Shown one piece after another: positions 1-64,000 of a stretch of DNA of 64,000 bases. Source of the DNA: Anaeromyxobacter dehalogenans 2CP-C. GTDB taxonomy: Bacteria > Myxococcota > Myxococcia > Myxococcales > Anaeromyxobacteraceae. Numbering within the stretch: the first letter of the stretch is position 1; each line of letters begins with the position of its first letter. The DNA is taken from contig NC_007760.1 in assembly GCF_000013385.1 (NCBI RefSeq), forward strand, positions 1,551,001-1,615,000, written 5' to 3'. A model generated the notes under the pieces. That model had not been told where the DNA came from and made no database searches. It saw nothing but the letters and a program-made list of their open reading frames with translations. The position numbers and the translations under genes were made by a program.

Positions 1-710
1 GGCAGCGCGTCGGCGATCACGTTGCCGGTCCGGGTGAACGTCAGGCCGTCCACCTCCACCTGCGCGTTGCGGGCGGGCTGGAGCTCCGCGAAGCCCGGGG
101 CCTGGCCGACCGCGCCCGCGCTCGGGGTGAAGGAGATGGAGAGCGCGTCCGCGGGCGCCCCGTCGAGCGGGTGGCCCGTGTCGCGCGCGGTCACCGAGAG
201 CCAGGAGGACGTGCCGTCGTCGAGCACCACCGCGGAGACCGCCGCGCCGCTCTGCCGGATCGCGTAGGCGACGTCGGCGAGGCTGGCGCCGTCCGGGACG
301 GCGATGGGCGCGACCGCCGTGCCCTGGACGGTGAGCCGCAGGGTCCCGCCGGCCACCCCGGCGCCGGCGGCGAACGCGGCCGAGCGCCACTTGGCCGGCT
401 GCGCGAGCGCCTTCACGGCGAGGCGGTAGCTGCCGGCGATGGCGTCGGCGCCCGGCGCGGCCGAGAAGGCGGTGCTCGTGGAGCGGGCCTGCGTCGCGAG
501 CACGCCGTGGTCGCCGAGGTCGGCGGCGGCGGCGGAGAGCCCGGAGAGGCTCGCGGCGATGTCGCCCAGCGCCGAGATCTGCGTGCGGAACGCGGCCTGG
601 CGCCGGCGGAGCTGGTCGAGGGGCCGTGACTCCAGCGCGACGAGCTGGTCGATGATGGCGTTGGTGTCCATCCCCGAGGCGAGCCCGCCCGCGCGGAACG
701 ATGCGTCCAT
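1..710 (-). CDS. fliD: Flagellar cap protein FliD, 5' part (continues off the left edge)
   Basis: Filament cap (hook-associated protein 2), which sits at the filament tip and helps exported flagellin fold. About 236 N-terminal residues are visible. They start MDASFRAGGLASGMDTNAI and continue with the typical FliD N-terminal helix (IIDQLVALESRPLDQLRRR). A GGAGG eight bases before the ATG fixes the start. The gene follows fliC on the same strand, with a strong hairpin between them. The C-terminal self-assembly region lies outside the window, so completeness cannot be judged. The family assignment is secure from the N-terminus and the flgK-flgL-fliC-fliD context. Confidence 0.88.
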   Translation of the reverse strand, partial: MDASFRAGGLASGMDTNAIIDQLVALESRPLDQLRRRQAAFRTQISALGDIAASLSGLSAAAADLGDHGVLATQARSTSTAFSAAPGADAIAGSYRLAVKALAQPAKWRSAAFAAGAGVAGGTLRLTVQGTAVAPIAVPDGASLADVAYAIRQSGAAVSAVVLDDGTSSWLSVTARDTGHPLDGAPADALSISFTPSAGAVGQAPGFAELQPARNAQVEVDGLTFTRTGNVIADAL

Positions 711-721
711 GATGGCCTCCG

Positions 722-752
722 GCCGCCCCCCGGCGCGTGGCCGGGGGGCGGC
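722..752 (-). terminator. Perfect 13-bp GC hairpin between fliC and fliD
   Basis: Arms 722-734 and 740-752 are exact reverse complements around a 5-nt loop, and every stem base is G or C. It lies just after the flagellin stop codon. No T-run follows on the minus strand, so it could be a U-less terminator, or an attenuator and mRNA 3'-end stabiliser that lets fliC exceed fliD. The structure is seen directly; the role is inferred. Confidence 0.6.
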
Positions 753-772
753 GCGGGAAGTTCACCGCGAGA

Positions 773-1609
773 TCACCCGAGCAGCTTCAGCGCGAGCTGC
801 GGCATCTGGTTCGCCTGGGCGAGCACGGAGACGCCGGCCTGCTGCAGGATGTTGGCGCGGGCGAGGCGCGACGTCTCCTCGGCCACGTCCACGTCGCGGA
901 TGCGGCTGTTCGCGGCGGAGAGCGCCTCCGAGAACGACTGGATGTTGTTGATGGCGCTCTGGAAGCGGTTGCCCACCGCGCCCAGGTCGGCGCGGTTCTT
1001 CGAGACGGTCTCGATGGCCGCGTCGATGGACGAGAGCGCGTCCCGCGCCGTGGTGCCGGTGGTGAAGTCCAGCGTGGACGCGTCCAGGCCCAGGCTGCTG
1101 GCGGTCGCGTCCAGCGTCGAGAAGGAGATCTGGTCGTTGCTCGACGTGTCCTTCTCCACGCCCACCTGGAAGTTCAGCGAGGTGGCCGTGCCCGCCAGCA
1201 GGGCGGTGCCGTTGTACTTGGTCACGTTCGCGATGCGGTCGATCTCGTCGGTGAGCTGGTCGGCCTCCGCCTGGACGTAGGCGCGCTCCTTGTCGCCGAT
1301 GCCGTCCGAGGCCGCCTGCATGGCCAGCTCGCGGAGGCGGGTGAGGATGTTCGAGGTCTCGTTCAGCGCGGCCTCGGACGTCTGGATCACCGAGAGGCCG
1401 TCGTTCGCGTTGCGGACGGCCTGGTTGTAGCTGCGGATCTGCGCCTCGAGCTTGGTGCTGATGCCCAGGCCGGCGGCGTCGTCGCCGGCCTTGGTGATGC
1501 GGTAGCCCGAGGACAGGCGCGACATGGACGAGTCGAGCGTGTTCTGGGTGTTGGACATGTTTCGCTGCGCGTTGAGCGAGGCGATGTTCGTCCGGATCGA
1601 GAGGGACAT
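773..1609 (-). CDS. fliC: Flagellin, minimal-length type (278 aa)
   Basis: Structural subunit of the flagellar filament, exported through the flagellar type III system. The N-terminal D0/D1 region is canonical (SIRTNIASLNAQRNM, then SRLSSGYRITKAGDDAAGL). The C-terminal D0/D1 region is also canonical (SRIRDVDVAEETSRLARANIL, ending QMPQLALKLLG). Only about 100 residues separate the two, so there is no sizeable surface D2/D3 domain and the filament should be a thin-subunit type. AAGGAG eight bases upstream of the ATG supports the start. It is the only flagellin gene in the window. A late-class gene under FliA and FlgM would be expected, but I could not find a convincing sigma-28 promoter in front of it. 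Confidence 0.96.
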   Translation of the reverse strand: MSLSIRTNIASLNAQRNMSNTQNTLDSSMSRLSSGYRITKAGDDAAGLGISTKLEAQIRSYNQAVRNANDGLSVIQTSEAALNETSNILTRLRELAMQAASDGIGDKERAYVQAEADQLTDEIDRIANVTKYNGTALLAGTATSLNFQVGVEKDTSSNDQISFSTLDATASSLGLDASTLDFTTGTTARDALSSIDAAIETVSKNRADLGAVGNRFQSAINNIQSFSEALSAANSRIRDVDVAEETSRLARANILQQAGVSVLAQANQMPQLALKLLG

Positions 1610-1712
1610 CCGTGCTTCTCCTTGGTCGGTGTGGCGGGGCGATCGGTCTGGTCGCCCTCACCCTCCGCATCGGCGCGCCCGCGGCCGGCGATAAGCCCGG
1701 GCGGCGCGCGCC

Positions 1713-2597
1713 TCACCGCAGCCGGTCGAGCAGGGTGAGCTGGAACCCCTTCGCCGTGGCGGTGAGCGCGGCGTCCAGCGCGCGCTGGGCCAGCGCCAGC
1801 TCGCTCGCCGCGGCGATGGGATCGGCGTCCGCCAGCTCCCCGATCGCGCCGCGCGCAGCGTCGCGGGCCGCCGCGCCGGCCCGGGTCGCGGCGTCGAGCG
1901 TCGCCATGGCGGCGCCGGCGGCGCCGCGGGCCGAGGCGAGCTGGTCGGTGCCGCGGGCGAGCGGGGAGAGGGTGGCCCGGACCGCCTCCGGGTCGTTGGC
2001 CTCGAGCGCCGCCGCGAGCGCGCCGAGCGTGGCGAGCACGTCCACCCCGCCGCCGGCGCCGGCGATGGCGACGTCGGCGCGGACGGCCGCCGGCTGCCGC
2101 ACGCCCGGCGCGATCTCCACCTCGCGCACGCCGGCGTCGCCCTGGTACGCGCCGCCCGCGTCGAACGGGGGCGCGCCGTCGCGGAACCCGCCCAGCAGGT
2201 AGCGGCCGCCCACCTTCACGCCCAGGCTGGCGACGGCGGAGGCGAGGATCCCGCGCACCTCGCGGGCGCCCGACGCCCGCTGCGCCGCGTCGTACGGGGC
2301 GCTCGCGTACCGGGTGGCGAGCTCCTGCGCGCGCGCGAGGCCGGTCGCCACCTCGCCGAGCGCCGCGTCCACCGCGGCGAGCTCGTCGGAGGCGCGGCCG
2401 GTGGCGGTGGCGATCGCGTCCATGCGCGCGACGGTCACCCGCTCGGCGGCGATGCGGGCCGCGGCCGCCGGGTCGTCGCCCGGGTGGACCACGCGCACCC
2501 CGCTCGACGCCTGCGCCACCGCGCGGTCGAGCCGCGCGCGCGCCTGGCCGCCCTCGCGGGCGGCGCGGTCGAAGGTCATCCGGTCGGTCACGCGCAT
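1713..2597 (-). CDS. flgL: Hook-filament junction protein FlgL (HAP3)
   Basis: Second junction protein between hook and filament, about 294 aa. It has a flagellin-like N-terminal helix (MRVTDRMTFDRAAREGG, then ASSGVRVVHPGDDPAAAARI) and a flagellin-like C-terminus ending in LLDRLR. Translation in the same frame continues far upstream through flgK, but that is a GC-bias artefact. The ATG at 2597, five bases after the flgK stop codon, gives the family-typical start and length. Tight spacing to flgK implies translational coupling. The order flgK-flgL-fliC-fliD is standard. Confidence 0.93.
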   Translation of the reverse strand: MRVTDRMTFDRAAREGGQARARLDRAVAQASSGVRVVHPGDDPAAAARIAAERVTVARMDAIATATGRASDELAAVDAALGEVATGLARAQELATRYASAPYDAAQRASGAREVRGILASAVASLGVKVGGRYLLGGFRDGAPPFDAGGAYQGDAGVREVEIAPGVRQPAAVRADVAIAGAGGGVDVLATLGALAAALEANDPEAVRATLSPLARGTDQLASARGAAGAAMATLDAATRAGAAARDAARGAIGELADADPIAAASELALAQRALDAALTATAKGFQLTLLDRLR

Positions 2598-2602
2598 GGC
2601 GG

Positions 2603-4012
2603 CTACTCCAGCTTCAGCAGGGTGTCGAACATCTCGGAGGTGGCCTGGATGACCTTCGAGATCGCCTCGTAGGCGCGCTGCGCCCGCTCCATCTCCAGCA
2701 GCTCCTCGTCCACCGACACGCCGCTCGCGGACTCGCGCAGGGCGGAGAGGTGGTCGGCCAGGCCCGCGTCCTGGGCCGCGGCCGCCGCCAGCCCCCGCGC
2801 CGCGGCGCCGAACGCGCCGGTGATCCGGGAGAGGGCGCCGGTCGCGTCCAGGCCGGCCAGCAGGTCCGCGCCCTGGCCGGTCGCGATCCGGGCGGTGGTG
2901 GTGGCGAGCAGCGCGAGGACGTTGCCGCCGTCGCCGGGCTGGCCGGCGGCGGTGGCGGTGGCCAGGCGCGCGGGGTCGGCGGCCACGGCGGCCGACACGG
3001 CGATGCGCCGGGCCGCGCCCGCGGGCGTGGTGCCCACGTCGAACAGGTCGAGCCCGGTGGAGCCGTCGAGGCCGAAGCCGGCGCGGTGCGCCGCGTCGAG
3101 CTGGTTGCCCACCGCCCAGGCGAGCTGGTCGAGGCCGGTGACGGCCGCCTTCAGCGGGCCGCCCGACGCGTCGAGCAGCCCGCCCAGCTCGCCGCCCGGC
3201 GCGACGTCGGCGCTCACGGTGCCGGTCGCCAGCCTCACGCCCAGGTGGCCGTCGGGCCCGGGGTGCGCGAGCAAGGTGGACGCCCCGAGCCCGGCGACCA
3301 GCGCGGCGCCGCCGGGCAGCAGCAGGGACAGGTCGCCCTCGCTGGTCGCCGCCGGGACCGCGCCGGTGAGCGCCGAGAGGCGGTCGGCCGCGCGCTGCCG
3401 CGCGTCGAGGAGATCGTTCGGCTCGCCGGCGCCGCTCGCGCGCGCCGCGCGGACGTCGCGGTTCAGGGCCGCCACCTGCGCGGCCAGGTCGTTGGCCTCG
3501 GAGAGGTCGCCCGCGATGCGCGCGTCGGCGCCGGCGCGCGCGTCCTCGAGCCCCTGGCGCGCGCGGTTGAACGAGAGCGCGAGCGTGCGCGCCGCCGCGA
3601 CCGCCGCCTGCCGGAGCCCGGGATCCGACGGCGCCTGGGAGAGCTGGGTGAGCGCGGCGTGGAGGCCGCCCAGCGCGTCGCCGGGTCCGCCCTCCGCCTC
3701 CGGGTCGAGCACCTGCACCGCCTCGAGGACCGAGGCCGCCGCGGCCGAGCGCGCCGACTGGCCGAGGGCCGCCGGGAGCTGCTGCTCCAGGAAGCGGTCG
3801 CGCGCCTGGGTGACCTGCGCGAGCGAGGCGCCGCGGCCGATCCACGCGCCGCCGGCCTGCTCCGCGGGGAGCGTCGTCGCGAGCACCGCGCGCTGGCGGG
3901 CGTAGCCGGGGGTGTTCGCGTTCTGCAGGTTGTGCGAGGCGGTCGCCGCCGCGGCGCGCTGGGCCGCGAGGCTCGCGGCGCCGGAGGAGAGGATGCTCAG
4001 CAGGTCGGCCAC
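2603..4012 (-). CDS. flgK: Hook-filament junction protein FlgK (HAP1)
   Basis: First junction protein on the distal hook end, 469 aa. The N-terminus carries the rod/hook/junction motif (SHNLQNANTPGYARQRAVL). The C-terminus has the matching helix (SVDEELLEMERAQRAYEAISKV) and ends in a TLLKLE-type sequence. The start is GTG with AAGGAG eight bases upstream, and that ribosome site overlaps the stop codon of the preceding flgN-like gene. The middle is alanine- and glycine-rich, as elsewhere in this genome. FlgN would be the dedicated export chaperone of this protein and FlgL, and its gene is directly upstream. Confidence 0.95.
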   Translation of the reverse strand: MADLLSILSSGAASLAAQRAAAATASHNLQNANTPGYARQRAVLATTLPAEQAGGAWIGRGASLAQVTQARDRFLEQQLPAALGQSARSAAAASVLEAVQVLDPEAEGGPGDALGGLHAALTQLSQAPSDPGLRQAAVAAARTLALSFNRARQGLEDARAGADARIAGDLSEANDLAAQVAALNRDVRAARASGAGEPNDLLDARQRAADRLSALTGAVPAATSEGDLSLLLPGGAALVAGLGASTLLAHPGPDGHLGVRLATGTVSADVAPGGELGGLLDASGGPLKAAVTGLDQLAWAVGNQLDAAHRAGFGLDGSTGLDLFDVGTTPAGAARRIAVSAAVAADPARLATATAAGQPGDGGNVLALLATTTARIATGQGADLLAGLDATGALSRITGAFGAAARGLAAAAAQDAGLADHLSALRESASGVSVDEELLEMERAQRAYEAISKVIQATSEMFDTLLKLE

Positions 4013-4024
4013 GGGGGCGCTCCT

Positions 4025-4477
4025 TCAGGCCGGGCGCGCGGCGGCGGGCGCGCCGCGCCGGTCGTAGGCGGCGGGGTGGGGCCGGAGCGCGGCGAGGTAG
4101 CCCCGCACGCAGGCGCGGGCCCGGGTCGCCATCGCGAGGTTGAGCCGATCGCGCTCGGCGAGGAGCGCGGCGAGCGCGCGCACCTCGGCGAGCGAGGCGG
4201 CGAGCGCGTCGGCGGGGCCGGGCGCCCGCGCCCGGAGCCCGGCCAGGGTCGCCTCGCCGTCGCCGGGGGCCACCCGGGCCAGCGCCGCGGCGAGCCGCGC
4301 CTGCAGCGCCGCCACCTGCGCGTTGAACCCGGCGCGCGCGGTCGCGCCGTCGAAGATGCGGCCGGCGTCGAGCGCGCGGAGCGCGGCGGGCACCGCGGCG
4401 GCGCGGTCCACCTCGGCCCGGAGCGCGTCGCGCAGCGCGGCGGCGCCGGCGAGGACCTCGTCCATGGCGGGCCTCAT
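4025..4477 (-). CDS. flgN: FlgN-like export chaperone
   Basis: Small all-helical protein (150 aa, or 146 from the second Met) between flgM and flgK. Both size and position fit FlgN, the cytoplasmic chaperone that delivers FlgK and FlgL to the export gate. There are no sharp sequence motifs, but FlgN families diverge strongly. The segment AEVRALAALLAERDRLN resembles the amphipathic FlgN core (leucine-rich, then an N-x-x-L-like stretch). Its ATG overlaps the flgM stop codon as ATGA. The assignment rests mainly on genomic context and helical character. Confidence 0.68.
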   Translation of the reverse strand: MRPAMDEVLAGAAALRDALRAEVDRAAAVPAALRALDAGRIFDGATARAGFNAQVAALQARLAAALARVAPGDGEATLAGLRARAPGPADALAASLAEVRALAALLAERDRLNLAMATRARACVRGYLAALRPHPAAYDRRGAPAAARPA

Positions 4478-4776
4478 CCCTCGAGCAGCGCCCGGAGGTG
4501 CGCCGTCAGCTCGGCGTCGTCGAGGATCCGCTGCGCGATGCGCTGCGGGTCCGGGCGGAAGGTGCCCTGCCTCACCGCCGCCTCGATGGCCTCGAGGCGC
4601 ACGGTCCGGTCCTGCGCCGCGCCGGCCCGGGCGGTGGTGGCGGCGGCCTCGAGCCGCGCCAGGGCCTCGGTCGAGACCCGGTCGGCCGCGGGAGCACCCG
4701 GCTCCCGGGTGCGCTGCGACCCCGCGGTGCGCCCGGCCTCGACGCGACGGATCTCTGCTGCATCGTTGATCTTCAT
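4474..4776 (-). CDS. flgM: Anti-sigma-28 factor FlgM
   Basis: Negative regulator that binds FliA until it is exported through the finished hook-basal body. The ATG at 4776 is chosen over an upstream in-frame ATG (4821) because GGAGG precedes it and the protein then begins MKINDAAEIRRVEAG and is 100 aa, typical of FlgM. The C-terminal half (RLEAIEAAVRQGTF, then DPQRIAQRILDDAEL) is the conserved sigma-28-binding helix region. Its partner fliA is at 10976-11674 in another operon. It sits inside the junction-protein operon next to flgN, as in many bacteria. Confidence 0.9.
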   Translation of the reverse strand: MKINDAAEIRRVEAGRTAGSQRTREPGAPAADRVSTEALARLEAAATTARAGAAQDRTVRLEAIEAAVRQGTFRPDPQRIAQRILDDAELTAHLRALLEG

Positions 4777-4789
4777 GGCGCCCTCCTGC

Positions 4790-5521
4790 TCACGGTCCGC
4801 TCCTGCCGCCTTCATCGGCACGCCGCGCGTAGATCTTGAGGGCCCGCGCCGGATCGACCGGCCGGCCCGCCATCCGGACCTCGAAGTGGAGGTGCGGCCC
4901 GGTGGAGCGGCCGGTGCTGCCGACGCGCGCCAGCTCCTCCCCGGCGGCCACCACCTGGCCCGGGCGGACGCGCACCTCGGCGGCGTGGCCGTACAGCGTC
5001 ACCAGGCCGCCGCCGTGATCGACCTCCACCGCGTTCCCGTAGCCGCCGCGCGGTCCGGCGCGGACCACCACCCCGGGCGCCGGGGCGCGCACCGGCGTGC
5101 CCTCCGGCGCGGCGACGTCCACGCCGTCGTGGCGGGCCGCGACGCCGGTGAACGGATCGGCGCGCGGGCCGAACGCGCTGGTGAGCCGGCCCTGCAGCGG
5201 GGCCGCGAGCGCGCCAGGGGCGACGGTCGCGACGCCCGGCGGGGCGGATGGACCGGGCACGGGGGCCGGCGCGAGGCCGTCGCCGCCGCCCAGCGAGCGG
5301 GTGATCTCGCCGGCGAGGCCGATGCCACCCGAGCGCGCCACCGCGTCGGAGAGCGCGTCCGCGAACAGGTCGGCGCGGACGCCGGCGCCGGCGCCCTCGC
5401 CGCCCCGGAACGCGCCGCTCGTCCGCACGATCTCGCGGAGCAGCATGGCCTCGAGGTCGCGGGCCGCGTCCCGCAGGCGCGGATCCGCGGCGGGCGCCGC
5501 GCCGGCGGCGGGCGCGATCAC
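4790..5521 (-). CDS. flgJ: Rod-binding FlgJ domain fused to an M23 metallopeptidase
   Basis: Peptidoglycan-opening protein for rod growth, 243 aa. Residues about 15-80 are a FlgJ rod-binding domain (AARDLEAMLLREIVRTSG, then GGIGLAGEITRSLG). Residues about 110-225 are a LytM/M23 zinc peptidase: HDGVDV gives the first His and Asp ligands, YGH follows, and GPHLHFEV gives the HxH motif. Enterobacterial FlgJ instead carries a GH73 glucosaminidase here. The GTG start overlaps the flgI stop codon (GTGA). I see no signal peptide, so export through the flagellar apparatus is likely, as known for FlgJ. Confidence 0.9.
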   Translation of the reverse strand: MIAPAAGAAPAADPRLRDAARDLEAMLLREIVRTSGAFRGGEGAGAGVRADLFADALSDAVARSGGIGLAGEITRSLGGGDGLAPAPVPGPSAPPGVATVAPGALAAPLQGRLTSAFGPRADPFTGVAARHDGVDVAAPEGTPVRAPAPGVVVRAGPRGGYGNAVEVDHGGGLVTLYGHAAEVRVRPGQVVAAGEELARVGSTGRSTGPHLHFEVRMAGRPVDPARALKIYARRADEGGRSGP

Positions 5522-6633
5522 TCGAGCACCTCGAGGTCCGCGTCCAGCGCGCCCGCGGCGCGGATCGCCTCCAGCACGGCCACGAGATCCCGCGGCGTGG
5601 CGCCGAGGAGGTCGAGCGCGCGGGCCAGGTCCTTCACCGACGCGGCGGCGGGCAGGGCCACCACGCCGCCCGCGCCCTCGGCGGCGGCGGCGCGGTCGCG
5701 GGTCGCCTCCACGGTCCGCCCCGCGCCGAACGGCGCCGGCTGCGACACCGCCGGATCGCGCTGCACGCGGACCTGCAGGCCGCCGTGCGCCACGGCCACC
5801 GGGCGCAGCCGGACGCCGTCGCCGGCGACCACGGTCCCGGTCCGCTCCGACACCACCACCCGCGCGCGCTGGTCGGCCTCGACCTCGAGCAGCTCGACCT
5901 CGGCCAGGAAGCCGACCGCGTCGTCCTTGCGCGCGGGCGGCGGCGAGAGCTCCACCGCCGCCGGATCGACGGCGCGGGCGGTGCCGGCGCCGAGCTTCGC
6001 GTTCACCGCCGCGGCGACGCGGCTCGCCGTGGTGAGGTCGGGCCGGCGGAGCGCCAGCACCAGCGGCGCCTGGCCCAGCGCGAAGTCCACCGCGCGCTCC
6101 ACCGTGGCGCCCCCGGCGACGCGCCCGGAGGTGGGCGTGTTCTTGCGCAGCTCGGCGCCGCCGGCGCCCGCGTCGTAGCCGGCCACCTGCACCGGACCCT
6201 GGCCGACCGCGTAGACCTTGCCGTCCCCGCCGGAGAGCGGCGTGACGAGCAGCAGCCCGCCCGCGAGCGAGCGCGCGTTGCCCATCGACGCGACCGCCAC
6301 GTCGATGCGCGTGCCCGGGCGGGCGAACGGCGGCAGGCGCGCCGTGACCATCACCGCGGCCACGTTGCGGGACCGCACGTCCTTCGGGTCGATGCGGATG
6401 CCGAGCCGCCCGAGCATGCCCGCCACCGACTGCTGCGTGAACAGCACGCGCTCGGAGTCGCCGGTGCCGGCCAGGCCCACCACCAGGCCGTAGCCGTAGA
6501 GCGCGTTCTCGCGCACGCCCACCACGTCGGCGAGCTCCTTGACGCGCGCGGCGGCGGCGGGGGCCGGGGCGGCGAGCGCGGCCGCGAGCGCGAGGGCGAG
6601 GGGGACGGCAGGGGGCGTCGGTCGGGCGGGCAT
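5518..6633 (-). CDS. flgI: Flagellar P-ring protein FlgI
   Basis: Periplasmic P-ring subunit around the rod, 371 aa, of usual family length. An N-terminal Sec signal peptide of about 28 residues (hydrophobic ALALAAALAAPAPAAA) is followed by the conserved block ARVKELADVVGVRENALYGY and GLVVGLAGTGD. The C-terminus ends with the typical SVKDLARALDLLGATPRDLV and IRAAGALDADLEV regions. It is downstream of flgH and coupled by GTGA to flgJ. Confidence 0.97.
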   Translation of the reverse strand: MPARPTPPAVPLALALAAALAAPAPAAAARVKELADVVGVRENALYGYGLVVGLAGTGDSERVLFTQQSVAGMLGRLGIRIDPKDVRSRNVAAVMVTARLPPFARPGTRIDVAVASMGNARSLAGGLLLVTPLSGGDGKVYAVGQGPVQVAGYDAGAGGAELRKNTPTSGRVAGGATVERAVDFALGQAPLVLALRRPDLTTASRVAAAVNAKLGAGTARAVDPAAVELSPPPARKDDAVGFLAEVELLEVEADQRARVVVSERTGTVVAGDGVRLRPVAVAHGGLQVRVQRDPAVSQPAPFGAGRTVEATRDRAAAAEGAGGVVALPAAASVKDLARALDLLGATPRDLVAVLEAIRAAGALDADLEVLE

Positions 6634-6641
6634 GGCGGGGC

Positions 6642-7331
6642 TCAGAAGGGCCAGAACCAGCCGAGGAGGCGGGAGAGCCAGCCCTGGCGCTGGTTGTCGG
6701 AGAGCACGCCGCGGCCGGTGAACTCGATCTCCGCGTCGGCGACCATCGAGGACTTCACGCCGTTCTCCTGGTCGATGTCGATCGGCCGGACCACGCCGGA
6801 GATGTAGAAGTGCTGCTCCTCCGCGTTCACCAGCACCACCCGGTGCCCCTCGATGAACAGGTTGCCGTTGGGCAGGACCTTGCGGACCACCGCCGGGACC
6901 GTGGCGGTGAGCCGCTCGGTGCGCGCGGTGGAGCCGAGCCCCTTGAACCCGCTGTCCGCGCCGCCCTTCAGCGCGTAGGGCGTGCTCAGCGAGGTGAGGA
7001 ACGCCTCGATGGACGCGTTCAGCTCGCTTCGCCGGGTGAGGTCGGTGTCGGCCGAGCGCTTCGCGTCGGCGATCTCCTCGATGCGGACGACCACGAGGTC
7101 GTTCTCGCGGAGCGCGCGGGCGTCGGTGTAGAGCATCGACGCGGCGCGCCCCTCGCGCCAGGTCGAGCCGGCGGAGGCGGCCTGCGTGTCCTGCCCGGAG
7201 GCGTCCGGCACGGCGTAGTCGCGGCGCTTCGGCACGTAGCCGGCCACGTGGGCGGGGCCGCAGGCGGTGAGCGCCAGGACCAGCGCGGCGGAGGCCGCCA
7301 GGGCGAGGGCGATGCGGGTGAGCGGGCTCAC
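6642..7331 (-). CDS. flgH: Flagellar L-ring lipoprotein FlgH
   Basis: Outer-membrane L-ring subunit, 229 aa. The signal peptide ends in a lipobox, LTAC, with the lipidated cysteine near residue 24. Conserved FlgH segments are visible: SMLYTDARALRENDLVVVRI, LPNGNLFIEGHRVVLVN and the VRPIDIDQ-N-type strand. The C-terminus (LSDNQRQGWLSRLLGWFWPF) is characteristic. GTG start overlapping the flgA stop (GTGA). Presence of both FlgH and FlgI shows a motor built for a two-membrane envelope. Confidence 0.97.
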   Translation of the reverse strand: MSPLTRIALALAASAALVLALTACGPAHVAGYVPKRRDYAVPDASGQDTQAASAGSTWREGRAASMLYTDARALRENDLVVVRIEEIADAKRSADTDLTRRSELNASIEAFLTSLSTPYALKGGADSGFKGLGSTARTERLTATVPAVVRKVLPNGNLFIEGHRVVLVNAEEQHFYISGVVRPIDIDQENGVKSSMVADAEIEFTGRGVLSDNQRQGWLSRLLGWFWPF

Positions 7332-7951
7332 GGGACCTCCACCAGGATGCGGCCGTCCTGCAGCCGGCCCTCGACGCGGCGGCCGCCGGGGAGGAGCGCG
7401 CAGGCGCGGCCGCGCACGCAGGGGATCGCGCGGGCCTCGCGGGTGATCTCCAGATCGCCGGCGCGGACCACCACCTGCACCGGCTCGCCGGGCGCGGGCC
7501 CGGCGCGGACGTCGCCGCCGGCGAGCAGCGCGCCGGCCGGGAGCGCGCGGGCGGCGCGCGCGGCGGGGGGGAGCCGGGCGAGCGCGGCGCGCCCGGCCAC
7601 GCGCTCGGCCTCGTCCGGCTCGACCGCGCCGGCGAGCGGCTCGCCGCCGCGGACCGCGCGCGTGGTCCGAAGCGCCGGCCCGGTGACGCGCACCGCGGCC
7701 CAGGCGAACGCGCGGCAGGGCCGGCCGGCGGCGTCGCGGCCGTCCACCTGCAGCGGGACCTCGCCCGACGCCAGCACCGGCCGCAGCGCGCGGAACGCGC
7801 CGGGCGCGCAGCCGGGGGCGCCGCCGCGGAGCGCCTCGACGCGCGCGCGGGCGTCGCCGGGCGCGAGCGCCGCGGCCACCGCGGCCTCGGCCGATGGGGC
7901 CGGGGGCGGGGCGGCGAGGAGCGCGGCGGCGAGGGCGAGGGCGGCGGGCAT
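7328..7951 (-). CDS. flgA: P-ring assembly chaperone FlgA
   Basis: Periplasmic chaperone for FlgI polymerisation, 207 aa. It has a short hydrophobic signal at the N-terminus. The conserved SAF/ChapFlgA C-terminal half is recognisable from LPAGALLAGGDVRAGPAPGE, VQVVVRAGDLEITREARAI and GGRRVEGRLQDGRILVEV. The N-terminal half is diverged and contains two cysteines (around residues 48 and 79) that might pair in the periplasm. It lies between flgG and flgH, a common order. Confidence 0.87.
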   Translation of the reverse strand: MPAALALAAALLAAPPPAPSAEAAVAAALAPGDARARVEALRGGAPGCAPGAFRALRPVLASGEVPLQVDGRDAAGRPCRAFAWAAVRVTGPALRTTRAVRGGEPLAGAVEPDEAERVAGRAALARLPPAARAARALPAGALLAGGDVRAGPAPGEPVQVVVRAGDLEITREARAIPCVRGRACALLPGGRRVEGRLQDGRILVEVP

Positions 7952-7959
7952 GGCGGCGC

Positions 7960-8745
7960 TCAGCGCAGCGAGGTCAGGCGCTGCAGCATCTGGTCGGCGG
8001 TCTGGACCACGCGCGAGTTGAGCTCGTAGGCGCGCTGGGTGGCGATCATGTCGATCATCTCCTCCACCGCCTTCACGTTGGCGCCCTCGAGGAAGCCCTG
8101 GGCGAGCGTGCCCGCGCCCTGCTCGCCGGGGCGGGCGTCCACCGCCTCGCCGCTGGCGGCGGTCTGCAGGAGCAGGTTCCCGCCGGCCGCCTCCAGGCCG
8201 CCCGGGTTCGGGAAGGTGCAGAGCTCGAGCCGGCCCAGCTCCTGCGGCGCCTCCCGCCCGGCGACCTGCGCGCGCACCGTGCCGTCGGCGTCCACCGTCA
8301 CGCGCGTGGTCTCGGGCGGGAAGGTGATCTCCGGGTCCACCACCTCGCCGCGCGCGGTGACCAGCCGGCCGGCCGCGTCCACCCGGAAGTTGCCGGCGCG
8401 CGTGTACGCGAGCGAGCCGTCCGGCCGCTGCACGCGGAAGAAGCCGTCGCCCTCGACGGCGAGGTCGAGCGCGTTGCCGGTGGTGAGCAGCTCGCCCTGG
8501 CCGAAGTTGCGGACGGTCGAGCCGGTGCGCACGCCCAGGCCCACCTGCAGCGGGGCCGGCGCGGTGCCGCCGCGCGGGTCGGGCGCCTCGGCGCCGCGGA
8601 CCGTCTCGGAGAGCAGGTCCTCGAACTCGGCCCGCTGCCGCTTGAAGCCGGTGGTGCCGGTGTTGGCGAGGTTGTTGGCGATGACGTCCATCCGGAGCTG
8701 CTGGGCTTCCATGCCGGTGGCGGCGGTGTAGAGCGAGCGGAGCAC
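7960..8745 (-). CDS. flgG: Distal rod protein FlgG
   Basis: Major distal rod subunit, 261 aa, the usual length. A GTG at 8745 starts the protein as (M)LRSLYTAATGMEAQQLRMD, preceded by AAAGGA. Family hallmarks are DVIANNLANTGTTGFKRQRA, GNALDLAVEGDGFF and the C-terminal VEEMIDMIATQRAYELNS. The reading frame continues upstream through flgF without a stop, which is only GC bias. It follows flgF by 11 bases. Confidence 0.96.
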   Translation of the reverse strand: MLRSLYTAATGMEAQQLRMDVIANNLANTGTTGFKRQRAEFEDLLSETVRGAEAPDPRGGTAPAPLQVGLGVRTGSTVRNFGQGELLTTGNALDLAVEGDGFFRVQRPDGSLAYTRAGNFRVDAAGRLVTARGEVVDPEITFPPETTRVTVDADGTVRAQVAGREAPQELGRLELCTFPNPGGLEAAGGNLLLQTAASGEAVDARPGEQGAGTLAQGFLEGANVKAVEEMIDMIATQRAYELNSRVVQTADQMLQRLTSLR

Positions 8746-8756
8746 GGGGGATCCTT

Positions 8757-9464
8757 TCACTTCACGCGCGCCACCTCGACGGCGCGCTGGTCGAGCTGCC
8801 GGTACGTCTGGATGGCCTGGAGCGAGGCCTCGTAGGCGCGCTGGGCCGCGACGAGCTGGATGGACGCCTCGAGGGCGCCCGCGTTGCCGAGCTCGAGCTC
8901 GCCGCTGCGCACCGCTCCCTCCGAAGGCAGCGCGCGCCCCCCGGCGCCGGGCGCGAGCAGCGACGGGCCGACGCGGTCCACCGGGCCGTCCAGCCGGGCC
9001 AGCCCGAGCGTCGCGACCTCCACGTCGCCGGCCCACACCCGCCCCGCCGCGTCCACCCGGGCGTCGAGGTCGGGCGGGAGGACGATGGGCTCGCCCTGCG
9101 CCGAGAGCAGCGGCCGGCCGTCAGAGACGAGACGCCGGTCGGCGTCCAGCGTCAGCCGGCCGTCGCGCGTGTAGGCGGTGGCGCCGCCGGCGGTGCGCAC
9201 CGCCAGGAACAGCCCGGCCTCGGGCACCACGTCGAGCGCGTTGCCGGTCCGCTGGGTCGGCCCGGGGCGCAGGTCCACGCCGCTGGCGACCGCGGCCGCG
9301 TAGCGCTTGTCCTGCGCGGCGCCCGGCGCGAGGAAGCTCTCGAACGCGGGGCGGGCGGCCTTGAAGCCCGGGGTCTGGGCGTTCGCGAGGTTGTCCGCCA
9401 CGGCGTCGAGCTGCTCCGCCCGGGCCACCGCGCCGCACATGCTCACGTAGATGCCATCCGCCAT
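8757..9464 (-). CDS. flgF: Proximal rod protein FlgF
   Basis: Rod subunit of the FlgE/F/G family, 235 aa. The start at 9464 gives MADGIYVSMCGAVARAEQLD followed by AVADNLANAQTPGFKAARP. It has GGGAGA upstream, whereas an in-frame ATG ten codons earlier lacks a site. The C-terminus QLVAAQRAYEASLQAIQTY is typical. It is the first gene of the flgF-to-fliD operon and lies 26 bases below a sigma-54-like element at 9490-9505. Confidence 0.92.
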   Translation of the reverse strand: MADGIYVSMCGAVARAEQLDAVADNLANAQTPGFKAARPAFESFLAPGAAQDKRYAAAVASGVDLRPGPTQRTGNALDVVPEAGLFLAVRTAGGATAYTRDGRLTLDADRRLVSDGRPLLSAQGEPIVLPPDLDARVDAAGRVWAGDVEVATLGLARLDGPVDRVGPSLLAPGAGGRALPSEGAVRSGELELGNAGALEASIQLVAAQRAYEASLQAIQTYRQLDQRAVEVARVK

Positions 9465-9489
9465 GTCCGCGTCTCCCGGCCCACCCCTT

Positions 9490-9505
9490 CGCAAGCGGCG
9501 CGCCA
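9490..9505 (-). promoter_or_regulatory. Sigma-54-like promoter for the flgF operon
   Basis: Read on the minus strand: TGGCGCGCCGCTTGCG, matching the -24/-12 consensus TGGCACG-N4-TTGC at all but one position, with GG-N10-GC spacing. Expected transcript start is about 15 bases before the flgF ATG. It is nearly identical to the element before fliL at 21140-21155. Confidence 0.65.
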
Positions 9506-9586
9506 GCGGCGGGCGCCAGGGATCCGTCGGCGGGGAGGGCGCGCCGCGTGCAGGTCGCGCCCGCGGAGAGAGGGAGGTGCGGGCGC

Positions 9587-10003
9587 ATGGCGAGGACCCG
9601 GCTGGACCGGCTGGTGAAGGTGCGCGAACGCTCCGAGGGCCGGGCGCGGGAGGAGCTGGCGCGCGCTCGCGGCGGCGTGGCGCGCGCGGCGGACCGGCTG
9701 GAGGCGACGCGCGCGGGCGCGCGGGCCGACGGGCGCGGCGCCGGGGCGGCCGGGCTGTGGGCGGTGGAGGAGATCGCGCACGCGCGGGCGCTCCGCTCGG
9801 TGGACGCGGCGGAGGCCGAGGTGGCGCAGGCGCTCCGGCGCGAGCGCGTCGCCCAGGCCGGCCTGGCGGCCGCGCGGAACGAGGCCGAGGCCGCCCGCCG
9901 CGCCCGCGAGCGCAAGCTCGCGGAGCAGCGGGCCGAGGACGATCGGAAGGAGCGTCGCGCGCTGGACGAGCTCGCGACGCTCGCGTTCAACCGGCGCGCC
10001 TGA
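9587..10003 (+). CDS. fliJ: FliJ-like coiled-coil export protein, relocated
   Basis: A 138-aa basic, almost entirely helical protein rich in A, R and E. The ATG at 9587 is preceded by GGGAGG and gives MARTRLDRLVKVRERSEGRA, close to FliJ N-termini (a leucine/arginine heptad after R-L-D). FliJ is the stalk-like coiled coil that stirs the FliI ATPase and delivers chaperones. It is normally encoded just after fliI; here that slot holds motE. Its 3' end overlaps the 3' end of the GNAT gene on the other strand by 17 bases. No other FliJ candidate is visible in the window, which supports the call. A generic coiled-coil protein remains possible. Confidence 0.62.
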   Translation: MARTRLDRLVKVRERSEGRAREELARARGGVARAADRLEATRAGARADGRGAGAAGLWAVEEIAHARALRSVDAAEAEVAQALRRERVAQAGLAAARNEAEAARRARERKLAEQRAEDDRKERRALDELATLAFNRRA

Positions 10004-10760
10004 GCGCCGGCGCGCGCGCCGCCGCGGCGGCGAGGGGCAGCTGCGCCACCAGCGGCCGGGGCCCGGCCCGGCGGGCGCGCAGCGCGGCGCGCCCCGGGTC
10101 GAGCAGCATCCACGGCGCCCGGGCCTCCTCCGGGCCGGCGGCGCCGCGGGCCAGCCGCACCACGGACTTCGAGAAGCCGTCCTTGCCGCGGGGCACCAGC
10201 GCGAGCGGCGCGTCGGAGGGGCGCATGCGCTCGAAGCCGAGCCGCTGGTACACGGCGAAGGCGCGGGGGTTCTCGGCCTGCAGCGTGACCCGCCCGCCCG
10301 CGCCGGCGCCGCGCGACAGCGCCACGGCGCGCTCGACCAGCGCGCTGCCCGCGCCGCGCACGGTGCGCGCGTCGGGCGGGTCGGCCGGGCCGAGCAGGTT
10401 CCAGGGCGCGGTGGCGAGCAGCTCCACGAACGCGGCGCCGGGGCACACGAACAGCGAGGTGATGGCCTGGATGCGGCCGCGGTGGACGGCGGCGTGCACG
10501 GTGCGCTGCTCGGTGAGGCCCTCGCCCTCCTCCTCGCCGGCCAGCACGCGGGCGAGCTCGCCGACGATGCGCAGCGAGTCCTCCAGGCGCGTCCGCGTCG
10601 CGGGGGTGACCCCGCGGGCCAGGAAGGCCTGGGCGGTGAGGATCCAGCCGCGCAGCTCGTCGGCGAGATCCGGGTCGTCGGGTTCGAGGGTGGTGAAGCG
10701 GAAGGTCGCCCGCCCCGTGGGACGGGCGCATCGTTCGTCTGGGTCGTCGTACGACGGCAT
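9987..10760 (-). CDS. GNAT-family acetyltransferase, unknown substrate
   Basis: A 257-aa protein with an acetyl-CoA binding motif A-like segment, RTVRGAGSALVERAVALSRG (R-G-x-G-x-A), and the following GNAT signature ENPRAFAVYQRLGFERM. About 110 residues precede the fold and a basic tail of roughly 55 residues follows it. It lies between the fliJ-like gene (convergent, 17-base overlap) and fliA. The substrate cannot be inferred: a link to motility is suggested only by location. A ribosome site (AGGAG) lies 12 bases upstream of the ATG, rather far. Confidence 0.7.
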   Translation of the reverse strand: MPSYDDPDERCARPTGRATFRFTTLEPDDPDLADELRGWILTAQAFLARGVTPATRTRLEDSLRIVGELARVLAGEEEGEGLTEQRTVHAAVHRGRIQAITSLFVCPGAAFVELLATAPWNLLGPADPPDARTVRGAGSALVERAVALSRGAGAGGRVTLQAENPRAFAVYQRLGFERMRPSDAPLALVPRGKDGFSKSVVRLARGAAGPEEARAPWMLLDPGRAALRARRAGPRPLVAQLPLAAAAARAPALRRAG

Positions 10761-10975
10761 GGCTCAGCGTGCTCCTGGCGGCGCCTTTCGCGCCCGCCTC
10801 GACCGCGTCCTCGCCTGCGGGGACATCCCGGAACGGCGGCGCGGTCGGGCCAGACGACAGCACCGGGCCCGGGGCCGGTAAAGGTTTCCGCGAACGGCCG
10901 CCCGTTCCGCGGGGTTCCGCCTGTCTTGGCTCCGATGTAGGCCCAAATCCGACCCCAAAACGTAGGCGAAGGTGG

Positions 10976-11674
10976 TCAAGCCTCCGACATGAGCGCGCGG
11001 AGCCTCTTCGCCGCCTCGGAGTGGAGCTGGCAGACGCGCGGCTCGGACACGCCCAGCACCTTCGCGATCTCGCGGTAGGTGAGCGCCTCGTCGTAGTAGA
11101 GCGCCAGCAGCACCTGCAGCCGCTCCGGCAGCGCCGCCACCGCGCGGGCCAGCGCGCCCCTTCGCTCGGCCGCCCCGAGCGCCTCGTCCGCGGGCACGGC
11201 CGGGGCGGGCGCGACGTCGTCCTCGACCGGCACCGGCGGCGACGCGAGCAGGAGCAGCTCCCCGACCTGCTCGGCCGGGAGCCCCGCCGCCTCGGCGATC
11301 TCGACCGGGTCCGGCTCGCGGCCGAGGGCCTGCTCCAGCCGCGCCCGGGCCGCGAGGACCCGGTCGGCGTCCGCGCGGAGGCGCCTCGGCAGGTGGTCCA
11401 TCCGCCGCAGCTCGTCCAGCATGGCGCCGCGCACCCGGTGCTCCGCGAACGTCTCGAAGCGGACGTCCTGGGACGCGTCGTAGCGCCGCGCCGCCTCGAG
11501 CAGGCCCATGGCGCCGGCGGACCAGAGATCGCCCGGCTCGACCGCGTGGCCGGTGCGGGCGGCGAGGCGCCGGGCGCAGCGGTCGAGCAGCGTCGCGTGC
11601 CGCCGGAGCAGGGCCTCGTCCGGCTCGGGGGCGGGCGGGCCGTAGCGGGCGACGGCGGCGTGTGCGGCGTGCAT
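10976..11674 (-). CDS. fliA: Flagellar sigma factor FliA (sigma-28)
   Basis: Sigma factor for late flagellar genes, 232 aa. Region 2: DLWSAGAMGLLEAARRYDAS, then VRFETFAEHRVRGAMLDELR. Region 3: LEQALGREPDPVEIAEAAGL. Region 4 helix-turn-helix: YYDEALTYREIAKVLGVSEP, then RVCQLHSEAAKRLRAL. The ATG at 11674 has GAGG six bases upstream; a GTG at 11686 overlapping the flhG stop is the alternative. It is the last gene of the fliL-to-fliA operon and the target of FlgM (4474-4776). Confidence 0.95.
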   Translation of the reverse strand: MHAAHAAVARYGPPAPEPDEALLRRHATLLDRCARRLAARTGHAVEPGDLWSAGAMGLLEAARRYDASQDVRFETFAEHRVRGAMLDELRRMDHLPRRLRADADRVLAARARLEQALGREPDPVEIAEAAGLPAEQVGELLLLASPPVPVEDDVAPAPAVPADEALGAAERRGALARAVAALPERLQVLLALYYDEALTYREIAKVLGVSEPRVCQLHSEAAKRLRALMSEA

Positions 11675-11682
11675 GGCGGGCC

Positions 11683-12573
11683 TCACGCGGCGGGCTGCCG
11701 CTCGCGCAGGAGCTGCTGCCAGAACAGCTTCACGCCGCCGGGCAGGGAGGAAGGGGGCGGCGCGGCCAGGATCGCGTCGCAGAGCCCCTGGAGCGCGCGG
11801 CTGGCGGGGGCGCGCGGGTAGAGCTCGACCAGCGGCTGCTGCACGCGCCCGGCGCGGGGCAGGTCCTCGTCGCGCGGGATGGCGCCCAGGTAGGCGAGGC
11901 GCGCGTCGAGGAACCTGCCGGTCACCTGCGTCAGCCGGCGGAACACGTCGCGCCCCTGGAAGTCGGCCGCCTGGTTCGCGACCACCCCGAACCGCGTCAC
12001 GCCCGCCTGCTGCGACAGGACCTTCACGGTGGCGTAGGCGTCGGAGAGCGAGGTGGGCTCGGGCGAGACCACCAGCAGCGCCTCCTGCGCCGCGCCGGCG
12101 AAGAACAGCACGTTGTCCCCGATGCCCGCGCCGCAGTCCACCAGCACGAGGTCGAAGCGCCGGTCGAGCGCCTCGAACGCCGAGACGAGCGTGAGCTTCT
12201 GCGCGTGGGTGAGCCGCGTGAGCGACTGGATGCCGCTCGACGCGCCCAGCACGCGCACGCCGCGCGGCCCCTGGGTCAGCACCTGCTCGGCGCTGGCCGC
12301 GCCCTCGAGCAGGTGGCCGAGGTGGTGGGTCGGGCAGATGCCCAGCACGATGTCGGCGTTGGCGAGGCCCAGGTCCGCGTCCACCAGCAGGACGCGGCGC
12401 CCGGCGCGGGCGGCGAGCACCGCCAGGTTGGCGGAGATGTGCGTCTTGCCGACGCCGCCCTTCCCGCTGGTCACGGCGATCACGCGCAGCGGCGGGGCGG
12501 CGTCGCGCGGGGCGATGCGATCGCGCAGGCCCTGGGCCTGGTCGGCGGCGTCGCGCTCACGGGGGTCGGTCAC
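11683..12573 (-). CDS. flhG: MinD-like ATPase FlhG (flagellar number regulator)
   Basis: ParA/MinD-type ATPase that limits flagellar number and antagonises FlhF, 296 aa. The deviant Walker A motif is SGKGGVGKTHISANLAVLAA, followed by VLLVDADLGLANADIVLG (switch region with the usual MinD family Asp) and DLVLVDCGAGI (Walker B). The GTG start overlaps the flhF stop codon as GTGA and is preceded by GGAAAGGA. The pair flhF-flhG before fliA is the arrangement of polar flagellates. In some species FlhG also interacts with a FleQ-type sigma-54 activator, and there is one at 54437-55705. Confidence 0.95.
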   Translation of the reverse strand: MTDPRERDAADQAQGLRDRIAPRDAAPPLRVIAVTSGKGGVGKTHISANLAVLAARAGRRVLLVDADLGLANADIVLGICPTHHLGHLLEGAASAEQVLTQGPRGVRVLGASSGIQSLTRLTHAQKLTLVSAFEALDRRFDLVLVDCGAGIGDNVLFFAGAAQEALLVVSPEPTSLSDAYATVKVLSQQAGVTRFGVVANQAADFQGRDVFRRLTQVTGRFLDARLAYLGAIPRDEDLPRAGRVQQPLVELYPRAPASRALQGLCDAILAAPPPSSLPGGVKLFWQQLLRERQPAA

Positions 12574-13706
12574 GGGGCATCCTTTCCGGCGACGAGGTCC
12601 ACCAGCTCCGCGCCGCCGAGCGCGTGCACGTCCTCGGGGACGCGCTGGCCGTCGGTCACGCAGGCGATGGGGCGGCACACCCGCACCGCGGCGGAGAGCA
12701 CGCTGCCCGGCCCGGCCGCCTCGTCGAGCTTGGTCAGCACCAGGCGGTCGGGGGCGAGCGCGCGGTAGCGATCGGCCACCGCCGCGAGCTCCAGCGCGCC
12801 GGTCGCCGCCGAGACGGTGAGGTGGAGCTGGACGCGGGGGATGGAGCGGACCAGCGCCGCCTGGCGCTCCACGTCCTCCACCGACGCGTGGCCGGCGGTG
12901 TCCACGAGGACGAGATCCACGTCGGACAGCCGCTCCAGGGCGCGCCCGAGCTCGCCGCGGTCGCGCGCCACCAGCACCGGGACCTCCATGATCCCGGCGT
13001 AGCGGGTGAGCTGCTCGGCGCCGCCGAGGCGGTAGGTGTCCACCGTCACGAAGGCGACGCGCTTGCGCGTCTCGAGCAGCGCGCGCGCCGCGACCTTGGC
13101 GAGCGTGGTGGTCTTGCCCACGCCGGTGGGGCCGACGGCGGCGATGACGCGGCGGCCGTCGTGGAGCCACGGGGCGCGGCACGGCACCAGCCGCTCGCCC
13201 AGGAGGTCCTTCACCGCGCGCCAGGCGCGCGCCGGCTCGGCGCCGCCCAGCTCCAGCGCGGAGCGGACCAGCCCCTCGGCCAGCGACGGCTCCATCCCGC
13301 GGGCCACCAGCCGCGCGTAGGCGTCGGCCCCGGCCGGCGGGAGCTGCAGCTCGCGCCCGGCGCGGGCCTCCAGCGTCACGGCGGCGAGCGCGCGGCGCGT
13401 CTCCTCGACCGAGCGGCGCAGCCGGCGCAGCTCGTCCTGCAGCGGGTCGTCGGGCGGGCGCGCCGGCGCGGGCGGCGCGGCGGGCAGGGGCGGGGGGCGC
13501 GGCGGGGCCGCGGCGGGGCGGCGCGCGGGCGCGGCGGGTCCGGCGGGCTCCAGCGCGGCGGTGATCTCCACCTCGGCGCGGCGGAACAGGCCCCCGTCCA
13601 CGGTGCGGGTGGCGAGGATGACGGCCTCCGGGCCGAGCGCGGCCTTCACCGCGGCGAGCGCGGACGCGGAATCGGGGGCGCGGAACGTTCGGACGGTGGG
13701 CGTCAT
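12570..13706 (-). CDS. flhF: SRP-like GTPase FlhF (flagellar placement)
   Basis: Third SRP-type GTPase, which sets polar flagellar placement, 378 aa. A diverged N-terminal B domain (TPTVRTFRAPDSASALAAVK) is followed by a Pro/Ala linker and an N domain. The G domain shows GPTGVGKTTTLAKVAARA, VAFVTVDTYRLGGAEQL, VDLVLVDTAGH and TKLDEAAGPGSVLSAAV. The ATG at 13706 is preferred because AGGAG precedes it; an earlier in-frame Met (13736) has none. A sigma-54-like element overlaps the end of flhA 25 bases upstream. Confidence 0.95.
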   Translation of the reverse strand: MTPTVRTFRAPDSASALAAVKAALGPEAVILATRTVDGGLFRRAEVEITAALEPAGPAAPARRPAAAPPRPPPLPAAPPAPARPPDDPLQDELRRLRRSVEETRRALAAVTLEARAGRELQLPPAGADAYARLVARGMEPSLAEGLVRSALELGGAEPARAWRAVKDLLGERLVPCRAPWLHDGRRVIAAVGPTGVGKTTTLAKVAARALLETRKRVAFVTVDTYRLGGAEQLTRYAGIMEVPVLVARDRGELGRALERLSDVDLVLVDTAGHASVEDVERQAALVRSIPRVQLHLTVSAATGALELAAVADRYRALAPDRLVLTKLDEAAGPGSVLSAAVRVCRPIACVTDGQRVPEDVHALGGAELVDLVAGKDAP

Positions 13707-13731
13707 CGGCGTGGCTCCTGGCCCGGGGTTT

Positions 13732-13747
13732 TGCAACCGTCAGGCCG
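13732..13747 (-). promoter_or_regulatory. Possible internal sigma-54-like promoter before flhF
   Basis: Minus-strand CGGCCTGACGGTTGCA: the -12 half (TTGCA) is perfect, the -24 half (GGCCTG) is weak, and GG-N10-GC spacing holds. Its last ten bases are identical to those of the element at 54390-54405. It overlaps the flhA stop codon. The expected start leaves a leader of about 15 bases holding the flhF ribosome site. Confidence 0.3.
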
Positions 13748-15818
13748 CGAGCTGCGGCTGCGCCTGCACCGTGCCGGCCGGCTCCACGGTGGTGCCCGGC
13801 ACCAGCTCGCGAGCGGCCAGCACCTGGACGTCGGGCACGAAGCGGCTGGCGAAGTCGAACAGCGGCCGGCGCAGGTCCGGTGGCGCCAGGAGCACGACGG
13901 GGTGCCCGGCGCCGGTCAGGCGCGTGGCGCCCGCCTCCAGGGACGCGACCAGGCGCCGCGCGGTCTCGACGTCGGGCGCGAGGGCCGCCTCGCCGTCGGA
14001 GGCGCCCAGGGTGGCCCGGAGCGTCTCCTCGGTGCTGCGGTCGAGGGTGAGCGCGCGCACCACCCCGTCGGCGCCCGTGGCGCGGGCGGTGAGCTGCCGC
14101 GAGAGCCGGCGGCGCGCGGCCTCCACCAGCCAGGCCGCCTCCTTCGAGCGCGGGGCCGCGTCGGCCACCGCCTCCAGCACCGTGCGCAGGTCGCGCACCG
14201 ACACGCCCTCGCGCAGCAGCCCCCGGACCACCCGCACCAGCTCGCCCAGCGAGATCGCGCCCGGGACCACGTCCTCCACCAGCTTGGGCGCGTCGCGGCC
14301 CAGCATCCCGAGCAGCTCCTGCACCTCCTGGCGGCCCACGATCTCGTGGGCGTTGCGGCGCAGCAGCTCGGACAGGTGCGTGGTGATCACCGAGGCGGCG
14401 TCCACCAGCGTGAGCCCGAGCGCCTCGGCGCGCGGGCGGTCGGCCGGGCTGATCCACACCGCGCGCAGGCCGAACGCCGGGTCCACGCCCGGCACGCCCT
14501 CCACCGCCGGGTCGCCGCCGTTCGGGTCGAGCGCCATGAGCCGCTCGGGGTGGGCGAGGCCGCGGCCGAGCTCGACGCCGCGCAGCAGCACGCGGTACTG
14601 GCCGGGCTCGAGGCGGAGGTCGTCGCGCAGGTGCACCGGGGGGAGCACGATGCCGAGGTCGGTGGCGAGCTGGCGCCGGAGCGCGGTGACGCGCCCGGGC
14701 AGCTCGCCGCCCTTCTCGAGGTCGATGAGCGGCACCAGCCCGTAGCCGACGCCGAGCTCCAGCGCGTCCAGCGCCAGCAGGTCCTGGATCCGCTCCGGGC
14801 CCTGCGCCTCCGCGGCGGGGCGCGGCGCGCGGGCGGCGGCCTCCTGCCGGCGGGCGGCCCGCCGCGCCGCGAGCAGCAGCGCCCCGGCCACCCCGCCGAA
14901 CGCGGCCAGCGGCATGCCCGGCAGCAGCCCCAGCGCCAGCAGCACGCCCGCGGCGGTGCGGAGCACCGGGGGCCGGCCCAGCATCTGGGTCGCCACCTGC
15001 GTGCCGAGGTCGCTCCCGGCGGCCCGGGTCACCACCAGGCCGGCGGCGGTGGAGACGAGCAGGGCCGGCATCTGCGACACCAGCCCGTCGCCGACGGTGA
15101 GCAGGGTGTAGGTCTCCGCGGCGGCGGAGAGCGAGAGGTGGTCGCGCACCAGCCCGGTGAGCAGGCCGCCCACGATGTTGACCGCGGTGATGGCGAGGCC
15201 GGCCACCGCGTCGCCGCGCACGAACTTGGAGGCGCCGTCCATCGCGCCGAAGAACTCGGTCTCGCGCTCCAGCGCCTGCCGCCGCGCGCGCGCCTCGCGG
15301 TCGTCCACCAGGCCGGCGGCCAGGTCGGCGTCGATCGCCATCTGCTTGCCGGGGAGGGCGTCCAGGGTGAAGCGCGCCGCCACCTCCGAGACGCGGTTCG
15401 AGCCCTTCGTGATCACCGTGAAGTTCACGATGAGCAGGATGAGGAACACCACCAGGCCGACCACCAGGCTGCCGCCGACCGCGAACCGCCCGAACGTCTC
15501 GATGAGGTGGCCGGCCGCGCCGGCCCCGTTGCCGCCGTCGGTGAGGATGAGCCGGGTGGTGGCGACGTTCAGCGCCAGGCGGAACAGCGTGACGAGCAGC
15601 AGGAGCGAGGGGAAGACCGAGAAGTCCACCGCGCGATCGAGGCCGAGCGCGACGAGCAGCATCAGCACCGAGAGCCCGATGGAGAGCGCCAGGGCGACGT
15701 CCAGCGCCGGCGCGGGGAGCGGCACGATCAGGATGGCGAGGATGCCGAGCACCCCGACCGCCACCGCCAGCTCCGCCCGGCCGCCGGCGGGCGGCCCCGA
15801 GATCGACGTCGAGCTCAC
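13740..15818 (-). CDS. flhA: Flagellar export gate protein FlhA
   Basis: Major export-gate membrane protein, 692 aa. The N-terminal half has about eight membrane segments and carries the conserved cytoplasmic FHIPEP-type loop (PGKQMAIDADLAAGLVDD). The C-terminal half is the soluble platform that docks chaperone-substrate complexes. Translation begins with GTG at 15818, overlapping the flhB stop codon (GTGA). The reading frame continues open upstream, but that stretch is antisense-like sequence within flhB. Order fliP-fliQ-fliR-flhB-flhA is standard. Confidence 0.97.
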   Translation of the reverse strand: MSSTSISGPPAGGRAELAVAVGVLGILAILIVPLPAPALDVALALSIGLSVLMLLVALGLDRAVDFSVFPSLLLLVTLFRLALNVATTRLILTDGGNGAGAAGHLIETFGRFAVGGSLVVGLVVFLILLIVNFTVITKGSNRVSEVAARFTLDALPGKQMAIDADLAAGLVDDREARARRQALERETEFFGAMDGASKFVRGDAVAGLAITAVNIVGGLLTGLVRDHLSLSAAAETYTLLTVGDGLVSQMPALLVSTAAGLVVTRAAGSDLGTQVATQMLGRPPVLRTAAGVLLALGLLPGMPLAAFGGVAGALLLAARRAARRQEAAARAPRPAAEAQGPERIQDLLALDALELGVGYGLVPLIDLEKGGELPGRVTALRRQLATDLGIVLPPVHLRDDLRLEPGQYRVLLRGVELGRGLAHPERLMALDPNGGDPAVEGVPGVDPAFGLRAVWISPADRPRAEALGLTLVDAASVITTHLSELLRRNAHEIVGRQEVQELLGMLGRDAPKLVEDVVPGAISLGELVRVVRGLLREGVSVRDLRTVLEAVADAAPRSKEAAWLVEAARRRLSRQLTARATGADGVVRALTLDRSTEETLRATLGASDGEAALAPDVETARRLVASLEAGATRLTGAGHPVVLLAPPDLRRPLFDFASRFVPDVQVLAARELVPGTTVEPAGTVQAQPQLAA

Positions 15819-16882
15819 GCGCGCGCCCCTCCGTCGCGGCGGCCGGCCGCGCGGTACACGAACGCGAGCACGGCGGCCACGGCCTTGTAGGTCTGGGCCG
15901 GGATCTCCCGGCCCACCTTCACCTTGCGGTACAGCAGCCGGGCGAGCGGCACGTCCTGCACCACCGGCACGCCGTGCTCGCGCGCCAGCGCCCGCATCTG
16001 GCGGGCCAGCTCGCCCTTGCCCTTGGCGGTCACCCGCGGCGCGCGCCCCTCGTCGCGCCGGTAGCGGAGGGCGACCGCCACGTGGGTCGGGTTCACCACC
16101 AGCGCGTCCGCGCGCGGCACCTCCAGGCGCGCCTGGTTGCGGAGCAGCTCGCGGTGGCGGCGCCGGCGCCGGCCGCGGACGAGCGGATCGCCCTCGTCCT
16201 CCTTCACCTCCCGCTTCGCCTCGTCCTTCGTCATCCGGTGCTTGCGCGCGAAGCGCCACCGGGCCAGCCCCAGCTCGGCCAGCGCGAGCGCGGCGGCGGC
16301 GAGGAGCACCGGGAGCGCCACGCGGGCGACCAGCGAGAAGACCAGGGCGAGCTGCTCGCCGGGCGCGGCGCCGAGCAGCGCCGGGAGCCGGGCCACCCCG
16401 TCGCGGGCGGCGCTCCAGGCGGCCGCGCCGATCGCCCCGACCTTGGCGAGCGCCAGGGCCAGGTCGAGGAGGAAGTCGCGGGAGAGCGGGCGCAGCAGCC
16501 GGCCGGGCTGGAGCAGGCGCGAGGGATCGGGGGCGGCCAGCCGGGGCCAGCACCCGCCGCGCGTCTGCGCGAGGGTGGCGGCGGCGCCGGCGAGCGCCGC
16601 CGCCGCGCACACCGACAGCGCAGCCGCCGCCGGCCGCGCCGCCAGCGCGGGCAGCGTGGCGAACGGCGCCCGGTCCACCGAGCCGGCGGCGTGGCGCATC
16701 AGCTCGGCCAGCCCGCCGCCCAGCCCGCGCGCCTGCGCCACCAGCGTGAGCGCCGCGCCGGCCAGCCCGGCCGCCAGCGCGGCGTCGTGGCCGAGCGGCA
16801 CCTGGCCCTCGTCGCGGGCCCGGGCCAGGCGCTGCGCGCTGGCCGGCTCGGTGCGGTTCTCCTGGTCCTCGGCGTCGGCCAC
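15815..16882 (-). CDS. flhB: Export switch protein FlhB
   Basis: Substrate-specificity switch of the export apparatus, 355 aa. It has four hydrophobic segments in the first 210 residues, the basic linker (RKHRMTKDEAKREVKEDEGD), and the self-cleavage motif NPTH in DALVVNPTHVAVALRYRR. The C-terminal block VPVVQDVPLARLLYRKVKVG is typical. GTG start with GGGAGG upstream. FliK (45354-46598) would trigger its switch from hook to filament export. Confidence 0.97.
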   Translation of the reverse strand: MADAEDQENRTEPASAQRLARARDEGQVPLGHDAALAAGLAGAALTLVAQARGLGGGLAELMRHAAGSVDRAPFATLPALAARPAAAALSVCAAAALAGAAATLAQTRGGCWPRLAAPDPSRLLQPGRLLRPLSRDFLLDLALALAKVGAIGAAAWSAARDGVARLPALLGAAPGEQLALVFSLVARVALPVLLAAAALALAELGLARWRFARKHRMTKDEAKREVKEDEGDPLVRGRRRRRHRELLRNQARLEVPRADALVVNPTHVAVALRYRRDEGRAPRVTAKGKGELARQMRALAREHGVPVVQDVPLARLLYRKVKVGREIPAQTYKAVAAVLAFVYRAAGRRDGGARA

Positions 16883-16886
16883 CGCG

Positions 16887-17639
16887 TCACCCTCCCGGCC
16901 CGGCGAGCGCAGCCACCGCGGCGCGCGCGGCCAGCTCCGCGGCGGCCGGGGCGGTCAGGTACAGCGCCAGGCCGGCGGCGAGCGTGGAGGCCGAGAACCC
17001 CACGTTGGAGAGCGAGAGCTGCGGGGCCATCCGGCCCATCACCGCCAGCAGGAGGTGGCCGAGCAGCGCCGCCGCCATCACCGGGAACGCGAGGCGGACC
17101 GCCAGCGCGACCGAGAGGATCGCCTGGCCGGCGGCGCGCGAGGCGAGCCCGGCCGGGTCCGGCGCGGCGCCCGGGGGCCAGGCGACCGCGGAGCGGACGA
17201 GCCACGCCACCGCCTCGCGGTGGACCCCGAGCGCCACCGCCACCGCCTGGGCCACCACGAACACCGTCTGCGACACCGCGCTCGACTCGGCCCCGGTGAT
17301 GGGATCGACGAGCGCGGAGTAGCCGAGGCCGGCGGAGAGGCCGGCGAGGTGGCCGGCGGCGAGCGCGGCGTCGAGCGTCCAGCGCGCGGCGAGGCCCGCC
17401 AGGAGCCCGGTGGCGGTCTCGGCGAGCGCGGCGCCGGCCAGGCCGGCGAGGCCGGCGGGCGGCGCGACCGCGGGGGAACCTGCTCCGGCGTGCACCGCCC
17501 AGGTGAGCGCGAGCGCCAGCGCGAGCCGGACCCGGGCCGGGACGACGCGCGCGCCGAGCACCGGCGCGACCGCGCACAGCCCGGCGGTCCGGAGCAGCAG
17601 CAGGCCGAAGCCCCAGGCCGTGGCGAGCGGCAGGTCCAC
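16887..17639 (-). CDS. fliR: Export gate protein FliR
   Basis: Integral membrane component of the FliPQR core, 250 aa, with about six hydrophobic segments. The N-terminal region LLLRTAGLCAVAPVLGARVV matches the FliR R-x-x-G-x-x-x-x-P-x-x-G-x-x-x-V pattern. LAVMGRMAPQLSLSNVGFSA near the C-terminus is the conserved M-G-R-x-x-P-Q-x-N-x-x-x-x-G motif with a small variation (an extra LS). GTG start, directly abutting the fliQ stop codon. Confidence 0.95.
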   Translation of the reverse strand: MDLPLATAWGFGLLLLRTAGLCAVAPVLGARVVPARVRLALALALTWAVHAGAGSPAVAPPAGLAGLAGAALAETATGLLAGLAARWTLDAALAAGHLAGLSAGLGYSALVDPITGAESSAVSQTVFVVAQAVAVALGVHREAVAWLVRSAVAWPPGAAPDPAGLASRAAGQAILSVALAVRLAFPVMAAALLGHLLLAVMGRMAPQLSLSNVGFSASTLAAGLALYLTAPAAAELAARAAVAALAGPGG

Positions 17640-17903
17640 TCAGCGCCCCGCCATCCGGAGGATGCACTGCGCCAGGAAGCCGGAGAGCCGGTCCATCATC
17701 CAGCCGCCCAGCAGCCAGATCACCGCGCCGGCCGCGGCCACGCGGGGCAGGAAGCCCACCGCGGCGTCGTTCACCTGCGTCGCCGCCTGCAGCACGCCCA
17801 CCACCAGGCCGACCAGGAGCAGCGCGCCCAGCACCGGCCCGCCCACCGCCGCGAGCAGCAGCAGCGCCTCGCGCAGCAGCGCGCCGGGCAGCTCGGGGGT
17901 CAC
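17640..17903 (-). CDS. fliQ: Export gate protein FliQ
   Basis: Small two-helix membrane protein of the export gate, 87 aa, the usual size. Two hydrophobic segments flank the motif GVLQAATQVNDAAVGFLPRV, equivalent to the canonical F-Q-A-x-T-Q-x-x-E-x-T-L-x-F-x-P-K. Here Asn-Asp replaces the usual Gln-Glu and Ala replaces Thr. GTG start overlapping the fliP stop codon (GTGA). The same frame stays open 440 bases upstream, an artefact of composition. Confidence 0.94.
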   Translation of the reverse strand: MTPELPGALLREALLLLAAVGGPVLGALLLVGLVVGVLQAATQVNDAAVGFLPRVAAAGAVIWLLGGWMMDRLSGFLAQCILRMAGR

Positions 17904-18610
17904 GCGAAGCTCCGCGCCAGCGCGCCGACCACCAGGCGCCAGCCGTCGGCCATCACGAACAGGCCGATCTTCACCGGCAGCGCGATGAGCGTGGGCGGCA
18001 CCATCATCATGCCCATCGACATGAGGATGGCCGAGACGAGCAGGTCCACCAGCAGCAGCGGCACGTAGAGGAACAGGCCCATGCGGAAGGCGGTGGTCAG
18101 CTCGGAGATCATGAAGGCCGGAACGGCGATGGACATCGGGATGGCGTCGCCGGCGGCGGGCCGGGGCGTGGCGGAGATCTCGTAGAAGAGCGCCAGGTCC
18201 TGGTCGCGCGTCTGGCGGAGCATGAACTCGCGCACCGGGCCGCTGGCGCGCTCCAGCGCCTCGGCCTGCCCGATGCGATCGTCGAGGTACGGGCCCAGCG
18301 CGTCCGCGTACACGCGCGTCGCGGTGGGCGACATGACGAAGCACGAGAGCACCAGCGCCAGGCCGACCAGCACCTGGTTCGGCGGGACCTGCGGCGTCCC
18401 GAGCGCCTGGCGCAGGAACGAGAGCACGATCACGATCCGCGTGAAGGAGGTGACCGAGACGAGCAGCGCGGTCGCGAAGCTCAGCGCGGTGAGCACCAGG
18501 AACAGCTTCACCGGCGCGGAGCCGCCGCCGTTCACGGAGATCTGCAGCGCGCCCTCCGCGGCGGGGCTCGCCACCGTCAGCGCCGCGAGCGGCAGGCCGA
18601 GCGCGCTCAC
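17900..18610 (-). CDS. fliP: Export gate protein FliP
   Basis: Core channel protein of the export gate, 236 aa with a cleavable-type N-terminus. Diagnostic blocks are VTSFTRIVIVLSFLRQALGT, PPNQVLVGLALVLSCFVMSP and the C-terminal SAILMSMGMMMVPPTLIALP followed by VKIGLFVMADGWRLVV. GTG start overlapping the fliO stop codon as GTGA. Confidence 0.97.
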   Translation of the reverse strand: MSALGLPLAALTVASPAAEGALQISVNGGGSAPVKLFLVLTALSFATALLVSVTSFTRIVIVLSFLRQALGTPQVPPNQVLVGLALVLSCFVMSPTATRVYADALGPYLDDRIGQAEALERASGPVREFMLRQTRDQDLALFYEISATPRPAAGDAIPMSIAVPAFMISELTTAFRMGLFLYVPLLLVDLLVSAILMSMGMMMVPPTLIALPVKIGLFVMADGWRLVVGALARSFA

Positions 18611-19287
18611 CGGACGCTCCCGGCCTGGCCGCGGGCCAGCTTGCGCCGCAGCTCCTGGTCCTCGGCGCTCTCCGCGAGCAGCGCCTCGAAGCCGGGCGCC
18701 GGCGCGGGCGCGCCCGCTCGCCCCAGGCCGCGCAGCCGCGCGAGCAGGTCGGCCGGCGCGGGGCGGGCGGGGAGGGGCGGGGGGACCGCCTGGGCGGGCG
18801 CCGCGGCCGCGGGGGCGGGGACCGCCGGGAGGGCGCGCAGGAGCGCCAGGCCGGCCTCGCTCGCGCCGAGCAGCAGCACCTCGTCGCCGACGCGCGCGAG
18901 CACCAGCGCGCGGCGGGGGCCGAGGCTGGTGGTCTCGAGCACCTCGACGTGCCGCGGCGCGGCGCGGCGCCGGCGGGCGAGGACGAGCGCCGCGGCGGCC
19001 AGCGCCGCGAGCAGCAGCCCCGGCGCGGCCAGCGCCCCGAGGCCGGGCGCGCGGCCCAGGTCGAGCGGGCGGGCGGGCGGCGTCGCGGGCGCGGCGGCGG
19101 GGACGGCGGGAGCGGCGGCGGCGGCGGCGGCGGCGGGAGCGGCGGCGGGGGCGGGGGCGGGGGCGGGCGGGGGCGTCGCGACCGCGGTCTGCGCGGGCGC
19201 GCCGGGCTCCGGCGCCGCGGGCGCGGGCAGGTCGGCGGGGAGCGGCGCGGCGGCCAGGACGAGCGCGACGACGAGCGAGGTGGGCAC
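18607..19287 (-). CDS. fliO: FliO-like export assembly protein with long Ala/Pro region
   Basis: FliO helps assemble FliP; it is poorly conserved and recognised by context between fliN and fliP. This one is 226 aa: an N-terminal hydrophobic signal-like stretch (about 1-18), an Ala/Pro low-complexity region (about 25-75), one membrane helix (ALAAPGLLLAALAAAALVLA, about 84-103), then RRR and the FliO C-terminal block VEVLETTSLGPRRALVLARV, DEVLLLGASEAGLALL. The low-complexity region is encoded by the G-run-rich tract at 19112-19173. GTG start with AGGAG upstream. Confidence 0.85.
   Translation of the reverse strand: MPTSLVVALVLAAAPLPADLPAPAAPEPGAPAQTAVATPPPAPAPAPAAAPAAAAAAAAPAVPAAAPATPPARPLDLGRAPGLGALAAPGLLLAALAAAALVLARRRRAAPRHVEVLETTSLGPRRALVLARVGDEVLLLGASEAGLALLRALPAVPAPAAAAPAQAVPPPLPARPAPADLLARLRGLGRAGAPAPAPGFEALLAESAEDQELRRKLARGQAGSVR
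19112..19173. repeat. GC-only simple repeat with G-quadruplex-type G-runs (inside fliO)
   Basis: GCG/GGC triplet repeats run into five consecutive G-runs on the plus strand at 19147-19151, 19153-19157, 19159-19163, 19165-19167 and 19169-19173, separated by single C. On the coding (minus) strand this encodes the Ala/Pro tract of fliO. The tract is likely prone to slippage and to folding as a quadruplex on the template strand. Confidence 0.75.
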
Positions 19288-19298
19288 GGGCTCGGCTC

Positions 19299-19592
19299 CT
19301 AGCGGAGGCGCTGGATGCGCTCCTGCGGCGAGACGATGTCGGTGATGCGCACGCCGAACTTGTCGTTCACCACCACCGCCTCGCCGCGCGCCACCAGCCG
19401 GCCGTTCACCAGGATGTCGAGCGGCTCGCCGGCGACCTTGTCGAGCTCGATCACCGAGCCGGGCGCGAGCTGGAGCAGGTCCTGGATGGTCATGCGGGTG
19501 CGGCCCAGCTCGACGTTCACCTCGAGGGGCACGTCGAGCAGCAGGTCGAGGCGTCGGGTCGAGTCGCCGTTCCGCGGGGTCTGGGCTTCCAT
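19299..19592 (-). CDS. fliN: Motor switch protein FliN
   Basis: C-ring subunit, 97 aa, essentially a single SpoA domain: LLLDVPLEVNVELGRTRMTI, LLQLAPGSVIELDKVAGEPL, DILVNGRLVARGEAVVVNDK, FGVRITDIVSPQERI. This is the textbook FliN order. It lacks an N-terminal CheC-like (FliY) extension, so CheY-P dephosphorylation at the switch is not expected from this protein. GAGGAA precedes the ATG. Confidence 0.97.
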   Translation of the reverse strand: MEAQTPRNGDSTRRLDLLLDVPLEVNVELGRTRMTIQDLLQLAPGSVIELDKVAGEPLDILVNGRLVARGEAVVVNDKFGVRITDIVSPQERIQRLR

Positions 19593-19599
19593 GGGTTCC

Positions 19600-20616
19600 T
19601 CAGCGCACGAGGGTGGCGGGGGTCAGCGCGGGCGGGCGGAGCGGCTGGTCCACCACCAGCGCCAGGCTCCCGCCCGACACGGTGGGCGTCCCGAGGAGCT
19701 TCTCGCGCCCCTGCACCACCACCGGCACCGGCCGCCCCTCGTCGGTGTCGAGCAGCAGCACCTCGCCCTCGGCGAGCTCGAGCAGGCGCGCGAACGGGAT
19801 GCGGGCGCGGCCGTAGAGCCCGCGGATCTCCACCGGCACCTGCTCGACCTCGCGCGCCAGCGCGTCCGCGAACCGCTCGTCGGCGCGCTGCGACAGGCGC
19901 CGCGGCGAGGAGAGCTTCTGCTTGGCGGACTCCACCGCCGCGTAGGGGATGACGAGGTGCAGCCGCCCCTCGATGCCGCCCTTCAGCTCGAACCCGGAGA
20001 CGATGCCCACGTCGGTGGGCGGGGCGATGCTGGCCATGCGCGGATCCGGCTCGAGGCGGAGCACCTCCGGCTCGAAGGGGAGCACCGGCGCCCAGGCCTG
20101 CGTCATGGCGTCGGCGAGCAGGCGCAGGAGGCGGCGCAGCACGAGCTGCTCCACGGAGGTGAGCTCGCGGCGCGTGTCGCCGCCCTCCTCGGGCTGGCGG
20201 ACGCGCCGGTCGCCCAGCGCGGCCGCCAGCAGCGCCTCGGCCAGCCCCGCCTCCAGCACCGCCAGCGCGAACCCGTAGGACGCGCCCAGCCCCAGGATGC
20301 ACACCGAGGCGGGCGGCGCGAGCAGCGGGGCGAGATCGGCGAACTTGAGCAGCGTCGCCGGCGCGGAGCTGATCCGCAGCGCGAGCCGCGTGCGGCCGGC
20401 CAGCCCGATGCCCAGCATCGACGCCACCTGCTCGTTGATGGCGTCGAGCGTGGGCATCTGGCCGCGGATGATCCGGTCCTGGCTGGTGAGGTCGTAGGGC
20501 GCGACCTGGGCCCGGCTCGACGCCGCGCCCTCGGTGGCGAGCCGGCCGTCCTGGATGGCGCTCATGAGCGCCTTGATCTCGTCGGAGGTGAGGGTGGCGG
20601 GCACGGGCGGGCTCAC
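19600..20616 (-). CDS. fliM: Motor switch protein FliM
   Basis: C-ring protein that binds CheY-P, 338 aa. The GTG at 20616 overlaps the fliL stop codon (GTGA). The N-terminal peptide LTSDEIKALMSAI is close to the canonical CheY-binding L-S-Q-x-E-I-D-A-L. The middle domain includes YDLTSQDRIIRGQMPTLDAI (cf. Y-D-F-x-x-x-D-R-x-x-x-x-x-x-P-x-L). A SpoA domain forms the C-terminus (LLELAEGEVLLLDTDEGRPV). It makes the motor responsive to CheY, such as that at 34654-35022. Confidence 0.96.
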   Translation of the reverse strand: MSPPVPATLTSDEIKALMSAIQDGRLATEGAASSRAQVAPYDLTSQDRIIRGQMPTLDAINEQVASMLGIGLAGRTRLALRISSAPATLLKFADLAPLLAPPASVCILGLGASYGFALAVLEAGLAEALLAAALGDRRVRQPEEGGDTRRELTSVEQLVLRRLLRLLADAMTQAWAPVLPFEPEVLRLEPDPRMASIAPPTDVGIVSGFELKGGIEGRLHLVIPYAAVESAKQKLSSPRRLSQRADERFADALAREVEQVPVEIRGLYGRARIPFARLLELAEGEVLLLDTDEGRPVPVVVQGREKLLGTPTVSGGSLALVVDQPLRPPALTPATLVR

Positions 20617-21116
20617 TGGATGACGAGGTCGGTGATGTAGAGCGCGCGGATCTCGACGCCGGCCGCCAGCGCGCCGAGGCGCTCGGAGAGCGCGGCCTTG
20701 GTGCGCGCGATGGCGTCGCCGCCGCGCAGCTCCTCCACCGTCCGGTCGGAGAGGTAGGCGATGAACGCGTCGCGGACCCGCGGGACGAGCGGGGCGAGGC
20801 GCGTGCGGTCGTCCTCGGTGGCGACCTCGACGTCGAAGGTGACGCGCGCGTAGCGGTCGGCGTCCGTGTCGCGCAGGTGGACGATGAAGTCCGCGAGCTT
20901 GATGGTGGGCCCGGGGGGCGCGCCCGCGCCCGCCTTGCCGTGCGGGTCGCCCGCCGCGGCGGCGGCCGGGCCCCCCGCCGCACCGCCGCGCAGCAGGAAG
21001 ACCGCGAGCAGCGCGGCGACCACGAGGAGGTTGAGCGCGAGCAGCGCCGGCACGAGCTTCGAGCCGCCGGGCGCCGGGGCCGGGGGCGGGGTGGGGCTGT
21101 CGTTCGCGTCTGCCAT
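20613..21116 (-). CDS. fliL: Flagellar basal-body protein FliL
   Basis: Inner-membrane protein that surrounds the stator, 167 aa. A short Pro-rich cytoplasmic tail is followed by one membrane helix (about 22-43) and a glycine/alanine-rich linker. The periplasmic FliL domain then begins (IKLADFIVHLRDTDADRYAR, VTFDVEVATEDDRTRLAPLV) and ends in IRALYITDLVIQ. First gene of the fliL-to-fliA operon, with a sigma-54-like promoter 24 bases upstream. Confidence 0.93.
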   Translation of the reverse strand: MADANDSPTPPPAPAPGGSKLVPALLALNLLVVAALLAVFLLRGGAAGGPAAAAAGDPHGKAGAGAPPGPTIKLADFIVHLRDTDADRYARVTFDVEVATEDDRTRLAPLVPRVRDAFIAYLSDRTVEELRGGDAIARTKAALSERLGALAAGVEIRALYITDLVIQ

Positions 21117-21139
21117 GTCGTCTCCCGGGCGACCCCCGG

Positions 21140-21155
21140 AGCAAGCCGCGCGCCA
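21140..21155 (-). promoter_or_regulatory. Sigma-54-like promoter for the fliL operon
   Basis: Minus-strand TGGCGCGCGGCTTGCT, one mismatch to TGGCACG-N4-TTGC[AT] with GG-N10-GC spacing. The predicted transcript would start about 13 bases before the fliL ATG. It resembles 9490-9505 (flgF) in sequence and in distance to the start codon, and the leader also carries the same CCGGGAGACG ribosome region. Confidence 0.68.
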
Positions 21156-21231
21156 CGCGCGAACGGCCTGATCCCGCGGGGTTGGGGAGACGTCAGCGGG
21201 CTGGCGCCGTCACCGCGGTGACGGCCGGCGC

Positions 21232-22098
21232 TCAGTCGTAGAGGCCGCGCACGCGCTCGCGCAGGCCGCGCGTCAGCGTCCGCAGCACGTCGTCGGAGAT
21301 GCCGATCACGGAGCGCCCGATCATCACCAGCGCGTCCACGTCCTCGGCGTCGATCGCGCCCGCGAAGATGCCGGACTTCTTGGCGAGGGCGTTCGCGAAG
21401 CACACCGCGTTCGCGAGCGAGGCGCGATCGCCCTTGTCGTACTCCGTCGCCTCCCGGATGCAGGCGACGATGGGCGCGGGGAGCTGCCACCTGTCGGCCA
21501 GCGCCACCCCGACCCGCCGGTGCACCCGGCCCACCACCGCCAGCCACTCGCCGGAGTCGATCCAGCCGCGCTGGTACACCTCGGTGAGCTGCCGCTCCAC
21601 CTCGAGCAGCACGCTCGCCACCACCGGCTTGCCCACGTCGTGGAGCAGGCCGGCCAGGTAGGCGGACTCGGAGTCGCCCGTCCCGGTCAGCGCGAGCACG
21701 TCGCGGGCGAGGATGCCCACCGCCACCGAGTGCTCCCACAGCGCCTTCAGCGCCGCGTTGATCTGCGCGTCGCGCGAGACGAACAGCTTCTGGGCCGACG
21801 CCTCCACCAGCAGCGCCTTCAGCGAGCGGGTGCCGAGCCGCGCCAGGGCCTCCTGCAGCGTGATCCTGCGGGTGCCGGCCGCGAACGCGGCGCTGGTGGC
21901 CATGCGCAGCGCGCGGGCCGCCAGCACCGGGTCCTTCTCCAGGATCTGCGCCGCCTCCTTCATGCCGGCGTCGGGATCCCGCAGCACGTCCAGCACGCGG
22001 GTGGCCACCGCGGGCAGGGTGGGCAGGAAGAGCTGGTCGGCCTCGATCCGCTTGACGAGGATCGCCTCCAGCTCGGCGGAGAGCTTGTCGACGCTCAT
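21232..22098 (-). CDS. HDOD-domain signalling protein
   Basis: A 288-aa protein consisting of one HDOD domain. It has the N-terminal helix bundle (LFLPTLPAVATRVLDVLRDP, AAQILEKDPVLAARALRMAT) and a core with YLAGLLHDVGKPVVASVLLE, keeping the H-D pair of HD proteins. Most HDOD proteins lack the full HD metal set and act as scaffolds in signalling or motility control. Here the HD pair is present, so weak hydrolase activity cannot be excluded. It ends the transcript cheX-like/REC-REC-STAS/HDOD. Its ATG is 10 bases downstream of the previous stop codon. Confidence 0.85.
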   Translation of the reverse strand: MSVDKLSAELEAILVKRIEADQLFLPTLPAVATRVLDVLRDPDAGMKEAAQILEKDPVLAARALRMATSAAFAAGTRRITLQEALARLGTRSLKALLVEASAQKLFVSRDAQINAALKALWEHSVAVGILARDVLALTGTGDSESAYLAGLLHDVGKPVVASVLLEVERQLTEVYQRGWIDSGEWLAVVGRVHRRVGVALADRWQLPAPIVACIREATEYDKGDRASLANAVCFANALAKKSGIFAGAIDAEDVDALVMIGRSVIGISDDVLRTLTRGLRERVRGLYD

Positions 22099-22108
22099 GC
22101 GCGTCGCG

Positions 22109-23269
22109 CTAGGCGGCGCCGCCCGCGCGCGCCTCCTGGACGGTGGCGAAGAGCCGGAGGTCCTTCGTCTCGGTGTAGCCGCCGAGCGCCTTGCGGACCT
22201 CGGGCGCGCCGACCAGCGCGAGCGACATGCCGAAGTCGCGCGCCTTCTCGGCCACCGCGTTCACCAGCTTGGGCAGCCGGTCGCCCTCGAGCGGCGGCGT
22301 GCCGACGTCGAGCACCACCTCGTCGTAGCAGGCCGCCGCGACCTTCTCGAGCGCGCCGGCGAAGACCGCGTGGACCCGGTTGTAGAAGCGGTCCACCTTG
22401 TCGGCCCGGCCCGCGAACGGCGCCAGGCGCAGCACGTTGTCCTCGATCTGCAGGAAGTCCTGGTTGTCGAAGTACTGGAGCAGGAAGTCGTCGATGGTCT
22501 CGGGGCGGAACGGCTTGAAGAGCACGTCGTCGAAGCCCTGCTCCCGGACCTCCTTGGTGACGTCGTTGGCGGTGCGCAACGCGAGCGCCACCAGGGCGGC
22601 GTGCGGCTGGAGCACGCGGATCTGCTGGGCCAGCACGGCGCTGTTCACGTCGGGGATCTCGGTGTCCACCAGCACCACCCGGTAGACGCGCTCGCGGCAG
22701 GCGGCCAGCGCCGAGGCGGCGCTGGTGTAGCCGTTCAGGCTGACGTGCTGCGGCACCATGGAGCGGAGCTTCTTCTGCACGTTCTCCATGTCGTCCACCA
22801 CCAGCACGTCCACGAAGCGCCCGCCGGCCGGGGCGGCGGGGCCGGCCGCGGCCACCTCGGCGGGCGCGGCCTCGGCGATCGGCTCGGCGCCGAGCCCGCC
22901 CACGCCGCCCTCGCCCTGCAGCACCGAGAGCACCTTGGAGCGGAGCTCCTCGGGCTTGAACGGCTTCAGGATGTAGTCGGCGATGCCGAGCTTCATGGCC
23001 CCGGCCACGATGCTCCGCTTCGACTCCGAGGTGAGCATGATCACCGGCGTCTGGTTGCCGCCGTCGCGCATGCTCTGGAGCATGGCGGGGCCGTCCATGT
23101 TCGGCATGGTGACGTCGAGCAGCACCAGGTCCACCTGCGCCTGCGCGAGCTGCTCGAGGCCCTGGACGCCGTCCTCGGCCTCCAGCACGTCGAACCCCAG
23201 CTCCTTCACTTGCTTGCCGACGATGGTGCGCACCGCGCGGCTGTCGTCCACGGTCAGGATGGCGGGCAT
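22109..23269 (-). CDS. Tandem receiver protein with C-terminal STAS-like domain
   Basis: A 386-aa protein. Residues about 1-120 are a CheY-like receiver: VDDSRAV acidic pocket, phospho-acceptor in LVLLDVTMPNMDGP, Thr in IMLTSES and Lys in YILKPFKPEE. An Ala-rich linker leads to a second receiver (about 150-270) with LVVDDMENV, VVLVDTEIPDV and VLFKPFRPE, so its acceptor Asp and Lys are kept. Residues about 315-380 (DEVVLDVGTPPLEGDRLPKL, GMSLALVGAPEVRKAL) look like a STAS fold. There is no DNA-binding output. It lies between the CheX-like and HDOD genes, so it likely relays chemotaxis phosphoryl groups to protein partners. Confidence 0.82.
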   Translation of the reverse strand: MPAILTVDDSRAVRTIVGKQVKELGFDVLEAEDGVQGLEQLAQAQVDLVLLDVTMPNMDGPAMLQSMRDGGNQTPVIMLTSESKRSIVAGAMKLGIADYILKPFKPEELRSKVLSVLQGEGGVGGLGAEPIAEAAPAEVAAAGPAAPAGGRFVDVLVVDDMENVQKKLRSMVPQHVSLNGYTSAASALAACRERVYRVVLVDTEIPDVNSAVLAQQIRVLQPHAALVALALRTANDVTKEVREQGFDDVLFKPFRPETIDDFLLQYFDNQDFLQIEDNVLRLAPFAGRADKVDRFYNRVHAVFAGALEKVAAACYDEVVLDVGTPPLEGDRLPKLVNAVAEKARDFGMSLALVGAPEVRKALGGYTETKDLRLFATVQEARAGGAA

Positions 23270-23336
23270 CGATTCTCTCCGGCGCCGCCGCGCCCGGCCC
23301 GTCGCGGGCCGCGCGCCGGCGCGAAAGGGTCCACGG

Positions 23337-23789
23337 TCAGGCCAGGCCCTCGAACACCCACAGCACCAGGCCGAGGTGCTCCGCGCGCAGCACCACGCTG
23401 TTCGCGCTCTCGGGCGGCGGCGGCACTGGCGGCTGGCCCGTGGGCACCACCCGCGGCAGCCCGAGCGCCTGCTCCAGGCGCAGGTGCGCCTTGAGCAGCC
23501 CGGCGGTCATGTTCACCAGCTCGCACAGCGAGTCGGAGAGCATCTCGTCCGACACCTCCTCGGCGGCGACCTGGAACAGGGCCGCGGTCAGCGCGGTGCA
23601 GCCGTCGCGATCCGAGGACAGGCCGACCGTGAGCGGGCGCGCGCCCGCGATGGAGAGCACGGCCCCGCGCCACACCAGATCGCGCCACGGCGTCCGGGCG
23701 GCGTCGGGGACGAAGGTGAGTCCCAGCATCGTCTGGGTCACCCCCGACACCACGGAGGCCATCTGCTCTGGGGGCGGCAAGGTCGTCAT
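23337..23789 (-). CDS. cheX: CheX-like CheY-P phosphatase candidate
   Basis: A 150-aa protein of the CheX/CheC-type fold by appearance. The helix LSDSLCELVNMTAGLLKAHL contains the CheC/CheX/FliY catalytic pattern E-x-x-N (Glu90, Asn93) followed by the small residues M-x-x-G. Family members remove phosphate from CheY-P. A strand region VLSIAGARPLTVGLSSDRDG precedes it and a Pro-rich stretch lies near the C-terminus. The ATG at 23789 has no strong ribosome site, so a downstream Met (residue 10) is possible. It heads the transcript with the tandem receiver protein and is divergent from cheA1. Confidence 0.66.
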   Translation of the reverse strand: MTTLPPPEQMASVVSGVTQTMLGLTFVPDAARTPWRDLVWRGAVLSIAGARPLTVGLSSDRDGCTALTAALFQVAAEEVSDEMLSDSLCELVNMTAGLLKAHLRLEQALGLPRVVPTGQPPVPPPPESANSVVLRAEHLGLVLWVFEGLA

Positions 23790-23858
23790 GTGCGAGCACC
23801 GGGGATGTGCCGGGACGTCCCGGCGCCGCGCTCGGGCGCGGACCCCGGCCCGGCGTTC

Positions 23859-23874
23859 TGCAAGCGCCTTGCCT
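23859..23874 (-). promoter_or_regulatory. Sigma-54-like promoter for the cheX-like/REC/HDOD transcript
   Basis: Minus-strand AGGCAAGGCGCTTGCA: -24 GGCA and -12 TTGCA with GG-N10-GC spacing. Predicted leader to the ATG at 23789 is about 60 bases. Confidence 0.58.
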
Positions 23875-24148
23875 CGGCGCCGGGGCGCCGGGGCGGGCGC
23901 CGCGGACCCGGTGCGCGGCGCGCCGGCGGGCCTGCGGCGCAGCGCCGGCGCCGGGATCCGCTGCGGCCCAGCGGTCTCGCGGCGGCGCGGCGGAGCCCGG
24001 CGATCCTGACGCCAGCCGCATGACGCGCGCCGTCCGCGTGTCGCGGGGGACTCGGGTCCGCCGCGGCCCCGGGGCGTCGCCGCGGCCGAAGCGCGCGGGA
24101 TCCGCCGCGGGCGCGCGCGGGGCGAGGTCGCGGCGCGTCCCGGGATCC

Positions 24149-24164
24149 GGGCACGCGCGCTGCA
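24149..24164 (+). promoter_or_regulatory. Sigma-54-like promoter for cheA1-cheR1-cheD
   Basis: Plus-strand GGGCACGCGCGCTGCA: the -24 GGCACG is perfect and the -12 is CTGCA instead of TTGCA, with GG-N10-GC spacing. It lies 58 bases upstream of the cheA1 ATG and is divergent to 23859-23874. Confidence 0.5.
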
Positions 24165-24222
24165 ACGGCCGACGGTCGATCGGCGCACGGCCACGCCGCG
24201 GCGCCGGCGATCGGAGGACGGG

Positions 24223-26286
24223 ATGTCCGGAGGATCAGGGGCCGAGGCGCGCGAGGCGCTCGCGGCCGCGGTGGTGGCGGCGGACGCGGCGGATCCGGGC
24301 TCGCTCGGCGACCTCGGGCGGGCGCTGGCCGCGGCCGCCGCGGCCGGCGCGCTGGAGGGAGCGCTGGCCGGGGAGGTCGGTGCGCTCGGGCGCGCGCTCG
24401 AGGGCGAGGGCGCCGCGGCGGCGCTCGCGCGGCTCTCCGAGCTGCTCGGGGGCGGCGAGTCCGCCCGTCCGGCGCCGGCCGCGCCCGAGCTGCCCGCGGC
24501 CGCGCGCGCGACCCGCGACGCGGACACGCTCGAGCTCATCGCGGACTTCCTGGAGGAGGGGCTCGACGGGCTGGCCCGCGCCGACGAGACGCTCCTCGCC
24601 GTCGAGCGGGAGGGGCCGCACCCGGACCGGACGAACGCGCTGTTCCGCGTCTTCCACACCATCAAGGGCGTGGCCGGCTTCCTGGAGCTCTCCGAGATCG
24701 TCTCGCTCGCGCACACCGCCGAGACCCTGCTCGACCACGTCCGGAGCGGCCGGCTGGCGCTGGCGGGCGAGGCCTTCGACGTGACCTTCGAGGCGACCGC
24801 CGCGCTGCGGAGCCTGCTGGAGCGGCTGCGCCAGGCGGTGGACGCGCGGGCCGACCTCCAGCCCGACGCGCGCGTGCCGGGGCTGGTCGAGCGGATCGCG
24901 GCGGCGAGCGCGGCCGCGGAGGCGGCCGGCGAGGCGGTGGAGGCGGCGGAGGCGGTGAGCGCGCAGGGCAGCGCGCCGGCGGCGCTGCAGCTGGTCCCCG
25001 AGCCCGCAGCCGCGGAGCCCGCGGCCGAGCCCGGACCTCCGGCCGCGCCCGCGGCCGCCTCGCACCCGGTCGGCGGCCAGCTCCGCGAGACCGTGAAGGT
25101 GGACCTGGAGCGGGTGGACTCGATGGTGGAGATGATCGGCGAGCTCATCATCGTCGAGTCGATGGTGGTGCACGCGCCGGAGCTGGCGGGGGTGGCCTCC
25201 CTGCGCCTGCGCAACTCGCTCAACCAGATGACGAAGATCAGCCGGGACCTGCAGAACGTGGCCATGCGGATGCGCATGGTCCCGGTGCGCGGCGCGTTCC
25301 AGAAGATGGGCCGGCTGGTCCGCGACCTCTCGCGCCGGACCGGCAAGGAGGTGGTGCTCGAGACCTCCGGCGAGGACACCGAGATGGACCGCAGCATGGT
25401 CGAGCGCATCGAGGACCCGCTCGTCCACCTGGTGCGGAACGCGCTCGACCACGGCATCGAGCCCGAGGCGGAGCGCCTCGCCGCGGGCAAGCCGGCCCGC
25501 TCCACCCTGCGCCTCTCGGCGTACCACGAGGGCGGCTCGATCGTGGTGGAGCTGAGGGACGACGGGCGCGGGCTGCAGCGCGAGCGGATCCTGCGCAAGG
25601 CCCGGGAGCGCGGGCTGGTGGGCGACGGGCAGGAGCTGTCCGACGCCGAGGTCCACGCGCTGGTCTTCCTCCCCGGCTTCTCCACCGCCGCCAGCGTCAC
25701 CGAGATCTCCGGCCGCGGCGTGGGCATGGACGTGGTGAAGCGCAACGTGGAGGGGATGCGCGGCCGGGTGACGGTGGGCTCGCAGCCGGGCGCGGGGACC
25801 ACCTTCCGCCTGGTGCTCCCGCTCACCCTCGCCATCATCGACGGCATGCTCGTCTCCTGCGGCGGCGAGACCTACATCCTGCCCAGCCTCTCCATCGTCG
25901 AGTCGCTGCGGCCCACCGAGCAGATGATCCGGCGCGCCGCCGGCCGCGGCGAGGTGATCGACGTCCGGGGCGAGATCCTGCCGCTCCTGCGCCTGCACCG
26001 GCTGCTCGGCGCCCGCGAGACCGCGGCCGCGGCGGACGACCTGCGGGTGGTGGTGGTGGAAGGGCTGGGGCGCAAGGCCGGGCTGGTGGTGGACGACGTG
26101 ATCACCCAGCAGCAGGTGGTGATCAAGCCGCTCGGGAGCGGGATCGGCGACACCGACTTCCTCTCCGGCGCGGCCATCCTGTCGGACGGCAGGGTGGGGC
26201 TCATCCTGAACGTGGACCGGCTGGCGGGCCTCGCGTCGCGCGACGCGGCGGCCGGGCGCGGCGCGCGGCGCGCGGCGGGGGCCTAG
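24223..26286 (+). CDS. cheA: Chemotaxis histidine kinase CheA, system 1
   Basis: Soluble sensor kinase of the chemoreceptor array, 687 aa. After an unusual Ala-rich N-terminal segment of about 95 residues comes the Hpt domain (P1), with phospho-His in RVFHTIKGVAGFLELSEI. No P2 domain is apparent; an Ala/Pro linker (about 225-285) follows. The dimerisation domain is VDLERVDSMVEMIGELIIVE. The ATPase has HLVRNALDHGIEPEAER (N box), DDGRGL (G1) and [11 protein letters not shown] (G2). A CheW-like C-terminus completes the protein. GGAGG precedes the ATG. cheR1 overlaps its stop codon by one base. Confidence 0.95.
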   Translation: MSGGSGAEAREALAAAVVAADAADPGSLGDLGRALAAAAAAGALEGALAGEVGALGRALEGEGAAAALARLSELLGGGESARPAPAAPELPAAARATRDADTLELIADFLEEGLDGLARADETLLAVEREGPHPDRTNALFRVFHTIKGVAGFLELSEIVSLAHTAETLLDHVRSGRLALAGEAFDVTFEATAALRSLLERLRQAVDARADLQPDARVPGLVERIAAASAAAEAAGEAVEAAEAVSAQGSAPAALQLVPEPAAAEPAAEPGPPAAPAAASHPVGGQLRETVKVDLERVDSMVEMIGELIIVESMVVHAPELAGVASLRLRNSLNQMTKISRDLQNVAMRMRMVPVRGAFQKMGRLVRDLSRRTGKEVVLETSGEDTEMDRSMVERIEDPLVHLVRNALDHGIEPEAERLAAGKPARSTLRLSAYHEGGSIVVELRDDGRGLQRERILRKARERGLVGDGQELSDAEVHALVFLPGFSTAASVTEISGRGVGMDVVKRNVEGMRGRVTVGSQPGAGTTFRLVLPLTLAIIDGMLVSCGGETYILPSLSIVESLRPTEQMIRRAAGRGEVIDVRGEILPLLRLHRLLGARETAAAADDLRVVVVEGLGRKAGLVVDDVITQQQVVIKPLGSGIGDTDFLSGAAILSDGRVGLILNVDRLAGLASRDAAAGRGARRAAGA

Positions 26287-27092
26287 TGGACCTGGAGACG
26301 TACCAGGCGTTCCAGCGCATCGCCCACGAGCGGGCCGGGATCTTCCTGCGCCCGGGGAAGTCGGCGCTGGTGCAGGCGCGCCTGGCGCGGCGGCTGCGCG
26401 AGCTCGGGCTCGGCTCGGAGCGCGACTACCTCGAGCGCCTGCGCCGCGACGCGGGCGACGAGCTGGTGCGCTTCCTCGACGCCATCTCCACCAACTTCAC
26501 CCAGTTCTTCCGCGAGCCGGATCACTTCGAGACCCTGGTGCAGTGGGTGCGGGTCGCCCGCCGGGCCGGTCAGCGGCGCTTCCGGGTGTGGTGCGCGGGC
26601 TGCTCGTCCGGCGAGGAGCCCTACACCGCCGCGATGGTGCTCGAGCCCGAGCTGGAGGGCTGCGACTGGCGCATCCTCGCGACCGACCTGTCCACCCGCG
26701 TGCTGGCGCGCGCGGCCGAGGCGGCCTACCTCGACGACGAGGTCGCCGCCATCCCCGCGCCGCTGCGGGCCCGCTGCCTCGCGGCGCGGCCCGGGCCCGG
26801 GGGCGCCACGCTCCACGAGGTCGTGCCGCGCCTGCGCGAGCGGGTGGTGCTCCGCCGCCTCAACCTGGCGGAGCACCCGTACCCGATGCAGGGGCCGCTC
26901 GACGCGGTCTTCTGCCGGAACGTGATGATCTACTTCGACCGGCCCATGCGCGCCGGGCTGGTCGAGGAGATCGAGCGGCTGCTGCGCCCGGGCGCGCCGC
27001 TGTTCGTCGGCCACTCGGAGACGCTGGCCGGGCTCGCCACGCGGCTGCGCAGCGAGCGCCCCTCGGTGTACCGGATGCCGGAGGCCGGGTGA
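26286..27092 (+). CDS. cheR: Chemoreceptor methyltransferase CheR, system 1
   Basis: SAM-dependent glutamate methyltransferase acting on receptors, 268 aa. The N-terminal helical domain (YQAFQRIAHERAGIFLRPGK) is followed by STNFTQFFREPDHFETL. The SAM site is FRVWCAGCSSGEEPYTAAMV. VFCRNVMIYFDRPMRAGLVE and LFVGHSETLAGL are canonical. GTG start overlapping the cheA1 TAG by one base (TAGTG). Partner demethylase and deamidase genes, cheB1 and cheD, are adjacent. Confidence 0.96.
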   Translation: MDLETYQAFQRIAHERAGIFLRPGKSALVQARLARRLRELGLGSERDYLERLRRDAGDELVRFLDAISTNFTQFFREPDHFETLVQWVRVARRAGQRRFRVWCAGCSSGEEPYTAAMVLEPELEGCDWRILATDLSTRVLARAAEAAYLDDEVAAIPAPLRARCLAARPGPGGATLHEVVPRLRERVVLRRLNLAEHPYPMQGPLDAVFCRNVMIYFDRPMRAGLVEEIERLLRPGAPLFVGHSETLAGLATRLRSERPSVYRMPEAG

Positions 27093-27568
27093 GCCTCGTC
27101 ACCGTGGGCATCGGCGATCTGGCGGTGACCGGCGATCCCCGCGCGGTGATCGTCACCCACGGCCTGGGCTCCTGCATCGCGCTCGTGGCCTGGGATCCGG
27201 GCCTGCGCGTGGGCGGCATGCTGCACTTCCAGCTGCCCGCCTCCGCGCTCTCCCCCGAGCGCGCCCTCGACGCGCCCGGCACGTTCGCCGACACCGGGAT
27301 CCCGCTGCTGTTCCACCGCCTGTACGCCCGCGGCTGCCGGAAGGAGGCGCTGGTGGTGAAGGCGGCCGGGGGCGGGAGCTTCAACGACCGCGGCGGCGCG
27401 TTCGACATCGGCCGCCGGAACCACGCCGCGATGTGGCGCATCCTGCGGCACGCGCGGGTGGCGGTCGTCGCCGAGGACGTGGGCGGCTCCCGCTCGCGGA
27501 CGGTGCGGCTGTTCCTGGACTCGGGCCGGGTCACGGTCCAGTCGGGCGACCAGGTCGCGCCGCTCTGA
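27089..27568 (+). CDS. cheD: Receptor deamidase CheD
   Basis: Glutamine deamidase that matures receptor methylation sites and, where CheC/CheX proteins exist, is often their partner; 159 aa. The active-site region reads VTHGLGSCIALVAWDP (Thr, His and the nucleophilic Cys) followed by VGGMLHFQLPAS with the catalytic His. VVKAAGGGSFNDRGGAFDIG and RNHAAMWRILRHARVAVVAE are the other family blocks. GTG start overlapping the cheR1 stop codon (GTGA). It converges on cheB1 with only 6 bases between the stop codons. Confidence 0.95.
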   Translation: MSLVTVGIGDLAVTGDPRAVIVTHGLGSCIALVAWDPGLRVGGMLHFQLPASALSPERALDAPGTFADTGIPLLFHRLYARGCRKEALVVKAAGGGSFNDRGGAFDIGRRNHAAMWRILRHARVAVVAEDVGGSRSRTVRLFLDSGRVTVQSGDQVAPL

Positions 27569-27574
27569 CCCGCG

Positions 27575-31952
<4,378 letters not shown>

Positions 31953-32029
31953 GTGCGCTCCTCCCGGTCTCGTCTCGCGGCGTCGCGCCGCGCCGCGGTC
32001 CTGGCGCCGCGAGCTCCGCGCCGGGGCAG

Positions 32030-32045
32030 AGCACCGGGCGTGCCA
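32030..32045 (-). promoter_or_regulatory. Sigma-54-like promoter for cheW1-receptor-cheB1
   Basis: Minus-strand TGGCACGCCCGGTGCT: perfect -24 TGGCACG, -12 GTGCT with one mismatch, GG-N10-GC spacing. It mirrors the element at 32455-32470 facing system 2. Confidence 0.62.
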
Positions 32046-32454
32046 GCCGCGCGCGCGCCGCGGGCGCGCGCCACGGAACCGGCGCGCCCGCCCGGAGCCG
32101 CGCCGGGCGCGGGCGCCGGGGCCGCCTCCGCGTCAGGAACGCGGCGCGCGCGGCGCCAGCCGGCGCCTGCGCCGGGGGTGGCGACGCACCCGAGTCGCGC
32201 GGCCTGCCCCGGCGAGCGCCGCGCCCGTCGCTGGGGCCCGTTCCACTCCGGGGTGCGTTTCACCGCGCGCGCGAGGTGCCCGCCGGATCCCCGCGCTGGC
32301 GGCGGTTCCCGCCCCGGCGCCGCGAGCGAGGCGGGCGGGTCGGCGCGCACCGTGGTGGTGAACCATGGGTGAAGGCGGCGCCAGCGCGCGCCGGCGACGG
32401 CCGCGCGCGACGCCGTGCGGGTTCGGCGCGCGGGCCGGGCGCCGGCACGGGCGG

Positions 32455-32470
32455 TGGCACGGGCGGTGCT
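32455..32470 (+). promoter_or_regulatory. Sigma-54-like promoter for chemotaxis system 2
   Basis: Plus-strand TGGCACGGGCGGTGCT: perfect -24 TGGCACG and -12 GTGCT, GG-N10-GC spacing. Predicted transcript start is about 70 bases before the ATG at 32551. A direct repeat of GGCACGGGCGGT immediately upstream duplicates the -24 half. Confidence 0.62.
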
Positions 32471-32550
32471 GAGCGGGGTGCCCGGATTCCCCGGCCGGTG
32501 CCGGGGCGGCGCGCCGCCGTGATCCCGGCGCGTGGAGGATGAGCGAGCGC

Positions 32551-34350
32551 ATGGAAGCCGTTCCGTCCGGACCGGCGCCGGAGGCCCCGGCGGCACTGCT
32601 CGAGGCGACGCGCGCGCAGCTGCGCGGCGTGGCCGAGCGCCTGTCGGCGTTCCTCCATGGCTCGGAGGACGTGTTCCTCGAGGCCGGCCAGCGCCTCGGA
32701 GCGCTGGCGGGGCGGGCCCGCGGGATGGTGGACGCGGCGCGCCGCGCGGCCGGGCCGGGCGACGCCGAGGACGGCGCCGACCCGGGGGCGGTGCTGGCGC
32801 CGGCGCTCGAGCGCCTCGCGTCGTACCTGGGCGACAGCCGGGCCGGCGCCGCGCGCCAGCGCGAGGCGCTGGAGCGGGTGGGGGGGCGCGCCGACGCGCT
32901 CGCCGCGGCGGGCGGCGCGCTCGCCGACGTGCCGCGCACCCTGCGGGCGCTGGGGGTGAGCACGCGGATCGAGAACTGCCGGGCGGAGGTCCCGAACGCG
33001 GGCGTGGAGACGGTCGCGTCCGACGTGCGCCGGCTGGCCGACGACGTCGAGGCGCGCTTCGCGGCCATGGTCGCGCGCGCCGGCGAGCTCGCCCGGGCGG
33101 TGGCGGCGGCCCGCGGCGCGGCCGAGGCGTTCGCCGGGCGCGAGCGGGCCTGGTCGGACCGGATGCTGGCCGACACGCAGCAGGCGCTCGCGGCGCTGCG
33201 GGCGCTCGCCGCGGCGCAGGCCGGGGTGGTCGCCGGCGCGGCGGACGCGTCCGCCGGGATCGCGGCCAGCGCGTCCAGCGTGGTGGTGGGCCTGCAGGGG
33301 CACGACGCCACCCGCCAGATCCTGGAGCACGCGGCGGAGGCCCTGCGCGCCTTCGACGCAGAGGCCGGCGGCGGCAGGGCGGGCGAGGCCCCCGACGCGC
33401 CGGCCTGGCTCGCCGAGGCGGCGGGGGTGTGCCGGCTCGCCGGCGCGCAGCTGGGCGGGGCGCGGGCGCGGCTGCTGGAGGCGCTCGAGGCCATCCGCGG
33501 GAGCCTGGGCGCCATGGCGTCGCGCGCCGATGCGCTCGGCCGCGACCTGGGGCTGGTCGCGGGCGACGGCGTCGAGGGCTCGCCGGTCGCGCGGGTGGAG
33601 CGCGGGGTGGGCGCAGCGACGCTCACCCTGGCCGAGCACCTCGCGCAGGCGCGCGCCGGCGCGGAGTCGGCGCGGCGGGTCGCCGAGGCGGTGGGCGGGA
33701 TCGCCGAGCAGGTCCGCGCGACGCGGGCCATCGGACACGCGGTGAAGATCATCGCGCTGAACGCGCTGGTGGAGACGGAGCGGGCGGGCGTCGGCGGGCG
33801 GGTGCTGGCGGTGCTCGCGCGCGAGATCCAGCTGCTGGCGGCGGAGGTGGTGCGGCGCACCGACGAGGTGTCCGCCTCGCTCGGGGCGATCACCTCGGCC
33901 GCCGCGGCGCTCGAGGTGGACCGCTCGGCCGCGGCCGCCACCGAGGGCGAGGCGCTCTCGGCGGCGCTGGGCGCGCTCGTCGCCCGGCTGGGCGCGCGCC
34001 ACCTCGCGCTCGCGGCCGGCACCCGGCGGCTGCGCGAGGACGGCGCGGCGCTGCGGCGCGAGGTGGACGAGGTGGCGGCGCGGCTGGCGCGGCAGCTCGA
34101 GCTGGCGCGCGGGCTGGACGCGCTCGAGCGCGAGCTGGCGAGCGCCGGCGCGCGCGCGGCGGCGGGGGCGGGCGCGGCGGCCCCGGCGGCGCGGGCGGCC
34201 GGGCGGGCCGCGCTGGAGCGCTACACGATGTCGTCGGAGCGCGACGTCCACGCGCGCGTGACGGGCGAGGGCGCGATCGCGCCGGCGGCGGCGCGCGGCG
34301 GGGCGCCCTCGGCCGGCCAGGACCTGGGCGCCAACGTCGAGCTGTTCTGA
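32551..34350 (+). CDS. Soluble degenerate receptor with a CheZ-like DxTxQ motif
   Basis: A cytoplasmic, nearly all-helical protein of about 599 aa with no membrane segment and no HAMP. The numbers given here count from an in-frame ATG at 32539. Two receptor-tip-like segments occur: VPRTLRALGVSTRIENCRAE (131-150) and KIIALNALVETERAG (403-417) followed by a REIQLLAAEVVRRT helix. Between them VVVGLQGHDATRQILEHAAE carries Asp256 and Gln260 in D-x-T-x-Q spacing, as in the CheZ catalytic helix. The C-terminus ends DLGANVELF. ATG 32551 is chosen because GGAGG abuts 32539 with no spacer, but 12 bases is also not ideal. It heads system 2, before STAS and CheY. Function as a CheY-P phosphatase/scaffold is inferred. 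Confidence 0.7.
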   Translation: MEAVPSGPAPEAPAALLEATRAQLRGVAERLSAFLHGSEDVFLEAGQRLGALAGRARGMVDAARRAAGPGDAEDGADPGAVLAPALERLASYLGDSRAGAARQREALERVGGRADALAAAGGALADVPRTLRALGVSTRIENCRAEVPNAGVETVASDVRRLADDVEARFAAMVARAGELARAVAAARGAAEAFAGRERAWSDRMLADTQQALAALRALAAAQAGVVAGAADASAGIAASASSVVVGLQGHDATRQILEHAAEALRAFDAEAGGGRAGEAPDAPAWLAEAAGVCRLAGAQLGGARARLLEALEAIRGSLGAMASRADALGRDLGLVAGDGVEGSPVARVERGVGAATLTLAEHLAQARAGAESARRVAEAVGGIAEQVRATRAIGHAVKIIALNALVETERAGVGGRVLAVLAREIQLLAAEVVRRTDEVSASLGAITSAAAALEVDRSAAAATEGEALSAALGALVARLGARHLALAAGTRRLREDGAALRREVDEVAARLARQLELARGLDALERELASAGARAAAGAGAAAPAARAAGRAALERYTMSSERDVHARVTGEGAIAPAAARGGAPSAGQDLGANVELF

Positions 34351-34367
34351 GGTTCGGGAGGAGCGGG

Positions 34368-34661
34368 ATGCGGATCGAGCTGCCGGAGGACGTGACCATC
34401 GCGCGGGCGGAGGCGCTGCGGGCGCTGCTGCTCGAGGCGATCGGGCGCGGGGAGGAGCTCGTGGTGGGCGCCGGGGCGGTCGCGTCGGTGGACGCGGCGG
34501 GGCTGCAGGTGCTGTGCGCGGCCGCTCGCAGCGCTGCGGCGCTCGGGGTGCGGCTCGCGCTGGACGCGCGCAGCGACGCGCTCGCGGCCGCGGTGGCGCG
34601 GTGCGGGCTCGAGCGCGCGCCCGGGGGATGCTGGCTGGCCGCGGAGGGCCGAGATGCCTAG
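34368..34661 (+). CDS. STAS-domain protein lacking the phosphorylatable serine
   Basis: A 97-aa single STAS domain (anti-sigma-factor antagonist fold). Features: MRIELPEDVTIARAEALRAL as the first strand and helix, then ASVDAAGLQVLCAAARSAAA, where SpoIIAA-type proteins have D-S-S-G-L. Both serines are alanine here, so regulation by phosphorylation is unlikely. GGGAGG precedes the ATG. Its 3' end overlaps cheY by 8 bases. STAS genes recur beside cheY and cheA in chemotaxis operons of this type, but their role is not established. Confidence 0.85.
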   Translation: MRIELPEDVTIARAEALRALLLEAIGRGEELVVGAGAVASVDAAGLQVLCAAARSAAALGVRLALDARSDALAAAVARCGLERAPGGCWLAAEGRDA

Positions 34662-35022
34662 GTGCGTGCTGGTGGTGGACGACTCGGCGAGCGTGCGGCT
34701 CGCGGAGCGGGTGGTGCTCACCGGGGCGGGGTACGAGGTGCTCGAGGCGGTGGACGGGCAGGACGCGCTCGCGAAGCTCGCGGCGCGCCCGGTGCAGCTC
34801 GTGCTCACCGATCTGAACATGCCCAACCTCGACGGCGTCGGGCTCATCCGCGCCGTCCGCGCCGACCCCGCGCACCGGCTGACGCCGGTGGTGATGGTGA
34901 CCACCGAGTCGGAGCAGGCGCGCAAGCAGGAGGGCAAGGCGGCCGGCGCCACCGGGTGGATCGTGAAGCCGTTCAGCCCCGAGCAGCTCCTCGCCGTGGC
35001 CGCGCGCCTGCTGGGCGCCTGA
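34654..35022 (+). CDS. cheY: Response regulator CheY
   Basis: Single-domain receiver, 122 aa, the only stand-alone CheY in the window. Acid pocket VVDDSAS, phospho-acceptor Asp in LVLTDLNMPNLDGVGL, Thr in VVMVTTESEQ, Lys in WIVKPFSPEQ. The T-T-E-S-E-x-x-x-K-x-E-G-K-x-A-G-A-T-G-W segment is typical of chemotaxis CheY proteins in CheA-CheY-STAS operons. Start overlaps the STAS gene. Possible targets are FliM (19600-20616) and the phosphatase candidate upstream. Confidence 0.96.
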   Translation: MPRCVLVVDDSASVRLAERVVLTGAGYEVLEAVDGQDALAKLAARPVQLVLTDLNMPNLDGVGLIRAVRADPAHRLTPVVMVTTESEQARKQEGKAAGATGWIVKPFSPEQLLAVAARLLGA

Positions 35023-35032
35023 GGAGGACGGG

Positions 35033-37009
35033 ATGCGCTCCCTGGAGCAGCTGGCGGCGAGCTACCGCGAGGAGGCCGGCGAGCGGGTGGCCGAGCTGGA
35101 GGTCACCCTGCTCGAGCTGGAGCGGGCGCCGGACGACGCCGAGCTGGTCTCGCGCGCCTTCCGCGCGCTGCACACCATCAAGGGCTCGGGCGCGATGTTC
35201 GGCTTCGACGAGGTGGCGGCGTTCACCCACGAGCTGGAGAGCGTGTTCGAGCACGTCCGCGGCGGGCGGCTGCCCGTCACGCGCGAGCTGATCGGGCTCG
35301 CGCTCGCCGGCAAGGACCTGGTTCGGGCGATGCTGGACGGCGAGGCCGGCCCGGACGCGCGCGAGCGCGACCGGCTCGTGGCGGCGTACCGGAAGCTCGC
35401 GCCGGACGCGCCCGCCGGGGCGCCGGCGGAGCGCGATCGCGGCGACGCCGGGGGCACCCCGGCCGGCCACGCCGGCGCGGCCCCGCGCACCTGGCGCATC
35501 GCGTTCGAGCCGAACCTCGACCTGTTCGAGAACGGCACCAATCCGCTCGGGCTGCTGGACGAGCTGGCGACGCTCGGCCGGTGCGTGGTGGTGGCGCGGA
35601 CGGACGCCGTCCCGCCGCTGGAGGAGCTCGCGCCGGAGCGGTGCCACCTGGCCTGGGCGGTGACGCTGACGACGGATCGCGGCGAGGACGCCATCCGCGA
35701 CGTCTTCGCGTTCGTCGAGGACCGCTGCACGCTGCGCGTCGAGGCGGTCACCGACGCGGAGGCGGTGCTCGCCGCGCCCGCCCCGGGCCCCGCGGCCGGG
35801 GCCGGGGAGGTCCCGCGCTCCGCCGGCGGCGCGGCCCGGCCGCCGGAGGCGGCGGCCTCCAGCGTGCGCGTCGCGGCGGCCAAGCTCGACCACCTGGTGG
35901 ATCTGGTGGGCGAGCTGGTGACCGCGCAGTCCCGGCTGGCGCGGATCGCCGCGCAGGCGGAGGACGCGGACCTGGCGGCCGTGTCGGAGGGGCTGGAGCG
36001 GCTCACCGCCGACCTGCGCGACACCGCGCTCGACCTGCGGATGGTGCCCATCGGCTCGGCGTTCGGACGCCTGCGGCGGGTGGCGCGCGACCTCGCGGCC
36101 GACCTCGGGAAGGAGATCGACCTCGTGACGGAGGGCGCCGAGACGGAGCTCGACAAGACGGTCATCGAGCGGCTCTCGGACCCGCTCGTGCACGTGATCC
36201 GGAACGCCTGCGATCACGGCATCGAGGCGCCCGAGGCCCGGCGCGCGGCCGGCAAGCCGCCGCGCGGCACCATCTCGCTCTCGGCCCGCCAGGCGGGCGG
36301 CAGCGTGGTCGTGGAGGTCCGCGACGACGGCGCCGGCATCGACCCGGCGGCGGTGCGCGCCCGGGCCGAGGCCCGCGGCCTGCTGCAGCCGGGCGCGCGC
36401 GTGGGGGAGGCCGACCTGCTCAACCTGGTGTTCCAGCCCGGGTTCTCCACGGCGCGGACCGTCACCAGCGTCTCCGGGCGCGGCGTGGGCATGGACGTCG
36501 TGAAGCGCTCGGTCGAGGCGCTCCGCGGCACCGTCGCCCTGGAGAGCGCGCCGGGCGCGGGGACGGCGCTGCGCATCGAGCTGCCGCTCACGCTCGCCAT
36601 CATCGAGGGGCTGCTGGTGGAGGTGGGCGGCGGCAGCTACGTGCTGCCGCTCGCGGCGGTGGAGGAGTGCGTGGGGCTCACCGCCGCGGAGGTCGAGGCC
36701 GCGCGCGGGGCGCACCTCGCGCCGGTGCGGGGCGAGCTCGTCCCGTACCTCCGGCTCCGGGAGGTGTTCGAGGTGCGGGGCGCGCGGCCGGAGCACGAGC
36801 AGATCGCGATCGTGCGGACCGAGGCGGGGCGCTGCGGCCTGGCGGTGGACCAGGTCGCCGGCCAGCTCCAGGCGGTGGTCAAGTCGATGGGGCAGATGTT
36901 CCGCGGCGTGAAGGGGCTCTCGGGCGCGACCATCCTCGGCGACGGGAGCGTCGCGCCCATCCTGGACGTCGGGGCGCTGTTGAAGGAGCACGCGGCCCGC
37001 GCCGCGTGA
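35033..37009 (+). CDS. cheA: Chemotaxis histidine kinase CheA, system 2
   Basis: Histidine kinase, 658 aa. P1 has [20 protein letters not shown] with the phospho-His. A P2-like module covers about 160-245 ([36 protein letters not shown]), absent from CheA1. Dimerisation starts at [20 protein letters not shown]. The ATPase has [24 protein letters not shown] and [11 protein letters not shown]. The CheW-like domain has [26 protein letters not shown] precedes the ATG, 10 bases after the cheY stop codon. Confidence 0.96.
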
Positions 37010-37030
37010 GGCGAAGTCCAACGGCACGAC

Positions 37031-37053
37031 GCCGGCCCCTCCGGTGGGCCGGC
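37031..37053 (+). terminator. 8-bp hairpin after cheA2
   Basis: Arms 37031-37038 and 37046-37053 are exact complements with a 7-nt loop, 21 bases after the cheA2 stop codon. A second hairpin (37064-37070 with 37075-37081) follows just before the receptor ribosome site. Neither has a T-run. They may attenuate or process the transcript between cheA2 and the receptor gene. Confidence 0.4.
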
Positions 37054-37095
37054 GGACACCGCGCCGCGCGTCCTCGCGCGGTGCACGGAGAACGC

Positions 37096-38922
37096 ATGCG
37101 CTGGTACGAGAACCTCGGGATCACCGCGAAGCTGCTCGTCGGGTTCACCCTGGTCGCGCTGATGGCGGGGGTGGTGGGCGGGGTGGGGTACAGGCAGGTC
37201 ACCGCCCTGAACTCGGCCGACTCCTTCCTTTACCACAAGTGCACCCTCTCCCTCAAGTACCTGGCGGAGATGGTCGCGAGCTACCGCGGCCAGAAGTCGG
37301 AGCTCCAGGACGCGCTGGCCGAGACCACCCGCTCGGCGCGCGAGGCGCCGCTCGCGAAGCTCGAGGCGTACGAGGCGCGCTTCCAGGACCGCATGAAGCG
37401 CTACCCGGAGACGTTCTCCACCGACGCGGATCGGAAGGCGTTCGCGGAGCTGGAGGGGCTGCACCGCGCCTACTCGGCGGCGCGGGACCGGGTGGCGGCG
37501 CACATCCGCGCCGGCGAGGACGCGCGCGCCCAGGAGGTGCTGCGGGGCGAGCTGGCGACCGCGTTCGAGGCCGAGCGCGCGACGCTCCAGGCCATGCTGG
37601 ACGCGAACGACGAGGTCGCGCGCCAGACGAGCGAGGCGAACGACGCGCTCGCCGCGCGGGCGACCCGGATGATGCTGGCGACCGCCCTGGCCGCCATGCT
37701 GCTCGCGGTGGGCCTGGGGATCCTCGTCGCGCGCACCATCAGCCGGCCGATCGGGGCGATGGTCACCGCGGCGGAGCGCATGGCCGTCGGCGACCTGGAC
37801 GTCGAGCTCCGCGAGGATCGCAAGGACGAGGTGGGCGTGCTCGCGCGCGCGTTCGGGGCGATGAACCGGGCGCTGCGCGGCGTCACGGGGGCGGCGCAGG
37901 AGGTCGCCGGCGGCAACCTGCGCGTCCAGCTCCAGGCGCGCTCCGACCGCGACGAGCTGCTCCGCGCGCTCGCCGAGATGGTGCGGCGGCTGACCGAGGT
38001 GGTGCAGGGCGTGAAGGTCGCGGCGGACGGCGTGGCGGCGGGCTCGGAGCAGCTCAGCGCCGCCTCCGAGCAGACCAGCCAGGGCGCCACCGAGCAGGCG
38101 TCGTCGATCGAGGAGATCTCCGCGTCGATGGAGGAGATGGGGTCGAACATCCGGCAGAACGCGGACAACGCGTCGCAGACCGAGCAGCTCGCGACCCGGG
38201 CGGCCGGCGTCGCCGCCGAGGGCGGCGAGGCGGTGGCCCGCACGGTGGAGGCCATGAAGCAGATCGCCGGCAAGGTGTCGATCATCGGCGAGATCGCCCG
38301 TCAGACGAACCTGCTCGCGCTGAACGCCGCCATCGAGGCGGCCCGCGCCGGCGAGCACGGCAAGGGGTTCGCGGTGGTCGCGTCCGAGGTGCGCAAGCTC
38401 GCCGAGCGGAGCCAGAAGGCGGCCGGGGAGATCACCGAGCTCTCCGCCACCAGCGTGTCGGTCGCGGAGAAGGCGGGGGAGCTGCTCGGGCGCATCCGGC
38501 CCGAGGCGCAGAAGACCTCCGAGCTGGTCCAGGAGATCAGCGCGGCGAGCCGCGAGCAGGACACCGGCGCCGCCCAGATCTCGAAGGCCATCCAGCAGCT
38601 CGACCAGGTGATCCAGCAGAACGCGTCCGGCGCCGAGGAGATGAGCTCCACCGCGGAGGAGCTGACCGCCCAGGCGGTGAAGCTGCAGGAGCTGATCGCG
38701 TTCTTCCGCGTGGACGACGGCGCGGCGCGCACGCTGTCGCGCCCGGCGGCGCCGGCGCGACCGGCCGCCGCGCCCGCCAGGAAGGCCCCGGCGCGGCCCG
38801 GGCCCGGGGCCACGCCGCCGGCGTCGAAGCCCGCCGCCCGGCCCGCCGCGGCGCCCGGGGCGGGCGTCCACGTCGAGCTCGCCGAGCCCCCGGAGCCCGA
38901 GCCCGGCTACCAGGCCTACTGA
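37096..38922 (+). CDS. Transmembrane chemoreceptor, system 2 (four-helix-bundle type)
   Basis: Methyl-accepting chemotaxis protein, 608 aa. TM1 about 10-32, periplasmic helical bundle to about 188 (4HB-like), TM2 about 190-212, then a HAMP domain ([20 protein letters not shown]). The signalling tip is canonical ([20 protein letters not shown]). The tail is a Pro/Ala-rich linker ending GYQAY, which fits the x-[FWYH]-x-x-[FWYH] pattern of CheR/CheB-tethering pentapeptides. The ATG at 37096 follows CGGAGA and starts just before TM1. It is the natural receptor for the CheA/W/R/B of this operon. Confidence 0.94.
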
Positions 38923-38946
38923 GCGCGCGCCCGACCGGAGAACGCC

Positions 38947-39492
38947 ATGGACGAGTCGGCCTCGACCCGAAGCCAGCAGTACCTGACCTTCACCCTCGAC
39001 GGCGAGCACTACGCGGTCGAGATCGAGCGGGTGCGGGAGGTGCTCGAGTTCACCGGGGCGAACAAGGTGCCGCGCACCCCGGACTTCCTGCGCGGCATGA
39101 TCAACCTCCGGGGCGACATCGTCCCGGTCGTGGACCTCCGCCTGAAGCTCGGCCTGTCCCCCACCGAGCGGACCATCGACACCTGCGTCGTCATCACCGA
39201 GGTCACCTCCGACGGCGAGCCGCTCGTGCTCGGCGCCCTGGCCGACTCGGTCCAGGAGGTGATCGAGCTCGACCCCGGGGCGATCGCGCCGCCGCCGCGC
39301 ATGGGCGCGCGGGTGGACACCGCGTTCATCCGCGGCGTGGGCCGGCGCGAGGACCAGTTCCTGGTCATCCTCGACATCGAGCGGGTGCTCGCGGACGACG
39401 GGCTGCGCGCGCTGGCGGGGTCGCTGGACGCGCGGATCCCGTCGGGCGCCGTCGAGGCGGAGCGGGTGGGGGATGCCGGGCTCGCGGGCTGA
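38947..39492 (+). CDS. cheW: Coupling protein CheW, system 2
   Basis: CheW scaffold, 181 aa: YLTFTLDGEHYAVEIERVRE, VPRTPDFLRGMINLRGDIVP and VVDLRLKLGLSPTE, with FIRGVGRREDQFLVILDIER at the C-terminal strand. A tail of about 35 residues extends beyond the core. Its last 20 bases overlap the start of cheR2, so translation is coupled. Confidence 0.96.
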   Translation: MDESASTRSQQYLTFTLDGEHYAVEIERVREVLEFTGANKVPRTPDFLRGMINLRGDIVPVVDLRLKLGLSPTERTIDTCVVITEVTSDGEPLVLGALADSVQEVIELDPGAIAPPPRMGARVDTAFIRGVGRREDQFLVILDIERVLADDGLRALAGSLDARIPSGAVEAERVGDAGLAG

Positions 39493-40384
39493 TCGGCGCG
39501 GGGGAGGCGGCCTCCCGGCCGGCCCGGCGGCGAGCCGGCTCGCCGGGCCGCCCCCGCTCTCGCCGCGGGACTTCGCGCGCCTGGGCGCGTTCATCGAGGG
39601 GCGCTGCGGCATCCGCATGCCGCCCTCGAAGCGGACGCTGCTCGAGTCGCGGCTGGGTCGCCGCGTCCGCGAGCTCGGCCTCGCCGGCTTCGGCGAGTAC
39701 TGCGACCACGTGCTCGGCGACGCGCCGGGCGACGAGGTGGTCCGGATGGTGGATCACGTGACCACCAACAAGACGGACTTCTTCCGCGAGCCGCACCACT
39801 TCGAGCTCCTGGTGCGGGACGTGCTGCCGGCGCTCGCCGCGGCCGCCGGCGCGGGCACGCGGCGGCCGCTCCGGGTGTGGAGCGCCGGCTGCTCCACCGG
39901 CGAGGAGCCGTACACGCTGGCGATGGTGCTGCTCGAGGCGGCGCGGCAGGCGACCGGGCTGCGCTTCGGGATCCTCGGGACCGATCTCTCGACGCGCGCG
40001 CTCGAGCGCGCGCGCCGCGCCGAGTACACCGAGGCGCAGGTCCGGCCCGTGCCGCTCGCGCAGCGGCGGCGCTACCTGTTGCGCAGCATCCGGGATCCGC
40101 AGGTCGTGCGGGTGTGCCGGGAGGTGCGGGAGCTCGTCGCGATCGAGCAGCTCAACCTGCTCGACCCCGACTACCGGCTCCGCGAGCGGATGGACGTGAT
40201 CTTCTGCCGCAACGTGTTCATCTACTTCGAGCGGTCGGTGCAGCAGCGCGTCCTGCTCCGGCTCGCGCGCGCCCTCTCGCCGGGCGGCTTCCTGTTCCTG
40301 GGCCACGCCGAGAGCATCGCCGGGCTGGAGGTGCCGTTCGACCCGGTGGCGCCGACCGTCTACCGCCTGCGCGAGGACGCCTAG
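39473..40384 (+). CDS. cheR: Chemoreceptor methyltransferase CheR, system 2
   Basis: SAM-dependent receptor methyltransferase, 303 aa. An Ala/Gly/Pro-rich N-terminal 28 residues (partly overlapping cheW2) precede the helical domain (FARLGAFIEGRCGIRMPPSK). Catalytic core: TTNKTDFFREPHHFELLVRD, RVWSAGCSTGEEPYTLAMVL, VIFCRNVFIYFERSVQQRVL and LFLGHAESIAGL. A later start without the basic N-terminus is possible. A tether-type receptor tail (GYQAY) is encoded in the same operon. Confidence 0.95.
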   Translation: MPGSRADRRGGGGLPAGPAASRLAGPPPLSPRDFARLGAFIEGRCGIRMPPSKRTLLESRLGRRVRELGLAGFGEYCDHVLGDAPGDEVVRMVDHVTTNKTDFFREPHHFELLVRDVLPALAAAAGAGTRRPLRVWSAGCSTGEEPYTLAMVLLEAARQATGLRFGILGTDLSTRALERARRAEYTEAQVRPVPLAQRRRYLLRSIRDPQVVRVCREVRELVAIEQLNLLDPDYRLRERMDVIFCRNVFIYFERSVQQRVLLRLARALSPGGFLFLGHAESIAGLEVPFDPVAPTVYRLREDA

Positions 40385-41476
<1,092 letters not shown>

Positions 41477-41489
41477 GCCGCGCCCGCGG

Positions 41490-42269
41490 CTACCGCTCCG
41501 CGGCCGCGGCCCCGAGCAGCTCGTCGTGGGGGTCGAGCTCGAGCACCAGCTCGACGCGGCGGTTGCGCTCGTGCGCCTCCGGGGTCGCGTCGGTCGAGAG
41601 CGGGTGCGCGGAGCCGAGGCCGACCGCGGAGAGCCCGGCGGGGCGGGCCGCGTGCGCCTGCTCCAGGTAGCCGACCACCGTGGCGGCGCGGGCGGCCGAC
41701 AGCTCCCAGTTGCTGATCCAGCGCCCGCCGCCGCCCACCGGCGTCTCGTCGGTGTGGCCCTCCACCCGGAGCGGCCGGGCCAGGGGGACCAGCTCCGCCG
41801 CGATGGCGTCGAGCATGGCCAGGGCCTGCGGGCGGAGCGCGGCCTGGCCGGGGTCGAAGAACTCGGTGGCGGCGAGCCGGACGGTGAGCCGGCGCCCCTC
41901 CACCAGCACCGAGACCACCGGCACGGGGCGGCGCTCCATCACGAACGGCCGGACGCGCCGCTCGATGCGCTTGCGGAGCAGCTCGATGCCGCGGTGCTCC
42001 TGGCGCATGCTGGTGCCGGCCTCGAGCGCGGGCCCGCCGCCCTCGCTGGGCGGCCCGTCGAACAGCGGCAGCGCCCCGGTCCCGCCGGTGCCCGAGAAGT
42101 GCATGGCCCAGCGGATCGACTCGGTGGCCTGGACGATGCGCTTGTTGTCCACCCGCGAGACCGCGTACATGACCACGAAGAACGCGAACAGCAGGGTCAT
42201 GAAGTCGGCGTAGGACACCAGCCAGCGCTCGTGGTTCTCGTGCTCCTCCTCGCGGCGTCGGCGGGCCAT
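41490..42269 (-). CDS. motB: Stator protein MotB
   Basis: Peptidoglycan-anchored stator subunit, 259 aa. The single membrane helix carries the essential proton-binding Asp: WLVSYADFMTLLFAFFVVMY. The OmpA-like peptidoglycan-binding domain includes LRVEGHTDETPV, NWELSAARAATVVGYL and ERNRRVELVLE. The ATG at 42269 follows GGAGGAG. The frame stays open upstream through motA, an artefact. Ion specificity (proton or sodium) cannot be decided from the sequence. Confidence 0.96.
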   Translation of the reverse strand: MARRRREEEHENHERWLVSYADFMTLLFAFFVVMYAVSRVDNKRIVQATESIRWAMHFSGTGGTGALPLFDGPPSEGGGPALEAGTSMRQEHRGIELLRKRIERRVRPFVMERRPVPVVSVLVEGRRLTVRLAATEFFDPGQAALRPQALAMLDAIAAELVPLARPLRVEGHTDETPVGGGGRWISNWELSAARAATVVGYLEQAHAARPAGLSAVGLGSAHPLSTDATPEAHERNRRVELVLELDPHDELLGAAAAER

Positions 42270-42286
42270 GGCTCCTCCAGCGGCCG

Positions 42287-43072
42287 CTAGGCGGCCTTGC
42301 GCCGGGGCTCCGCCTCGCGCTCGGCGGGCGGCTCCCCGGAGTAGGCGCGCAGCTTCTCCTCCAGCACGCGCGGGTTGATGCCCTCCTGGATGGCGAGCAC
42401 GCCCTCGGTGACCAGGGTCTTGCGGTCGCGCTCCGCGCCCAGCTTGCGCTTCATCTTGTTGGCGAACGGGAGGAACAGGACGTTCGCGCTCCCCACGCCG
42501 TACACCGTGGCCACGAACGCCACCGCGATGCCGCCGCCGAGCTTGGAGGGATCCGACAGGTTCTCCATCACGTGGATGAGCCCCAGCACGGCGCCGAGGA
42601 TCCCGACGGTGGGGGCGAACCCGCCGGCCGCCTCCCACACCTTCGCGCCGACCACGCGCTCCTCGAAGTCGGCGTCCACCGCGGCCTCGAGCGTGGAGCG
42701 GGTCACCGACGCGTCCACGCCGTCCACCACGAGCTGCAGCGCGCGGCGCAGGAACGGGTCCGGGATCCCGGGCAGCCTCGCCTCCAGCGCCAGCACGCCG
42801 TCGCGGCGCGCCACGCCGGCGTAGTCCACCAGCTCGCGCGAGAGCGCGCCCAGGTCCACCTTGCGCTCGGTGAACACCAGCTTGAGCTGCGAGAGCGCCT
42901 TGCCCACGTCGCGGCGAGGGAAGGCCACCAGCACCGCGCCGAAGGTCCCGCCGAACACGATCAGCGCCGCGGTGGCCTGCAGGAGCGAGCCGACGTGCCC
43001 GCCCTCCAGGGCCTGGCCCAGCAGGATCAGGCCCACGGCGGCGGCGATGCCGGCGATGGTGGTGACGTCCAT
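42287..43072 (-). CDS. motA: Stator protein MotA
   Basis: Stator ion-channel subunit, 261 aa, with four hydrophobic segments. It begins MDVTTIAGIAAAVGLILLGQ and has the cytoplasmic loop with the charged residues that contact FliG. The TM3-TM4 block is AAGGFAPTVGILGAVLGLIH and VAFVATVYGVGSANVLFLPF, including the conserved Pro of the gate. The tail is basic. GAGGAG precedes the ATG, and flbD ends four bases upstream. Confidence 0.96.
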   Translation of the reverse strand: MDVTTIAGIAAAVGLILLGQALEGGHVGSLLQATAALIVFGGTFGAVLVAFPRRDVGKALSQLKLVFTERKVDLGALSRELVDYAGVARRDGVLALEARLPGIPDPFLRRALQLVVDGVDASVTRSTLEAAVDADFEERVVGAKVWEAAGGFAPTVGILGAVLGLIHVMENLSDPSKLGGGIAVAFVATVYGVGSANVLFLPFANKMKRKLGAERDRKTLVTEGVLAIQEGINPRVLEEKLRAYSGEPPAEREAEPRRKAA

Positions 43073-43075
43073 GGC

Positions 43076-43312
43076 TCACTCCTCGGGCGCGGGGCGGGGG
43101 AGCGCGACCAGCCCGCCGGGCCGCGCCGGGCCCGCGGCGATCCGGCGGCGGAACGCGACGACGCGCTCGACCACCTCGTCGGGCGGCTCGCGCACCATCA
43201 GGTGCAGGCCTCCCTCGAGCAGCAGCACGGTGTCGGGCGTGGCCTCGACGGTGAGGATCCGGTCGGCGTTGACGACCAGCGGCTTCCCGTCGAGGCGCGT
43301 GAGGACGATCAT
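43076..43312 (-). CDS. flbD: FlbD-family small flagellar protein
   Basis: A 78-aa protein starting MIVLTRLDGKPLVVNADRIL, TVEATPDTVLLLEGGLHLMV, the standard FlbD (SwrD) pattern M-I-x-L-T-R-L-N-G-x-x-x-x-L-N-x-D-x-I-x-x-I-E-x-x-P-D-T. These small proteins are found between flgE and motA and in some bacteria increase stator output. A C-terminal Pro/Ala tail is extra. GGGAG precedes the ATG. Not to be confused with the FlbD transcription activator of Caulobacter. Confidence 0.92.
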   Translation of the reverse strand: MIVLTRLDGKPLVVNADRILTVEATPDTVLLLEGGLHLMVREPPDEVVERVVAFRRRIAAGPARPGGLVALPRPAPEE

Positions 43313-43353
43313 GGGCGCTCCCGCACCGTCATCGGCACGCCGGCCGCACGCCT

Positions 43354-44640
43354 TTAGCGCTTCATGGCGATGAGCTCGGAGAGGAGCTGATCGGCGGTGG
43401 TGATGGTCTTCGAGTTGGCCTGGAAGGCGCGCTGGGCCGCGATCAGCCGCACGAACTGCTCGGCCAGGTCCACGTTGGACTGCTCCAGCGAGCCGGCCAC
43501 GATGGACGCGCGCCCGCCGGCGCCGGCGGCGCCGACCACCGGCTGCCCGGAGCCCGGCGTCTGCTGCAGCAGGTTGCCGCCGGCCCGATCGAGCTGGTCC
43601 GGCGCGGCGAAGCCGGCCACCGCCACCTGCCCGAGCACGCGGGTCTGCCCGTTGGTGAACACGCCGGAGATGACGCCCTCCGGCCCGACCCGGACCGAGG
43701 CGAGCTGGCCCGAGCCGTAGCCGTCCTGCCCGATGAAGGTGCTGGCGGAGGTGGCCGAGAACTGGGTCACGCCGGCGAGGCCGGTCCCGCCCGCCGAGGT
43801 GGGGTCGCCGAAGGAGAAGTCGAGGGGCTGGGGCGCGGCCTGGCCGGCGGGGGTGAAGCTCGAGGTCTGGGTCATGGAGGTGAGCTCCCCGCCGTCCCCG
43901 AACGCGAGCGTGCCGCCCGCGATCTGCGTGAGCTGCCCGGCGGTGCCGCCGGCCACCCCGGCGCCGTCGGTGAGCGCGTGCCAGTCCCAGGCGCCGTCGC
44001 CGGTCTTGCGGAAGTAGACCTGGACCGCGTGGCCGGCGCCGAGCGCGTCGTAGACCGTCATGGTGGTGGAGAAGTTGGAGGTCGCGCCCGGGTTCGCGGG
44101 ATCCCAGGCGGCGGCAGGGACGGCCGCGTCGGCCTGGAGGTTCGCCTTGAGCGTGAGCCGGGTGGTGGCGCGCGGCTGCGCCGAGGCGGTGCCGACGAGC
44201 AGGTCGTCGGGCAGGCCGGCCACCGCGCCGGAGGGATCGGCGGGGAAGCCCTGGACGCGCAGGCCCTCCAGGTTGACCAGGTAGCCGTCGTCGTCCACCG
44301 TGAACTGGCCGTCGCGCGTGTAGAACGTGCCGGTCTGGCCGGCGTGCGCGCCGCGCACCACGAAGAAGCCGTTGCCCTGCAGCGCCAGGTCGGTGGCGAG
44401 GCCGGTGGAGGCGAGGGCGCCCTGGGTCAGGATCTTCTGCACGCCGGCGAGGCGCGCGCCCAGGCCGACCTGGCCGGAGCCGCCGATGACCGTCTGGGAG
44501 AGCGCGTCCTCGAAGGCGGCGCGGCCGGACTTGAAGCCGACGGTGTTCGCGTTGGCGATGTTGTCGCCGACGACCGAGAGCTCGAGCGAGGACGCCTGGA
44601 GGCCGGTGGTGCCGGAGGAGAGCGCGGTGAGGAGGGACAT
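43354..44640 (-). CDS. flgE: Flagellar hook protein FlgE
   Basis: Hook subunit, 428 aa. N-terminus: MSLLTALSSGTTGLQASSLE, VVGDNIANANTVGFKSGRAA. Middle: LALQGNGFFVVRGAHAGQTG, TFYTRDGQFTVDDDGYLVNL. C-terminus: QFVRLIAAQRAFQANSKTIT and ADQLLSELIAMK. AAAGGA precedes the ATG. It follows flgD, its cap and scaffold, and its length is set by FliK (45354-46598). Confidence 0.97.
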   Translation of the reverse strand: MSLLTALSSGTTGLQASSLELSVVGDNIANANTVGFKSGRAAFEDALSQTVIGGSGQVGLGARLAGVQKILTQGALASTGLATDLALQGNGFFVVRGAHAGQTGTFYTRDGQFTVDDDGYLVNLEGLRVQGFPADPSGAVAGLPDDLLVGTASAQPRATTRLTLKANLQADAAVPAAAWDPANPGATSNFSTTMTVYDALGAGHAVQVYFRKTGDGAWDWHALTDGAGVAGGTAGQLTQIAGGTLAFGDGGELTSMTQTSSFTPAGQAAPQPLDFSFGDPTSAGGTGLAGVTQFSATSASTFIGQDGYGSGQLASVRVGPEGVISGVFTNGQTRVLGQVAVAGFAAPDQLDRAGGNLLQQTPGSGQPVVGAAGAGGRASIVAGSLEQSNVDLAEQFVRLIAAQRAFQANSKTITTADQLLSELIAMKR

Positions 44641-44667
44641 GGGGCTTCCTTTCGTGCGGGCTGGGGA

Positions 44668-45345
44668 TCAGGCCGCGGGGGCGGCGAGCTGGAGGACGTC
44701 GGAGAGCTTCACGTGGCGCCCGCCCACCAGCAGCTCGGGCGCCTGGTTCTCGAAGGTGACGCCGGTGACGGTGCCGCGCAGGCTGGTGGCGGCGTCGAGC
44801 TCGGTGCCGTCGGGGCGGGTGGCGGAGACGGTGAGCAGGTAGTCGCCGGCGGGGAGCGGCTCGCCGGACGCGTCGCGCCCGTCCCAGCTCACCTGGAACG
44901 TGCCCGCCTCGTGCGCGCCGAGCTGCAGCGTGCGGACCACCCGGCCGCTCGCGTCGGCCAGGATCGCCACGCCCTCTCCGGCGTCGGCGGGGAGCGTCAC
45001 CTCGAAGCGCGCGGGCGCGCCCGGCTCGAGGCGGACGCGGTCGGCGCGGAAGAGCACCTCCTTGCCGACGAGCGCGGCGGTGCCGAGCTGGTTCGACGAG
45101 GCCTGCGCCACCGCGAGCGTGTCGAGCTTGTCCCCGAGCGCGCCGAGCTGCTCGACCGAGGAGAACTGCGCCAGCTGCGCCACGAACGCCTGGCTGTCCA
45201 TGGGCGAGAGCGGATCCTGGTGCTGGAGCTGCGTGGTGAGGAGCTTCAGGAACGCGTCCTTGCCGAGCGCGCTCGAGGCGGGCGCGGGCGCCTGGCCGGG
45301 TTGCGGGAGCGCGCCGAGGGCGCTGGTGACGGGGGAGGTGGACAC
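44668..45345 (-). CDS. flgD: Hook assembly scaffold FlgD
   Basis: Hook cap, 225 aa. The GTG at 45345 is preceded by AGGAG and gives a protein with the diagnostic GKDAFLKLLTTQLQHQDPLS, PMDSQAFVAQLAQFSSVEQL. The C-terminal FlgD Ig-like and tudor-like part includes DASGRVVRTLQLGAHEAGTF, QVSWDGRDASGEPLPAGDYL. The frame is open upstream for thousands of bases only because of composition. Confidence 0.96.
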   Translation of the reverse strand: MSTSPVTSALGALPQPGQAPAPASSALGKDAFLKLLTTQLQHQDPLSPMDSQAFVAQLAQFSSVEQLGALGDKLDTLAVAQASSNQLGTAALVGKEVLFRADRVRLEPGAPARFEVTLPADAGEGVAILADASGRVVRTLQLGAHEAGTFQVSWDGRDASGEPLPAGDYLLTVSATRPDGTELDAATSLRGTVTGVTFENQAPELLVGGRHVKLSDVLQLAAPAA

Positions 45346-45353
45346 GCGGGCTC

Positions 45354-46598
45354 CTAGGCGGTGACGTCGTGGGCGCTCCGGCGCGCGGGGGCGGCGCGCG
45401 CGGGGGCGGAGGAGTGGGGGGGGAACGGCGCCGCGGGCGGCTCGCGGTCGCGGCCTCCGGGCCGGTCCCCGCCGCCCCCCGCGGTCGCGGAGCGCGGGTC
45501 GCCCGGACCGGCCGGCGGCGCCGCCGGCACGGCCCCGCGCGGCTCCACCTCGAGGCGGGCGAGGCCCAGCCCCTCGGCGGCGAGCGCGCGGGCGAGCTCC
45601 GGCGCGCGCGCCTCGAGCGCGGCCGCCGCCGCGGTCTCCACGCGCACGTGCGCGGCGCCGTCGGCGATCCGCAGGTGGAGCGCGAGGTCGCCGAGCGCGT
45701 CGGAGCGGACCCGCAGGTGGGCGGCGGCCGGGAGCAGCGCGCCGGTCACCGCGGGCTCGGCCGGCTCGGGCGGCAGCGGGGGGAGCGGGGCGCGCGGCGC
45801 CTCGGCGCCGGCCGCCGGCCCGGGTTCCGCGGCACGGGACGCCGCGGCGGCGCCGGCCATCGGGCCCGCGCCGGTGGCCTCGGGTGCGCCGGCGGCCCGG
45901 TGGAGCGCGTCGCGCGCGGTCGGCGCGGCGGGGGCGCGGCGGCGACCGCCCCCGGCGGCGCGGGCCGGCGGGAGCCCGGTCTCGGCATCGGGGAGGCGCG
46001 CGGCCACGGCCGCGTGCACGGGGGGGCCGGCGGCCGCGCCCGCGGCGGGCGCGAGCGGGGCCGCGCCGGGCGCGCGCCGGACGGCCGCCCGCGCAGGCGT
46101 GGTGGCGGGGCGCACCCCGAGCACGAACGGCTGGCCCGGGCCGTTCTGCGGGCCCTGGGCGGAGGCAGCGCGGTGGGCGGCGCGGCGTGGCGCGTCGGCC
46201 TCCGGGCTCGCGCCGGGCGACGGCGCCTCCGGGCCGGCGATCGCCGGGGCGAGGCCGGCGCGGCGCCGGTCGGGCGTGGACGCGCGCGGGCTCGCGGACG
46301 GGCGGGGCGCCGGCGCGTGCGCAGCGGCGGCGAGCGCGGCCTGCGCGGCCAGGGCCGCGGGCGGCGGCGCGTCGGCGGCCGCGGCCGGTGCGGCCGCGTC
46401 GCTCCGGTGGCGGCCGGGGCCGGCGGGCTCCCGGCCCGCGGCTCGCGCCGGGCCGTGGGGCGCCGGGCGCCCGGCGCCGTCGGCGGGATGGGCCGCGCGG
46501 AGCGCGTCCTCGAACTGCGGGCCGTCGGCGGGGCGCGTGGTCCGCGGCTCCGGGGTGGCGCCGGCCGCGGCGCCGGGGAGGATCGGTCCGGGCGTCAT
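45354..46598 (-). CDS. fliK: Hook-length control protein FliK
   Basis: A 414-aa Ala/Pro-rich exported ruler protein. The N-terminal 260 residues are low-complexity (flexible ruler). Residues about 275-345 form the Flg_hook-like C-terminal domain (LRVRSDALGDLALHLRIADG, AAHVRVETAAAAALEARAPE, LGLARLEVEPRG), matching the L-R-P-x-x-L-G-x-V-x-V-x-L pattern. It lies directly before flgD and flgE. ATGA overlap with motE. Primary sequence is weakly conserved, so context matters. Confidence 0.84.
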   Translation of the reverse strand: MTPGPILPGAAAGATPEPRTTRPADGPQFEDALRAAHPADGAGRPAPHGPARAAGREPAGPGRHRSDAAAPAAAADAPPPAALAAQAALAAAAHAPAPRPSASPRASTPDRRRAGLAPAIAGPEAPSPGASPEADAPRRAAHRAASAQGPQNGPGQPFVLGVRPATTPARAAVRRAPGAAPLAPAAGAAAGPPVHAAVAARLPDAETGLPPARAAGGGRRRAPAAPTARDALHRAAGAPEATGAGPMAGAAAASRAAEPGPAAGAEAPRAPLPPLPPEPAEPAVTGALLPAAAHLRVRSDALGDLALHLRIADGAAHVRVETAAAAALEARAPELARALAAEGLGLARLEVEPRGAVPAAPPAGPGDPRSATAGGGGDRPGGRDREPPAAPFPPHSSAPARAAPARRSAHDVTA

Positions 46599-47161
46599 GG
46601 CGCGGGGCTCCGGGCGAGGAGGGTGAGCAGCTCGGCGCCGGCCTCGGGCGCCATCCGGTCCACCACCGCGGCCGCGTCGGCCGCGCGCATCTCTCGGAGG
46701 ATGGCGGCGGCCGCGGCGCGGTCCAGGTGCGCGAGCATGGCGGCGGCCTGCTCCGGGCGCAGGTTGCGGACGGTGCGCGCCGCGACCGCGGCGGGCGTGG
46801 GCGGCGGCTTCGCGCCGGGGCGCAGGCCGGCGGTGCGCGCGGCGGGCTTTCGCGCGGGGGCCGGCGGCGCCGCCGGGGCCTTCGCGGCGGCGGCGGCGAG
46901 CGCCTGCAGGCGCGCGGTCTCCTCGCGGAGCGCGGCGCGGGCGCGCTCGATCTCGGCGGCGAGCGCCTCGAGGCGCTGCCGCTCCTGCGCGAGCGCCGCC
47001 TGCTCCTCGCGGCGGTCGCGGGCGGCGCGCTGCAGCTCCTCGCCCAGCGCGCGCCCGGAGAGCGCCGGCGGCAGCGGCGCGGGCGTGGCGGGGGACGCGG
47101 GGGGCGCGTCGGAGGCGAGCAGCGCGGCCACCAGGAAGGCCAGGACGGCGGGGCTAGCCAT
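46595..47161 (-). CDS. motE: MotE-like protein (signal helix, coiled coil, MgtE-N-type domain)
   Basis: A 188-aa protein in the position usually occupied by fliJ. Hydrophobic N-terminus (1-17), coiled coil about 45-95 (EQAALAQERQRLEALAAEIE), Pro/Ala linker, and C-terminal repeat of the MgtE-N/FliG-like type (RPEQAAAMLAHLDRAAAAAI, LREMRAADAAAVVDRMAPEA). MotE proteins chaperone PilZ/MotB-type stator parts in the periplasm in some bacteria, but the name here rests on architecture. ATG just after the fliI TAG. Confidence 0.75.
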   Translation of the reverse strand: MASPAVLAFLVAALLASDAPPASPATPAPLPPALSGRALGEELQRAARDRREEQAALAQERQRLEALAAEIERARAALREETARLQALAAAAAKAPAAPPAPARKPAARTAGLRPGAKPPPTPAAVAARTVRNLRPEQAAAMLAHLDRAAAAAILREMRAADAAAVVDRMAPEAGAELLTLLARSPAP

Positions 47162-48512
47162 GCGCGGCCTCCTTCCTCGCGGCGGGGACGGCCGGGGGCG
47201 GGGCCAGCAGGCGGGCGAGGCGGTCCAGCGCCTCGGGCAGGGGGGTCCGCTCGGCCGGATCCTGCCGGAGGAACGCCCGCAGCGGCTCGATGCAGCGGAG
47301 CGCGCGATCGACGCGCGGGTTCGACCCGGCCGCGTACGCGCCCACCTCGACCAGGTCGGCCGCCTCGCGGTGGGCGGAGAGCACCTCGCGCGCCTCGCGT
47401 GCCAGCGCGCGGTGCTCCGGCGGGACGATGTCGTTCATCACGCGCGACACCGACGCCAGCACGTCGATGGCCGGGAAGTGGCCGGACTCGGCCAGGCGGC
47501 GCGACAGCACCAGGTGGCCGTCCAGCGTGGCGCGCGCCGCGTCGGCGATGGGGTCGCCGGCGTGGTCGTCGCCCTCGGCCAGCACGGTGTAGAACGCGGT
47601 GATGCTGCCCGGGCCGGCGTCGTTGCCGGCGCGCTCGACCAGGCGGGGAAGGATCGCGAACGCGGAGGGCGGGTAGCCGCGGGTGGTGGGAGGCTCGCCC
47701 GCGGCGAGGCCGATCTCGCGCTGGGCCTGCGCCACGCGCGACAGCGAGTCCACCAGCAGGAGCACCCGCCGGCCGCGGCCGCGGAACCATTCGGCGACCG
47801 CGGTCGCCGCCATGGCGGCGCGCAGCCGCTCGAGCGGCGAGGCGTCGCTGGTGGCCACCACCACCACCGCGCGCGCCAGGCCCGGCCCGAGGTCGCGCTC
47901 CACGAACTCGCGCACCTCGCGGCCGCGCTCGCCGACGAGCCCGACCACCACCACGTCGGCGGTGGCGGAGCGCGCCAGCATCCCGAGCAGCACGCTCTTG
48001 CCCACGCCCGGCCCGGCCATCACCGCGACGCGCTGGCCCTCGCCGACCGTCAGGCAGGCGTCCACCGCGCGGATGCCGAGCGGGACGGGGCGCTCCACCC
48101 GGCGCCGGGAGAGCGCGGGCGGCGGCGCGGCGTGCAGCGCGGTGCGCTGGCGCAGGATGGGCACCGGGCCGCCGTCCACGGGCCGGAGCGACGCGTCCAC
48201 CACGCGCCCGAGGAGCGCCTCGTCCACCGGGATGCGGTCCGCGCTGGCGCGCGGCACCACCACGCACCCCTCCGCCACGCCCTGGATCCCCGACAGCGGC
48301 ATGAGCCGCGCCGTGCCGCCCTGGAAGCCGATCACCTCCGCGAGCACCACCGCGCCGTCCCGCGCGTGGATCTCGCAGGCCGTCCCCACCGGCACCTGCG
48401 GGAGGAGCGCCTCGACCAGCAGCCCGGCCGCGCGCACCACCGTCCCGGTGAGCGGGGTGGGGTCCGCCGCGGCGAGCGCGCGGGCGAGGGCGTCGCGATC
48501 GAGCAGCGTCAC
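47154..48512 (-). CDS. fliI: Flagellar export ATPase FliI
   Basis: Hexameric ATPase of the export apparatus, 452 aa. Walker A: VAVMAGPGVGKSVLLGMLAR. Walker B: GRRVLLLVDSLSRVAQAQRE. RAVDACLTVGEGQR and ATTRGYPPSAFAILPRLVER-like segment (PPTTRGYPPSAF) are FliI-type. GTG start overlapping the fliH stop codon (GTGA). Partners FliH (next gene) and FliJ (9587-10003). Confidence 0.97.
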   Translation of the reverse strand: MTLLDRDALARALAAADPTPLTGTVVRAAGLLVEALLPQVPVGTACEIHARDGAVVLAEVIGFQGGTARLMPLSGIQGVAEGCVVVPRASADRIPVDEALLGRVVDASLRPVDGGPVPILRQRTALHAAPPPALSRRRVERPVPLGIRAVDACLTVGEGQRVAVMAGPGVGKSVLLGMLARSATADVVVVGLVGERGREVREFVERDLGPGLARAVVVVATSDASPLERLRAAMAATAVAEWFRGRGRRVLLLVDSLSRVAQAQREIGLAAGEPPTTRGYPPSAFAILPRLVERAGNDAGPGSITAFYTVLAEGDDHAGDPIADAARATLDGHLVLSRRLAESGHFPAIDVLASVSRVMNDIVPPEHRALAREAREVLSAHREAADLVEVGAYAAGSNPRVDRALRCIEPLRAFLRQDPAERTPLPEALDRLARLLAPPPAVPAARKEAAHG

Positions 48513-49144
48513 GCGACCTCCTCCTCGGCGGCCGCCTGGGCGGCCCGGTGCAGCTCCTCGAGCCGCGTGCGCAGCCGGCCGTCCACCCGGCCGAAGTCGG
48601 TGTCCACCACGCAGTCGCCGCGCTCCAGCGAGGCGTCGCCGGCCAGCTCGATCGCGGCGGCCGAGAGCCCGGCGGCCTCGGAGAGGGCGGCGGGGGCGAC
48701 CCGCGGTAGGTCCTCGGGGTGCAGCCGCACCGTGACGCGGCGCGATCCTCCCGCCTTCCGCAACGCGCCGCGAACCAGCGCGAACAGCGCGTCGGGCGAG
48801 GTGCTCACCTCGGCCTCGAGGATCCGGCGCGCCACCTGGAAGCCGACCTCCAGCGCGTCGGCGCGGGCCTGCTCGGCCAGGCGGCCGGCCTGCAGCCGGA
48901 GCACCTCGACCGCGTGCGCCACCCGCTCGAGCGCCTCGGCGCGGAGCGCCTCCACCGCGGGCGCGTCGGGCGCCGGCGCGGGCGGGGGCGGCGGCTCGGG
49001 CGGCGCCGCCGGCGGTGGCGAGCCCCGCGGCTCGGGCGGGCGCGGCGCGGAGGACGCGGCGGCGGCCACCGCGAACGGCGCGGCCCGCAGCGGCGCGGCC
49101 GGGCGCGCGGCGAGGAAGGCGGGGGGTCTGGGCGTGCCGGTCAT
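48509..49144 (-). CDS. fliH: Export ATPase regulator FliH
   Basis: FliI-binding stalk protein, 211 aa. Pro/Ala-rich N-terminus (about 1-65), then a helical segment (VEALRAEALERVAHAVEVLR) and the FliH/YscL-type C-terminal domain, with EVGFQVARRILEAEVSTSPD, VTVRLHPEDLPRVAPAALSE and ELAGDASLERGDCVVDTDFG (the G-D-C-V-V-x-T-x-x-G motif). It lies between fliG and fliI. Confidence 0.93.
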   Translation of the reverse strand: MTGTPRPPAFLAARPAAPLRAAPFAVAAAASSAPRPPEPRGSPPPAAPPEPPPPPAPAPDAPAVEALRAEALERVAHAVEVLRLQAGRLAEQARADALEVGFQVARRILEAEVSTSPDALFALVRGALRKAGGSRRVTVRLHPEDLPRVAPAALSEAAGLSAAAIELAGDASLERGDCVVDTDFGRVDGRLRTRLEELHRAAQAAAEEEVA

Positions 49145-49159
49145 CGGGAGGGACCTCGG

Positions 49160-50209
49160 CTACAGCATCTTCTCGGCGGGGTTGACGATGGTGATGCGGC
49201 CCTCCTGCGCGAGCTCCTGGGCCGCCTTGGCGATCTCCTGCTGCGCCGCCTCCACCGAGGCGAGCTTCACCGGGCCCATGGCCGCGAGGTCGTCGGCGAG
49301 CATCTCGGCCGCGCGGGCGGAGAGGTTCTGGAGGAACCGGTCGCGCAGCTCGGCGGTGGCGCCCTTCAGCGCCACGGTGAGCCGCTGCCCGTCGATCTCG
49401 CGCAGCAGCAGCTGCAGGTCGCGGTCGGCCAGGCCGACCAGGTCGCCGAAGGTGAACAGCCGGCCCCGCAGCTCGCCGGCGAGCTGCGCGTCGTCGCGCT
49501 CGATCTCGCCCAGCACCTGCGCCTGCTCCTGCGGCGGCGAGCGGCGCAGGATCTCGAGCGCGGTGGCCTTGCCGTCCACCTTGCGCATCCCGCCCGCCAC
49601 CACCGCCTTCAGCTCGGAGGAGAGCGCGTGGCCCACCTCGCGGAGCACCTCCGGCGCCACCGACTCGATGGTGGCCATCCGGCGCAGCACGTCGGGCCGG
49701 AGCTTCTCGGGCAGCCGCTCCATCACGCCCACCGCGCGCGGCCCGTCGAGCGAGGAGAGCACGAGCGCCACCGTCTGCGGCTGCTCGCGCTGCAGGACCA
49801 TCGCGAGCGCCTCCGGGTCGGCCTGCGACACCGGGCCGAGCACCTCGTCGGGCGGGGGCGGCGGGACCACGCCGTCGAAGGCGCGCCGGGCCGCGTCCGC
49901 GCCGAGCGCCCGCTCCGCCACCTCGCGCAGCAGGTCGTCGCCGGCGGCCGCGTCGCCGCCCACGGTCTCCATGCTGGTGACGAACTGCTCCAGCGCCTCG
50001 GTGATGGCCTTCGGGCCGCGGGCGCGGAGCGCCTTCGCGCCGAGCGCGATGCGGCGCAGCTCGGCCTCGCCGAGGAGCTTGAACACCGCGGCCGCGACCT
50101 CCGGGCCGACGCCCAGCAGCACCGCCGCGGCGCGCTGCGCGCCGGGGCCGGGGCGCTCGGGGGCGGGCGCGGGCGGCGGGGTGGCCGGGGCGGCGACGAG
50201 ATCAGGCAT
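49160..50209 (-). CDS. fliG: Motor switch protein FliG
   Basis: Rotor protein that receives stator torque, 349 aa. The middle domain has MVLQREQPQTVALVLSSLDG (Arg-Glu-Gln-Pro-Gln where most FliG have E-H-P-Q-T). The C-terminal domain has FTFGDLVGLADRDLQLLLRE with charged torque residues, and ends MGPVKLASVEAAQQEIAKAA. The start overlaps fliF by eight bases. Confidence 0.96.
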   Translation of the reverse strand: MPDLVAAPATPPPAPAPERPGPGAQRAAAVLLGVGPEVAAAVFKLLGEAELRRIALGAKALRARGPKAITEALEQFVTSMETVGGDAAAGDDLLREVAERALGADAARRAFDGVVPPPPPDEVLGPVSQADPEALAMVLQREQPQTVALVLSSLDGPRAVGVMERLPEKLRPDVLRRMATIESVAPEVLREVGHALSSELKAVVAGGMRKVDGKATALEILRRSPPQEQAQVLGEIERDDAQLAGELRGRLFTFGDLVGLADRDLQLLLREIDGQRLTVALKGATAELRDRFLQNLSARAAEMLADDLAAMGPVKLASVEAAQQEIAKAAQELAQEGRITIVNPAEKML

Positions 50210-51803
50210 CGGCGTTGCTCCGCTCGGGCTGGACGGGCTGGCCCGACTCCTGGGCGATCCACGCCTTCAGGAGGTGGGCGGTGCGGGTGGGATCCTGCGT
50301 GGCGAGATCGCGGGCCCGGTCGCGCAAGGTGGCGGACGGATCCGCCAGCGCGGCGGAGCGGGGCGCCGGGGCGCCGGGGAGCGCGGCGTCGCGGGCCAGC
50401 GCGGCCTCGATCTCGGCCACGCGGGCGCCGGGCCGGATGGGCAGCACCTCGGGCGCGGCCGGCGGCCGGCGGCGCCGCAGCGCCAGCGCGAGCAGCGCGA
50501 GGCCCACCAGCGCGCCCGCGCCGAGCGCGCCCCACCGGACCGCGGGGCGCTCGAGCAGCGTGGGCGGGGGCGCCGGGGGCGCGGCGGGCTCCTCGGCGCG
50601 CACGAACGGCGACGAGGAGATCTCGAACGTGTCGCCGCGGTCGGCGTCGAAGCCCACCGCCCGCTTGGCCAGCTCGCCCAGCCGCGCGATCTCCGCGTCG
50701 GCGCGCGGCTGCCCGCCGGCGCCGTCCACCAGCACCGCCACCGAGAGCCGCTCCAGGCGCGGGACGCGCGCCACCGAGGTGGTGGTGGTGGTGGAGACGT
50801 CGTAGTTGCGGGTCTGGTCCTCGGTGGAGGCGCTGCTGCGCCCGCGGGCGCCGGGCGCCGGCGCCGGCGGCGCGAGCGGCTGGTTGGCGGCGGCGCCGGC
50901 CACGCCGGCCGGGCCCGCGCCGTCGCTCGACGACTGCTGGGTGAGCTTCCGCTCGCTGCGCAGCGTGGCGGAGTCGGGGTCGAGCACCTGCGCGCTGCTC
51001 TGGATCTCGGTCTGGTCGAGCGAGGCCGTGACCCGGGCCACCACCGCGCCCGCGCCCACCGCCTGGCCGAGCAGGTCCACGATGCGCCGCTCCAGGTCGC
51101 GCTCCATCCGGCGCTGGTAGCCGATGGCCTCGCCCAGCGCGCCCTCGTCGGAGATCACCTCGCCCCGGCCGTCCACGACCGAGACGCCGGCAGGGGCGAG
51201 CCCGGGGACGGCGGACGAGACCAGGTGGCGGATGCCGGAGATCTCGCGCTGCCCCAGCGTGCGCCCTGGCTGCAGGTTGACCACCACCGCCGCCGCCGCG
51301 GGGCGGTCCTGATCGCGGTACAGCCCCTTCTCCGGCAGGGTGAGGTGGACGCGCGCCGAGCGGACCTGCGCGAGGCGCGAGATGGTGCGCGCCAGCTCGC
51401 CCTCGGTGGCGCGGCGCAGGTTCACCTTCTGCGTGAACTCGGACACGCCCAGGTCGCCGCGGTCGAAGATCTCGAAGCCCACCCCGCCGCCGCGCGGCAG
51501 CCCGGCGCCGGCGAGCAGCAGCCGCGCGTCGTACACGCGCGACGCGGGCACCGCCAGCGCGGAGCCGCCCGCCTCCAGGCGGTAGGGCACGCCGGCGGCG
51601 CCGAGCGCGCCGGCCGCCTCCGCCGAGTCCTCCGGCGTGAGGTTGGTGAAGGCGTACTGGTAGGCCTCGGCGGAGCGGACCGCGGTCAGCGCGGCGACGC
51701 CGATGGCCGCGAGCGCGCCCGCCACCAGCACCAGCTTCAGGCCGCCGGGGAGGGCGCCGAGGAGGCGAGGGAGCTCGCGGAGCTGCTTGAGGAGGGGCTC
51801 CAT
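50202..51803 (-). CDS. fliF: MS-ring protein FliF
   Basis: Basal-body MS-ring, 533 aa. TM1 at about 23-45, ring-building motifs (GVGFEIFDRGDLGVSEFTQK, RATEGELARTISRLAQVRSA, RVHLTLPEKGLYRDQDRPAA), TM2 at about 418-438 (ALGAGALVGLALLALALRRR), and a cytoplasmic FliG-binding tail (RDLATQDPTRTAHLLKAWIA). Located between fliE and fliG as usual. No strong ribosome site before the ATG. Confidence 0.97.
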   Translation of the reverse strand: MEPLLKQLRELPRLLGALPGGLKLVLVAGALAAIGVAALTAVRSAEAYQYAFTNLTPEDSAEAAGALGAAGVPYRLEAGGSALAVPASRVYDARLLLAGAGLPRGGGVGFEIFDRGDLGVSEFTQKVNLRRATEGELARTISRLAQVRSARVHLTLPEKGLYRDQDRPAAAAVVVNLQPGRTLGQREISGIRHLVSSAVPGLAPAGVSVVDGRGEVISDEGALGEAIGYQRRMERDLERRIVDLLGQAVGAGAVVARVTASLDQTEIQSSAQVLDPDSATLRSERKLTQQSSSDGAGPAGVAGAAANQPLAPPAPAPGARGRSSASTEDQTRNYDVSTTTTTSVARVPRLERLSVAVLVDGAGGQPRADAEIARLGELAKRAVGFDADRGDTFEISSSPFVRAEEPAAPPAPPPTLLERPAVRWGALGAGALVGLALLALALRRRRPPAAPEVLPIRPGARVAEIEAALARDAALPGAPAPRSAALADPSATLRDRARDLATQDPTRTAHLLKAWIAQESGQPVQPERSNADA

Positions 51804-51824
51804 GGAGGTGTCCGGGGCGCGGCG

Positions 51825-52112
51825 CTACACGCTCATCCGCATGACTTCCTGGTAGGCCTCGACGAGCTTGTTGCGGACGCGCGTGGCCACCCGCATCGCC
51901 ACGTCGGCCTTCTCCAGCGCGAGCGCGGTCTCGTGCAGGTTGCCCTCGCCGAGCGCGGAGCGCGCGGCCTGCGCGTCGGCCGCGCCCTGCAGCGCCTCGG
52001 CCTGCGCCAGCGCCTCGCCGAGCGCGCGCCCGAAGGTGCCGCCCTCCGGCCGCGCCGCCGGCGCCGCCGCGGGCTGGTAGAGGGCCGGGCCGATGCCGCG
52101 GATGCCGTCCAT
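51825..52112 (-). CDS. fliE: Rod-MS-ring junction protein FliE
   Basis: Small rod base protein, 95 aa, typical size. The C-terminal block is diagnostic: [39 protein letters not shown]. The N-terminus is Pro/Ala-rich. ATG three bases after the flgC stop codon; flgB-flgC-fliE-fliF is the canonical order. Confidence 0.96.
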
Positions 52113-52115
52113 GGC

Positions 52116-52538
52116 CTACCTCGCGATCTCGAGGGCGCGCTGCGCCATCGTCTTGAGCGTGTCCACCGCGGTGGCGTTCGCCTCGTAGGCCTTCTGGGCC
52201 GACATGAGGTTCACGATCTCGTGCACCGGGTTGACGTCGGGGAGCGTCACGAAGCCGTCGGGGTCCGCGTCCGGGTGGGCCGGGCTGAACACCCGGCGCC
52301 CCGGGCCGTCGCCCTCGGCGATGGCGGCCACGCGCACGCCGGAGGGTGCCGGGCCGGCCGCGCCCAGCGCGGCGTCGAACGGCACCGCCTCGAGCACCGG
52401 GTCCAGCCGGCGATAGGGCTGGCCGTCCGGGCCGCGGGTGGTCTCGGCGTTCGCCAGGTTGGAGGCGGCGAGGTTGACGCGGACGCGCTCGGCGGCGAGG
52501 CCGGACGCGCTGACGTTCAGGGCGGAGAGGAAGTCCAT
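52116..52538 (-). CDS. flgC: Proximal rod protein FlgC
   Basis: Rod subunit, 140 aa. N-terminus: LNVSASGLAAERVRVNLAAS, NLANAETTRGPDGQPYRRLD. C-terminus: FVTLPDVNPVHEIVNLMSAQ, KAYEANATAVDTLKTMAQRA. GGGGAG precedes the ATG. Confidence 0.97.
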   Translation of the reverse strand: MDFLSALNVSASGLAAERVRVNLAASNLANAETTRGPDGQPYRRLDPVLEAVPFDAALGAAGPAPSGVRVAAIAEGDGPGRRVFSPAHPDADPDGFVTLPDVNPVHEIVNLMSAQKAYEANATAVDTLKTMAQRALEIAR

Positions 52539-52554
52539 GGGCGGCTCCCCGGGG

Positions 52555-53013
52555 CTAGGCCGCGCCGTCGGAGGCGACGTAGCGGAGGATGGCGAGCTTC
52601 TTGGCGGCGGCCCGGGCGGCGGCGCCGTACTGGATGGCGTTCTCGGCGATGGCGGCGGTGGTGCGGTCGAGGTCCACCGCGTTGCCGTCGAGCCCCGGCG
52701 CGGCGCCCGGCACCTCCGCGACGAAGCGCTCCGGCGCGGCCGCGCCGGCGATCGGCTGCGGGGCGCCCGCGACCGCGGCGGCGAGCGTCAAGGGGATGTC
52801 GCCCCGGCGCGCCGCCACCCGGGGTGGAGGGGCCGCGGGCACGTCGGGGCCGGGCGCGGGCGCCGCGGCCATGGCGGCCCGGAAGTCGAGGTCGAGCGGC
52901 GTGAAGCCGGGGGTGTTCGCGTTCGCGAGGTCGCCGCCGAGCACGGTCTGGCGGGCCAGGCGGACGTCGAGCGCGCGTTCGAGCGTCGAGAGCGTGGCGT
53001 CGAAGATCCTCAT
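52555..53013 (-). CDS. flgB: Proximal rod protein FlgB
   Basis: Rod subunit, 152 aa. The ATG at 53013, with AAGGAG upstream, gives [20 protein letters not shown] followed by [19 protein letters not shown], the rod N-terminal signature. C-terminus: [20 protein letters not shown]. The same frame runs on upstream but only through the TPR-like gene in another frame. Confidence 0.95.
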
Positions 53014-53050
53014 GCCCGCTCCTTCTGCGAGCGCCGTGCCCGGTCCGGCG

Positions 53051-54376
53051 TCAGGGGCGCGTCGCCGGGGCGGCGCCGAGCCGGGCCGCCTCCACCGCGG
53101 CGCGCGCGGCGCGCAGGTCCCCGTCGTCCGCGGGCGCGGGCGCGGGGGCGCGGGCCCGGGCCGCCGGCGCCGCCGGGACCGCTGGCGGGCGCAGCGCCGC
53201 GATCGCGGCTCGCCAGGGCGCGCGCTCCAGCTCGGCGGCCGGGAGGCGGGTGCGCGCGAACCGCGCCACCTCGCGGCCTCGCACGGCGTCCCCGGCGGCG
53301 GCGTACAGCTCGACCACGCGGCGCAGGTGATCGGAGAGCTCGTCCCTCGGCACGCGGCCGGTCTGACCGGCCAGCACCGCGGCGGCGAAGCGCGGCGCGC
53401 CCGCCTGCAGCGCGCGGTCGGCGGCGGCGCGCGCCAACTCCAGCGCCAGCGGCCCCTCGCCGCGCCCGGGCACGTCCAGGTAGGCGGCGAGCGCGGCCGC
53501 GCCGTCCGCGCCGGGCTGGCGCAGGGCGACGAGGAGCACGTGCCGGCACCAGGCCGCCGCACCGGCGCACGCGCCGGCCGGGCGCGAGTCCTCGGCCACC
53601 GCGCGGGCCGCGCCGGCGAGGTCGCCGGCGAGGGCGCGCAGCCGGATGCGCCGCAGCACGAGGTCGGCCCGCAGCGGCCGCTCCACCGCGAGCGCGTCGA
53701 ACACCGCGGCGCGGCCGCCCGCCGCGAGGCAGCCGGGCTCGAGCTCGCAGAGCCGCTCCGCCGCGAGCCGGCCCCAGGGCGCCTCGGCGCGCGCGCGGCG
53801 CCAGCGCTCCACCGCCGCGTCGGGCCGGTCCTCGCGCAGGTCGAGGTCGCCGAGGCGGAGCTGGGCGTGGGCCGAGGCGCCCGCGGCGAGCGCCTCCTCG
53901 AACGCCGCGCGCGCCGCGGCCAGGTCGCCGGCGGCGAGCGCGCACTCGCCGCGCGCGGCAGGCCGCTCGCCGGGGCAGGGGCCCAGGCCCAGCGCCGCCC
54001 CGTCGAACGGGACCAGGGGCGGGCCCTCCTCCTCCGGACGCCAGGGCGGCACCGAGAGCTCGAACAGGTCCAGCGTCGGGCCGGGGAGGCCCTCGACGAC
54101 GGCGGCCCGGACCCAGCGGGCGGTGCAGCGCAGCACCACCTCGCCCGGCGCGGCGTCCACCGCGGGGCAGAGCCGGGACGCGCCGCGCAGGCGGCGGGCC
54201 AGCGCCGCGGTCGCGGCGGCGGGCACGCGCAGCGCCACCCTGCGCTCCAGCGGCCGGGCCTCGAGCCGCACCGGCGCGGCCGCGGCGGGCAGCGCGATGC
54301 GCTCGGCCGAGACCGTCAGCGCGAGCGGCGGCGGGGCCGCCAGGGCGAGCGCCAGGAGCGCGGCGGAGGGCGTCAC
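53051..54376 (-). CDS. Exported TPR-like protein of unknown function upstream of flgB
   Basis: A 441-aa Ala-rich protein with a Sec-like hydrophobic N-terminus ([20 protein letters not shown]). It contains repeated helical hairpins of tetratricopeptide type, such as [40 protein letters not shown] and [20 protein letters not shown]. About nine cysteines suggest disulphides outside the cytoplasm. No specific family recognised. It precedes flgB by 37 bases on the same strand, so it probably heads the flgB operon. GTG at 54376 is chosen; there is no ribosome site, and a sigma-54-like element ends only 14 bases upstream. Confidence 0.62.
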
Positions 54377-54389
54377 GCGGGCACCCGGG

Positions 54390-54405
54390 TGCAACCGTCG
54401 TGCGC
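54390..54405 (-). promoter_or_regulatory. Possible sigma-54-like promoter for the TPR-flgB-to-motB operon
   Basis: Minus-strand GCGCACGACGGTTGCA: perfect GCACG and TTGCA halves, but the -24 GG is CG. Predicted start is about 3 bases before the GTG at 54376, which would make the mRNA leaderless. The last ten bases equal those at 13732-13747. Confidence 0.42.
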
Positions 54406-54436
54406 GGCCCGGCGCCGGGGGCGTGACGGCGGCGGA

Positions 54437-55705
54437 TCAGGCCTGGGCGGCGCGGGGCGCGGCGGCGCCCGGCTCGCGGTTGCGGCGGCGCAGCTTCTCG
54501 ACCAGCGTGGTGCGCTGGAGGCCGAGCAGGTCGGCCGCGGCCTTCTTGTTGCCGCCGGTGCGGGCCAGCGCGGCCGCGATGTACGCGTCCTCCAGCCGGC
54601 GGAGCAGGTTCGGGAGGTCCACCGGCCGGCCCGCGGCGAAGCTGGGCTCGGCGGGCGAAGGCGCGACCTCGGCGGTGAGCGCGCGCAGGAGCGCAGGGTC
54701 GATCCCCTCCTCGAGCGCGTCGGCGCGAACGGCCGCGACCTCCGCGATCTCCGCGGCGGCCGGCGCGGTCGCGTCGCCCTGCGGGGCGACCGGGGCGGCG
54801 AGCTCGCGGGCCGGCGCCGGGAACGCGATGGGGGCGGGCGCCGCCGGGGCCGGCGCGGCCTCGGCCGCGGGGGAGGCCGCGACCGCGAGCGCGCGCGTCG
54901 CATCGTTGGCGCGGCGGCACCGCAGCGCCACCGGGAGGTCGGCCACGCGGATGACGGCCCCCTCGGCGCAGACCGAGAGCCGCTCCACCAGGTTCTCCAG
55001 CTCGCGGACGTTGCCCGGCCAGTCGTAGGCGGCGAGCGCCTCCGCCACGGCGGGCTCGAGCGGGCGCCGCTCGCCGCGCGCCGCCCAGAAGTGCTGGAAC
55101 AGGCGCAGCGCGTCGCCCTTCCGCGCGCGGAGCGGCGGGATCTCGAGCGGGCAGACCAGCAGGCGGTAGTAGAGGTCGCGGCGGAAGCGGCCGGCGGCCA
55201 CCTCGGCGGAGAGGTCGCGGTTGGTCGCGGCCACCAGGCGGAAGTCGGCGGGGACCGCCTCGGTCGAGCCCACCGGCTCGTAGGTGCGCTCCTGGAGCAC
55301 GCGCAGCAGCTTCACCTGCAGCGCCAGCGGCAGCTCGCCGATCTCGTCGAGGAAGAGCGTGCCGCCCTCGGCGGCCGCCACGCGGCCGCGCCGCGCGGTC
55401 ATCGCGCCGGTGAACGCGCCGCGCACGTGGCCGAACAGCTCGCTCTCCAGCAGCGCCTCCGGGATGGCGCCGCAGTTCACCGGGACCAGCGGACGGCCCG
55501 CGCGCGGGCTGCTCGCGTGGATGGCGCGGGCGAACACCTCCTTGCCGGTGCCGGTCTCGCCGGTGAGCAGCACCGTCGCGTCGCTCCGGGCGATGCGCTC
55601 GCACGTCCGCACCAGCGCGCCGAGCGGGCTGTCGGGCCCGAACACGAGCCCGTGGTGGCGATCCTGCGGCGCTGCGTCCGGCCCGGTGCTGGCGTTCGTC
55701 GTCAT
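54437..55705 (-). CDS. Sigma-54 activator without a receiver domain, flagellar type
   Basis: Bacterial enhancer-binding protein, 422 aa. Only about 25 residues precede the AAA+ domain. It has GETGTGKE (Walker A), GAFTGA (sigma-54 contact loop, about 96-101), [12 protein letters not shown] (Walker B), [20 protein letters not shown] and [13 protein letters not shown] long Ala/Pro linker (about 265-360) leads to a Fis-type helix-turn-helix ([20 protein letters not shown]). It lacks a regulatory receiver or GAF domain. It lies directly upstream of the flgB operon, suggesting the FleQ/FlrC/FlgR role. ATG at 55705 preceded by GGGAG. Confidence 0.88.
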
Positions 55706-55760
55706 GATGATGGCTCCCTCCGGCGCGACGCTGGGGGGCGCGTCGCTCGCCTGGCGCCAG

Positions 55761-55776
55761 AGCAAGGTCGGGGCCA
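55761..55776 (-). promoter_or_regulatory. Sigma-54-like promoter before the flagellar activator
   Basis: Minus-strand TGGCCCCGACCTTGCT: -24 TGGC and -12 TTGCT intact with GG-N10-GC spacing, and two mismatches in the -24 tail (CCC for ACG). Predicted leader is about 45 bases. It would make the activator's own gene sigma-54 dependent. Confidence 0.52.
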
Positions 55777-56073
55777 ACGCGTCACGTCCCGGGCGTCAGG
55801 CGTTTTCCGCCCGATCTCGCGCGGCGCGGCGCGCCGTCCGGGGGGTGAGCCTTCACCCGGCGTGCGGTGGCCACCCTCCACCATGAAATCGGCGCAGCGC
55901 GGGCCACCCGGGGGGTCGCGGCGCCGGGGCCGGGCCGAGTCGGCCGTGCGCGTGTCATCGAGGCGCGCGACGTCGTCGGCGCCGCGCGATCGGACCGGGC
56001 GTGCCCGCCTCCGGCCAGCGGCGCGGCCGCGTGCGCCGCGCCGCCGGGCGCCGTGGCGGCCGGCGCCGGCGCC

Positions 56074-56102
56074 TTGACACCCCAGAACGGCCGCCGATAC
56101 CC
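56074..56102 (+). promoter_or_regulatory. Sigma-70-type promoter abutting metX-hom
   Basis: Perfect -35 TTGACA at 56074-56079, then 16-17 bases and a -10-like GATACC/ATACCC at 56096-56102. The expected start is near 56108, only about five bases before the ATG at 56113, so the mRNA would be leaderless. There is no ribosome-binding sequence upstream of the ATG, consistent with that. Confidence 0.62.
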
Positions 56103-56112
56103 TCCGCGCTCC

Positions 56113-58350
56113 ATGGCCCACCGCAACGGCAGCGCCGGCGCGACCGCAGCCGCCGGGCGCGCTGCCTTCGTCTCCCCGGGGACGCGCTCGTTCCAGATCC
56201 CCGGCCCGTTCCCGCTGGAGCTGGGGGGCGCGCTGCCGGGCGTGACGGTCGGGTACCGCACCTGGGGGACGCTCGACGCCGACGGCGGCAACGCGGTGGT
56301 GGTGTGCCACGCGCTGACCGGCTCGGCCGACGCCGATCTGTGGTGGACGCAGATGTTCGGCCCGGGGCGGGCGCTGGACCCGGGGCGCGACTTCATCGTC
56401 TGCTCCAACATCCTGGGGAGCTGCTACGGCACCACCGGGCCGACCTCGATCGACCCGGCCACCGGCGCGCCGTGGCACGGCACCTTCCCGGCCATCACCA
56501 TCCGCGACATGGTGCGCGTGCAGCGGGCCCTGATCGACGGGCTCGGCGTGCGCCGCGTCCGCATGGCGGTCGGCGGCTCGCTGGGCGGCATGCAGGTGCT
56601 GGAGTGGGCGCTGCTCTACCCGGAGCTGGTCGAGGCGGTGGTGTTCGTGGCCTCGACCGCGCGCCACTCGGCCTGGTGCATCGGGCTCTCCGAGGCGCAG
56701 CGGCAGGCCATCTACGCCGATCCGCGCTGGAGGGACGGGCGCTACGACGCCGACGAGCCGCCGGTGGCCGGCCTGTCCGCGGCGCGGATGATGGCGATGC
56801 TGTCCTACCGGAGCCAGCCGTCCTTCGAGGAGCGCTTCGGGCGCCGGCCGCAGACCGAGGACCTGTTCGCGGTGGAGAGCTACCTCCGCTACCAGGGGAA
56901 GCAGCTGGTGGACCGCTTCGACCCGGCCACCTACGTCACGCTCACCCGCGCCATGGACACGCACGACGTGTCGCGCGGCCGCGGCGACTTCGAGGAGGTC
57001 CTGCGCGGCGTCCGGCAGCCGACGCTGGTGGTGTCGATCGACTCGGACGTCCTGTACTGGCCCTGGGAGCAGCGCGAGGTGGCCATGCTGGTCCCGGGCG
57101 CGCGGCTGGCGGTGATGGACTCGCCGCACGGGCACGACGCGTTCCTCATCGACGTGGACCGGCTGAACGACATGGTGGCCGACTTCCGGGGCCGCCCCGT
57201 CGCCGCCGCGCCGGCCGCGCCCGCCGCGCCCGCGGACCAGGCGTTCGCCGAGCGCGGGCTGTCGCTGCTGGTGCTCGGGAAGGGGAAGGTCGGGCGCGAG
57301 CTGCTCGAGCAGATCCGGGTGCAGCGCACCGAGCTCGAGCGCGACTACGACGTGCTGCTGCGGGTGGTGGGCGTGGCCGACACGCGGGCCACCATGCTCG
57401 AGCCGCGCGGCGTGGACCTGGCGCGCTGGGAGGAGGCGCTCGCCGCCGCGCCGGCCACCGGCCCGGTGGACGCGCGCTCGGCGCCGGCGCTGCTCGACCG
57501 GCTCGCGGCGCTGCCGCGGCCGGTGCTGGTGGACCTCACCGCGGCCGACGGCATGGAGGACGTCTACGAGCAGGCGTTCCGGCGCGGCATCGACGTCATC
57601 GCCTCCAACAAGCGGCCGCTGGCGGTCGCGCCGCGGCGGCTGGAGGCGCTCCGGGCCGCGCGCCGCCAGCACCACCGGCACTGGCACTACGACACCGCGG
57701 TGGGCGCGAGCCTGCCGGTGATCGGGACGCTGCGGCGCCTGGTCCGGACCGGCGACCGGGTGCAGCGTGTCGAGGGCTCGCTGTCCGGGACGCTCGGCTA
57801 CCTCTGCACCGAGCTCGCGCGCGGGACGCCGCTGTCGCTGGCGGCGCGCTGGGCGATGGGGCTCGGCTACTGCGAGGCCGACCCGCGCGACGACCTGTCC
57901 GGCGTGGACTCCGCCCGCAAGGCGCTCATCCTGGCGCGCGAGCTGGGCGCGACGCTGGCGCTGGAGGACGTCGAGGTGGAGCCGTTCGTGCCCGCGGCGC
58001 TGCTCGCGCCCGGCACGCCCGACGCGCTCATCGCGGCGCTGCGCGGCCACGACGAGGCGATGGCGGCGCGGGTGGAGCGGCTGCGCCGCGAGGGCAAGGT
58101 CCTGCGCTACGTGGCGCGCGTGGCGGTGGGGGAGGGCGGCCGGGTCGAGGCGCGGGTCGGGCCGGAGGCGGTGGCGCTCGAGCACCCGCTGGCGCGGCTC
58201 GTGGGCGTGGAGGCCCACGTCGCGTTCACCACGGCGCGCCACGCCGAGCGGCCGCTGGTGGTGCAGGGCGCGGGCGTGGGCGGCGCGAACACCGCCGGCG
58301 GCGTCATCGCCGAGATCTTCCGGATCACGAGCGGGCGCGGGGCGCGGTAG
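56113..58350 (+). CDS. metX-hom: Homoserine O-acetyltransferase fused to homoserine dehydrogenase
   Basis: A 745-aa fusion joining two consecutive enzymes of methionine synthesis. Residues about 20-360 are MetX (alpha/beta hydrolase): GSADADLWWTQMFGPGRALD, nucleophile Ser156 in AVGGSLGGM, Asp312 in SIDSDVLYWP and His341 in SPHGHDAFLI. An Ala/Pro linker (about 363-377) follows. Residues about 380-745 are homoserine dehydrogenase: NAD(P) motif VLGKGKVGRELLEQ, VIASNKRPLAV, GSLSGTLGYLCTEL, DLSGVDSARKALILARELG and the C-terminal GAGVGGANTAGGVIAEI. Hom makes homoserine and MetX acetylates it. The ATG is chosen for the MetX N-terminus and promoter position; 82 open codons upstream are rejected. Confidence 0.9.
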   Translation: MAHRNGSAGATAAAGRAAFVSPGTRSFQIPGPFPLELGGALPGVTVGYRTWGTLDADGGNAVVVCHALTGSADADLWWTQMFGPGRALDPGRDFIVCSNILGSCYGTTGPTSIDPATGAPWHGTFPAITIRDMVRVQRALIDGLGVRRVRMAVGGSLGGMQVLEWALLYPELVEAVVFVASTARHSAWCIGLSEAQRQAIYADPRWRDGRYDADEPPVAGLSAARMMAMLSYRSQPSFEERFGRRPQTEDLFAVESYLRYQGKQLVDRFDPATYVTLTRAMDTHDVSRGRGDFEEVLRGVRQPTLVVSIDSDVLYWPWEQREVAMLVPGARLAVMDSPHGHDAFLIDVDRLNDMVADFRGRPVAAAPAAPAAPADQAFAERGLSLLVLGKGKVGRELLEQIRVQRTELERDYDVLLRVVGVADTRATMLEPRGVDLARWEEALAAAPATGPVDARSAPALLDRLAALPRPVLVDLTAADGMEDVYEQAFRRGIDVIASNKRPLAVAPRRLEALRAARRQHHRHWHYDTAVGASLPVIGTLRRLVRTGDRVQRVEGSLSGTLGYLCTELARGTPLSLAARWAMGLGYCEADPRDDLSGVDSARKALILARELGATLALEDVEVEPFVPAALLAPGTPDALIAALRGHDEAMAARVERLRREGKVLRYVARVAVGEGGRVEARVGPEAVALEHPLARLVGVEAHVAFTTARHAERPLVVQGAGVGGANTAGGVIAEIFRITSGRGAR

Positions 58351-58377
58351 CGGCCCGGGCCCGGCGCGCGGCGCGGG

Positions 58378-59955
<1,578 letters not shown>

Positions 59956-59967
59956 GGAACGGTGTCT

Positions 59968-60006
59968 ACCGAAATATCGGTGCGGAAGGCAACGGTCGAT
60001 CGGTGC
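59968..60006. promoter_or_regulatory. Candidate activator sites between norR-like and hemerythrin genes
   Basis: An inverted repeat ACCGAAATATCGGT (59968-59981) and a direct repeat ATCGGTGC at 59976-59983 and 59999-60006 (23-base period, about two helical turns) lie 50-90 bases upstream of the sigma-54-like promoter. That is the position expected for enhancer sites of the NorR-like protein. The sequence does not match the E. coli NorR site in an obvious way, so the assignment is positional. Confidence 0.42.
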
Positions 60007-60056
60007 CTCTGGGGGCGCTCGCCGAAAAAGCTCCGTGATTTCCGCAAAGTCGAGTT

Positions 60057-60072
60057 CGGCAGGCATCTTGCT
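60057..60072 (+). promoter_or_regulatory. Sigma-54-like promoter for hemerythrin-NO reductase
   Basis: Plus-strand CGGCAGGCATCTTGCT: -24 GGCA, perfect -12 TTGCT, GG-N10-GC spacing. Predicted start is about 46 bases before the hemerythrin ATG. It is divergent to a sigma-54 activator gene, the classic arrangement. Confidence 0.62.
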
Positions 60073-60128
60073 GAGGGTCACGCGCGGGAGCAAAGCACCG
60101 GCGGTGCCGCCGGAAGGGAGGCCGAACG

Positions 60129-60734
60129 ATGGACGCGATCGAGACGTTGATGGGCGAGCACCGGGTGATCGAGCAGGTGTGCGACGCCCTGGTGGGGTTC
60201 GCCGAGGAGCTCCGCCGGAAGGGCACGACGGACAAGGAGGAGCTGGGGCGCTTCGTCACGTTCCTCCGCGAGTTCGCCGACGGCTGCCACCACGGCAAGG
60301 AGGAGGACATCCTCTTCCGCACCATGACCGAGCACGGGTTCCCCTCCAATGGCGGGCCCATCGCGGTCATGCTCCACGAGCACGACCAGGGCCGCGCCCT
60401 CATCCGCGCGATGGCCGGGAAGGCCGCGCAGGACGCGCCCTGGAGCGCCGCCGACCTGCAGGAGGTCGAGGCGGCCGCGCACGGCTACTCCGGCCTGCTC
60501 CACGCGCACATCCACAAGGAGGACGCGATCCTCTACCCGATGGCCGAGCAGCACCTGCCGCCCGCGGTGATGGCGGAGGTGGGCGAGGCCTGCGAGCGCT
60601 TCGAGGCGGAGCGCACCGGCGCCGGCGCGCACGAGCGCTACCACGCGCTCGCCGAGGAGCTGATCCGCCGCCACGCCGGCTCGATCCACCCCGGCGCCCA
60701 GCCGTCCCCGCCGCGCTTCGGCTGCGCCGGTTAA
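60129..60734 (+). CDS. Hemerythrin-like di-iron protein (YtfE/HHE type), NO-associated
   Basis: A 201-aa four-helix di-iron protein. Iron ligand candidates: MGEHRVIEQVCDAL (His), ADGCHHGKEEDILFRTMTEH (His and Glu), VMLHEHDQGRALIRAM (His) and LLHAHIHKEDAILYPMAEQH (His, His, Glu). This spacing fits HHE/hemerythrin proteins such as DNIC/Hcp-linked YtfE that deal with NO damage or bind NO and oxygen. GGGAGG precedes the ATG. First gene of the transcript with the quinol NO reductase, 33 bases upstream of it. Confidence 0.9.
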   Translation: MDAIETLMGEHRVIEQVCDALVGFAEELRRKGTTDKEELGRFVTFLREFADGCHHGKEEDILFRTMTEHGFPSNGGPIAVMLHEHDQGRALIRAMAGKAAQDAPWSAADLQEVEAAAHGYSGLLHAHIHKEDAILYPMAEQHLPPAVMAEVGEACERFEAERTGAGAHERYHALAEELIRRHAGSIHPGAQPSPPRFGCAG

Positions 60735-60767
60735 CCCCGTTTCCACGCACCAGGAGAGACGTCCGAC

Positions 60768-63056
60768 ATGAGCCCGAAGGCCCGCGCAGTCTCGCTGTTC
60801 GTCATCGTCGCCTGCTTCACCGTCCTCATCTTCGGCGGCGCGCAGATCTCGAAGCACAAGCCGCCCATCCCCGCCCGCGCGGTCGCGCCGTCCGGCGAGG
60901 TGGTGTTCACCGCCGAGGACGTCGCGCTCGGCCAGCGCCAGTACCTGTCCCGCGGCGGCCAGCAGACCGGCTCGGTGTGGGGCCACGGCGCCTACCTCGC
61001 GCCGGACTGGTCGGCCGACGCGCTCCACCGCACCGGCCTCGTCACCGCGGGCATGAAGCGCGGCCTCGCGCCCGCGGACGCCGCGCGGTTCACGCAGGCG
61101 GACCTCACGGCGCTCCCCGCCGGCGAGCGCGGCCGCGTCGAGGCCGAGGTGGCCGAGGAGCTGCGCCAGAACCGCTACGACCCCGCCACCGACACGCTGA
61201 CGCTGTCGCCCGGCCAGGTCGCCGCGTATCCGGCGCTGGTGGCGTACTACACGCAGCTGTTCCGGGACGGGAACGACCCGATGTCGATCCCGGCCGGCTT
61301 CGTGCCGGACGCCGCCGACGCGAAGGCCATCACCGCGTTCTTCTTCTGGACCGCCTGGGCCGCCGGCACCAACCGGCCCGGCGAGACGTTCACCTACACC
61401 GCGAACTTCCCGTTCGACCCGCTGGTCGGCAACGGCCCGCTGCCCTCGTCGCTGGTCTGGTCGATCGTCTCGATGGTGCTGCTCATCCTCGGCACCGCGC
61501 TCGCGATCTTCTACTACCTGCGCCTGCGCGCGAAGGACCCCGAGCACCACGTCAAGATCGCGCCGCTGCAGGAGCCGAAGCCCACGCCCAGCCAGCGCGC
61601 CGCGCTGCCGTACTTCGCCGTCGCCATCATCCTGTTCATCCTGCAGGCCGCGCTCGGCTCGCTGACCGGCCACTTCGCGGTCGAGGGCAACAAGCTGTTC
61701 GGCATCGACCTCGGCATGCTGCTCCCGTACGCCGCCACCCGCGGCTGGCACCTGCAGCTCGCCGTCTTCTGGATCGCCACCTGCTGGCTCGCCACCGGCC
61801 TGTTCATCGGCCCGGCGGTCGCGGGCGGCCACGAGCCCAAGGGCCAGAAGGCCCTGGTCTGGACGCTGCTCGGCGCGCTGGTGGTGGTCGTGGTGGGCGC
61901 GCTCGCCGGCACCTACCTCGGCGTGCGCGGCAAGCTCTCCGGCCCGAACGGCTGGCTGGTCGGCAACCAGGGCTACGAGTACATCGAGCTCGGCCGCGTC
62001 TGGCAGGTGGCGCTCATCGCCGGCATGCTGCTGTGGCTGTTCCTGGTGTACCGCGCCATCAAGCCGGCGCTGAAGGCCGAGCAGGACCGCGGCGGCCTCA
62101 CCCACCTGCTGCTCTACGCGTCGGTGTCCATCCCGCTGTTCTACTCGGTGGGCCTGTTCTACACGCCGGGCACGCACATCGCCGTCGCCGACTACTGGCG
62201 CTGGTGGGTGGTGCACCTGTGGGTGGAGAACTTCTTCGAGGTGTTCGCGACCGTCGCGCTCGCCTTCATCCTCTCGAAGATCGGCGCGGTGGGCGAGCGG
62301 TCGGCGACGCGCGCCACGCACTTCTCCATCCTGCTCTACCTGGGCGCCGGCATCATCGGCACCTTCCACCACCTGTACTTCACCGGCTCGCCGCTGTTCA
62401 TCACCGCGCTCGGGGCCACGTTCTCCGCGCTGGAGATCGTCCCGCTCACGCTGCTCGGCTTCGAGGTGTACGAGAACCTGAAGCTGGCCCGCAGCGGCGG
62501 CAACGCCACCCCGTGGAAGTGGCCGCTCTACTTCTTCGTGGCGGTGGCGTTCTGGAACGCGGTGGGCGCGGGCGTGCTGGGCTTCCTCATCAACCCGCCC
62601 ATCGTCCTCTACTACGCGCAGGGCCTGAACACGACGCCCATCCACTCGCACGGCGCGCTGTTCGGCGTGTACGGCTTCCTCGCCATCGCGCTGATGCTCT
62701 TCTCGATGCGCAACATCGTGCGGACCGCGGCCTGGAGCGACCGGCTCCTCGAGATCGCGTTCTGGGGCCTCAACGCCGGCCTGGCGGGCATGATCGTCCT
62801 CTCGCTGCTGCCGGCCGGCATCTACCAGCTCGTCATCGCGGTGCGCGAGGGCCTCTGGTACGCGCGCAGCCCCGAGGTCACCGGCAGCGCGTTCATCCAC
62901 GCGGTCACCTGGGCCCGCGTGCTGCCCGACGTGGTGTTCGTGGGCGGCGCGCTCGCGCTCCTCGGCTTCGTGCTCCGGGCCATCGTGCTCGACGTGAAGC
63001 TGCGCCGCGCCGACCCCGCGGGCGGCGAGGCGGCCACCGTGCGCAAGGCCGCGTAG
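60768..63056 (+). CDS. norZ: Quinol-dependent nitric oxide reductase (qNOR)
   Basis: Membrane haem-copper-family reductase that converts 2 NO to N2O with electrons from quinol, 762 aa. A fused periplasmic N-terminal module (about 35-225) replaces NorC: SRGGQQTGSVWGHGAYLAPD, WSADALHRTGLVTAGM. About 13 membrane helices follow. Metal ligands: His in ATRGWHLQLAVFWIATCWLA, His and Glu in YWRWWVVHLWVENFFEVFAT, two His in IIGTFHHLYFTGSP, and His in TPIHSHGALFGVYGFLAIAL for the haems. AGGAGA lies upstream. It serves NO detoxification or denitrification. Confidence 0.96.
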   Translation: MSPKARAVSLFVIVACFTVLIFGGAQISKHKPPIPARAVAPSGEVVFTAEDVALGQRQYLSRGGQQTGSVWGHGAYLAPDWSADALHRTGLVTAGMKRGLAPADAARFTQADLTALPAGERGRVEAEVAEELRQNRYDPATDTLTLSPGQVAAYPALVAYYTQLFRDGNDPMSIPAGFVPDAADAKAITAFFFWTAWAAGTNRPGETFTYTANFPFDPLVGNGPLPSSLVWSIVSMVLLILGTALAIFYYLRLRAKDPEHHVKIAPLQEPKPTPSQRAALPYFAVAIILFILQAALGSLTGHFAVEGNKLFGIDLGMLLPYAATRGWHLQLAVFWIATCWLATGLFIGPAVAGGHEPKGQKALVWTLLGALVVVVVGALAGTYLGVRGKLSGPNGWLVGNQGYEYIELGRVWQVALIAGMLLWLFLVYRAIKPALKAEQDRGGLTHLLLYASVSIPLFYSVGLFYTPGTHIAVADYWRWWVVHLWVENFFEVFATVALAFILSKIGAVGERSATRATHFSILLYLGAGIIGTFHHLYFTGSPLFITALGATFSALEIVPLTLLGFEVYENLKLARSGGNATPWKWPLYFFVAVAFWNAVGAGVLGFLINPPIVLYYAQGLNTTPIHSHGALFGVYGFLAIALMLFSMRNIVRTAAWSDRLLEIAFWGLNAGLAGMIVLSLLPAGIYQLVIAVREGLWYARSPEVTGSAFIHAVTWARVLPDVVFVGGALALLGFVLRAIVLDVKLRRADPAGGEAATVRKAA

Positions 63057-63099
63057 GCGGCGGGCGGCCTCCGAGCCGCCGAGTGCTTCCTCCCGGTGC

Positions 63100-63139
63100 G
63101 GCCGGGGGTGGGACCGGATCCTCCGGCCTGCCCCCGGCC
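63100..63139 (+). terminator. Nested hairpin between NO reductase and second hemerythrin
   Basis: Outer arms 63100-63108 and 63131-63139 pair over nine G/C bases. Inside, 63114-63118 pairs with 63122-63126. A shorter hairpin (63063-63068 with 63075-63080) lies just after the NO reductase stop codon. No T-run. Probably a terminator or RNA-processing structure separating the two genes. Confidence 0.5.
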
Positions 63140-63182
63140 GTTCCCGTCCCGGGTGACCAGAGTCTCGGGGAAAGGAGGCGCC

Positions 63183-63680
63183 GTGAACGCCATCGAGATG
63201 CTGAAGCAGCAGCACCGTGAGGTCGACGAGCTGTTCGAGGAGTTCGAGGCGGCCGGGGAGGGCGCCCGCAAGACCCGGGAGCGCCTCTGCCGCGAGATCG
63301 CCGACGCGCTCGCGGTCCACGCGACCATCGAGGAGCGGATCTTCTACCCGGAGGCCAAGGAGGCGGCCGAGGACGCCGAGGACCTGCTGCGCGAGTCGGT
63401 CGAGGAGCACCTGTCGGTGAAGCGCCTGCTGGCGCAGCTCCTCGAGTCGAGCGTGGACGACCCGCAGCTCGAGGCGCGGATGTCCGTGCTGAAGGAGCAG
63501 GTCGAGCACCACGTCGAGGAGGAGGAGAAGGAGCTGTTCCCGAAGGTGCGGAAGGCCTGCTCCGCGGAGCAGCTCGACGAGATGGGCAGCCGCATGCAGA
63601 AGCTGGTGGAGGAGCTGGAGGAGCAGGGGCAGCCGTCCGCCTCCATCCCGGACGAGACCGACGAGCCGGCGCCCATCTAG
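63183..63680 (+). CDS. Second hemerythrin-like protein (165 aa)
   Basis: Small HHE-type helical protein. Ligand candidates: MLKQQHREVDELFEEFE (His), ALAVHATIEERIFYPEAKEA (His, Glu), SVEEHLSVKRLLAQLL (His) and EQVEHHVEEEEKELFPKVRK (His, Glu). The tail is acidic. GTG start with AAAGGAGG upstream; a longer upstream frame is rejected because it crosses the hairpin region. It sits downstream of qNOR but is separated by strong hairpins, so it may have its own promoter. Confidence 0.87.
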   Translation: MNAIEMLKQQHREVDELFEEFEAAGEGARKTRERLCREIADALAVHATIEERIFYPEAKEAAEDAEDLLRESVEEHLSVKRLLAQLLESSVDDPQLEARMSVLKEQVEHHVEEEEKELFPKVRKACSAEQLDEMGSRMQKLVEELEEQGQPSASIPDETDEPAPI

Positions 63681-63701
63681 CCCCGGCGCCGGGATCGAGC
63701 C

Positions 63702-63738
63702 GCCCGCCGCGTCCCGCGCCGTCCGCGCCGCGGCGGGC
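63702..63738 (+). terminator. Hairpin after the second hemerythrin gene
   Basis: Arms 63702-63711 and 63729-63738 are perfect 10-base complements with a 17-nt loop, 21 bases after the stop codon. A 12-base palindrome also directly follows the stop codon. No T-run. Confidence 0.45.
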
Positions 63739-63761
63739 CTCGCGGGCCGACGGGCCCGCTG

Positions 63762-63790
63762 TTGCCCGGGACGGGTGATTCCCTTACAAA
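63762..63790 (+). promoter_or_regulatory. Possible sigma-70 promoter before the SEC-C gene
   Basis: TTGCCC at 63762-63767, 17 bases, then TACAAA at 63785-63790, in a locally less GC-rich patch. The leader to the GTG at 63841 would be about 45 bases. Four of six matches in each box. Confidence 0.42.
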
Positions 63791-63840
63791 CACCCGACGA
63801 CCTGGGCCGTTCGAGCCCTGGGCCGGACGGAGGTCGTGCG

Positions 63841-64000
63841 GTGAGCGGATCGGAGCTGGCGGCGCACGCGAGGCCGGGGCGGAACGACCCCTGCTGGTGC
63901 GGCAGCGGGCAGAAGTACAAGAAGTGCCACCTCGACGCGGACTCGCGCGGCGCCCTGCAGGGCGCGCCGGCGCGGAACGGCCGGCGTCCGCTCGCGCCCG
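63841..64000 (+). CDS. SEC-C motif protein, 5' part (off the right edge)
   Basis: The first 53 codons are visible. Residues about 13-32 (GRNDPCWCGSGQKYKKCHLD) are a SEC-C zinc motif, C-x-C-x8-C-H. GTG start with GGAGG seven bases upstream. In related bacteria an N-terminal SEC-C motif precedes type I methionine aminopeptidase, among others; the visible part cannot decide. Confidence 0.75.
   Translation, partial: MSGSELAAHARPGRNDPCWCGSGQKYKKCHLDADSRGALQGAPARNGRRPLAP

Follow-up and report, generated by a model that had tools for sequence, protein, structure and literature searches.

The protein P0001, encoded at the head of a chemotaxis operon, is probably (at roughly 0.6) a soluble, duplicated, receptor-shaped phosphatase of phosphorylated CheY (CheY-P), belonging to an undescribed family. 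The larger discovery is the family, not P0001 alone. Relatives from two phyla retain the CheZ-like motif unchanged and are encoded near the same set of signalling genes; this points to a hitherto unrecognised class of receptors that end their own signal. It is an even question whether a widespread chemoreceptor-phosphatase class of this kind, in which the receptor hairpin would carry the CheZ active site, exists in Pseudomonadota and Myxococcota, and the odds are equally balanced that P0001 represents a duplicated, division-of-labour version of it. Judged by its sequences, the family is a joining of two known kinds of protein, a receptor and a CheZ-like helix. A search of the open-access literature found no description of a receptor-CheZ combination. 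The earlier note regarded these functions as not normally joined; that claim changes, since members of both Pseudomonadota and Myxococcota combine them.

The P0001 gene and its operon

The window, the whole stretch of 64,000 nucleotides that was analysed, covers positions 1551001-1615000 of a 5,013,479-base single-contig genome. The open reading frame was found where the earlier note had placed it, leading an operon of STAS, CheY and CheA genes that are identified downstream by Pfam (Table 1). The list of open reading frames also allows a start at the ATG at 32539, giving 603 amino acids. The residues numbered Asp252 and Gln256 here, in the 599-residue protein, are Asp256 and Gln260 of the earlier note, which used the 603-residue numbering; their codons (33304-33306 and 33316-33318) lie exactly at the ends of the DxTxQ that it had reported at 33304-33318.

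Table 1. Coordinates, in the window, of P0001, its parts and neighbouring chemotaxis genes.
Feature	Position	Strand	Basis
P0001, receptor-shaped protein with CheZ motif	32551-34350	+	599 aa; ORF and translation, orthologues L003 and L004
Module copy 1: helical hairpin, degenerate receptor tip, intact DxTxQ helix	32551-33375	+	hhalign, A5 vs A4
Degenerate receptor tip 1, ALGVSTRIENCRAE	32947-32988	+	aligned to family tip
CheZ-like motif LQGHDATRQILEH	33292-33330	+	invariant in orthologues; Q, D, Q 24/24 in family
Module copy 2: better receptor tip, DxxxQ lost, YTMxSER box, tail	33376-34347	+	hhalign to A4
Receptor tip 2, IIALNALVETERAG	33748-33789	+	sub-cut-off Pfam MCPsignal, E 4.1e-5; alignment to A4
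Expected DxxxQ site of copy 2, reading LELAR, with Leu for Asp and Arg for Gln	34096-34110	+	alignment to A4
RYTMSSERDVH box	34219-34251	+	common to Pseudomonadota members (SYATDEQRNIH, GYAMDSQRHVH)
C-terminal tail LGANVELF	34324-34347	+	LGxNVELF in P0001, L003, L004; terminal F in 23/24 family members
STAS-domain gene, frame as scanned	34353-34661	+	PF13466, E 1.4e-13
CheY, presumed P0001 substrate	34654-35022	+	PF00072, E 1.6e-25
CheA	35033-37009	+	Hpt, H-kinase_dim, HATPase_c and CheW domains (Pfam)
Remaining operon genes: MCP, CheW, CheR, CheB	37129-41476	+	Pfam
CheX homologue, neighbouring che cluster	23430-23663	-	PF13690, 40.2 bits

P0001 is without a membrane part, and its match to MCPsignal (PF00015), over residues 374-449, scores 23.9 bits, below the Pfam cut-off of 34.6. 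Two receptor-tip-like segments and the lack of a HAMP domain had been noted previously. Both segments are present and Pfam finds no HAMP domain in P0001, although the tips turn out to belong to two tandem copies of one module and not to a single receptor split in two. In the alignment to the family (A4, described below), the tip of copy 2 keeps the N, A, E, R and G positions and lacks the canonical GRGF, while that of copy 1 is degenerate. The protein ends in GQDLGANVELF, so that the conserved-looking tail DLGANVELF is indeed there, its NVELF being invariant in P0001 and both orthologues. AlphaFold run without an alignment predicts residues 150-272 as one helix, at low confidence; the models are poor (mean pLDDT of 54 for P0001 and 63 for its N-terminal half) and give no usable fold.

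The catalytic DD, D, T and K residues of the operon's CheY were recognised by eye. A MotB gene at 41490-42290, on the reverse strand, lies just past the operon, which suggests that the chemosensory system of P0001 serves flagellar motility.

Conservation of the motif

Shuffled sequences contain a bare DxxxQ in 48% of cases and a DxTxQ in 1.7%. DxxxQ is thus expected by chance, and the motif by itself is weak evidence; it is taken as real because it is conserved in the orthologues and stands in register with a family of 24 members. The two orthologues are L003, 86% identical to P0001, and L004, 36% identical and from a different family of the same order. Residues Q249, D252, T254, R255, Q256, E259 and H260 are invariant across the three proteins, and both orthologues retain VGLQ(G/S)HD(A/S)TRQ, RYTMxSERxVH and LGxNVELF. 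Between P0001 and L004, the stretch holding the motif (residues 246-265) ties with residues 30-49 and 244-263 as the best-conserved window of 20 columns, with 14/20. The earlier note had made its proposal depend on conservation of the Asp and the Gln; neither varies in any of the 27 sequences aligned (P0001, L003, L004 and the 24 family members), and the proposal therefore survives its own refuting condition.

Proteins of the P0001 type were found in 3/145 genomes of the order by a profile search in which up to 17 candidates were scored per genome, so that P0001 itself is a rare type. A DNA-pattern search of genome contigs with P0001 returned a single match, an ordinary methyl-accepting chemotaxis protein (MCP), and a plasmid search with P0001 as query returned no match.

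A wider family of receptor-shaped proteins

P0001 weakly matches a protein of another myxobacterium (L005), which is soluble and MCP-like, carries LQFQDRTNQ about 110 residues past its tip and ends in SVELF; the relatives of this protein show the same pattern. A plasmid search with a Myxococcota relative as query led to operons of Aeromonas and Pseudomonas. Their proteins have LQFQDRVSQIL, an (S/T)YATxEQR box and a terminal xVTFF or xITFF, and each is encoded first in an operon of MCP, CheY, STAS and CheA. Further MCPs matched on plasmids, globin-coupled ones and others, lack the motif. A profile of the C-termini of these two gammaproteobacterial proteins (A2) matched at 16 further sites, spread over 13 of 299 Pseudomonadota genomes. 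It also matched, independently, at five Myxococcota loci, of which four lie in proteins or families that had been met before; the distribution of the family is drawn from such samples of genomes.

Twenty-four members from Pseudomonadota and Myxococcota were aligned (A4). The family is defined by an MCP-like hairpin, an LQxxDxxxQ about 110 residues beyond the tip, and a terminal F. Its members have an MCP signalling domain, LQFQDRxxQ about 110 residues beyond the tip of that domain, and, at the C-terminus, a tail of the form [I/V]xxF. The Q, D and Q of LQxxDxxxQ (Q325, D328 and Q332 in the LQFQDRVSQ of the Aeromonas protein) are the sole invariant columns after the receptor tip and the three of lowest entropy there; all but one of the 24 members end in F. 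By these sequence features P0001 is a member, its tip and motif being separated by about 112 residues and both of its halves matching A4. The member nearest to it in wording, L046, has LQFQDITRQQVEHV, GYAMDSQRHVH and NIELF.

The Pseudomonadota relatives have a canonical tip, N-terminal hydrophobic helices and an MCPsignal match above the cut-off. A short protein at L048:1384-2004, on the reverse strand and directly before a CheY gene, has LQFGDLVSQ and GEIELF and no receptor tip; it is a candidate stand-alone form of the module. In L005 and in one further soluble relative (L012), the first 110 or so residues, which sit where a sensor domain would be, are without a convincing Pfam match.

Tandem duplication

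According to the alignments, P0001 is a tandem duplicate of the family module, in which copy 1 has kept the motif and copy 2 has lost it. Aligned to A4 with hhalign, copy 1 (A5) gives E 3.3e-14 over 241 columns, placing DATRQ on DRVSQ, and copy 2 gives E 1.6e-17 over 271 columns, among them the tip, the YTM box and the stretch leading up to the tail. With reversed sequences as controls, the E values are 0.0065 and 0.04, respectively. Taken by itself, the region of the motif (residues 180-275) reaches a score of 45.0 with A4, compared with a maximum of 13.2 over 30 permutations and with 11.2 when reversed. Upon searching the genome of P0001 with A4, the first half of P0001 was found at 32590-33423 with E 5e-15, reaching profile position 375. 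The match of the ordinary MCPs of that genome ends at or before position 325, with one exception (L084). This exception was rejected: it is an ordinary MCP, and its alignment, seemingly extending past the motif, enters the following gene through a stop codon.

Direct comparison of the two halves gives a weak duplication signal (BLASTP E 5e-7, in Ala-rich sequence; hhalign E 7e-4). The duplication is therefore read from the separate matches of both halves to A4, and the direct comparison is not relied on.

Relation to CheZ

P0001 is not a member of CheZ by Pfam, since the CheZ model (PF04344) has no match at E values up to 1 in P0001 and up to 5 in the orthologues. The resemblance to CheZ claimed by the earlier note is nonetheless supported at the level of the family. 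The post-tip module of the family was compared with an alignment of seventeen CheZ sequences collected with PF04344 (A3), giving E 4e-5, a score of 34.9 and a probability of 69%, with FQDxxxQ on the FQDLTGQ of CheZ; the permutation maximum is 13.6 and the reversed score 11.4. Four ordinary MCPs compared with CheZ give E 0.07. The Pfam CheZ model also has sub-cut-off matches over the motif in two members, L014 (E 5.7e-5) and L046 (E 7e-4). P0001 by itself matches the CheZ profile weakly (E 0.009, probability 4.5%), and its link to CheZ thus passes through the family. In these sequence comparisons the step from P0001 to the family appears strong and that from the family to CheZ moderate. Among 60 relatives, including the genome of P0001, no CheZ scored above the cut-off.

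Like CheZ, P0001 and the family carry DxxxQ on what would be the C-terminal helix of a hairpin, and are encoded together with CheY. The family shares with CheZ the surrounding FQDxxxQ pattern and the order of the parts after the motif, where a flexible linker leads to a conserved peptide at the C-terminus. P0001 differs in being much longer and duplicated, with a receptor-type tip, in having GHD where CheZ has FQD, and in ending in NVELF instead of the VDDLLxSLGF peptide of A3.

Proposed function and alternatives

In CheZ, which acts on CheY-P in Pseudomonadota, Asp143 and Gln147 enter the active site of CheY, where the Gln positions a water molecule for its attack on the phosphate. The family proteins would form the antiparallel hairpin of chemoreceptors and, by homology to MCPs, a dimeric four-helix bundle; LQxxDxxxQ, near the far end of the C-terminal helix, would be the equivalent of Asp143/Gln147, followed by a linker, presumably flexible, and a short conserved peptide at the C-terminus. 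In P0001 the catalytic Asp252 and Gln256 would come from copy 1, and the receptor-type tip and C-terminal peptide from copy 2. The most likely substrate is the CheY encoded two genes downstream, which would be dephosphorylated by the CheZ mechanism, with Asp252 fixing the active-site Lys of CheY and Gln256 orienting the attacking water. The tip or the tail may place the protein at the array of CheA, CheW and receptors, or hold a partner. Because both tips are altered and the membrane part is lacking, a phosphatase that is soluble, either associated with the array or free, is likelier than a sensor. The relatives with a canonical tip could be both receptor and phosphatase. In favour of a phosphatase count the invariant Asp and Gln, the in-register matches of P0001 to the family and of the family to CheZ, the sub-cut-off CheZ matches in two members, the neighbouring CheY, STAS and CheA genes, the place of L048 before a CheY gene and the negative search for CheZ in the 60 relatives. 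Counted against it are the negative Pfam result for CheZ in P0001, the weak direct match of P0001 to the CheZ profile, its GHD in place of FQD, the poor AlphaFold models, the difference of its tail from the CheZ peptide, the CheX-type phosphatase in the genome and the narrow distribution in the order.

The tail of P0001 may serve to bind CheY, as that of CheZ does, or to tether CheR/CheB like the receptor pentapeptide NWETF. As it aligns with the pentapeptide pattern xWxxF, with V for W, the tether is an equally possible role. That it is such a tether and not a dock for CheY, which would be compatible with phosphatase activity, has a substantial chance, somewhat short of even. NVELF and DITFF match NWETF in length, position and terminal F, the last residues are DIRDF in an MCP of the sister cluster and GYQAY in the operon's own MCP, and CheT, a CheZ-like phosphatase, forms a complex with CheR (PMC12654446). 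However, position -4, aromatic in the pentapeptide, holds I or V in all but two of the 24 family members, and L048, which is not a receptor, ends in the same kind of tail.

The conservation of the motif might indicate a surface for interaction and not for catalysis, P0001 then being a scaffold of receptor-like build whose LQxxDxxxQ helix or tail binds CheY or CheY-P without hydrolysis, as a sink, localiser or inhibitor. The solubility of P0001 and its degenerate copy 1 tip agree with this, but it is unlikely, in that the strictly invariant residues are only those of the CheZ active site and the Q of LQ, with varying flanks, and mere docking need not preserve the exact Asp and Gln pair. Less likely again is a structural role of the invariant Q-D-Q at the base of the receptor, in helix packing or a dimer contact, the likeness to CheZ being convergence. 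MCPs and CheZ are both long antiparallel four-helix bundles, which can inflate profile scores. Nevertheless, the ordinary MCPs match CheZ only at noise level, the reversed and permuted controls fail, the ordinary MCPs of the same genome leave the family profile at or before position 325, bar the one spurious extension, and L048 retains the motif without an MCP tip.

It is also improbable, to a slightly greater degree, that P0001 acts on the STAS branch, by regulating or tethering the STAS protein, and does not target CheY: a STAS gene is adjacent or within two genes in most loci, but L005 and L048 adjoin CheY with no STAS gene in the part read, and the motif looks like that of a response-regulator phosphatase and not of a STAS partner. 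That P0001 is merely a normal receptor in decay whose DxTxQ arose by chance, for which the frequency of bare DxxxQ in shuffles would speak, is refuted by the in-register invariance over 27 sequences and by every control comparison, and is given next to no weight.

Comparison with other chemotaxis proteins

The termination of chemotaxis signals is attributed to separate enzymes, namely CheZ, CheC/CheX/FliY and CheT. P0001 resembles MCPs (PF00015) in its receptor tip and helical hairpin, and differs from them in its lack of a membrane or HAMP part, its sub-threshold MCPsignal match, its degenerate tips and its LQxxDxxxQ helix, which is absent from ordinary receptors. CheX, CheC and FliY have the biochemical role proposed here for P0001, with an unrelated fold and motif. 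In the open-access literature, the closest published case of a remote CheZ is CheT of Sinorhizobium meliloti, reported to be a distantly CheZ-like phosphatase that has DxxxQ but lacks significant homology to the known chemotaxis proteins (PMC12654446). Compared by description only, CheT differs from P0001 in that it is not reported to be receptor-shaped (PMC12654446). For CheY phosphatase activity within another core array protein there is a precedent in the phosphatase domain of CheA3 of Rhodobacter sphaeroides (PMC6829392). That protein is derived from a kinase, not from a receptor.

A phosphatase built from a receptor, if confirmed, would be a sink inside the array which a stimulus could gate. 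The receptor could end its own signal, perhaps gated by ligand or by the state of the array, in systems with a CheY-STAS-CheA core, and this would explain how signals end in systems without a CheZ of their own. It would also offer a hypothesis for the MCPs that head CheY-STAS-CheA operons and are annotated merely as 'methyl-accepting chemotaxis protein'.

Gene neighbourhoods and other phosphatases

The family gene adjoins CheY, STAS and CheA genes in most of the loci read. The order MCP-like, CheY, STAS, CheA is found in L025 (Aeromonas), L028 (Pseudomonas), L037, L040, L042 and L045, and the order MCP-like, STAS, CheY, CheA in the window and in L004. A STAS reading directly follows in the part of L003 that was read, a STAS gene is next in L047 and L049, and in L005 the family gene follows a CheY gene. 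The neighbours were assigned by Pfam for L004, L005, L037, L042, L047 and L048, and from record annotation or by eye for the others.

The CheX homologue of the neighbouring che cluster adjoins a protein with two receiver domains (22109-23269) and a CheA-like open reading frame (24223-26286), and no CheX homologue was found among the P0001 operon genes scanned. The sister clusters thus seem to use different types of phosphatase. The MCP of the sister cluster (28645-31260, reverse strand) has three HAMP_2 repeats, and its DIRDF end shares I/V at position -4 and F at -1 with the tails of the P0001 family. At L015:448-975, on the forward strand, an open reading frame of 175 amino acids looks by eye possibly CheX/CheC-like and has a hydrophobic tail ending in F, GDLLLF. 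In L047 the STAS gene is followed by a response regulator whose later part looks like a PP2C-type phosphatase, which hints at a serine-phosphorylation switch tied to these systems.
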